DNA of 38,714 nucleotides from an uncultured Shimia sp. GTDB lineage: Bacteria > Pseudomonadota > Alphaproteobacteria > Rhodobacterales > Rhodobacteraceae. The stretch lies in NCBI RefSeq assembly GCF_913054185.1, contig NZ_CAJXIV010000032.1, forward strand, positions 1 to 38,714. Reading direction: 5' to 3'. Made by a program: the position numbers and the translations under genes. This document shows positions 1-38,714 of the stretch, in pieces (within the stretch, counting starts at the first letter, position 1; each line of letters starts with the position of its first letter). The notes under the pieces were generated by a model. The model did no database searches and was not told the DNA's origin. It saw only the letters and a list, made by a program, of their open reading frames with translations.

Positions 1-420
1 GAACAGCTCTTGGGCATGGGCGACATGCTTTACATGGCCGGTGGCGCCAAGATCACCCGCTGTCACGGCCCGTTTGTGAGCGACGAAGAGGTTGAGGAGA
101 TTGTGAACCACCTCAAGAGCTTTGGCCCGCCGAGCTACATTGGCGGCGTGATCGATGGACCTGCCGACGATAAGGTTGACAATATTGACGCGGTTCTCGG
201 GCTGAATACCGGCGGTAACACCAACGGCGAAGATGCGCTTTATGATTCCGCCGTGGCAATTGTCATTCAGGATCGCAAGTGCTCGACTTCCTACATTCAG
301 CGCAAACTAGCGATCGGCTACAACAAAGCCGCTCGTCTTGTGGAGCAGATGGAAGACGAAGGTCTGGTCAGCCCGGCCAACCACGTTGGCAAACGCGAAA
401 TCCTGGTGCCTGAGCAGTGA
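1..420 (+). CDS. ftsK: DNA translocase FtsK, C-terminal end (5' partial)
   Basis: This is the last 139 codons of FtsK, open to the left edge of the window. FtsK is the septal, membrane-anchored DNA pump that clears the chromosome terminus and activates XerCD recombination at dif. What is visible is the end of the motor domain (GDMLYMAGG near the left edge) and then the winged-helix gamma domain that reads KOPS sites (YDSAVAIVIQDRKCSTSYIQ, followed by KLAIGYNKAARLVEQME). The frame runs through the window edge without a start. The stop codon lies in the loop of a perfect 8-bp hairpin. lolA follows on the same strand, an ftsK-lolA arrangement I recognise from other Rhodobacterales. Identity is certain from the gamma domain; only the N-terminal part is missing. 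Confidence 0.95.
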   Translation, partial: EQLLGMGDMLYMAGGAKITRCHGPFVSDEEVEEIVNHLKSFGPPSYIGGVIDGPADDKVDNIDAVLGLNTGGNTNGEDALYDSAVAIVIQDRKCSTSYIQRKLAIGYNKAARLVEQMEDEGLVSPANHVGKREILVPEQ

Positions 421-438
421 TGCTCAGGTCCAATCACA
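409..438 (+). terminator. Hairpin over the ftsK stop codon, possible weak terminator
   Basis: CCTGAGCA (409-416) pairs perfectly with TGCTCAGG (421-428), and the 4-nt loop is GTGA, which contains the ftsK stop. A run of seven T begins about ten bases after the stem, which is further than usual for an intrinsic terminator. It may cause partial termination or protect the 3' end between ftsK and lolA. Confidence 0.35.
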
Positions 439-492
439 TTTTTTTGTAACTTGTATCCGGGTAAGCGGGCAAAGCGCCCCTATATTGGACGT

Positions 493-1098
493 ATGAGCAA
501 ACTCAAAACCATTGTCTCCGCCGCCGTTCTGTCTCTGGCTACTGCTGTTCCAGCCGTGGCTGAGAAGCTTTCGCTTTCTCAAATCAGCGCGTATTTCAAC
601 ACCTTGAAGACGGCGAAGTCTGACTTCATGCAAGTTTCCGACGACGGATCCGTGCAAACCGGCACCCTCTTTATCCAGCGCCCCGGAAAGATGCGGTTTG
701 AGTATGATCCGCCGCAAAAGGCGTTGGTGCTTGCCTCCAACAACGCGGTGGCGATTTTTGACAATCGTGCCAAAGGCGCGCCGGAAACCTATCCTCTTGG
801 CCGCACGCCGCTGTCGATCATTCTGGCACGTAAAGTGAACCTGCAATCCGCCAATGCAGTGGTTGGTCATTCCTATGACGGCAAACATACCATTGTCACC
901 GCGCAAGACCCCAAAAATCCAGACATCGGCCGCATTCAGATGAAGTTTTCTGCCTCACCGGTCACGCTGGATGAATGGGTGATCCAGGACGCGCATGGTG
1001 GCAGCACAACTATTCGGCTGGGCGACACCGAAACCGGCATGACCTATCCACGCGCTCTGTTTGACATCGACACCGAACGCAGCAAGCGCGGTCGTTAA
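493..1098 (+). CDS. lolA: Outer-membrane lipoprotein carrier protein LolA
   Basis: 201 residues, the usual LolA length. LolA is the periplasmic chaperone that takes lipoproteins from the LolCDE complex in the inner membrane and delivers them to the outer membrane. A signal peptide is clear (MSKLKTIVSAAVLSLATAVPAVA), followed by the LolA beta fold with typical stretches such as KTAKSDFMQ, GTLFIQRPGKMRFEYDPP and a C-terminal LGDTETGMTYPRALFDID. I chose the ATG at 493 because it begins the signal peptide. A TTG at 451 in the same frame would add 14 residues that spoil the signal. It lies 72 bases after ftsK on the same strand. Confidence 0.93.
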   Translation: MSKLKTIVSAAVLSLATAVPAVAEKLSLSQISAYFNTLKTAKSDFMQVSDDGSVQTGTLFIQRPGKMRFEYDPPQKALVLASNNAVAIFDNRAKGAPETYPLGRTPLSIILARKVNLQSANAVVGHSYDGKHTIVTAQDPKNPDIGRIQMKFSASPVTLDEWVIQDAHGGSTTIRLGDTETGMTYPRALFDIDTERSKRGR

Positions 1099-1107
1099 CA
1101 GTGGGGT

Positions 1108-1332
1108 CTACGCGATGATGTCCGGTGTCAGCCGGTCTTCAATCCGCGAGATGATGTCTTTAAGGCGCAGCTTCTGCTTCTTTAGGCGTTGAATCGTCAA
1201 CTGATCCCCGGTGCCACGATGTACCAACGCATTGATTGCCTCATCCAGATCCCGATGTTCTTGCTTAAAAACCTCAAGCTCGACACGCAAAACGTCATTC
1301 GTTTTCATCGACAAGTCAGTGTTGGCATTCAT
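1108..1332 (-). CDS. Small DUF465 (YdcH-like) protein
   Basis: 74 residues, cytoplasmic, strongly charged and predicted largely helical (LEVFKQEHRDLDEAINAL, then RLKKQKLRLKDIISRIEDRL). The pattern H-R-x-L-D ... L-K-K-x-K-L-x-L-K-D-x-I is the hallmark of the DUF465/YdcH family, whose biochemical role is unknown. The start is supported by an AAGGA Shine-Dalgarno sequence six or seven bases upstream. It converges on lolA with only nine bases between the stops. Family assignment is firm; function is not known. Confidence 0.85.
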   Translation of the reverse strand: MNANTDLSMKTNDVLRVELEVFKQEHRDLDEAINALVHRGTGDQLTIQRLKKQKLRLKDIISRIEDRLTPDIIA

Positions 1333-1443
1333 GTCTGGGTCCTTAGCCTGGGCGGACTCCTAAGATAGGGCTTTCCTGACCCGCTGAAAAGAAGGCGATT
1401 TGTCCATTTTTTAGAACCCTGTTTAGCATTCCTGTGTGCACCA

Positions 1444-1472
1444 CTTGCAGCATACGAAAGGCTGCCCCATAT
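1444..1472 (+). promoter_or_regulatory. Sigma-32 (RpoH) type heat-shock promoter of hsp20
   Basis: CTTGCAG at 1444-1450 and CCCCATAT at 1465-1472 are separated by 14 bases. The E. coli sigma-32 consensus is CTTGAAA, 11-16 bases, CCCCATNT. The -10 element matches fully and the -35 element in its first four bases and at one later position. The expected start of transcription is near 1479-1480, where the leader hairpins begin. It sits directly before a small heat-shock gene, which is where such a promoter is expected. Confidence 0.75.
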
Positions 1473-1479
1473 TCACATA

Positions 1480-1542
1480 GCGCAGAGGTTGCCGGAAGGG
1501 GCCTTCGCGCGGACTGTCGCTTTGCACAAGGACGGGTCAATG
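1480..1542 (+). promoter_or_regulatory. Candidate ROSE-like RNA thermometer in the hsp20 leader
   Basis: The roughly 60-base leader folds by eye into two hairpins. The first pairs 1480-1488 with 1502-1510, with one A-C mismatch and one G-U. The second is at the start codon: GUC (1516-1518) pairs with GAC (1531-1533), G1519 is bulged, and CUU (1520-1522) pairs with AAG (1528-1530). The stem can be extended by U1515-G1534 and C1514-G1535. It hides the AAGGA Shine-Dalgarno sequence seven bases before the ATG. The opposing strand reads UCGCU, matching the U(U/C)GCU element of known ROSE thermometers, which also have a bulged G opposite the Shine-Dalgarno sequence. Known ROSE elements control small heat-shock genes in alphaproteobacteria. 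The fold is drawn by hand, not computed. Confidence 0.65.
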
Positions 1543-1950
1543 ACCAAACTATCTTTGGGGTCGCATCCCCACATGCTGGGCTTTGAACAGCTCGAACGTC
1601 TCCTCGAACGGACCGCCAAATCCTCCGAGGGCTATCCGCCATTCAACATCGAACAGACTGCCGATTATGCCTATCGCATTACTCTGGCTGTCGCCGGCTT
1701 TCGTGAAGAAGACCTGAGCATCACGGTGGAAGACCGTCAGTTGGTGATCCGTGGCCGCTCATCGGAAGATGCGAGCGAGCGGGTTTTCCTGCACCGTGGC
1801 ATCGCTTCCCGCCAGTTCCAGCGCAGCTTTGTGCTGGCTGACGGAGTTGAAGTTGGCGAAGCCACAAGCGAAAACGGCCTGCTGCACATCGATCTGTCAC
1901 ACGCGCGGCCAGAGACCGTTGTTCAAACCATCCAAATCAAGAAGGGATAG
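1540..1950 (+). CDS. Small heat-shock protein, Hsp20/IbpA family
   Basis: 136 residues. Hsp20 proteins are ATP-independent holdases that bind unfolding proteins in the cytoplasm and pass them to DnaK/ClpB. The alpha-crystallin domain fills most of the protein: PPFNIEQTADYAYRITLAVAGF at its start, then EEDLSITVEDRQLVIRGR, and ASENGLLHIDL-like strands near the C-terminus (SENGLLHIDLSHARPE). A motif close to YPPFNIE is typical of the IbpA subgroup. The ATG at 1540 is chosen because AAGGA lies seven bases upstream inside the thermometer hairpin; the frame is open further upstream (TTG at 1489). It is co-transcribed with the next gene, four bases downstream. Confidence 0.93.
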   Translation: MTKLSLGSHPHMLGFEQLERLLERTAKSSEGYPPFNIEQTADYAYRITLAVAGFREEDLSITVEDRQLVIRGRSSEDASERVFLHRGIASRQFQRSFVLADGVEVGEATSENGLLHIDLSHARPETVVQTIQIKKG

Positions 1951-1954
1951 ACCC

Positions 1955-2182
1955 ATGCACAACGATGACACACAAAGCGAATTTTCCGAAGATCGCACGG
2001 TCTATGTGCGTGAGGTTATGGTTTCCGACCTGCCGGAAGAGATGCAGGAGGAGGCCGACGGTGCCAAAACCCTGTTTGCCGTGCACGCCACGGATGGCGA
2101 GCGTCTGGCGTTGGTAAAAGACCGTGGATTGGCGTTTGATCTGGCCCGGCAGAACAATTTTTGGCCGGTGACCGTGCACTGA
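1955..2182 (+). CDS. DUF1150 family protein linked to hsp20
   Basis: 75 residues, acidic N-terminus, ending FDLARQNNFWPVTVH. This matches the DUF1150 family, small alphaproteobacterial proteins of unknown role that are regularly encoded right after hsp20 genes. Visible family features are VYVREVMVSDLPEE, a central hydrophobic TLFAVHATDGERLALV and the NNFxPVxVH tail. The start at 1955 is four bases after the hsp20 stop, with GAAGGGA as ribosome site at the end of hsp20. The frame is open further upstream but that part overlaps hsp20. Being in the same transcript, it should be induced by heat; its job is unknown. Confidence 0.85.
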   Translation: MHNDDTQSEFSEDRTVYVREVMVSDLPEEMQEEADGAKTLFAVHATDGERLALVKDRGLAFDLARQNNFWPVTVH

Positions 2183-2210
2183 GCGCGCCGCAGAAATGAA
2201 AGACATCACG

Positions 2211-2231
2211 AGGGCGCCCAAGTGGCGCCTT
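2211..2231 (+). terminator. Possible terminator after the hsp20-DUF1150 unit
   Basis: AGGGCGCC (2211-2218) pairs with GGCGCCTT (2224-2231), one G-U pair included, with a five-base loop. The following bases (CGTTAATTT) are only mildly T-rich, so termination may be partial. Confidence 0.4.
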
Positions 2232-2233
2232 CG

Positions 2234-2584
2234 TTAATTTAGGGAGACTTTTGTTGTCTCCTCTCCCCAGTCATCTTGATTGCATTTGCTGCGCACAAAG
2301 ATGGTGGTGATCTCAGGTGGAATCCAAACTCGCGTAAGGCTGCGCCGAAATGGCTGTTCGTTGACATGTGGATGCGCCAAAATGCGGGTGCCAAGCACTT
2401 GCCCGTCTTTAGTTTCAATCCGCCATCCATCTGCGTAGTGATCCCACCCGGTGTCCGGGTGTGTGATTGTGACATCAAATCGCCAGCCCTCTTCAAGATC
2501 CCAGGTTTTGACGGCAGTGATTTCTGCTGGGTCAGCCAATGCTGCGTTGGCGGCTAATACAAAAGGCAAAACAAGATATCGCAT
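2234..2584 (-). CDS. Secreted hypothetical protein
   Basis: 116 residues with a short signal peptide (MRYLVLPFVLAANAALA, then DPAEI). The mature part is about 98 residues, probably all beta: it has WDLEEGWRFDVTITHPDTGWDHYADGWRIE and LAHPHVNEQPFRRSLTRVWIPPE, which suggests an immunoglobulin-like or lipocalin-like fold working in the periplasm. I have the impression of similar unnamed proteins in other Rhodobacterales but cannot name a family. One cysteine remains after processing (RSKCNQDDWGEE). It lies downstream of amtB on the same strand but behind a strong terminator, so it is probably transcribed alone. Confidence 0.7.
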   Translation of the reverse strand: MRYLVLPFVLAANAALADPAEITAVKTWDLEEGWRFDVTITHPDTGWDHYADGWRIETKDGQVLGTRILAHPHVNEQPFRRSLTRVWIPPEITTIFVRSKCNQDDWGEETTKVSLN

Positions 2585-2629
2585 GGGCGCAGCCTAGCAG
2601 CGTGACGTGGCCCTGTCGCGGTCCCAATC

Positions 2630-2663
2630 GGCAAAAAGAAACCCGGGCCGCATAGGCCCGGGT
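2630..2663 (-). terminator. Rho-independent terminator of glnK-amtB
   Basis: ACCCGGGCC (2641-2649) and GGCCCGGGT (2655-2663) form a perfect nine-pair stem with a five-base loop. On the minus strand the stem is followed by TTCTTTTTG. It lies 28 bases past the amtB stop. Confidence 0.88.
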
Positions 2664-2690
2664 CAAATTTTCGTGTCTCTTTGGAGCTGT

Positions 2691-4028
<1,338 letters not shown>

Positions 4029-4053
4029 CAGAGTATTCCTTCCTTGCGGCGCC

Positions 4054-6829
<2,776 letters not shown>

Positions 6830-6861
6830 TCCGGCCTGCCACGTTGTGTCGTTAAGCAGGC

Positions 6862-7470
6862 TTAGCCCGCTTTCTTCAGGTCTTGGATCAGGCCGTTGAT
6901 GTCGCCTTTGCGGCGATCCAGCATTGCGCCAATTTCTGCTTTCTCAGACAGGCGCAAGCTGATGCCTTCGATGATCAGGTCAAAGAATTTGTTCTTGCCA
7001 GATTTGTCCGACACCAAAAAATTCACCTGAAACGGTTTCTGGCCACGCAGGGTCACCTTAGCGTTGACTTCATAGAAGCTTTTAACCGGCCGTCCACCGG
7101 TCACTTCCACTTTGCCGCCAACAAACTCGTTAAACCGTTTGCCATATTTGCGGGAGATATAGCCCTGAAACGCTTTGGTGTAGGCGTTCAGCTGGCTCTT
7201 GCTCAGGCCGCGTGCATCGGGCCCAAGCGCGGAGCGGGCAATGATGCTCACATCACCGTATTTCACAAAGATCTTCTCAAAATCCTTGATCATCCGATCT
7301 AGCGATTTACCGGAGGATATCACTTTGTTGATGTCAGCAACCGCTTTGTCGATCAGCGCTTTGGCCTGCGCATCGTTCAATGCAAAGGCGGAAGAGGGCA
7401 GGGCTGCCACTGCGCCAGCAGCGGCAGATAGGGTGACGAAATTGCGTCGTGTCAGCTTAGAAATCAGCAT
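6862..7470 (-). CDS. mlaC: MlaC-like phospholipid-binding protein
   Basis: 202 residues. MlaC shuttles phospholipids through the periplasm between the outer-membrane MlaA complex and the inner-membrane MlaFEDB pump. The N-terminus has a twin-arginine-like signal (TRRNFVTLSAAAGAVAALPS, cut near SAFA), then the family features VADINKVISSGKS, YTKAFQGYISRKYGKRF and FFDLIIEGISL. The ATG at 7470 lies inside the end of mlaA (14 bases overlap), showing translational coupling. A Tat signal, instead of the Sec signal of E. coli MlaC, is common in alphaproteobacterial copies. The inner-membrane mlaDEF genes are not in this window. Confidence 0.9.
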   Translation of the reverse strand: MLISKLTRRNFVTLSAAAGAVAALPSSAFALNDAQAKALIDKAVADINKVISSGKSLDRMIKDFEKIFVKYGDVSIIARSALGPDARGLSKSQLNAYTKAFQGYISRKYGKRFNEFVGGKVEVTGGRPVKSFYEVNAKVTLRGQKPFQVNFLVSDKSGKNKFFDLIIEGISLRLSEKAEIGAMLDRRKGDINGLIQDLKKAG

Positions 7471-8227
7471 AGGGATCCTCGTACGGGTCGAACTCTGGAT
7501 CGACATAAGTCTCCTCGCCTTGATTTCCAAGGCGGAAGCGGCGGTTTTGCAAGTAGAGGATGCGGGCCTGGGCGTAGCTGTCGGCACTGTCATACAGGAT
7601 GGAATCAACCGTGGCGTCATAATCATACCGATCGCCCATCTTGTTCACGACATACGCCACACCGCCAATATACCGCGTTGGCTCTCGCACCACGACAAAG
7701 AACGGATCGAGAATCACGTCCACCGCAAACCCGTAGGCATCGCGTGTGGTCGAAGGGCCAAAGAACGGCATTTCTGTATACGCACCTTCACCCGCGCCCC
7801 ACACGTGGAGGGTCTCGCCAAAATCGGTGTCGTGCCGTTCCATGCCTGCGGCTGACGCTGGATCAAACAGGCCACCAACGCCAAAGGTTGAGTTCAACAC
7901 AAACCGAAACAGCGATGATCCGGCTTGCGGCAACTTGCCTTGCAAGGTGTTGTTGATCACATCGTTGGGCAGTGACAGGTTGTCGGCAAAATTGGACACG
8001 CCCGTGCGCACAGGTCGGGGTATAATGGTGCCATAGCCATTGGACGCTGGTGACAACAGGATTGTGTCGACCCGCTTGTTGAACGCATGAATGCGTCGGT
8101 TGGCGGCTTCATTAGGGTCGTGAATCCCGCCAGAGGTGACATCTGTTTTGGCGCATGCTGTGAGAGTTGTGCTGACGACAAAGGTCAGTACAATAGAGCG
8201 CAACAATTTCTTAGGAACCAGTTTCAA
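7457..8227 (-). CDS. mlaA: MlaA/VacJ outer-membrane lipoprotein
   Basis: 256 residues. MlaA sits in the outer membrane, usually with a porin, and removes phospholipids from the outer leaflet. A lipoprotein signal with lipobox LTAC (Cys25) is present, followed by the MlaA core: DPNEAANRRIHAFNKRVD, LSLPNDVINNTLQGK, LFRFVLNSTFGVGGLFDPA, FGETLHVWGAGEGAYTEMPFFGPST and RDAYGFAVD. The C-terminus is very acidic (DPEFDPYEDPYADF). The start appears to be a TTG at 8227 with no clear Shine-Dalgarno sequence; no ATG or GTG lies between it and the lipobox. First gene of the mlaA-mlaC pair. Confidence 0.92.
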   Translation of the reverse strand: MKLVPKKLLRSIVLTFVVSTTLTACAKTDVTSGGIHDPNEAANRRIHAFNKRVDTILLSPASNGYGTIIPRPVRTGVSNFADNLSLPNDVINNTLQGKLPQAGSSLFRFVLNSTFGVGGLFDPASAAGMERHDTDFGETLHVWGAGEGAYTEMPFFGPSTTRDAYGFAVDVILDPFFVVVREPTRYIGGVAYVVNKMGDRYDYDATVDSILYDSADSYAQARILYLQNRRFRLGNQGEETYVDPEFDPYEDPYADF

Positions 8228-8303
8228 AAGGCGACCACACGTTTTTCATTTCGCGACAACACTCCACCATTTAGTTTAATCGATTGCTTACCCCAATGTC
8301 ATA

Positions 8304-8354
8304 GTGATGTTCGTCACATGATGTGGCAGTTTGGGAACATACACCTGACAGGTG
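8304..8354. promoter_or_regulatory. Cluster of palindromes before the type I secretion genes
   Basis: Three short palindromes lie in 51 bases of the 192-base gap between mlaA and the secretion ATPase. GTGA-N6-TCAC (8304-8317) fits a CRP/FNR-family half-site pair. CACAT-G-ATGTG (8315-8325) overlaps it. CACCTG-A-CAGGTG (8342-8354) is a perfect 13-base palindrome. They are plausible operators for either flanking gene; which protein binds is unknown. Confidence 0.45.
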
Positions 8355-8419
8355 AACAGGCAAAATTCACCGGACGCGTCCAATTTGGCTAACGCGGCCC
8401 GGCTCACAGGGACCATTTG

Positions 8420-10153
8420 ATGACCACACAGATAAAAGAACGCGGGCTTCAGGAGCTTCGGGCCGTGCGGGCACAAAGCCGTGGCTTGTACTGGACAGTT
8501 GCCGTGTTCAGTTTCTTCGTGAACCTGCTTATGCTGACCGGCCCACTGTATATGTTGCAAGTGTATGACCGCGTCTTGGGCAGCGGGTCTCGTGAAACCC
8601 TGTTTGCGCTGTCTTTGTTGGTTGTGTTTCTATTTGCGATTATGGGGCTGATTGATTTTGCCCGTGGCCGCATCATGGCGCGGGTTGGCGCCCGCTTTCA
8701 GGATGCTTTGGATCAGCGCGTGTTTGATGCATCTCTGCGCCGCGCGTCAGTCGGAAAATCAACTGGGTCTGAAACTGCGCTTCAGGATCTGGAGTCGGTC
8801 CAGCGGCTCCTAACCTCTCCGGTTCTGACGTCGGTTTTTGACATGCCGTGGACTCCACTGTTTCTTGTTGGAATTGCTTTGTTCCATCCATGGCTGGGCA
8901 TGTTGGCCATCGCGGGGGGCGGCGTGCTTATTCTGGCTGCTGTGTTTAACCAGTTTGCTACCCGCCGCCATACCGAGCGTATGTTGACCACAACCCACAA
9001 TGCAAACCGTATGTCCGCGCAAATGCAGTCCGAAGCGGAGCTGGTCTCCGCATTGGGCATGCGCGACTCGGCGTTTAAGCGCTGGAAAACTGTGCGGCGC
9101 ATGTCGCTTCAGGAAACCATGGCCACTGCAGATGTTGGCGGCGGGTTCACAACCTCGATCAAAACCTTCCGCCTGTTTTTGCAATCTGCGATGTTGGGCT
9201 TGGGTGCTTTTCTGGTGTTGAAGGGGGAACTCACACCCGGCGCCATGATCGCGGGGTCGATCCTTCTGGGCCGCGCTCTTGCGCCTGTTGAACTGGCGGT
9301 GAACCAATGGGCCGTTGTGCAGCGTGCGCGCAAAGGCTGGAGCAACTTGGCTGAGCTGCTCGGGACGGTGCCTCCAGTTCAGCCGCGCACAGAACTCCCG
9401 GCTCCGGCCGCCAAATTGCAATTGCAACAGGTGACCATTGTGCCTCCGGGCGAAGCGCAAGCCACTTTGCGGATGATGTCCTTTGACGTGATGCCGGGGG
9501 AGGCCATTGGTGTGATTGGCTCGTCTGGCGCCGGTAAATCGACCTTAGCCAAGGCCATCACCGGTGTTTGGCGTCCAGCCGGCGGCAAAATCCGCCTGGA
9601 TGGTGCGTCGTTGGAACAATACGATCCCGCAGCCCTGGGCCGCTACATTGGGTATTTGCCGCAGCGTGTGGAACTGTTTGATGGCTCGATTGCAGAAAAC
9701 ATCGCCCGCCTGCAAAAAGATGCGCCAGCAGAAAAAATCATTGATGCGGCCAAAAAGGCGGATGCGCATGAGATGATTCTGAAGCTTCCGGACGGGTACG
9801 AAACGCAGGTCGCAGCCCATGGCGGGCGACTTTCCGGCGGGCAGTTGCAGCGAATTGGCTTGGCGCGGGCCATGTACGAAGACCCGGTCATTCTGGTGCT
9901 GGATGAACCCAATTCAAATTTGGACAACGAAGGCTCCATGGCGCTCAACGCCGCCATCCGCCATATGAAGCAGGCGGGCAAAAGCGTGCTCATCATGGCG
10001 CACCGTCCTGCTGCCATTCAAGAATGTGATAAATTGTTGGCCTTGGAACATGGCCAGAAGCGCAGCTTTGGCCCCAAAGATGAGGTGCTCAAAGAAGTGT
10101 TGCGCAATCACAATGAAGTACGCACGTCCGTCGGGCCGGGAGGTGTGCAATGA
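8420..10153 (+). CDS. Type I secretion ABC transporter (permease-ATPase, PrtD type)
   Basis: 577 residues. This is the inner-membrane engine of a type I secretion system, exporting a protein straight to the outside through a TolC channel. The N-terminal half has five or six membrane helices, starting GLYWTVAVFSFFVNLLMLTG, with the family motif PLYMLQVYDRVLGSGSRETL. The C-terminal ATPase has Walker A GSSGAGKST, the signature LSGGQLQRIG and Walker B ILVLDEPNSNLD. There is no N-terminal C39-like domain, as in the PrtD/LapB-free group. I chose ATG 8420 (preceded by a TTG one codon earlier) with CAGGGA upstream. It overlaps the next gene by four bases (ATGA). No RTX substrate lies nearby. Confidence 0.93.
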   Translation: MTTQIKERGLQELRAVRAQSRGLYWTVAVFSFFVNLLMLTGPLYMLQVYDRVLGSGSRETLFALSLLVVFLFAIMGLIDFARGRIMARVGARFQDALDQRVFDASLRRASVGKSTGSETALQDLESVQRLLTSPVLTSVFDMPWTPLFLVGIALFHPWLGMLAIAGGGVLILAAVFNQFATRRHTERMLTTTHNANRMSAQMQSEAELVSALGMRDSAFKRWKTVRRMSLQETMATADVGGGFTTSIKTFRLFLQSAMLGLGAFLVLKGELTPGAMIAGSILLGRALAPVELAVNQWAVVQRARKGWSNLAELLGTVPPVQPRTELPAPAAKLQLQQVTIVPPGEAQATLRMMSFDVMPGEAIGVIGSSGAGKSTLAKAITGVWRPAGGKIRLDGASLEQYDPAALGRYIGYLPQRVELFDGSIAENIARLQKDAPAEKIIDAAKKADAHEMILKLPDGYETQVAAHGGRLSGGQLQRIGLARAMYEDPVILVLDEPNSNLDNEGSMALNAAIRHMKQAGKSVLIMAHRPAAIQECDKLLALEHGQKRSFGPKDEVLKEVLRNHNEVRTSVGPGGVQ

Positions 10154-11454
10154 CCACTGACAAAAACTGGAGCGCCCGCAAGCCGCTGTGGATTGGTGGG
10201 CTGGCACTTGCCATGCTTGTCCTTGGATTTGGCGCCTGGGCGGTTGGCACGGAAATTGCCGGCGCAATTGTGACTTCCGGTCGTGTCGAAGTGGACCGCA
10301 ATCGCCAGATTGTGCAGCATATTGACGGTGGTGTGGTCACAGATATCAAAGTCGAAGAAGGCGATCGGGTCGAGCTTGGCCAAATTCTGATGCAACTGGA
10401 CGAGGCGGAACTGACGCTGGAACTCACCGTCACCGAGGGCCAACTTTGGGAGCTGATGGCGCGCCGTGGCCGTCTGGATGCTGAGCGCGACGACGCGCAG
10501 GAGATTGTGTTTGACCCCGGGTTGGTGGAAATTGCGGAGACCTCGCAAGAGGCCGCAGACCTTATGGCGGGGCAAAGCCGCCTGTTTGCGGCCCGCACCG
10601 ATACTCTCAACAGAAACCTCGACCAATTGGGCAAGCGCAAAGCGCAAATTCAAAGCCAGATCGTTGGTATCGACGCACAAAATGTTGCACTCAATCAACA
10701 GCTTGACCTGATCAAAGCGGAACTGTCCGATCAGCAGGCGCTGTTGGACAAAGGCTTGGCCCAGGCCTCCCGTGTTCTCTCCCTGCGCCGCGAAGAGGCC
10801 TCATTGGCGGGGCGTGTCGGCGAATTGCTGGCCAGCCGCGCCCAGGCTGAAGGTCGGGTCACTGAGATTGAAATCGAGGCGCTTAAACTCGCCAGCACCC
10901 GCCGCGAGGAGGCGATCACGACCTTGCGTGATCTGCGTTACCGGGAGCTGGAGCTGTCCGAGCGCCGCCGCCACCTGTTGTCCAAAATCGAAAACCTCGA
11001 TATCCGCGCCCCCGTTGCCGGCTTGGTTTACGGTTTGCAGGTGTTTGCCTCACAGTCGGTCATCCAACCCGCAGAGCCGCTGCTGTACATAGTTCCGCAA
11101 GACCGTCCGCTAATTGCGGCTGTTCAGGTGCCCACCATTCACGTGGATCAGGTCTTCCCGGGGCAAACCGTCACGCTGAAGTTCTCAGCTTTTGATCAAC
11201 GCACGACACCGGACCTCGAAGGCAGCGTGGTGCACATCTCTGCGGATGCGTTCCAGGATGATCAGACTGGAGGCTCATTTTACAAAGCGGAAATCGAACT
11301 GCTTGAGGGCGAAGTCGAAAAACTGCCCGCCGAAGCGTCGCTTGTGCCGGGCATGCCCGTGGATGCCTTTTTCCGCACCCGTGACCGAACCCCGTGGGAA
11401 TATCTGACAAAACCACTAACGGATTATTTTGTGAGGGCCTTCCGCGAAAGCTGA
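10150..11454 (+). CDS. Type I secretion membrane fusion protein, HlyD/PrtE family
   Basis: 434 residues. It is the periplasmic adaptor that links the secretion ATPase to an outer-membrane TolC-like channel. One N-terminal membrane helix (residues about 12-38, LWIGGLALAMLVLGFGAWAV) is followed by a biotinyl-lipoyl half (VQHIDGGVVTDIKVEEGDRV), a long coiled coil (about 100-290, with many Leu, Glu, Arg) and the second lipoyl half (NLDIRAPVAGLVYGLQVFA). The C-terminal signature is PGMPVDAFFRTRDRTPWEYL, typical of the PrtE/HlyD group. Its ATG overlaps the stop of the ATPase gene, so the two are translationally coupled. The TolC component must be encoded elsewhere. Confidence 0.93.
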   Translation: MTTDKNWSARKPLWIGGLALAMLVLGFGAWAVGTEIAGAIVTSGRVEVDRNRQIVQHIDGGVVTDIKVEEGDRVELGQILMQLDEAELTLELTVTEGQLWELMARRGRLDAERDDAQEIVFDPGLVEIAETSQEAADLMAGQSRLFAARTDTLNRNLDQLGKRKAQIQSQIVGIDAQNVALNQQLDLIKAELSDQQALLDKGLAQASRVLSLRREEASLAGRVGELLASRAQAEGRVTEIEIEALKLASTRREEAITTLRDLRYRELELSERRRHLLSKIENLDIRAPVAGLVYGLQVFASQSVIQPAEPLLYIVPQDRPLIAAVQVPTIHVDQVFPGQTVTLKFSAFDQRTTPDLEGSVVHISADAFQDDQTGGSFYKAEIELLEGEVEKLPAEASLVPGMPVDAFFRTRDRTPWEYLTKPLTDYFVRAFRES

Positions 11455-11529
11455 CCTTGCATTTCGCGCTTTTCAAATTCGATTTTGCGGTCTAGCGTCG
11501 CCGCAAACATCGCATATGGAGAGCACGTG

Positions 11530-11991
11530 ATGAGCGCGATTGAAGCACGCCTGAAAGAACTGGGAATTACTCTTCCGGACATGGCCGCCCCTGCGGCCAA
11601 TTATGTTCCTTACGTTGTTGTGGGTGACATGGTCTATGTCTCTGGTCAGATTTCAATGACAGAAGCAGGCTTTACCACCGGAAAAGTGGGCGCCGACCTG
11701 ACCACAGAAGAAGGTGTGGCTGCTGCGCAGACATGTGCCGTGGGTTTGCTGGCCGCCCTAAAAGCAGCTTGTGGTGGTGACATCGATCGCTTGGTTCAAG
11801 TGGTCAAACTGGTGGGCTTTGTGAATTCCACTCCAGAGTTCACCGATCAGCCAAAGGTCATCAACGGCGCGTCGGACTTTATGGTCGAGGCGCTGGGCGA
11901 TAAAGGCCGCCACGCCCGGTCTGCGGTTTCTGCTGGCTCGCTGCCATTTGGCGTGGCTGTGGAAATCGAAGGCATTTTCCAGATTTCCTAA
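11530..11991 (+). CDS. RidA family protein
   Basis: 153 residues, cytoplasmic. RidA/YjgF proteins hydrolyse reactive enamine/imine intermediates from PLP enzymes; this longer form belongs to a RidA subgroup whose substrate is often unproven. Family features are the YVPYVVVGDMVYVSGQI strand, GDIDRLVQVVKLVGFVNS and the end RHARSAVSAGSLPFGVAVEIE, with the arginine that binds the substrate carboxylate in active RidA. GGAGAG lies about six bases before the ATG at 11530. It begins a four-gene run on the plus strand; the next start is one base after its stop. Confidence 0.9.
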   Translation: MSAIEARLKELGITLPDMAAPAANYVPYVVVGDMVYVSGQISMTEAGFTTGKVGADLTTEEGVAAAQTCAVGLLAALKAACGGDIDRLVQVVKLVGFVNSTPEFTDQPKVINGASDFMVEALGDKGRHARSAVSAGSLPFGVAVEIEGIFQIS

Positions 11992-11992
11992 C

Positions 11993-12751
11993 ATGCTCGA
12001 CAAACGGTTCTTGGATGCGCCCATTGCGCACCGGGCCCTGCATGATGTCGACGATGGCCGCCCGGAAAACAGCCGGGCGGCGATTGAGGCGGCTATCGCG
12101 CAGGGCTTTGGCATTGAAATTGACCTGCAACTGTCCTCAGACGGGGTGGCCATGGCGTTCCATGACTACCAATTGCAGCGTTTGGCGAAAGCCAAGGGCG
12201 CCGTGCGTCAGCACACTGCTGCGGCGCTGGGCGCGATTCCGTTGATTGGCGGGGACGAAGGCATCCCAACCTTTGCCGAAGTGTTGGACTTGGTGGCTGG
12301 CCGCGTGCCGCTTCTGATCGAATTCAAAGATCAGGACGGCATCATGGGCCCCAACGTCGGTGACCTCGAAGCGTCAGCGGCACGAGCGGTGCAAGGCTAT
12401 GACGGACCACTGGCTTTCATGGCGTTCAATCCCCACTGCGTCGCTGCCCTGCGCGATCTTGCGCCAGATGTGCCACGCGGATTGACCACCGATCCGTTTC
12501 ATGCGGACGGATGGCCCTTGTTGCCAGAAACGGTTCGGACGCGACTGAAGTCCATTCCGGATTATGACGCGATTGGTGCCTGCTTTATCAGTCACAGCGT
12601 GGACGATCTGCAATCGCCTGAGGTCGCGAGGCTCAAAGCGCACGGTGCCACAGTCCTATGTTGGACCGTGACGTCCGCGGTACAAGAGCAAGAGGCGCGC
12701 GGTATTGTCGATAACGTCACTTTTGAGGGCTACGTGCCAAAGGGCAGCTAG
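11993..12751 (+). CDS. Glycerophosphodiester phosphodiesterase (GDPD family)
   Basis: 252 residues, no signal peptide, so probably cytoplasmic (UgpQ-like). It would cleave glycerophosphodiesters to glycerol 3-phosphate and an alcohol. The catalytic pattern is intact: IAHRALHD, RPENSRAAIEAAI, then FGIEIDLQLSSDGVAMAFHD, giving the His-Arg pair, the metal-binding Glu/Asp set and the second His. The later LIEFKDQ strand and the near-C-terminal LCWTVTS and DNVTFEGYVP also fit. The ATG at 11993 follows the ridA stop by one base. Substrate likely comes from lipid turnover; the sequence does not say which. Confidence 0.92.
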   Translation: MLDKRFLDAPIAHRALHDVDDGRPENSRAAIEAAIAQGFGIEIDLQLSSDGVAMAFHDYQLQRLAKAKGAVRQHTAAALGAIPLIGGDEGIPTFAEVLDLVAGRVPLLIEFKDQDGIMGPNVGDLEASAARAVQGYDGPLAFMAFNPHCVAALRDLAPDVPRGLTTDPFHADGWPLLPETVRTRLKSIPDYDAIGACFISHSVDDLQSPEVARLKAHGATVLCWTVTSAVQEQEARGIVDNVTFEGYVPKGS

Positions 12752-12826
12752 TATTGGTTGCCCTAAAAGTGATTTGTCTCGCGCCTTACATCGTAGCAGG
12801 TACACTACCATTAAGGAGGCGCGGGC

Positions 12827-14014
12827 ATGGATGGTGATCCCATCGAAATCACACTACACCAGTCGCTGGACAGCATTCCGGCGACTGAGTGGGACGCCTG
12901 CGCCGATCCCGTGCCGAGTGCATCTGGCCGCCCACAAAACCCGTTTGTCACCCACCGCTTTTTACGCGCACTTGAAGAGAGCGGCAGTATCGGCTCTGGC
13001 ACCGGCTGGCTGCCCCGCCACCTAACCGCCCAAGCGGGCGGCGAGACCATCGCAGTGGCGCCCATGTACATCAAACAGCACAGCCAGGGCGAATACGTCT
13101 TTGACCACAATTGGGCCCATGCCTATGAGCAGGCGGGTGGGCGCTATTACCCCAAACTCCAAACCGCTGTACCGTTTTCTCCGGTCACAGGTCGCCGCCT
13201 GCTGACCCGTCCGGGCTGGGAAGCCACTGGCCAATCCGCCTTGGTGCAAGGCATGGTGCAGGTAGGCACCGACAACGGTCTCAGCGGCGCGCACATCACC
13301 TTTTGCACCGAACAGGAGGCGCAAAACGGTTTGGCCATGGGTCTGCTGCATCGCACTGGTCAACAATTTCACTGGCTGAACGAAGGTTACGCCAGCTTTG
13401 ACGCCTTTTTAGATGCACTCTCGTCGCGAAAACGCAAAAACATCCGCAAGGAACGTGCCCAAGCCCAAGCCTTTGGCGGTACCATCACCTGCCTGACAGG
13501 CGACGACATCAAGCCGTACCACTGGGACGCAATGTGGCGGTTTTACCAAGACACAGGCGCGCGCAAATGGGGCACGCCTTACCTGACCCGGACCTTCTTG
13601 GATATCCTTCACCAAACCATGCGGGATGACACGCTTCTGATCTTTGCCGAGCGCGACGGTGTGCCCGTCGCCGGGGCGATGAACATGATTGGCAGTGACA
13701 CATTGTTTGGCCGCTATTGGGGCTGCATCGAGCATCATCCGGCATTGCACTTCGAACTGTGCTATTATCAAGCGATGGACTGGGCCATTGCGCAGGGCCT
13801 ATCTTCGGTGGAGGCCGGCGCACAGGGGGAGCACAAGCTGGCACGTGGTTATCTGCCGGTGACCACCCACTCACTGCACTGGATCCAAGACCCGGGCTTT
13901 CGCGACGCCATTGATCGCTACCTGCAGGAAGAGCGGATGGCGGTTAGCCAAGATGTCGAAGTGCTCACCAGCTACGGCCCGTTTAAACGCGGCAACGAGG
14001 AGGACCACGAATGA
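12827..14014 (+). CDS. COG3146 (DUF482) GNAT-fold acyltransferase
   Basis: 395 residues, cytoplasmic. The sequence matches the COG3146 family, often labelled peptidoglycan-biosynthesis-like or predicted N-acyltransferase, with a double GNAT fold like FemX/Fem transferases. Family landmarks are [83 protein letters not shown] and [16 protein letters not shown]. The substrate is not known. The start has a near-perfect AAGGAGG Shine-Dalgarno sequence about nine bases ahead. It overlaps the pterin dehydratase gene by four bases, so the two are coupled; 75 bases separate it from the GDPD gene. Confidence 0.88.
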
Positions 14015-14313
14015 CCGAAAAACTCAGTCAGGCCGCCCGCGATGCGGTGATGGAGCCGATTTTGCAAAGTGGCTGGGCCTATTGCGAAGACCGCGACGCG
14101 ATCCGCAAATCCTTTGTGTTTGCAAATTTTGTTGAAGCTTTTGGTTGGATGACCAAAGCCGCCATCTGGGCCGAGAAATGGAACCACCACCCGGAATGGA
14201 CCAACGTTTACAAAACGGTGGATGTGACGCTGACCACCCACGATGTGGGGGGCATTTCTGCTCTGGATGCCAAGCTGGCTCGCAAAATGGATGTTCTATT
14301 CGGAGAGGCCTGA
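14011..14313 (+). CDS. 4a-hydroxytetrahydrobiopterin dehydratase (PCD/DCoH)
   Basis: 100 residues, full length. It dehydrates pterin-4a-carbinolamine, the product of aromatic amino acid hydroxylases, regenerating the pterin cofactor. The active-site pattern is clear: [29 protein letters not shown], then [10 protein letters not shown], containing the His-His-Pro, a Trp/Tyr and the second His. The ATG overlaps the previous gene's stop (ATGA). No phenylalanine hydroxylase gene is nearby, so it may serve a distant hydroxylase or a molybdopterin-linked role proposed for some bacterial members. Confidence 0.93.
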
Positions 14314-14351
14314 CACGCTCGCGCAGCCCGCCAGGCCAAATCTTACGCCGC

Positions 14352-14840
14352 TTATAGCGCGGAAACCATAGTTTCACCCGCGCTGATTTCGCAGGTGCCC
14401 GGTGCCTCTTCGACGTTCAAAATTTTGAACTCACCATCTTCGATCATCGCCGCATAGCGCTTGGAACGGTTCACAAACCCAATCGCCGGTACGCTGAAGT
14501 CCAGGCCCATCGCAGTGGTCAGATCGCCCGTTGGGTCTGCCAATAAAGTCACGCCTGCATCTGCCGCGTTGTTGGCCTTGTCCCAAGCATCCATCACAAA
14601 CGGATCGTTGACCGACACGCAAATCACTTCATCCACGCCTTTGCCTTTCAGCGCGTTCACATTGCGCATGAAGCTTGGCAAATGTGCGCTGCTACACGTG
14701 GACGTAAAGGCCCCCGGCAGGCCAAACAAAACAACTTTGCGCCCTTTGGTCAGGCTCTCAACTGACACTGGCTCCGGTCCTTCTGCGCCCACTTTCATCA
14801 GCGTGCCTTCGGGGATTTTATCTCCGATAGAAATACTCAT
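14352..14840 (-). CDS. Peroxiredoxin, Prx5/AhpE-like (glutaredoxin-type redoxin)
   Basis: 162 residues, cytoplasmic. It reduces hydroperoxides. The peroxidatic cysteine is Cys49 in the motif P-x3-T-x2-C (PGAFTSTC), with the Prx5 hallmark VICVSVNDPFVMDAW and a second cysteine near the end (APGTCEISAGE). The usual PGAFTPTC has a serine in place of the second proline here, which is a mild change. The start is either ATG 14840 (MSISIGDKIPEG, matching relatives) or ATG 14855, which has CAGGGA upstream and adds five residues. It converges with the pterin dehydratase gene and is divergent from the FAD reductase. Confidence 0.92.
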   Translation of the reverse strand: MSISIGDKIPEGTLMKVGAEGPEPVSVESLTKGRKVVLFGLPGAFTSTCSSAHLPSFMRNVNALKGKGVDEVICVSVNDPFVMDAWDKANNAADAGVTLLADPTGDLTTAMGLDFSVPAIGFVNRSKRYAAMIEDGEFKILNVEEAPGTCEISAGETMVSAL

Positions 14841-14922
14841 CTGTGATACTCTCATTGCGTTTCCCTGAACCTGCGATATAGGCTCGCCAACGGCTTAGGC
14901 AATGGGTTTGAGGGAGAGTGAC

Positions 14923-16131
14923 GTGACGCACGTTGTTGTGATTGGGGCAGGGCAGGCAGGCGCGGCTTGTGTGGCCAAATTGCGCGCCAAAGGCTTTGAC
15001 GGGGACATCACCCTGATTGGGGCCGAAACCGCGCCACCGTACCAACGTCCTCCGCTCTCCAAGAAATACCTACTTGGCGACATGGACCTCGAGCGCCTCT
15101 ACCTGCGCCCGGAGAGCTACTATCGGGATCAAAACATCACCTTGCGTCTGGGCACCACTGTTGAGGCCATCGACACTGCCACGCAAACCGTCAGCATGCC
15201 CAACGAAACGTTGGCCTACGATCATCTTGTCTTAACCACCGGCGCGTCGCCCATTCGCTTGCCAGCTGCCATCGGCGGTGATCTCGACGGCGTCTATACT
15301 GTGCGCAATCTGGCAGACGTCGACGCCATGACACCGGAATTCACCGAAGGCCGTCACGTCTTGATTGTTGGCGGGGGATACATCGGCCTCGAAGCCGCTG
15401 CTGTGGCCGCCTCCAAGGGTCTGAAAGTGACACTGGTGGAAATGTCCGGCCGTATCCTGCAACGGGTCGCCGCCAAAGAAACCAGCGATTACTTCCGCGC
15501 CCTGCACAGCTCGCATGGTGTTGAGATCCTCGAAGGCACAGCTCTGGAAAGCCTCTCTGGTGACACCCGTGTGACCTCTGCCAAATTGTCCGGCGACCGC
15601 GAAATGGCCGTGGATTTCGTGATTGTCGGCGTTGGCATCCGCCCTGACACCCCTCTGGCCAAGGCCGCAGGCCTTTCGCTCGACAATGGCATCGCCACCG
15701 ACGATCAAGGCCGCACCAGCGCGCCCAACGTCTGGTCCGCAGGCGACTGCGCCTCTTTCCCTTACAAAGCCGCCCGCATCCGACTGGAAAGCGTGCCCAA
15801 CGCGATTGATCAGGCCGAAGTGGTGGCCGAAAACATCCTCGGCGCGGAGAAAACCTACATAGCCAAACCATGGTTCTGGTCTGACCAATATGACGTGAAG
15901 CTGCAAATCGCAGGTCTCAACACCGGTTTTGACACCATTGTCACCCGCGACAGCAGCACCGGCGCAATCTCGTTTTGGTACTACAAAGGCGACACCCTGT
16001 TGGCGGTTGATGCCATGAATGCCCCGCGCGACTACATGGTCGGCAAGCGTCTGATCGAAGGGGGTAAATCCCCATCACACGATATGGTGGCCGACATGAA
16101 CACCGACATCAAAGACCTGATGCGTCTCTAA
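14923..16131 (+). CDS. FAD-dependent pyridine nucleotide reductase (ferredoxin/rubredoxin reductase type)
   Basis: 402 residues, cytoplasmic. It has the FAD Rossmann site at the very N-terminus (VVVIGAGQAGAACVAKLR), the NAD site at about 150 (VLIVGGGYIGLEAAAV), the second FAD motif VWSAGDCASFP and a C-terminal reductase domain (WFWSDQYDVKLQIAGL). This is the layout of putidaredoxin/rhodocoxin-type reductases that pass electrons from NAD(P)H to a [2Fe-2S] ferredoxin for a P450 or Rieske oxygenase. No such partner is in the window, so its role is open. The GTG at 14923 is preferred because AGGGAGAG lies just ahead; an ATG 21 bases upstream has none. rsmD follows nine bases later. Confidence 0.9.
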   Translation: MTHVVVIGAGQAGAACVAKLRAKGFDGDITLIGAETAPPYQRPPLSKKYLLGDMDLERLYLRPESYYRDQNITLRLGTTVEAIDTATQTVSMPNETLAYDHLVLTTGASPIRLPAAIGGDLDGVYTVRNLADVDAMTPEFTEGRHVLIVGGGYIGLEAAAVAASKGLKVTLVEMSGRILQRVAAKETSDYFRALHSSHGVEILEGTALESLSGDTRVTSAKLSGDREMAVDFVIVGVGIRPDTPLAKAAGLSLDNGIATDDQGRTSAPNVWSAGDCASFPYKAARIRLESVPNAIDQAEVVAENILGAEKTYIAKPWFWSDQYDVKLQIAGLNTGFDTIVTRDSSTGAISFWYYKGDTLLAVDAMNAPRDYMVGKRLIEGGKSPSHDMVADMNTDIKDLMRL

Positions 16132-16140
16132 GGAGCCCCT

Positions 16141-16713
16141 ATGCGGATCATTGGCGGAGAATGGCGCGGCATCGCGCTTGCGGCAGTTGGCAAAGGCGAT
16201 CAGGGCAAACACCTGCGCCCCACCACAGATCGTGTACGCGAAAGCCTATTCAATGTGCTGCAAGGCGGTAAGTTGGGCGACCCGATCACTGACGCCCGCG
16301 TATTGGATCTCTTCGCTGGCACCGGCGCGTTGGGCCTTGAAGCGGTCTCACGTGGCGCCACGTCGGTGACCTTTGTCGATGACGGTCGCGTGGCGAGCAA
16401 CCTTATCCGCGACAACATCCGCAAAACCTGCGGTACCCAATCTGCCAATCTGATCAAAGCTGACGCCACGCGCCTGCCGCAAAACCCCGATGCGCCTTAT
16501 GATCTGATCTTTCTCGATCCGCCTTATGGCAAATCCATGGGCCAGAAAGCCCTGTCCGTCGCCACGCAAAACGGCTGGATCAGCGACGATGCTCTGATTG
16601 TCTGGGAAGAAAATACACCCCAAGTCGCACCAGAAGGCTTCACGCAGCGTGATCAGCGTAAATACGGCGATACATGGATGACGTTTCTGGAGGTCGCGGG
16701 CGCAAAAGACTAA
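16141..16713 (+). CDS. rsmD: 16S rRNA (guanine966-N2)-methyltransferase RsmD
   Basis: 190 residues. RsmD methylates G966 of 16S rRNA in the assembled 30S subunit. The N-terminal MRIIGGEWRG and LRPTTDRVRESLFNVL are family signatures. The SAM-binding loop is VLDLFAGTGALGLEAVSRGA and the catalytic motif is DPPY in LIFLDPPYGKSMG. AAGGAG lies a few bases before the ATG. It is on the same strand as, and nine bases after, the FAD reductase, so the two may share a transcript. It converges with map. Confidence 0.95.
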   Translation: MRIIGGEWRGIALAAVGKGDQGKHLRPTTDRVRESLFNVLQGGKLGDPITDARVLDLFAGTGALGLEAVSRGATSVTFVDDGRVASNLIRDNIRKTCGTQSANLIKADATRLPQNPDAPYDLIFLDPPYGKSMGQKALSVATQNGWISDDALIVWEENTPQVAPEGFTQRDQRKYGDTWMTFLEVAGAKD

Positions 16714-16740
16714 GCGCCCGCCAACATCTCAAAAGACCAC

Positions 16741-17607
16741 TTACTTCCAGGTCGGGTGATACAGCCCGCCTTTGGACAAGGTGAAAATGTCCACACCATC
16801 TGCGGTCACACCCACGGAATGCTCAAACTGCGCCGACAGGGATTTGTCCCGCGTTACCGCTGTCCAATCGTCGGCCAGCACTTTGGTTTCCGGACGGCCC
16901 ATGTTCAACATCGGCTCAATGGTGAAGAACATGCCTTCTTCCAGCACCGGTCCACTGCCCGCGCGGCCATAGTGCAGCACGTTGGGTGGTGAGTGGAACA
17001 CCCGGCCCAACCCGTGACCACAGAAATCGCGCACCACCGACATGCGCTGGCGCTCGGCATAAGTCTGGATCGCGTTGCCAATGTCGCCAAAGGTGTTGCC
17101 CGGCTTCACCGCTTCAATGCCCAGCATCAGCGCGTCATGGGTGACTTGAATGAGCTTCTTGGCAAAGCCTTTGGGTTTGCCTGCCACATACATGCGGCTT
17201 GTGTCGCCGTACCAACCATCAACCACCACGGTCACATCGATGTTCAGAATATCACCGTCGCGCAGCTTGTCGTCATCGCGCATCGGGTCTTCTTTGCGCG
17301 CGCTGGTCTCTTTGTTCCACTTCGGGATCGGGCTGCCGGGGATGCCGTGACAGACCACATGGTTCACGCTGATACAACTCGCGTGTTCGTAGCCGCGATA
17401 GCCGATGGTTGCTGAGGTTGCGCCTGCCGCATCAACCTGCGCCTCGATCAGCCGATCCAGCTCCTTGGTGGTCTGGCCCGGAAACACGTACTCTGCGATG
17501 TTATCCAGAATCTGCGACGCCAAGGCCCCAGCCTTGTGCATGCCCGCGTGGTCTTCTGGCGAGTAGAGGTCGATGCTATCGCGAGTCTTGCGGCGTTTGC
17601 CGATCAT
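16741..17607 (-). CDS. map: Type I methionine aminopeptidase
   Basis: 288 residues, slightly longer than E. coli Map (264). It removes the initiator methionine from new proteins. The five metal ligands are seen in LNIDVTVVVDGWYGDTSRM (two Asp), FCGHGLGRVFH (His), FFTIEPM (Glu) and SAQFEHSVGVT (Glu). The substrate-side VNHVVCHGIP is present. The extra length comes partly from a charged insert before the first ligand (KWNKETSARKEDPMRDDDKL), which I believe is common in Rhodobacterales Map. GGAGCAC precedes the ATG. It follows sfsA by 83 bases on the same strand. Confidence 0.94.
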   Translation of the reverse strand: MIGKRRKTRDSIDLYSPEDHAGMHKAGALASQILDNIAEYVFPGQTTKELDRLIEAQVDAAGATSATIGYRGYEHASCISVNHVVCHGIPGSPIPKWNKETSARKEDPMRDDDKLRDGDILNIDVTVVVDGWYGDTSRMYVAGKPKGFAKKLIQVTHDALMLGIEAVKPGNTFGDIGNAIQTYAERQRMSVVRDFCGHGLGRVFHSPPNVLHYGRAGSGPVLEEGMFFTIEPMLNMGRPETKVLADDWTAVTRDKSLSAQFEHSVGVTADGVDIFTLSKGGLYHPTWK

Positions 17608-17690
17608 GTGAAGTGCTCCATCACGTGTGGTTTGCGGCTATGTAAGCGTAAATTCTTAAAACTGCTAGAGCTTAGGGATGCCACTTTGTG

Positions 17691-18404
17691 TCACTGGCTC
17701 GCATAGGCAAAGGGCAGGGGGGCACCAATCGTAATCTGCGTTGGAGAAATGTCACACCCATAGGCCAACACTTGAACACCCGCCGCCCGCGCCCGTTGGA
17801 AAGTCGCCGCATAGGTTGGATCAATATCTGGGGCGAGGGTGACGCGCTCTGCATCGGTGCGTTGTACCAGATACAACATCATCGCCTCATGGCCTTGGTC
17901 AATCATGGCCATGAGTTCCTCAAGATGTTTGGTTCCCCGCGCGGTCACGCTGTCCGGAAACTCTGCCACGCTCTCTTCGCGGCTCAAGGTCACAGACTTC
18001 ACTTCCAGGTACAGGTCCTTGCGTCCTTCACCCGACAGCAGAAAATCAATCCGGCTGTTTGTGCCGTACTTCACCTCCGGCCGCACACTCTCATAGTTCG
18101 CGAGTTCCGGCACCTTATGCGCCAACAATGCGGCCTTTAACGCACGGTTCGGCACTGAGGTATCTACGCCAGTGAAATGCCCATTCTCATGGTCTACCAA
18201 ACGCCAGCCATATTTCAGCTTTTTCTTGGGATCGTCGTTCGGCTCCAGCCAAATTTTGATGCCCTCCTCCTTCAGCCCCATCATCGAGCCGGGATTGGCG
18301 CAATGCGCGGTCACTTCGCGCCCATCTTCAAGGCGAACGTCAGCAAGGAACCGTTTGTAGCGGCGAATAAGCACGGCGGGAACGAGAGGGGTTTGAAAGC
18401 GCAT
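17691..18404 (-). CDS. sfsA: DNA/RNA nuclease SfsA
   Basis: 237 residues, cytoplasmic. SfsA was first described as a sugar fermentation stimulation protein and carries a PD-(D/E)XK nuclease fold; its cellular role is unsettled. Family signatures are the N-terminal LVPAVLIRRYKRFLADVRLEDG, AHCANPGSMMGLKEEG, the catalytic region SRIDFLLSG...LYLEVKSVTL (Asp and Glu-x-Lys), and the end GCDISPTQITIGAPLPF. The ATG at 18404 lacks a strong ribosome site. It is upstream of map on the same strand and divergent from the CinA-like gene with 47 bases between. Confidence 0.93.
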   Translation of the reverse strand: MRFQTPLVPAVLIRRYKRFLADVRLEDGREVTAHCANPGSMMGLKEEGIKIWLEPNDDPKKKLKYGWRLVDHENGHFTGVDTSVPNRALKAALLAHKVPELANYESVRPEVKYGTNSRIDFLLSGEGRKDLYLEVKSVTLSREESVAEFPDSVTARGTKHLEELMAMIDQGHEAMMLYLVQRTDAERVTLAPDIDPTYAATFQRARAAGVQVLAYGCDISPTQITIGAPLPFAYASQ

Positions 18405-18451
18405 GTCACAGGCCTATACCTGCGGTGACGCACTGACAAGGACATGAGATC

Positions 18452-19171
18452 ATGGCAAATCCAACCGCAGCCATGCTGGTGATTGGCGACGAAATCCTTT
18501 CCGGCCGCACCCGCGATGCCAACATGTATTTCCTTGCCGGTGAACTGACCAAACACGGCATTGATTTGACCGAAGTGCGCGTGGTGTCCGACAATGCGCC
18601 AGCCATTGTGGTCGCGGTGAAGCAACTGTCAGACGCCAATGAACATGTTTTCACGTCAGGCGGCATTGGCCCCACCCATGATGACATCACCGCCGACTGC
18701 ATTGCTGAGGCCTTTGGCAAACACATCGACGTGCGTGCGGACGCCGCTGCGTTGTTGCAGGCGCATTATGACAATGCTGGACAGGAGTTTAACGACGCCC
18801 GCAAACGCATGGCCCGTATTCCGGACGACGCCACGCTGATCGACAATCCAGTCTCCGTTGCACCGGGTTTTCGTTTGGAAAACGTCTACGTCATGGCCGG
18901 CGTGCCTGCCGTGTTTCAGGCCATGGTCGCCAGCGTTCTGCCAACTCTCACAGGGGGGGCGCCACTCTTGAGCCAAACCCTGCGCATTGAACGCGGCGAA
19001 GGTGACATTGCCGGTCCTCTGGCCAAACTGGCCGAAGAGTTTTCTGACCTGTCCATTGGCTCATACCCTTATCAACGCAACGGTGCTTACGGGTCTAATA
19101 TCGTCATTCGTGGCACAGACGGCGCGCGCATTGACGCGGCCATCACCAAACTCTCCGGTCTTTTCCAATGA
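18452..19171 (+). CDS. Molybdopterin-binding domain protein (CinA N-terminal type)
   Basis: 239 residues. The protein is the MoCF/CinA-N domain alone: AAMLVIGDEILSGRTRDAN at the N-terminus, VFTSGGIGPTHDDITADCIAEAFG in the middle and APGFRLENVYVMAGVPAVFQAM later. Full-length CinA has in addition a C-terminal nicotinamide-nucleotide amidase; it is missing here, as in many alphaproteobacteria where the two are separate genes. The family is linked to molybdopterin binding or ADP-ribose/NMN metabolism; the substrate of this form is not proven. AAGGA lies about ten bases before the ATG. It leads a run of four plus-strand genes, overlapping the next by four bases. Confidence 0.88.
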   Translation: MANPTAAMLVIGDEILSGRTRDANMYFLAGELTKHGIDLTEVRVVSDNAPAIVVAVKQLSDANEHVFTSGGIGPTHDDITADCIAEAFGKHIDVRADAAALLQAHYDNAGQEFNDARKRMARIPDDATLIDNPVSVAPGFRLENVYVMAGVPAVFQAMVASVLPTLTGGAPLLSQTLRIERGEGDIAGPLAKLAEEFSDLSIGSYPYQRNGAYGSNIVIRGTDGARIDAAITKLSGLFQ

Positions 19172-19899
19172 CAAAAGACATCACTGCCCACACCCTCTAT
19201 GACGTGATCGACGGCACCTGGCCCGCCGCCGCAACTTATCACAGCGGATGTTTCACCCTGCGTGACGGGCAGGGCGGCGGCAAACGAGTCTGCTCAGCGA
19301 CGCTAAACGGCGAGTTGGTGGTGGCAGATATCGACACCGCTGAGCAAGGCATGGTGGCCCTCAACCAGCAGCCAATCTTTCAAATCCGCGAAGGTGACAC
19401 CGATCTGGACGCCGCTCTTGATGCGCGTGGCTACGACATCGTTGATCCGGTGACCATGTATGTCATGCCGGCCAAGGACCTCGCAACAGAGCGTCCCCCA
19501 CGCACCGCTGCCATCCCGGCATGGGAGCCTCTGCAGATCATGAAGGAAATTTGGGCTGAAGGTGGTATGGACCTTGCCCGCCTAAAGGTTATGGACCGTG
19601 CGCCCATGCCCAAAACCGGTTTTGTCTCCCGTTGGCAGGACAAACCCGCCGGAGCATCCTTCCTTGGCCTGCACAACGGCATCGGCATGGTGCATGCGCT
19701 GGAAATCCTGCCGTTTCAACGTCGTCAAGGCGTGGCTCGCTTTCTGATGCACCGCGCCGCTTTCTGGACGCTGGAAAACGGCGGCACGCATTTGTCGGTG
19801 ATTTGTACCAAAGCGAACGCAGCGGCAAATCGGCTGTACTCTTCCCTCGGTATGACCGTTGTGGGAGAGTACCACTACCGGTGCAAACCCACCGCTTAA
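19168..19899 (+). CDS. GNAT family N-acetyltransferase
   Basis: 243 residues, cytoplasmic. The C-terminal GNAT fold is visible with the acetyl-CoA loop region ALEILPFQRRQGVARFLMHRA (R-R-x-G-V-A pattern) and the typical end ICTKANAAANRLYSSLGM followed by YHYRC. The N-terminal half (about 120 residues) is less conserved. The acceptor is unknown; the family spans small molecules and proteins. The ATG overlaps the stop of the CinA-like gene, so the two are translated together. A similar gene pair is seen in other Roseobacter-group genomes as far as I recall. Confidence 0.88.
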   Translation: MTKDITAHTLYDVIDGTWPAAATYHSGCFTLRDGQGGGKRVCSATLNGELVVADIDTAEQGMVALNQQPIFQIREGDTDLDAALDARGYDIVDPVTMYVMPAKDLATERPPRTAAIPAWEPLQIMKEIWAEGGMDLARLKVMDRAPMPKTGFVSRWQDKPAGASFLGLHNGIGMVHALEILPFQRRQGVARFLMHRAAFWTLENGGTHLSVICTKANAAANRLYSSLGMTVVGEYHYRCKPTA

Positions 19900-19910
19900 G
19901 GGAGGCCAAC

Positions 19911-20483
19911 GTGGCAGAAAATACCAAACCAACCGCGCTCGATATTCCAATGATGGACCCGCTGCCACCAGAGACCCAACGCTATTTTGACATCTGTCAA
20001 GAAAAGCTGGGCATGGTGCCCAATGTGCTGCAGGCCTACGCTATCCATGCGGACAAGCTCAACGCCTTCACCGCGCTCTACAATGACCTCATGCTGGGTG
20101 ACAGCGGCCTGTCTAAGCTGGAGCGAGAGATGATTGCGGTGGTGGTCAGCGCGATCAACAAATGTTTCTACTGCCTTGTTGCCCATGGGGCTGCTGTGCG
20201 GCAACTCTCCGGTGATCCGGCGCTGGGCGAGATGATGGTGATGAACTGGCGCGTGGCAGAGCTGGACGCCCGCCAATATGCCATGCTGGCGTTTTCTGAG
20301 AAAATGACCATCGCCTCCGCCACCATCGAAGAAGTTGATCGCCAAACCCTGCGTGACGTCGGTTTTTCAGACCAAGATATCTGGGATATCGCCAACGTCG
20401 CGGGCTTCTACAACATGTCCAACCGCGTGGCCTCGGCCACCGCCATGCAGCCCAACCCAGAGTATCACGCTCTGTCCCGATGA
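19911..20483 (+). CDS. Peroxidase-related enzyme, AhpD/carboxymuconolactone decarboxylase-like
   Basis: 190 residues, cytoplasmic. The core is the AhpD-like fold with the redox motif C-x2-C-x3-H (KCFYCLVAH) after LSKLEREMIAVVVSAIN, matching the uncharacterised peroxidase-related family. The N-terminus has KLGMVPNVLQAYAIHADKLNAF. It probably reduces peroxides through the cysteine pair. It starts at a GTG (19911) with AAGGGAGG just ahead; a longer open frame upstream overlaps the GNAT gene and has no family resemblance. It overlaps the next gene by four bases. Confidence 0.9.
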   Translation: MAENTKPTALDIPMMDPLPPETQRYFDICQEKLGMVPNVLQAYAIHADKLNAFTALYNDLMLGDSGLSKLEREMIAVVVSAINKCFYCLVAHGAAVRQLSGDPALGEMMVMNWRVAELDARQYAMLAFSEKMTIASATIEEVDRQTLRDVGFSDQDIWDIANVAGFYNMSNRVASATAMQPNPEYHALSR

Positions 20484-21478
20484 AATCTGGCACACTCATA
20501 ACTTGGCTTCTCTTATGCCCGGCCGCAGGCTGGGCCTTTGAGCCGCGTTTTGAAACACCGGGACAACTCCTGGGAGAAGAAATCCTGCCGCAAAGCGTGC
20601 TTTCTCTCGCGCTTGAACCCGCAGACGACAACACCGTGCCCACCATCCCCGTGGCAGGCACCCAGCGCAAACGCAGCTGGCGCTTCTCCAGCGGCTTTCC
20701 CGGCACCGGCCGCGTTAACAGCGACCTTGCTGCCCAGCTGTTGGATGAGGGATACGAGCTGATCCTGTCCTGTGATGCGGCGGCCTGCGGCGGGTTTGAT
20801 TTCCGCTTTGCCATCGACGTGTTGCTGCCACCCAAGATGTTTGTTGACCTCTCCGACTACTTCTACCTCTCCGCCCGCCGCGAAGGCGATGCAGGTCCCG
20901 AAGGTGTGGCCGTCCTTGTGAGCCGCACCGCGCAAGCAGGCATGGTGCAGGTCTTTGACGTCCGCCCGGACGGTGTTCCTGCCCCCGAACCCTCAGAGCC
21001 AAGCGTACCGCCAAAAATCGAAGAACAGCCCCAGCCAAAACCAGAATCTGAAGTCGCCATACCGGCGCCAACGCCCGCTGCCCCCACGCCGGAAACCGCC
21101 ACCGCGATCGCCACAACCCTTGCCCAATCCGGTCATGTGGTACTCAGCGATCTGAGTTTCGAAACCGGCGCCTCGAAGCTGTCCAACGGTGAGTTTGCCT
21201 CTCTCACGGCCCTCGCGGAATTCCTCAAAGACGACCCCAACCGTCGCATCGCGCTTGTCGGCCACACCGACAGCAAAGGTTCGCTTGCGACAAACACCAG
21301 CCTCTCGCAAAAACGCGCCGCCGCCGTGCGCAATCGCTTGATCAAGAACCACGGCGTGCCCAAAGCCCAAGTCGAAGCACGCGGTGCGGGCTACCTCGCC
21401 CCGATCGCCACCAACCTCACCGAGGCCGGTCGCACGTTGAACCGCCGCGTCGAGGCGGTGCTGCTGTCTGGCAGCTAA
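20480..21478 (+). CDS. OmpA family protein, periplasmic/outer membrane
   Basis: 332 residues. A signal peptide (MKSGTLITWLLLCPAAGWA) is followed by an N-terminal domain of about 150 residues with no family I can name (it has VAGTQRKRSWRFSSGFPGTG and a cysteine pair in LSCDAAACGG). A Pro/Glu-rich linker (about 165-210) leads to a C-terminal OmpA/MotB domain that binds peptidoglycan: LSDLSFETGASKLSNGE, IALVGHTDSKGS, NTSLSQKRAAAVRNRL and EAGRTLNRRVE. The arginine and aspartate of the diaminopimelate site are present. It is the last gene of the four-gene chain and its ATG overlaps the preceding stop. It probably anchors something to the wall. Confidence 0.88.
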   Translation: MKSGTLITWLLLCPAAGWAFEPRFETPGQLLGEEILPQSVLSLALEPADDNTVPTIPVAGTQRKRSWRFSSGFPGTGRVNSDLAAQLLDEGYELILSCDAAACGGFDFRFAIDVLLPPKMFVDLSDYFYLSARREGDAGPEGVAVLVSRTAQAGMVQVFDVRPDGVPAPEPSEPSVPPKIEEQPQPKPESEVAIPAPTPAAPTPETATAIATTLAQSGHVVLSDLSFETGASKLSNGEFASLTALAEFLKDDPNRRIALVGHTDSKGSLATNTSLSQKRAAAVRNRLIKNHGVPKAQVEARGAGYLAPIATNLTEAGRTLNRRVEAVLLSGS

Positions 21479-21546
21479 CGGCTGACCCAGAGTCGCCCAC
21501 ACACAAGACCATTGCACCCGATTCGCCGCTGAACTAGGCTAATCCC

Positions 21547-21774
21547 ATGGCCATCTGCATCCTGTACAAACCTGCCAAACGCACCCGTCCCCGCTTCTAC
21601 CGCGTGGAAATCGCCATGAACCTGTTTGAAGAGGTCTCAGTATTGCGCGAATGGGGCGTCGCCGGTGGCAAGGGCCGCAGCATGGTGCGCATCTTCAGCA
21701 ACCTGCGCGACGCGTCATTGGCGGCAGATCAGTACCGGAACGGTGCCCAAAAACGCGGGTATGCGCGGGGGTAG
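21547..21774 (+). CDS. Stand-alone WGR-domain protein
   Basis: 75 residues. Almost the whole protein is one WGR domain: RFYRVEIAMNLFEEVSVLREWGVAGGKGRSM, then VRIFSNLRDASLAADQY, with the name-giving Trp-Gly followed after two residues by Gly-Gly. WGR domains bind nucleic acids in PARPs and occur in bacterial proteins with MolR or helicase parts; single-domain bacterial forms have no proven function. The ATG lies after AGGCTAATCCC, a weak ribosome site. An AT-richer stretch begins after the gene's end. Confidence 0.82.
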   Translation: MAICILYKPAKRTRPRFYRVEIAMNLFEEVSVLREWGVAGGKGRSMVRIFSNLRDASLAADQYRNGAQKRGYARG

Positions 21775-21848
21775 GGGGAAGGCAGTTCTGCGGGACAAGG
21801 CTGTCATTGTTTTTGTCAAACCAAAGGTTCGCTAGGAAGAAAGCGCAC

Positions 21849-22880
21849 TTATCCTGTTGGTTGGTTTCGCCTAAAGAAATCTATCCTTTTTCGCACACCA
21901 ACATTCGGATCGTCTTGAAGACTTGCGGCGATTGCGTCCAGATCAACTCTTAACTCGGGGACATTTCGCAGTGCTATCAATTCATCTGCTGCACGTCTTC
22001 GAACCATCGCAGAACGATCGATGGCACCGGTGGCGACAAGGTCAATTTGAGCGACTGTTATTGATAGTTCTCGATGGCCATAAATGGCCTCGGTTCGATA
22101 CTCACCCATCGAGCGGTTAAGCCAAATGCGCTTCGATTTACCTGTCGGCCAGCGCGCCTTTCTAGATAGAAGCATGTCGAGAGCCATAGTTCGAATGTGC
22201 GGTAGAGGTGCGGTTACAAAGATACCTTCAATATACTGATCGATCACAGAGTAACGGCTTAACTCGCGAAAAATCTGCCCCAGACGTGGCTGTCGTGTCG
22301 TCTTTAAGTTTTCTACTAAGCGACTAGCTACATCAGACCTGCCCATGATTTCACGGACGGCCTCCGGCCCCTCACTAGACCAACGCCCCCAACTATTTAG
22401 GTGTGGTAATATGGCGGTAAGTGCAGGAACAAGGACCATCGCAGGTGTGGAAGGCATGACTCTTTTGAATGCTTGATGCGACAAACTCCTTACTTGTGGC
22501 ACCCAATCATTCAAGCGCAAAAAAAGTGCATAGACACTCGCGGGAGAGCTCAATGGACCGCTCAAGTTTCGAATTGCTTCTTCTCTAACTCGTCCGTCAC
22601 CATGGAAAATGAAGACTTGAGAGAGAGCAGGCATTTCCCGAACTGCTAGAATTTCTTCTCGCGCAGCTTTGAGGATACCGCGTCTGTTTGAAGACCAACG
22701 GTAGTGAAGGCCCAGCTCTGACCTAATTTTTGCTTCTAACTGGTTTAGAGCATTGGGATCATTGGTCGAGTGCAATATGGAATTACCGTGCTCCAAAATA
22801 CGAGCAATTTTTTTAGAGTTCTCTGCGCGCTGCGGAGAGAACTCACATCCAACGACTTTGTCCAAAAATGTCCTAAACAT
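21849..22880 (-). CDS. Orphan HEAT-repeat-like protein
   Basis: 343 residues, no signal peptide or membrane segment. I do not recognise a family. The sequence is largely helical with repeating HEAT-like units: HGDGRVREEAIRNLSG, LRLNDWVPQVRSLSHQAF, SAMVRRRAADELIAL and DDPNVGVRKRIDFFRR. These show the D-x-x-V-R pattern of HEAT repeats, which bind proteins or DNA. The first 100 residues are charged and helical. Base composition differs from the neighbours: one 60-base line (22261-22320) counts to about 47% GC, against roughly 55-62% elsewhere, and codon choice includes rarer A/T-ending codons. This suggests recent transfer. It stands alone between the WGR and zinc-finger genes; no partner is obvious. 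Confidence 0.72.
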   Translation of the reverse strand: MFRTFLDKVVGCEFSPQRAENSKKIARILEHGNSILHSTNDPNALNQLEAKIRSELGLHYRWSSNRRGILKAAREEILAVREMPALSQVFIFHGDGRVREEAIRNLSGPLSSPASVYALFLRLNDWVPQVRSLSHQAFKRVMPSTPAMVLVPALTAILPHLNSWGRWSSEGPEAVREIMGRSDVASRLVENLKTTRQPRLGQIFRELSRYSVIDQYIEGIFVTAPLPHIRTMALDMLLSRKARWPTGKSKRIWLNRSMGEYRTEAIYGHRELSITVAQIDLVATGAIDRSAMVRRRAADELIALRNVPELRVDLDAIAASLQDDPNVGVRKRIDFFRRNQPTG

Positions 22881-23030
22881 ATCTCATACTTTTTTGGTTA
22901 GATTTCGAACAGCTTGGTATTATTGGCGTCAATATCGCAAGATATCAGACTTTTATGATCCGTGCAGTGTCGCGTAATTTGGACTCAAACCGGCAATTCT
23001 CTGCAAGCCCGCAAAGTGTCCTCCCCAAGC
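22881..23030. other. AT-richer intergenic stretch with no gene
   Basis: This stretch holds the upstream region of the HEAT-like gene (minus strand) and the downstream side of the zinc-finger gene. It is AT-richer than the surroundings at its left side. I see no open frame, RNA gene or clear promoter in it. Confidence 0.5.
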
Positions 23031-23058
23031 AAAAAAAAGACCGCCCCACCGGACGGTC
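23031..23058 (-). terminator. Rho-independent terminator of the zinc-finger gene
   Basis: GACCG (23039-23043) pairs with CGGTC (23054-23058), with further C-G pairing inside; on the minus strand the stem runs straight into a run of eight T (A-run at 23031-23038). It lies 30 bases beyond the stop. Confidence 0.88.
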
Positions 23059-23087
23059 TCCCAACTCTCTCAAAATCCTGACAGCCC

Positions 23088-23264
23088 TCAGGCCACCTTG
23101 TCTTTGAAGTCCTCGTGGATGAATTTGCAGTCACAATAGGGGCATTCAACCCAGCCATGCTCATTTGGGATTTGCAGATATACGCGCGGGTGGCCCCCCT
23201 CACCGCCGTCACATGACACACGGTAGCTGTCCACAATCTTGGTTTCTGGGGCTTCAATTGTCAT
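23088..23264 (-). CDS. Zinc-finger protein, CHCC/NDUFS6-like
   Basis: 58 residues, full length. The ligand pattern is Cys18-x6-His25-x15-Cys41-x2-Cys44, the zf-CHCC motif also present in the NDUFS6 subunit of mitochondrial complex I. Landmarks are [19 protein letters not shown] and [11 protein letters not shown]. Small free-standing copies are common in alphaproteobacteria; their role is not settled, though an assembly or accessory function for respiratory complex I has been suggested from the NDUFS6 likeness. The ATG at 23264 follows AGGACATCGCAA on the minus strand. It is transcribed away from the ABC ATPase gene. Confidence 0.9.
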
Positions 23265-23388
23265 TTGCGATGTCCTTTGTGGCTTCGGAGTGGGTCCTCC
23301 GATGGCGGTGTTTTCTGGCGGCTGCGGTTGAGCTTATCGCCTGCATTGGTTAGGGCGAATAATAGGCATTGCGCAGCGGGGAGCAAGA

Positions 23389-24327
23389 GTGGCCATGACC
23401 AACAACGCGATTGAAATCCGAGGGTTGCAAAAGACCTACAAAGGTGGCCGTGGCTCCCCGGCAAAACACGCCCTCAAAGGCATCGATCTGACCGTCCCCG
23501 CAGGCAAGATTTTTGGCCTGCTTGGCCCCAATGGTGCGGGCAAGTCCACCATGATCAACATTATGGCAGGGCTGGTCAACAAATCCGCAGGTACTGTGAA
23601 AATCTGGGGCTTTGACCAGGACGAAAATCCGCGCCAATCCCGCGCCGCTATTGGTGTGATGCCACAAGAATTGAACCTTGATCCGTTTTTCACCCCGCGC
23701 GGCGCGCTGGAAGTGCAGGCCGGTCTTTACGGTGTACCCAAACATCAGCGCCAAAGTGATGAAATCCTGCGTATGGTGGGCCTGTCAGACAAAGCAGAAG
23801 CTTATGCCCGTACGCTCTCTGGCGGGATGCAGCGTCGGTTGCTGCTTGGCAAAGCGCTGGTGCACCAACCACAGGTGCTGGTGTTGGATGAACCGACTGC
23901 AGGTGTGGATATCGAGCTGCGCCAAATGCTGTGGTCTAACATCCGTAGGCTCAACGAGGAGCGCGGCCTCACCGTGATCCTGACCACGCACTACCTCGAA
24001 GAAGCGGAGGAGATGTGTGACGAGATCGCCATCATCAACCACGGCGAAGTTGTGGCCCGTGACAGCACCTCAAACCTGCTGGGGCAGGTGGACAGCAAAT
24101 GTATGGTGATTGATCCCGTGGCCCCGGTCGACACTTTGCCTGAAGCCCCCGGCATCGAGGTCACTCGTCGCGGCGACGGCCGTATCGCGCTGACCTATCA
24201 GGCGCGCGAAACTTCTGCCGAAGATGTGCTGGGCGCTGTGCGCGCGGCGGGCATTGCCATTGCGGATGTGAAAACAGAGCAGGCTGATCTGGAAGATGTA
24301 TTTCTACAGCTGACCAAATCGGCCTAG
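23389..24327 (+). CDS. ABC-2 type transporter ATP-binding protein
   Basis: 312 residues (GTG start), cytoplasmic. It powers an ABC-2 family exporter, a group handling drugs, polysaccharides or similar cargo. Walker A is LLGPNGAGKSTM, the signature LSGGMQRRLLLGKAL, Walker B VLVLDEPTAGVDIELRQ, and the switch histidine is in ILTTHYLEEAEEMCD. About 80 C-terminal residues after the ATPase are poorly conserved. The start may be GTG 23389 (GGGGAG five bases before) or ATG 23395. The closest name would be YadG-like. No permease gene follows, since dnaE converges from the other strand 37 bases on, so its partner must be elsewhere. Confidence 0.9.
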   Translation: MAMTNNAIEIRGLQKTYKGGRGSPAKHALKGIDLTVPAGKIFGLLGPNGAGKSTMINIMAGLVNKSAGTVKIWGFDQDENPRQSRAAIGVMPQELNLDPFFTPRGALEVQAGLYGVPKHQRQSDEILRMVGLSDKAEAYARTLSGGMQRRLLLGKALVHQPQVLVLDEPTAGVDIELRQMLWSNIRRLNEERGLTVILTTHYLEEAEEMCDEIAIINHGEVVARDSTSNLLGQVDSKCMVIDPVAPVDTLPEAPGIEVTRRGDGRIALTYQARETSAEDVLGAVRAAGIAIADVKTEQADLEDVFLQLTKSA

Positions 24328-24334
24328 ATCAAAA

Positions 24335-24365
24335 GGGGCAGGGCGGTGCCATGCCGCCCGCGCCC
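24335..24365 (-). terminator. Hairpin after dnaE, probable terminator
   Basis: GGGCGG (24341-24346) pairs with CCGCCC (24354-24359), and outer G-C pairs extend the stem. On the minus strand it is followed by four T (A-run at 24331-24334). It sits between the converging stops of the ABC ATPase and dnaE. Confidence 0.5.
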
Positions 24366-27300
24366 TAGATTTCCTCAACCGCCATCACGCCTTCAACAGA
24401 CTTCAGCGCGCTTTTGATCTGCGGGTTCACCGGGAAACCGGCCCCCGCATCAATCTCCACCTCGCCCGGCAATTCCATATTGGTCAGGCAGAACCAGATC
24501 GGCCCCTTGGGCAAGTTCTTCATGGTCTCTTTTGCGCCCTCAAGGATGTTGGCCACAGGCCCCACCGCGCTGGCATCATCGAGATAGATTTTCAGCCCCG
24601 TGTTGCCCGCATCCGCCACAATGGTCTCCACCGGGGTCATCGATTGCGCCAACAGCTTCAGCTGGTCACTCTCCATCTCCGCCTTCACGGTCACCACCAC
24701 CTTGGAGCCCGTCTCCAGATGCTCGCGGCATTTCTCCAACGTATCAGAGAAGATCGTGACCTCATAAGCCCCCGTGGGGTCCGACAGCTGCGCAAACGCA
24801 AACCGGTTGCCCCGCGCGGATTTGCGTTCCTGCCGCCCGGACACCCGCCCGGCCAGCTTGGCAATGCACGGCCCGCCGCGCGCCTTGTCAGTCAGCTCGT
24901 CCAATGTCAGCACGTTTTTGCGTTTCAGCGGTGCCATGAAATCTTCCAGCGGGTGGCCCGATAAGAAGAAACCAATCGCCTTGGCCTCCTCATCCAGCCG
25001 CTCCGCCTGCAACCAATCGCCCGCCGGTGACAGGCGCGGCTCCGGCAAATCATCACCCGCCTCGCCAAACAGCGACACCTGATTGGAGCTCTTCTGCTCA
25101 TGGATCGCGGCGGAATAATTCACCAGCCCATCCAGGCTCTCCATCACCCGCCGCCGATTGCCATCCAGCTGATCAAACCCCCCGGACCGCGCCAGCATCT
25201 CCAATGGGCGCTTGCCCACCTTCTTCAAATCGACCCGTCGCGCCATATCAAACAGCGTCGCAAACGGCTTATCGACGCCATCCACCTTGCGCCCCTCGGT
25301 CACCAGCTTCATCGCTTCCAAGCCGACGTTCTTCAGCGCGCCAAGTGCATAGACCAGCGCGCCGTCGACAACCTTAAACGTCGCATCCGAGCGGTTTACG
25401 CAGGGCGGCACATAAGGCAGTTTCAGCGCCTTTTTCACCTCTTCAAAGTAGACCGCCAATTTGTCGGTCAGGTGAATATCGCAGTTCATCACACCGGCCA
25501 TGAACTCCACCGGATGGTTCGCTTTCAGCCACGCGGTTTGGTAACTCACCACCGCATAGGCCGCCGCGTGTGATTTGTTAAAGCCGTAGTTCGCAAATTT
25601 CTCCAGAAGGTCAAAAACCTCGCTGGCTTTCTTGGCTGGCACGCCGTTCTCGGCCGCGCCTTTCTCAAATTTCGGGCGCTCAGCGTCCATCGCCTCTTTG
25701 ATCTTCTTACCCATCGCTCGGCGCAACAGATCCGCGCCACCAAGCGAGTAGCCCGCCATGACCTGGGCAATCTGCATCACCTGTTCCTGGTACACGATGA
25801 TGCCCTGGGTTTCTTCGAGGATGTGGTCAATCAACGGGTGCACAGACTCGATCTCTTTAAGCCCGTTTTTGACCTCACAATACGTTGGGATGTTCTCCAT
25901 CGGGCCCGGACGATAGAGCGCCACAAGCGCAACAATATCCTCGATGCAGTTGGGCTTCATCCGCTTCAGCGCATCCATCATGCCGGTGGATTCCACTTGG
26001 AACACCGCCACGGTTTTGGCCGCTGAATACAGCTTATACGTCGGGTCATCATCCAACGGGATGGCGTTGATCTGGTTCTCTGCGCCTTCCGCGGGCTCAT
26101 AAAGCTGCGTGCCATCGGCGGCCACATGCAGCGGGCGGTCCGAACTGTGGATTTGCTCAATTGCGTTTTGAATGACGGTCAGGGTTTTGAGGCCCAAGAA
26201 GTCAAATTTCACCAGCCCGGCCTGTTCCACCCATTTCATGTTGAACTGGGTGGCTGGCATGTCCGAGCGCGGATCCTGATAGAGCGGCACCAGTGCATCC
26301 AACGGCCGGTCGCCAATCACAACCCCGGCCGCGTGGGTCGACGCGTTTCTCAAAAGCCCCTCCACTTGCTGCCCGTAGGTGAGCAAGCGGTCGACAACCT
26401 CCTCGTTTTTGGCCTCTTCCCGCAGGCGCGGCTCTTCTTTCAAAGAGTCCGCGATGGACATAGGCTTTACACCTTCCACCGGGATCAGCTTGGACAACCG
26501 GTCCACCTGACCATAGGGCATCTGCAACACCCGCCCGATGTCACGCACAGCAGCCTTGGACAGCAGCGCACCAAAAGTGATGATCTGCCCCACCTTGTCG
26601 CGGCCGTATTTCTGCTGCACAAACTTGATCACCTCTTCCCGGCGATCCATGCAAAAGTCGATGTCAAAGTCAGGCATCGACACCCGTTCCGGGTTGAGGA
26701 ACCGTTCAAACAGCAGGGAATAGCGCAGCGGGTCCAAGTCGGTGATGGTCAGCGCATAAGCCACAAGCGAGCCCGCCCCAGAGCCCCGGCCTGGACCAAC
26801 CGGGATATCGTTGTCTTTGCTCCACTGAATGAAGTCCGCAACGATCAAAAAATAGCCGGGGAACCCCATACCCTCAATAATGCCCAGCTCAAAATCAAGC
26901 CGTTCTTGGTATTCCTCTACGGACACCGCATGCGGGATCACCGCCAAGCGATTTTGCAGTCCCTCATTTGCAATCCGGCGCAGTTCGGAAACCTCGTCGT
27001 CGGCAAATTTTGGCAGAATTGGATCGCGCAGATAGGTCGCAAAGGCACAGCGTCTGGCAATCTCTACCGTGTTTTCAATCGCCTCTGGCAGATCAGCAAA
27101 CAGCGTGATCATCTCTTCCTGCGATTTGAAATAATGCTGTGGCGTCAAACGTCGTCGACCGTCCTGCTGATCGACATAAGCGCCCTCAGAGATACAGATC
27201 AGCGCGTCATGCGCCTCATACATTTCAGTGGCCGGGAAATAGACGTCATTGGTTGCCACCAAGGGCAGATCCATGGCGTAGGCCATTTCAATGAACCCGC

Positions 27301-27883
27301 GTTCGGTCAGCTGCTCCGCCTCGGGTAAGCCGTTTTCGCCGGGGTGCCGCTGCAACTCCACATACAGCCGGTCGCCAAAAATCTGCTTGAGGCGCGTCAT
27401 CATCGCTTGGGCCGTCTCAAGCTGCCCATCGCGCATCATCCGCCCCATTGGGCCATCCGGTCCACCGGTCAGACAGATCAAGCCGGCAGAGCGCTCCGCC
27501 AATTCTTCGAGTGTGACCTGCGGAAGCTGGCCATCATTGTCCACGTACAGACAGGACGACAGTTTCATCAGGTTTTCGTAGCCCTCTTCGCGCTGTGACA
27601 GCAGCACAATTGGGGCCGGTTTTGGCGGGGCTGTTCGTCCCGATGGGTCGTCATGCGGCATCTCAATGTCGACCTGGCAACCAACGATAGGTTGGATGCC
27701 CGCACCTTGCGCGGTTACGGAAAATTCAAGGGCAGCAAACAGGCTATTGGTGTCGGTGATCGCCACTGCTGGCATGCCCATATCGGCACACATGCCGGGC
27801 AGCTTTTTACAGCGCACCGCCCCCTCCAGCAGAGAGTATTCGGTGTGGGTGCGAAGGTGGATGAATCGAGGTGCGTTGGTCAT
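24365..27883 (-). CDS. dnaE: DNA polymerase III alpha subunit
   Basis: 1172 residues, the normal DnaE length. It is the replicative polymerase subunit. The N-terminal PHP domain begins FIHLRTHTEYSLLEGA. The polymerase palm carries the catalytic aspartates in PDFDIDFCMDRREEVI (Asp405 and Asp407), with fingers motifs such as GRGSGAGSLVAYAL and YQEQVMQIAQVMAGYSLG, FNKSHAAAYAVVSYQTAWLK. An OB domain near 1000 (LAGRVSGRQERKSARGNRFAFAQLSDPTG) precedes the C-terminus. This is DnaE1, not the error-prone ImuC/DnaE2. The ATG has only a weak upstream GGG. slyX lies 136 bases upstream on the same strand. Confidence 0.96.
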   Translation of the reverse strand: MTNAPRFIHLRTHTEYSLLEGAVRCKKLPGMCADMGMPAVAITDTNSLFAALEFSVTAQGAGIQPIVGCQVDIEMPHDDPSGRTAPPKPAPIVLLSQREEGYENLMKLSSCLYVDNDGQLPQVTLEELAERSAGLICLTGGPDGPMGRMMRDGQLETAQAMMTRLKQIFGDRLYVELQRHPGENGLPEAEQLTERGFIEMAYAMDLPLVATNDVYFPATEMYEAHDALICISEGAYVDQQDGRRRLTPQHYFKSQEEMITLFADLPEAIENTVEIARRCAFATYLRDPILPKFADDEVSELRRIANEGLQNRLAVIPHAVSVEEYQERLDFELGIIEGMGFPGYFLIVADFIQWSKDNDIPVGPGRGSGAGSLVAYALTITDLDPLRYSLLFERFLNPERVSMPDFDIDFCMDRREEVIKFVQQKYGRDKVGQIITFGALLSKAAVRDIGRVLQMPYGQVDRLSKLIPVEGVKPMSIADSLKEEPRLREEAKNEEVVDRLLTYGQQVEGLLRNASTHAAGVVIGDRPLDALVPLYQDPRSDMPATQFNMKWVEQAGLVKFDFLGLKTLTVIQNAIEQIHSSDRPLHVAADGTQLYEPAEGAENQINAIPLDDDPTYKLYSAAKTVAVFQVESTGMMDALKRMKPNCIEDIVALVALYRPGPMENIPTYCEVKNGLKEIESVHPLIDHILEETQGIIVYQEQVMQIAQVMAGYSLGGADLLRRAMGKKIKEAMDAERPKFEKGAAENGVPAKKASEVFDLLEKFANYGFNKSHAAAYAVVSYQTAWLKANHPVEFMAGVMNCDIHLTDKLAVYFEEVKKALKLPYVPPCVNRSDATFKVVDGALVYALGALKNVGLEAMKLVTEGRKVDGVDKPFATLFDMARRVDLKKVGKRPLEMLARSGGFDQLDGNRRRVMESLDGLVNYSAAIHEQKSSNQVSLFGEAGDDLPEPRLSPAGDWLQAERLDEEAKAIGFFLSGHPLEDFMAPLKRKNVLTLDELTDKARGGPCIAKLAGRVSGRQERKSARGNRFAFAQLSDPTGAYEVTIFSDTLEKCREHLETGSKVVVTVKAEMESDQLKLLAQSMTPVETIVADAGNTGLKIYLDDASAVGPVANILEGAKETMKNLPKGPIWFCLTNMELPGEVEIDAGAGFPVNPQIKSALKSVEGVMAVEEI

Positions 27884-28019
27884 CCCGACAAGCTATCTCA
27901 GCCGCTCTGGGGAAGAAACTGCTGTCCGCTTCATTTGGCCAAAAACTTCTAGGAGACACCACATCATTGATGGGGCAGGGGCGCTGCCCCTTGCACGATG
28001 CTGTGCGGGATGATGCGGC

Positions 28020-28277
28020 TCAATAATGTGGTGGACGTTCGTCGCCTACCACAATACCGCCGCCGCCGTCTTTCTCGCGACCGGCTTCTCGCTCCATCAA
28101 CATCTGCACGCGCCGGGTCAAAAGCGCGATTTCGGTGTCCTGACGGGCGACAACGTCACTCAACTCCTCGACAGTGCGAGTCAGATGGGCAATCTTTTCT
28201 TCAAGCTGTTCCATAGGGGCGGCATAGGCTGCGGCCCCTTGCGGGTCAAGCGACGCCGTGTCTTTCTTGCTTTGCAT
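28020..28277 (-). CDS. slyX: SlyX family protein
   Basis: 85 residues as drawn. SlyX is a small coiled-coil protein of unknown function found widely in Proteobacteria. The heptad-rich core EEKIAHLTRTVEELSDVVAR, then QDTEIALLTRRVQMLMER, and the end ERPPHY are diagnostic. The start is uncertain: ATG 28277 gives a 21-residue low-complexity tail (Ala, Ser, Gln), while ATG 28214 begins at MEQLEEK and gives 64 residues, the usual length. Neither has a good ribosome site. It is divergent from the enoyl-CoA hydratase gene with 35 bases between. Confidence 0.85.
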   Translation of the reverse strand: MQSKKDTASLDPQGAAAYAAPMEQLEEKIAHLTRTVEELSDVVARQDTEIALLTRRVQMLMEREAGREKDGGGGIVVGDERPPHY

Positions 28278-28312
28278 ATCAAGGTGCGGTCTGTGATCTA
28301 GGGAGGTGTCTC

Positions 28313-29116
28313 ATGTCGGTTATGGTTCAAACCAGAGGTCGGGTCAGGGTGGTGAGCATCAACCGCCCTGCTGTGCGCAACGCTGTAAACCCCGAAACGG
28401 CGCGGCTGTTGTTTGATGCCTTCATGGATTTTGAGACAGATGACACCGTGGATGTGGCGATCCTAACCGGTGGCCAAACCGGCTTCTGTGCCGGATTTGA
28501 TTTGAAAGCTGCGGCAAACCTTCTTGGGAGCGATTGGCAAGACACTGTGGCTATCCCCGCCAATTGGCAGGACGCTCAGGCGCAGCCCATCCTCGGCCCC
28601 ATGGGACCTTCGCGCCTGATGTTGTCGAAGCCTGTTATTGCGGCTGTTGAGGGGCACGCTGTGGCGGGGGGGCTTGAATTGGCGGCATGGTGTGACATGC
28701 GGGTTGCATCGACGACTTCGGTGATGGGTGTCTTCTGCCGCCGGTGGGGCGTGCCACTGATTGATGGCGGTACGGTGCGTCTGCCGCGCATCCTTGGACA
28801 AGGCCGGGCCAATGATCTCATTCTGACAGGGCGTCCTGTGTCCGGTGAGGAAGCGTATCGTATTGGTTTGGTGGATCGCCTTTGCCCCGAAGGCCACGCC
28901 ATGGAAGAGGCGTTGATCTTGGCCGACAGTCTAACGCGGTATCCACAAGGCTGCATGCGGGCTGATTTCTTGTCCGCCCGCCCAAGTGGCGTCGCGCTTG
29001 CCGATGGGCTGCGACGCGAATGGGCGTCCTTTGAGACCTTTGCAGCTGAGGGCCAAAATGGCGCCGCCCGGTTTGCAGCCGGCAAGGGGCGCGGCGGCGG
29101 CTTCTCTGACATCTGA
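28313..29116 (+). CDS. Enoyl-CoA hydratase/isomerase (crotonase) family
   Basis: 267 residues, cytoplasmic. The crotonase fold is shown by VVSINRPAVRNAVNPETA, AILTGGQTGFCAGFDLKA (oxyanion-hole region), and PVIAAVEGHAVAGGLELAAWCDMRVAS. The second stretch normally carries a catalytic glutamate in hydratases (about residue 140, WGVPLIDGGTVRLPRILG); here it has a leucine-isoleucine-aspartate arrangement, so hydratase activity is not assured and another crotonase-type reaction is possible. GGGAGG precedes the ATG. It lies upstream of the fadH-like gene, 239 bases away. Confidence 0.88.
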   Translation: MSVMVQTRGRVRVVSINRPAVRNAVNPETARLLFDAFMDFETDDTVDVAILTGGQTGFCAGFDLKAAANLLGSDWQDTVAIPANWQDAQAQPILGPMGPSRLMLSKPVIAAVEGHAVAGGLELAAWCDMRVASTTSVMGVFCRRWGVPLIDGGTVRLPRILGQGRANDLILTGRPVSGEEAYRIGLVDRLCPEGHAMEEALILADSLTRYPQGCMRADFLSARPSGVALADGLRREWASFETFAAEGQNGAARFAAGKGRGGGFSDI

Positions 29117-29179
29117 CACACGCGGCAACGGCATAGGCCTTAGTGTTAAGAGTTTTGAGGACCACAAATACCTGCACCA

Positions 29180-31383
<2,204 letters not shown>

Positions 31384-31408
31384 ATCAACGTCATACTGTA
31401 TTTGAAGG

Positions 31409-31430
31409 GGGCGCTTCCGGCGCCCTTTTT
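31409..31430 (+). terminator. Rho-independent terminator of the fadH-like gene
   Basis: GGGCGC (31409-31414) pairs with GCGCCC (31420-31425) over a five-base loop, followed at once by five T. It starts 26 bases past the stop. Confidence 0.85.
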
Positions 31431-31439
31431 GCTTGGCGA

Positions 31440-31472
31440 AAAAAGAAGGCCCGGGCGAAGATCGCCGGGCCA
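31440..31472 (-). terminator. Rho-independent terminator of the LysR gene
   Basis: GGCCCGG (31449-31455) pairs with CCGGGCC (31466-31472). On the minus strand the stem is followed by TTCTTTTTT. It sits back to back with the fadH terminator. Confidence 0.8.
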
Positions 31473-31508
31473 AGGTGCTTTCTCTTGGAAAGCCAGGGAA
31501 AATCAAAT

Positions 31509-32414
31509 TCACCAGTCAGTGGGGCCTTTTTCAGCAAAGGCATGCACCAGAAAGTCAATAAACGCGCGGACCTTTGGCTGCGTGAAGCGACCTGGTGGGT
31601 AGACGGCATAAATGCCTTGAGTCTCCACCGGCAGGTCTGGAATGGCTTCTTCAACCAAACCCTGCTCCAGCGCGTCTGCGTAAAGGAAGCTTGGCAGATA
31701 CGCGATGCCAAGACCCGCCTGTGCGGCGTTCAACAAAGATTGTCCATCATTCACCGACAGCCAGCCAGCAGTGCGCACCTGGCGCTTCTCACCGGATGGT
31801 GCGGTCAGCTTCCACACCGCGCCATTGGACTGGCTGGAATAGTGCAATAGCTTGTGGTGGTTCAGATCGTCAATCTTTTCCGGGCGACCATATTTTTCGA
31901 AATAGGCGGGGGAAGCGATCATGCGTTTTGTGGTCTCGGTCAGCTTTCGGGCTCGTAGCGTGCTGTCTTCCAGCTCACCAATCCGGATGGCCATATCAAA
32001 GCCTTCGGAAATCAGCTCCACATAGCGGTTGTTGAGCACCATATTCACGGTGATGTCCGAGAACTCGCTCAAGAAATCGCCCAGAACTGGCGAGAGGTGG
32101 TTCACGCCAAAGTCGGTCGCCACTGAAATACGAAGCAGGCCGGACGGCGCCGATTGCATCGACGTGACCAAGGCATCCGCTTCTCCGGCGTCATTTAAAA
32201 CACGACGGGCGCGATCATAGTAGGCTAGGCCAATTTCTGTTGGGGACACTCGGCGTGTGGTCCGGTTGAGCAAACGTGCGCCCAGACGTGCCTCAAGCGA
32301 GGACACATGTTTGGAAACGGCAGATTTGGAGATGCCCATCTTCTTTGCGGCATCTGTAAATCCGCCCTGATCCACCACAGTGGCGAATGCTTCCATTTCG
32401 GTCAGGCGATCCAT
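31509..32414 (-). CDS. LysR family transcriptional regulator
   Basis: 301 residues, the usual size. The N-terminal helix-turn-helix is FTDAAKKMGISKSAVSKHVS with LEARLGARLLNRTTRRVSPTEIG just after, and the C-terminal two-lobe effector domain follows (SGLLRISVATDFGVNHLSPVLGDFL). It resembles the AaeR/DsdC-free general group often near metabolic genes; the ligand is unknown. AGAGGA lies seven bases before the ATG at 32414. It converges on the fadH-like gene, so it does not share a promoter with that gene; regulation of it is only possible, not shown. Upstream, 153 bases separate it from iclR. Confidence 0.9.
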   Translation of the reverse strand: MDRLTEMEAFATVVDQGGFTDAAKKMGISKSAVSKHVSSLEARLGARLLNRTTRRVSPTEIGLAYYDRARRVLNDAGEADALVTSMQSAPSGLLRISVATDFGVNHLSPVLGDFLSEFSDITVNMVLNNRYVELISEGFDMAIRIGELEDSTLRARKLTETTKRMIASPAYFEKYGRPEKIDDLNHHKLLHYSSQSNGAVWKLTAPSGEKRQVRTAGWLSVNDGQSLLNAAQAGLGIAYLPSFLYADALEQGLVEEAIPDLPVETQGIYAVYPPGRFTQPKVRAFIDFLVHAFAEKGPTDW

Positions 32415-32567
32415 GTTTTGATCCTCTAATGTCTTCCTTGGGGACAAGATATGCCGGTGAAATCGGGCAGGAAGAGGGCAGGGGCCGGACAATGTTGGGG
32501 TTTTGGTGGGATCGTTTTTGTCTTGGAAACGGAGAAACGAAGTGTTTCTCGATTGGTTGCGCGCTAC

Positions 32568-33344
32568 CTAAAGTGGGCTTTCAGTCTCAAACAGCACCTC
32601 TCCGAGCCTTTTTGCCGAAGCCTGCAAAAACGCAACGTGTGCCATTGCGTCCGTCAACGTCATACGGGGTTTCGGACCGTGATAGGCAAGTGCGGCAATG
32701 AACCGTCCTTGTGGATCGGTCACTGGAACAGCAATTGCCACCATTCCGTCCATGAATTCTTCGCGATCCAAAGCAAAGCCTTCTCGTGCGATCTGTGCGA
32801 GCTCTGTCAGGAGAGCTTCAGGAGACAAATGGGTTGCTTCGGTGCGCGCCTCTAGTTTGAGTGATGCCACCATCTTCCTGCGAGCTGTTGGGCCAAGGCT
32901 GGCGAGAAAGCACTTGCCACTGGCGGAGCAGTGGAAAGGCACTTGAGTGCCAATGGGCAGTTGAATTCGGAAAGCCCAGTCTGTCTCTACACGATCCAAA
33001 TACGTCATTCCGGTATCTTGCGGGATCACATAGTTCACGCTTTCGCCAACAGTTTGCGCAACATCTTTTAGAATTTGATGGCGAAACACATGGTCTCTTG
33101 AGTTGTAGAGCAGACCAGCGCCCATTTCGCGTAGGCGTCGCGCAACTTGATACCGTCGAGACGTGCCGCGCCGGATGAGAAAGCCGTTTTCCTCAAGCGT
33201 TGCGCAAAGGCGGTGCACGGTCTGTTTCGGCAATCGTAAGGATACATTGATTTCTGTAGCGGTCATTGCCCGGTCACTTTTCCCCAAAATTTCAAGGATT
33301 AGAAGGGTGCGAAGATTGGTAGGGATTCGCTCAGGGATTGTCAT
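32568..33344 (-). CDS. IclR family transcriptional regulator
   Basis: 258 residues. The N-terminal winged helix (LRTLLILEILGKSDRAMTATEINVSLRLPKQTVHRLCATLEENG) and the C-terminal effector domain (VPFHCSASGKCFLASLGPTARRK, FALDREEFMDGMVAIAVPV) are typical IclR. It is divergent from hpsN with 126 bases between, the standard placement for a regulator of that gene. In other bacteria, sulfonate-degradation clusters with hpsN carry such regulators as far as I recall. The likely effector is therefore the substrate or product of HpsN; this is inference. Confidence 0.9.
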   Translation of the reverse strand: MTIPERIPTNLRTLLILEILGKSDRAMTATEINVSLRLPKQTVHRLCATLEENGFLIRRGTSRRYQVARRLREMGAGLLYNSRDHVFRHQILKDVAQTVGESVNYVIPQDTGMTYLDRVETDWAFRIQLPIGTQVPFHCSASGKCFLASLGPTARRKMVASLKLEARTEATHLSPEALLTELAQIAREGFALDREEFMDGMVAIAVPVTDPQGRFIAALAYHGPKPRMTLTDAMAHVAFLQASAKRLGEVLFETESPL

Positions 33345-33470
33345 GACATGGGCACTCTAAGATTTGTTTTGAAATGGTTTGGAAACACTGTAGCGTCGAA
33401 ATTCGGTAAAAACAGGACAATAAGTCTCATTTTTTGACATTTGCCGAATTGAAGGTGTTGGAGGAAAAGG
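33345..33470. promoter_or_regulatory. Divergent promoter/operator region of iclR and hpsN
   Basis: The gap holds an imperfect inverted repeat, TTCGGTAAA (33402-33410) and TTTGCCGAA (33440-33448), eight of nine bases pairing, 29 bases apart. A small palindrome-like GTTTGGAAAC lies at 33377-33386. GGAGGAAAAGG precedes the hpsN start. Which element IclR would bind is unknown. Confidence 0.45.
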
Positions 33471-34781
33471 ATGCGGACATATATAAAACGAGCCCGCCGG
33501 AGGATCGAAGCTGACTGCTCCGACGTTCAGAGCGCGGTTGCGGATATCTTGGCAAACATCGAGCAAAATGGGGATGCCGCGGCTTTGGCTTACGCGGCAA
33601 AGTTTGATAAGTTTTCAGGCCGCACATTGGTCTCTGATGATGAGATCGAGCGCGCCTCCCGCAGCTTGTCGCAGAAGCTCAAGGACGACATCCATTTTGC
33701 ACACGACAATGTACGCCGATTTGCAGAGCTGCAGAAAGCCACGGTGCAGGATTTTGAAACAGAAATCTTGCCAGGGTTTGTGACCGGCCAAAAATCAATC
33801 CCGGTGGATTGTGCCGGATGTTATGTGCCGGGTGGGCGCTATAGTCACATTTCAAGTGCGATTATGACGGTCACAACGGCCAAGGTGGCCGGGTGCCGCA
33901 ATATCACCGCGTGTTCACCACCGCATCCAACTGACGGCATACCCTCGGCAATCATCTATGCGGCGCACACTTGTGGGGCGGACCAAATTCTAGCTATGGG
34001 CGGAGTTCAGGGCATTGCAGCAATGACCTTTGGCATGTTCGGCCTGCCAAAAGCCAACATTCTTGTTGGGCCAGGCAACCAATATGTCGCGGAAGCCAAA
34101 CGCCAGCTTTTTGGCCGGGTTGGAATTGATATGATCGCGGGTCCAACCGACAGCCTGATCTTGGCAGATGAAACCGCAGACCCACACCTCGTTGCCACGG
34201 ATTTAGTGAGCCAAGCTGAGCATGGTTACAATTCACCGGTGTGGCTGGTTACAAACTGTCGGAAATTGGCAGAGGCGGTGCTCGCCGCTGTTCCGAAGTT
34301 GATCGCAACCCTGCCAGAATTGAACCGTATAAACGCTGAAGCGGCCTGGCACGATTATGCGGAGGTGATGCTTTGCTCCACTCGCGAAGACATGGCGGCG
34401 ACCTCAGACGAATACGCACCGGAACATCTCACGGTCCAAGCCGAAGATCCAGATTGGTGGCTGTCGCGACTGACATCGTACGGATCCCTTTTCCTAGGTG
34501 AAGAAACAACGGTCTCTTATGGTGACAAGGCCGCAGGTACAAACCATGTCCTGCCCACGTCCCGCGCAGCGCAGTACACAGGAGGGCTATCAGTGCACAA
34601 ATACATGAAAATCGTGACATGGCAGCGCGCCTCGCGTGAGGGGGCCAAAGCGGTCGCGCAGACCACGGCCCGCCTGTCGCGTCTGGAAGGTATGGAGGGG
34701 CACGCGCGTGCTGCGGATGCGCGTTTGGCCAAATATTTTCCGGCGGAAACCTTCGACCTGTCCGCCAGTGATTGCACATAA
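33471..34781 (+). CDS. hpsN: Sulfopropanediol dehydrogenase HpsN-like (HisD family)
   Basis: 436 residues. The protein is a member of the zinc-dependent histidinol dehydrogenase fold. All metal and catalytic residues are found: Gln248 and His251 (SQAEHGYNS), Glu318 and His319 (YAPEHLTVQ), Asp352 (SYGDKAAGTNHVLPT) and His411 (LEGMEGHARAAD). The sequence around GRYSHISSAIMTVTTAKVAG and GGLSVHKYMKIVTWQ is that of the HpsN-type branch found in Roseobacter-group bacteria. HpsN oxidises 2,3-dihydroxypropane-1-sulfonate to sulfolactate; this compound is abundant in phytoplankton. It is not the biosynthetic HisD, which sits with other his genes. Partner genes hpsO, hpsP and the transporter are not here. 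Substrate assignment is from likeness alone. Confidence 0.8.
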   Translation: MRTYIKRARRRIEADCSDVQSAVADILANIEQNGDAAALAYAAKFDKFSGRTLVSDDEIERASRSLSQKLKDDIHFAHDNVRRFAELQKATVQDFETEILPGFVTGQKSIPVDCAGCYVPGGRYSHISSAIMTVTTAKVAGCRNITACSPPHPTDGIPSAIIYAAHTCGADQILAMGGVQGIAAMTFGMFGLPKANILVGPGNQYVAEAKRQLFGRVGIDMIAGPTDSLILADETADPHLVATDLVSQAEHGYNSPVWLVTNCRKLAEAVLAAVPKLIATLPELNRINAEAAWHDYAEVMLCSTREDMAATSDEYAPEHLTVQAEDPDWWLSRLTSYGSLFLGEETTVSYGDKAAGTNHVLPTSRAAQYTGGLSVHKYMKIVTWQRASREGAKAVAQTTARLSRLEGMEGHARAADARLAKYFPAETFDLSASDCT

Positions 34782-34799
34782 GGTTTGGTGGTCAAAATT

Positions 34800-36206
34800 T
34801 TAGAGAAGCGGTGAAAACAGCCGCGTGATGGGCGCTCCAATCTGAATGCGGAGCGGCTGTTCATTTAGGGTCTTTTCCAGAAGGAAAGACTTGGCGAAGT
34901 CGGTCTTGAACATGTCTTCAAGATCATCCGCAGCCCGCGCGTCAAACATCACCGCCATCGTTTCGAAATTCAGGATGAAGGAACGGTTGTCCATATTTGT
35001 GGTGCCCACAGCGGCCAGAGTGTCATCAACCAGAACCGCTTTTTGATGCATGAACCCGTCGGTGTACCGCCAGATCTGTGCCCCCGCTTCACGTACTTCG
35101 TCAAAATAGGCAAAGGCGGCCAGCCAGACCATTTTGTGGTCAATACTGTCCGGCAGCAAAATCCGCACGTCGACACCATTAAGTGCGGCATGTTTGATGG
35201 CTGTCAGCACGTGAACATCCGGAACAAAATAGGGCGAAGCAATCCACACACGTTCTTTGGCATTTGCCAAAGCAGAGAAAAAGAACATCGCGCCGGTTTC
35301 GAGTTTATCGCCTGGCCCAGTTGGAACCACCAGGCCAGACATGTCTTCTTCCGCCCGACCACTTTGCCAATTGAGATTTGTCAGGAGGTTTTCTTCTGTG
35401 GTCCAGTGCCAGTCTTCGGCAAAGATCAACTGTAGCTGGCTCACCACAGGCCCTTTAAGTTGCACATGAGTATCTCGCCAATTGCCAAAGTAGGGATTCA
35501 AACCGAGGTATTCGTCTCCGACATTTAGCCCCCCTGTAAAGGCCGTAGTGCCATCAATGACCACAGTTTTTCTATGGTTGCGAAAGTTGAGTTGAAACCG
35601 GTTTTTAGGAACGCGCATTTGTGATGGTTCGACAATCTGAATGCCCGCATCCCGCAGCGCTTGGCGGTATGCGTGTGGCAGCTTCACGCAGCCGATAGGA
35701 TCGTACAACACACGGACAAAAACCCCGCGTTTGGCCGCCGCAATCAGTTGGCTTTGTAGGCGCCGACCCAAACCGTCGTCACGGATAATATAAAACTGCA
35801 GCAAAATGTAGCTTTGTGCGCCATCGATCGCCGTGAAAATTGCGTCAAACGCTTCTTGGCCATCAATCAGTAATTCCATCGCGTTGCCGCGCGTGACGGG
35901 CAGGTCGGAAATCGCTTCCAGAGCTTTAGTTGGAAACTCCGGCGGTACTTTTGGCTTCAGCGCTTCCTTGACCTCTTGAATGCGCTCAATGACTTCCTCA
36001 CTATCTCGCCGCCCGGTTACGTAGTGCTGAAATTTGTGATGACCCAAGAACAAATAGGCCGGAACCGAAATGTAGGGGGCGGCAATCAGGAAGACCACCC
36101 ATCCCACAGCCCCCTGTGAGGTGCGGGAGTGTTGGATCGCGCGCCAAGCCATTACCAGAGCGGTCAACTCCAATAAGACGAGGAAGATTGCCAAAAATGT
36201 GCCCAC
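34800..36206 (-). CDS. cls: Cardiolipin synthase (phospholipase D family)
   Basis: 468 residues. It condenses two phosphatidylglycerols (or similar) to cardiolipin in the inner membrane. Two N-terminal membrane helices (TFLAIFLVLLELTALVMAWR and GWVVFLIAAPYISVPAYLFLG) are followed by two HKD motifs, one in FRNHRKTVVIDGTTAFTGG and one in FMHQKAVLVDDTLAAVGTTN. The layout is that of ClsA. I chose the GTG at 36206 because AAGGAG lies six bases ahead of it; an earlier in-frame GTG (36227) has none. It converges with hpsN, the stops being 18 bases apart. Confidence 0.9.
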   Translation of the reverse strand: MGTFLAIFLVLLELTALVMAWRAIQHSRTSQGAVGWVVFLIAAPYISVPAYLFLGHHKFQHYVTGRRDSEEVIERIQEVKEALKPKVPPEFPTKALEAISDLPVTRGNAMELLIDGQEAFDAIFTAIDGAQSYILLQFYIIRDDGLGRRLQSQLIAAAKRGVFVRVLYDPIGCVKLPHAYRQALRDAGIQIVEPSQMRVPKNRFQLNFRNHRKTVVIDGTTAFTGGLNVGDEYLGLNPYFGNWRDTHVQLKGPVVSQLQLIFAEDWHWTTEENLLTNLNWQSGRAEEDMSGLVVPTGPGDKLETGAMFFFSALANAKERVWIASPYFVPDVHVLTAIKHAALNGVDVRILLPDSIDHKMVWLAAFAYFDEVREAGAQIWRYTDGFMHQKAVLVDDTLAAVGTTNMDNRSFILNFETMAVMFDARAADDLEDMFKTDFAKSFLLEKTLNEQPLRIQIGAPITRLFSPLL

Positions 36207-36349
36207 TTGGGTCTCCTTGTGCCGCACAAGGCACCGGCCTGCGCGCTCAGAAAAAAGCCTATCTCACAGATGTAGGTTGCGCCAACTGTGAACTTTTCTC
36301 CGTCTACCGTGAGAATAGCGGCAGTGTTGGTAATGGGGACGCTGGCGCC

Positions 36350-36408
36350 TTGACGTGCTTAATCTTTCTCAAAACACTTGCCAGTTGCCAGAATCGTCTG
36401 TAAAGGGC
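36350..36408 (+). promoter_or_regulatory. Possible promoter region of the S10 operon
   Basis: TTGACG at 36350-36355 is a good -35 box; at 17 bases the -10 would be AACACT, which is weak. A second option is TTGCCA (36378-36383) with TAAAGG at 36401 after 17 bases. The promoter must lie here because no plus-strand gene lies upstream. GANTC sites occur at 36391, 36424 and 36441. Confidence 0.35.
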
Positions 36409-36431
36409 GCGAGTTCCTTACTGGAATCTTG

Positions 36432-36490
36432 AGGCGGGGTGATTCCCGCCTTTTGGGTTCGACGAGGGTTTGCGGTGGTCGCAAATCCTC
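36432..36490 (+). promoter_or_regulatory. Two-hairpin leader of the S10 operon
   Basis: Hairpin 1: AGGCGGG (36432-36438) pairs with CCCGCCT (36445-36451), loop of six, followed by TTT, so it looks like a terminator. Hairpin 2: GAGGGTTTGCG (36464-36474) pairs over eleven positions with CGCAAATCCTC (36480-36490), one G-U pair, loop of five. rpsJ starts 34 bases later. No plus-strand gene lies upstream that hairpin 1 could serve, so the pair most likely belongs to the rpsJ leader and may give attenuation or feedback control by a ribosomal protein such as L4, as the S10 leader does in E. coli. Confidence 0.6.
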
Positions 36491-36524
36491 CTCTCAACTC
36501 CAACGCCTATACAAGGCTGACGAA

Positions 36525-36833
36525 ATGCAAAGTCAAAACATTCGCATTCGGCTGAAGGCTTTTGATTACCGTGTACTGGATGCCAGCACACAGGAAATCG
36601 TGAACACTGCAAAGCGCACCGGCGCGCAGGTTCGTGGCCCGATCCCACTTCCCAACAAGATTGAGAAGTTCACCGTTCTGCGTGGTCCACACGTAGACAA
36701 AAAATCCCGCGATCAGTTTGAGATCCGTACGCACAAGCGTCTTCTCGACATCGTTGATCCGACCCCGCAGACCGTAGACGCGCTGATGAAGCTCGATCTG
36801 GCGGCCGGCGTGGACGTCCAGATCTCTGTTTAA
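36525..36833 (+). CDS. rpsJ: 30S ribosomal protein S10
   Basis: 102 residues, full length. S10 is part of the 30S head and is also NusE, a partner of NusB and NusG in antitermination. The N-terminal [19 protein letters not shown] and the [29 protein letters not shown] stretch with the long loop, ending in VDVQISV, identify it. The ATG at 36525 has AAGGCTGACGAA just before it; a longer frame upstream is leader. It begins the S10 operon, preceded by no tuf gene, so the str operon is elsewhere. rplC follows 12 bases on. Confidence 0.97.
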
Positions 36834-36845
36834 GGAGAGTATCTG

Positions 36846-37571
36846 ATGCGTTCCGGTATTATCGCGAAGAAAGTGGGCATGACCCGCTTGTTCTTGGAAG
36901 ACGGCAAACAGATTCCTGTTACCGTACTTTCGCTCGACGGCCTTCAGGTTGTTGCACAGCGCACAGAAGAGAAAGACGGCTACACAGCTGTTCAACTCGG
37001 CGCTGGTACAGCCAAGGCCAAACGCACCTCCAAAGCCATGCGTGGCCACTTCGCAGCAGCGAAAGTGGAACCAAAGCGCAAGCTGGTTGAGTTCCGCGTT
37101 CCATCCGAAGGCCTGATCGAAGTTGGCGCGGAAATCTCCGCCGAGCACTTCCTTGAAGGTCAGAAAGTGGACGTTGCGGGCACCTCGATTGGTAAAGGTT
37201 TTGCCGGTGCCATGAAACGCCACAACTTCAGCGGCCTGCGCGCGACACACGGTGTCTCGATCAGCCACCGCTCACACGGCTCTACTGGTCAATGTCAGGA
37301 TCCCGGTAAGGTTTTCAAAGGCAAGAAAATGGCCGGTCACATGGGCGCCGTTCGCGTGACCACGCAGAACCTCGAAGTTGTCAAAACTGACGCCGATCGC
37401 GGTCTGCTGTTCATCAAAGGCGCCGTACCTGGCTCCAAAGGTGGCTGGGTCTCCGTTAAGGATGCCGTGAAGAAGAAAGCTCCAGAAGGTCTGCCTTTCC
37501 CGGCCGGTCTGAAAGCAGCAGCGACCGAAGCTCCGGCTGAAGAAGCATCTGCGGAAGGTGGTGAAGCATGA
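36846..37571 (+). CDS. rplC: 50S ribosomal protein L3
   Basis: 241 residues, longer than E. coli L3 (209). L3 helps start 50S assembly near the peptidyl transferase centre. [21 protein letters not shown] and the internal loop SHGVS-like [35 protein letters not shown] are family marks, the Gln in GQCQDPG being the methylated glutamine site in many bacteria. The extra C-terminal Ala/Glu-rich tail ([17 protein letters not shown]) is common in alphaproteobacteria. AAGGAGAG precedes the ATG. It overlaps rplD by four bases. Confidence 0.97.
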
Positions 37572-38185
37572 AACTTGACGTGATCAAACTTGACGGCTCC
37601 AACGCCGGTTCGGTTGAACTGTCTGAAGACCTGTTCGGTCAGGAGCCGCGCGCGGATATCCTGCACCGTGTGGTACGCTGGCAGCGTAACAACGCTCAGG
37701 CGGGCACCCACAAGGTGAAAACCCGTTCGGAAGTGTCCTACTCAACCAAGAAGATCTATCGCCAAAAAGGCACCGGTGGCGCACGCCACGGCGCCCGTTC
37801 GGCACCGATCTTCCGCGGTGGTGGCGTTTACAAAGGTCCAGTTGTGCGTTCGCACGGCCACGACCTGACCAAGAAGTTCCGCAAGCTGGGTCTGAAGCAC
37901 GCCCTGTCCGCCAAAGCGAAAGCTGGCGAACTGGTAGTGATCGAAGATGCAGCCACCGAAGGCAAGACTGCCGCTCTGGCCAAACAGGTTGCAAACCTGG
38001 GCTGGAAACGTGCTCTTATCATCGACGGCGCTTCCGTAAACGAAGACTTCCTGAAAGCATCGCGCAACATTGAAGGCCTGGATATCCTGCCAACAATGGG
38101 TGCGAACGTTTATGACATCCTCAAGCGTGACACTCTGGTGATCACCAAAGCGGGGATCGAAGCACTGGAGGCTCGCCTGAAATGA
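37568..38185 (+). CDS. rplD: 50S ribosomal protein L4
   Basis: 205 residues, full length. L4 lines the exit tunnel and, in gammaproteobacteria, represses its own operon by binding the S10 leader. The tunnel loop is shown by [20 protein letters not shown] and [17 protein letters not shown]. The body ends [16 protein letters not shown]. The ATG overlaps the rplC stop. Whether L4 regulates this operon is unknown, but the structured rpsJ leader makes it worth asking. Confidence 0.97.
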
Positions 38186-38478
38186 GCGCTAAAGCAGAAC
38201 ACTACGATGTGATCCGCGCGCCGGTCATCACCGAGAAATCCACAATGGCGTCCGAAAATGGCGCTGTGGTTTTCGAAGTGGCGATCGACAGCAACAAACC
38301 ACAGATCAAAGAAGCTGTTGAAGCGCTCTTTGGTGTGAAGGTCAAAGCGGTCAACACCACCATCACCAAGGGTAAAGTCAAACGTTTCCGCGGCCAGCTT
38401 GGCAAGCGTAAAGACGTGAAAAAGGCTTACGTGACCTTGGAAGAAGGCAACACGATCGACGTGTCCACCGGACTGTAA
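38182..38478 (+). CDS. rplW: 50S ribosomal protein L23
   Basis: 98 residues, full length. L23 sits at the tunnel exit and docks trigger factor and the signal recognition particle. [52 protein letters not shown] and [11 protein letters not shown] are diagnostic. Its ATG overlaps the rplD stop by four bases. In most bacteria rplB follows at once; here a strong terminator lies 21 bases beyond the stop instead. Confidence 0.97.
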
Positions 38479-38498
38479 GATCAGCCTTTTAAAATTGG

Positions 38499-38527
38499 GG
38501 CCGTCCGAGAAATCGGGCGGCCTTTTT
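38499..38527 (+). terminator. Rho-independent terminator after rplW
   Basis: GGCCGTCCGA (38499-38508) pairs with TCGGGCGGCC (38513-38522), nine Watson-Crick pairs plus one G-U, over a GAAA tetraloop, followed by TTTTT and then more T. It is a strong intrinsic terminator that closes the first part of the S10 operon. Confidence 0.92.
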
Positions 38528-38607
38528 GCTTTTTTTGTTGAGATTTTTGCGCATCAGCTTACTTGTGGGATGGTGCAGGTCATATTTGAAACCAGCAGGG
38601 TAATGCC

Positions 38608-38714
38608 GTGTATTCACACACAATATCTTTTCGGGACGACGAAGCGTCGCGCTCCAACAATCAGCGCACGTTTCTGATTTTTGGTGTCAACCGTGGCGGC
38701 ACAACCGCGACCGC
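38608..38714 (+). CDS. Start of a sulfotransferase-like protein (3' partial)
   Basis: 35 codons, open to the right edge. From a GTG at 38608 with AGGG eight bases ahead, the frame reads through FRDDEASRSNNQRTFLIFGV then NRGGTTATA. The G-V-x-R-G-G-T-T element after a hydrophobic strand resembles the PAPS-binding loop (G-x-x-R-S-G-T-T) of bacterial sulfotransferase-fold proteins, which usually lies this close to the N-terminus. The start is uncertain and the rest of the gene is outside the window. Its place right after the S10 terminator means a gene inserted between rplW and, presumably, rplB. Confidence 0.5.
   Translation, partial: MYSHTISFRDDEASRSNNQRTFLIFGVNRGGTTAT

Follow-up and report, generated by a model that had tools for sequence, protein, structure and literature searches.

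A Two-Hairpin, ROSE-like Candidate RNA Thermometer in the hsp20 Leader of a Shimia Species and Its Relatives in the Rhodobacteraceae

The leader of hsp20 in an uncultured Shimia sp. is very probably a ROSE-like RNA thermometer in a two-hairpin form, in which the second hairpin encloses the Shine–Dalgarno (SD) sequence and would open upon heating. This reading is based on the sequence, on its conservation and covariation among related leaders, on the closed SD in the computed fold, and on the association with hsp20. From these features, we infer melting in the physiological range and an effect on translation.

The hsp20 leader and its relatives

The window, which is the whole 38,714-nucleotide stretch of DNA that was analyzed, is contained in a 4.04 Mb draft genome (G000; contig C32), and its nearest named comparison loci are those of Pelagimonas and other Rhodobacteraceae/Roseobacteraceae. 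By direct reading, the start codon of hsp20 is the ATG at 1540–1542. The DUF1150 gene follows hsp20 after a gap of 4 nt and is probably cotranscribed with it as an operon, in which case it would be governed by the same leader. The features of the locus are as follows.

1444–1472, + strand: sigma32-like promoter, with CTTGCA (1444–1449), a 15 nt spacer, and CCCCATAT (1465–1472), from comparison of the sequence with the E. coli sigma32 consensus
1480–1510, + strand: hairpin I, with UUGCC at 1489–1493 (G1491 unpaired) facing GGGG at 1498–1501 (MFE fold)
1514–1535, + strand: hairpin II, the proposed temperature-sensing hairpin, with UCGCU at 1517–1521 and unpaired G1519 (MFE fold and RNAalifold)
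1528–1532, + strand: SD sequence AAGGA, sequestered in hairpin II in the computed fold, its last nucleotide 7 nt before the ATG at 1540
1540–1950, + strand: hsp20 (Hsp20/alpha-crystallin family; PF00011, E = 2.9e-17), the gene proposed to be regulated
1955–2182, + strand: DUF1150 gene directly 3′ of hsp20 (PF06620, E = 2.1e-20)

The promoter, CTTGCA-N15-CCCCATAT, fits the E. coli sigma32 consensus as quoted in PMC3669281, and transcription of hsp20 would start near 1478–1480. With a lenient pattern, a CCATAT-like box lying 55–80 nt upstream of the start and preceded by TTG was found in all 115 hsp20 leaders analyzed, and the boxes have one common spacing in 107 of the 115.

The earlier note on this DNA had proposed, from the letters alone, that the AAGGA of hsp20 pairs with UCGCU around a bulged G1519 and that a longer hairpin precedes this short one. 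The MFE folds agree on both counts, with pairs 1517–1522/1528–1532 retained from 10 to 42 °C and hairpin I occupying 1480–1510. Hairpin II, which is present at all five temperatures (10, 20, 30, 37, and 42 °C), is composed of the pairs C1514-G1535, U1515-G1534, G1516-C1533, U1517-A1532, C1518-G1531, C1520-G1530, U1521-A1529, and U1522-A1528, with a loop at 1523–1527 and with G1519 left unpaired between C1518-G1531 and C1520-G1530. At 10–37 °C, hairpin I is formed by 1480–1483/1507–1510, 1485–1490/1500–1505, and C1492-C1493/G1498-G1499, leaving G1491 unpaired, and U1490-G1500 no longer pairs at 42 °C. Only 1511–1513 separate the two hairpins. The AAGGGG of hairpin I (on the 1498–1501 side), which stands beside UUGCC at 1489–1493, is itself SD-like and mirrors hairpin II; it is too distant from the ATG at 1540 to serve hsp20 and is possibly a duplication or a standby site.

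Folding energy offered no proof for the hsp20 leader, as its z-scores were unremarkable (−0.95 for 1470–1560, −0.58 for 1480–1545, and +0.67 for 1440–1570). Because the folding energy is ordinary, the case rests on the comparison among leaders. We collected 116 hsp20 leaders, 36 from genomes of the family and 80 from named loci that are presumed to belong to it. The 115 that were analyzed exclude L037, an hsp20 leader of the same family in which the SD-facing motif is absent. YYGCU facing AGGR is present in all 115 related leaders, in nine of 10 leaders from other families of the class (L038–L047), and in 23 of 24 paralog-type leaders. When the rule demanded a YYGCY arm that lies opposite the SD with its G unpaired, plus two or more further pairs, the SD-facing hairpin was found in 114 of the 115 related leaders versus 2 of the 166 background genes, all of them SD-preceded and from a congener; a slightly wider rule gave 114/115 versus 12/802, the 802 including the 166. 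The pairing is thus conserved across homologous leaders, a point on which the earlier note had let its proposal depend. The anti-SD reads TCGCTT in 113 of the 114 parsed leaders and CTGCTT in the remaining one, and L066 has TCGCTT as well.

A best-register parse, which selects the register that favors the motif and for which covariation in alignment A4 and RNAalifold serve as checks, located hairpin I in all 115 leaders, with NYGCY facing GGRN and an unpaired G of its own. Its outer pairs 2, 3, and 4 are formed in 110, 100, and 86 of the 115 leaders versus 84, 50, and 48 after shuffling, and none of 2000 shuffles reached the observed values. Among the 802 congener genes, hairpin I occurs in six.

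Alignment A4, which leans to the covariance model R1 (trained on 32 leaders, the window leader included), contains 98 rows, 96 of them distinct (two identical pairs). In it, 91.8% of the cells pair versus 59.8 and 60.9% under one-column slides, and both sides have changed in 114 cells versus 54.7 after shuffling. Hairpin I covaries strongly, with changes on both sides at seven of its nine pairs. Hairpin II is nearly invariant, with three of six pairs that never vary and a double change at one, and its flanking pairs covary between hsp20, paralog, and other-family leaders, 145 of 147 being paired at each of two positions versus 124.6 and 126.9 shuffled (outside G-C, A-U, C-G, and G-U; inside U-A, C-G, and U-G). 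The compensatory changes that the earlier note had sought in 1514–1535 exist mainly between these groups of leaders and are scarce within the nearly invariant hsp20 set. Run without a given structure on the 98 leaders, RNAalifold recovered hairpin II with its unpaired G column and, in hairpin I, the six outermost pairs; it missed the two C-G pairs that lie above the unpaired G there, so that its support for hairpin I is confined to the outer stem.

An extension of hairpin II was considered and rejected. In the plain register, pair 2 is formed in 76 of 114 leaders versus 71.3 shuffled, with 252 of 2000 shuffles reaching 76, and pairs 3 and 4 are formed in 26 and 20, below the shuffled 31.9 and 23.9. 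A shifted extension, GAC/GUC, is present in 56 of 115 leaders, with one side only in 5 and 15 and neither side in 39, and relatedness could explain this distribution. In some leaders, mostly of the Ruegeria/Phaeobacter type (L027, L070, L073, L076, L081, L084, L086–L088, L090, L091, L103, and L121), hsp20 starts with GTGTC(A/G), and the start codon seems to be shifted in comparison with the GTGTCG-ATG of many others.

Model R1 matches 98 of 100 scanned hsp20 loci, which were drawn from the 115 and of which 29 are training rows; the window leader's own score of 56 bits is that of a training member and so is no evidence. Among 295 genomes of the family, sampled at about one per genus, R1 matches 245 and finds no match in 50. 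Gene identity was read at fetched loci only, and the 29 loci that were fetched for the best matches in the family all contain hsp20. More than one match occurs in 19 of the 245 genomes; the best of these matches is at hsp20 in 16 genomes, while one genome has it at dnaK and two have it at a place with no gene assigned. Of 13 fetched loci without hsp20 in these multi-match genomes, two are dnaK and the others have no gene assignment; the extra matches away from both hsp20 and dnaK are probably due to chance. Across the class, R1 matches 17 of 289 genomes, four of them members of the family, and the 14 places matched outside the family (in 13 genomes) include three that adjoin an hsp20.

Relation to known ROSE classes

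The hallmarks of ROSE-like thermometers, as given in PMC3669281 and PMC12857270, can be followed through the window leader. U(U/C)GCU in the 3′-most hairpin pairs with the SD (UCGCU at 1517–1521 with AGGA at 1529–1532), the anti-SD contains an unpaired G (G1519), the 5′ UTR of the heat-shock gene hsp20 holds two hairpins, where PMC4166951 allows two to four, and the SD is closed at low temperature in the computed fold. In these respects, together with the conservation, the ROSE-type layout claimed in the earlier note stands. The Rfam ROSE covariance models, which the note had named as a check, do not recognize it: the window has no match at the gathering score, RF00435 finds none on 1200–1800 at E up to 10, and ROSE_2 (RF01832) finds none in the window. 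R1, in turn, matches neither the hsp20 paralog locus (L002) nor E. coli ibpA (L153) at E up to 10. These searches therefore do not connect the element to classical ROSE at the level of profiles.

Below its cut-off, RF00435 finds 5 of 190 genomes of the class at E up to 0.001 and 16 of 100 genomes of the family at E up to 0.1; none of the 100 exceeds the cut-off. An hsp20 is present at all 21 of these subthreshold loci, and the only one in the genome of the window is the paralog on contig C8. This second hsp20 has a three-hairpin ROSE-like leader (L002 1890–1984, − strand; G000:C8:18708–18802), which scores 30.1 bits against RF00435, where the cut-off is 45.

Classical ROSE (RF00435), which is found in rhizobia and other alpha-proteobacteria, resembles the window element in its last hairpin, with UUGCU/AGGA and an unpaired G, and in its first hairpin, which leaves a G unpaired at the place corresponding to that of hairpin I (Rfam consensus cCgGcc-G-CC uuau GG ggCcGg). 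However, the Rfam model has three hairpins, including a long central one. Among classical-type leaders, 23 of 25 rows contain a hairpin I-like first hairpin, or 22 of 24 sites once L002 and L212, which are the same, are counted as one; among random 115-nt segments, 8 of 1000 contain it. Because the first hairpin with its unpaired G is common to both, we infer that the window element may be a shortened ROSE, in which the two hairpins would correspond to the first and the last one of classical alpha-proteobacterial ROSE and the central one is absent, and the two may share a common descent.

Other classes share parts of this design. ROSE_2 (RF01832), represented by E. coli ibpA, likewise has UCGCU facing AGGA, and its preceding hairpin also leaves a G unpaired (consensus CCU-G-UCC...GGA-AGG). 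The short ROSE-like thermometers of Pseudomonas ibpA have, as described in PMC3669281, two hairpins, the second with U(U/C)GCU opposite the SD, a sigma32 promoter, and a small heat-shock gene downstream, with a leader of 61–62 nt compared with about 60 nt in the window. They belong to another bacterial class, and their function was measured, whereas the window element is known from its sequence. ROSE-G also has a bulged G in an anti-SD hairpin but differs in its CUGCU, in an opposing bulged G within the SD, and in its ABC transporter genes (PMC12857270). The window element has UCGCU and leaves no base of the SD strand unpaired, and so does not belong to ROSE-G. Nor is it a fourU element, since the anti-SD is UCGCUU and no run of four U faces the SD.

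A 2014 review (PMC4166951) describes ROSE elements as having two to four stem-loops and as always associated with small heat-shock genes, and ABC transporter genes were later added to the targets (PMC11342760 and PMC12857270). The earlier note considered a ROSE element outside the rhizobia, in a marine Roseobacter-type bacterium, worth describing. ROSE outside the rhizobia is not new: such elements are known in gamma-proteobacteria and Caulobacter according to PMC3669281, and PMC3230580 reports that, in the Roseobacter Nautella sp. R11, typical ROSE-like motifs are recognizable upstream of ibpA and hspD. As the Nautella motifs are already in print, the novelty of the window element shrinks, and what is contributed here is a variant of a known ROSE type, documented over a family.

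Leaders of dnaK, lon, and other genes

R1 matches at dnaK in two genomes, and in one family genome the dnaK leader is matched better than that genome's hsp20. The dnaK leader of the window's own genome has a two-hairpin ROSE-like element (G000:C72:18911–18973; L254 1442–1504). All 19 dnaK leaders fetched from the genus, this one included, contain GGAU(G)CC...GGGU(C/U)C, then UC(G)CC...GGGA, and then the start codon, and hairpin II in the genus is AUC(G)CCUU facing AAGGGAU. The observation on dnaK draws on L244–L262, L272–L301, and L430–L459. Of 50 dnaK leaders of the family, 36 have hairpin I with at least two outer pairs and 34 have hairpin II, against a background of 6 and 12 of 802; in dnaK leaders of other families, the counts are two of nine and none of nine. 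A relaxed two-hairpin scan of 1.91 Mb of a second genome (G004) gave scores above 26 only at dnaK (35) and hsp20 (28), whereas a strict scan of part of this genome detected dnaK and missed hsp20. In the same 1.91 Mb, groS, groL, hslV, hslU, and clpX have neither hairpin, and neither clpB nor htpG was among the matches listed, the htpG query being a fragment.

For dnaK, a second model (R2) was trained on 21 leaders and finds a match in 119 of the 198 family genomes scanned; gene identity was again read at fetched loci only, and all 30 fetched best loci are dnaK. R2 overlaps R1 sites in four genomes (G354, G377, G416, and G438), with hsp20 confirmed at G377 only. Together with the two R1 matches at dnaK, these overlaps hint at one kind of element. 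However, R2 has no match to the window, to L002, or to the lon locus of the window's genome (L394) at E up to 1, which counts against a single sequence family. Covariation in the dnaK leaders is weak, with both sides changed in 11 cells versus 5.2 shuffled and at four pairs versus 2.9. Four of the seven pairs of dnaK hairpin II never vary, and the C-G pair between anti-SD and SD is replaced by U-A in 3 of 35. Among the papers listed in literature searches, none had a title pointing to a ROSE element at dnaK.

In lon leaders of the family, hairpin I is present in 17 of 30 (L307/L394, in the own genome at G000:C29:18830–18858, and L395–L423), and a YYGCY hairpin with two extra pairs is present in none of the 30, the own-genome lon having a weaker one. 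In several lon leaders, the region around the SD reads otherwise, with GUCUUGCC...CAAGGA. Overall, hairpin I with the unpaired G is found in 108 of 115 hsp20, 36 of 50 dnaK, and 17 of 30 lon leaders versus 6 of 802 background genes. On the side, the pattern TCGCYTN{2,12}AAGGRN{4,12}ATG has 12 matches in the whole genome of the window versus three for the reversed pattern; they lie before hsp20, dnaK, lon, and a 260-aa ORF (L302; G000:C7:10382–10408), and the rest before short ORFs. The product of this 260-aa ORF resembles an HpcH/aldolase-type protein.

It is conceivable, and we propose it tentatively, that the Rhodobacteraceae possess a ROSE regulon with two-hairpin elements on hsp20 and dnaK, a three-hairpin element on the hsp20 paralog, and at least hairpin I retained on lon, in which NYGCY opposite GGGN with the unpaired G, the core of hairpin I, would be a second functional ROSE signature. 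We hold this as less than an even prospect, taking into account that R2 matches none of the window, L002, and lon and that RNAalifold supports the outer stem of hairpin I only. The same recurrence of hairpin I with its unpaired G in hsp20, dnaK, and lon leaders, with lon lacking the YYGCY hairpin, would also be expected if hairpin I, and perhaps GUCGCUU...AAGGAC, were binding sites of a protein or small RNA that coregulates the three genes and conveys temperature. Such a factor appears unlikely, however, since none is known, repression can be explained by hairpin II alone, and hairpin I maintains the pairing of its outer stem through changes of sequence there, the constant part being the YGCC/GGG core.

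Temperature response and biological meaning

The thermometer reading calls for an SD that is closed in the cold, and the earlier note's expectation that AAGGA would not lie open at low temperature agrees with the computed unpaired probability of 0.04 at 20 °C; the value remains 0.04 at 25 °C and is 0.09 at 42 °C. In the same computation, the SD of the known thermometer E. coli ibpA opens from 0.13 to 0.31. Nearest-neighbor folding is therefore uninformative as proof of melting, for the window leader as for E. coli ibpA. The SD is less accessible than the window's 4% at 25 °C in 11% of the 166 background genes, and the median accessibility at this temperature is 0.11 in related hsp20 leaders versus 0.36 in the background.

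Removal of G1519 in silico stabilizes hairpin II by 3.8 kcal/mol at 37 °C (−10.4 versus −6.6 kcal/mol) and lowers the opening of the SD at 42 °C from 0.091 to 0.004. In P. aeruginosa, the deletion dG39 gave a repressed thermometer (PMC3669281), and the deleted base is probably the counterpart, by analogy, of the unpaired G in hairpin II. The same source reports for Pseudomonas that hairpin II is sufficient alone and hairpin I stays unmelted, that disruption of four hairpin I pairs leads to derepression, and that the function of 5′ hairpins is incompletely understood; it also mentions noncanonical pairs in the sensing hairpin of ROSE-like elements.

On this model, the hsp20 mRNA transcribed from the sigma32-type promoter would begin with some 60 nt of leader, in which hairpin I would fold first and remain stable. 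The anti-SD UCGCUU would then pair with AAGGA around the unpaired G1519 and exclude ribosomes at normal temperature. Upon heating, hairpin II would loosen, the SD would be freed, and Hsp20 would be made, so that the thermometer would add fast translational control on top of sigma32 transcription.

It is improbable, in our assessment, that the hairpins are real but merely fix a low rate of translation or stabilize the mRNA, with induction being purely transcriptional via sigma32. Such an arrangement would accord with the sigma32-like promoter in all 115 leaders, with a computed SD opening that is nearly flat from 20 to 42 °C, and with the report that Hsp20 of Dinoroseobacter shibae is upregulated under peroxide, superoxide, and thiol stress, heat not being the sole cue (PMC8007024). 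However, the unpaired G that weakens the stem would be needless for fixed repression, yet it is kept (TCGCTT in 113 of 114), and the architecture equals that of thermometers validated in PMC3669281. That a GC-rich structure arose by chance close to the start codon, as the unremarkable folding z-scores might suggest, is scarcely credible in view of the conservation, the covariation, and the low background rate (2/166 and 12/802).

If the thermometer reading is true, a main small heat-shock gene would be under a heat-labile translational switch throughout a family whose members include marine bacteria. The Rfam ROSE models miss this hsp20 element. Should the dnaK element be a thermometer as well, ROSE would control a core chaperone, beyond the small heat-shock and ABC transporter genes. 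Moreover, the shared core of hairpin I makes the role of the ROSE 5′ hairpins directly testable.
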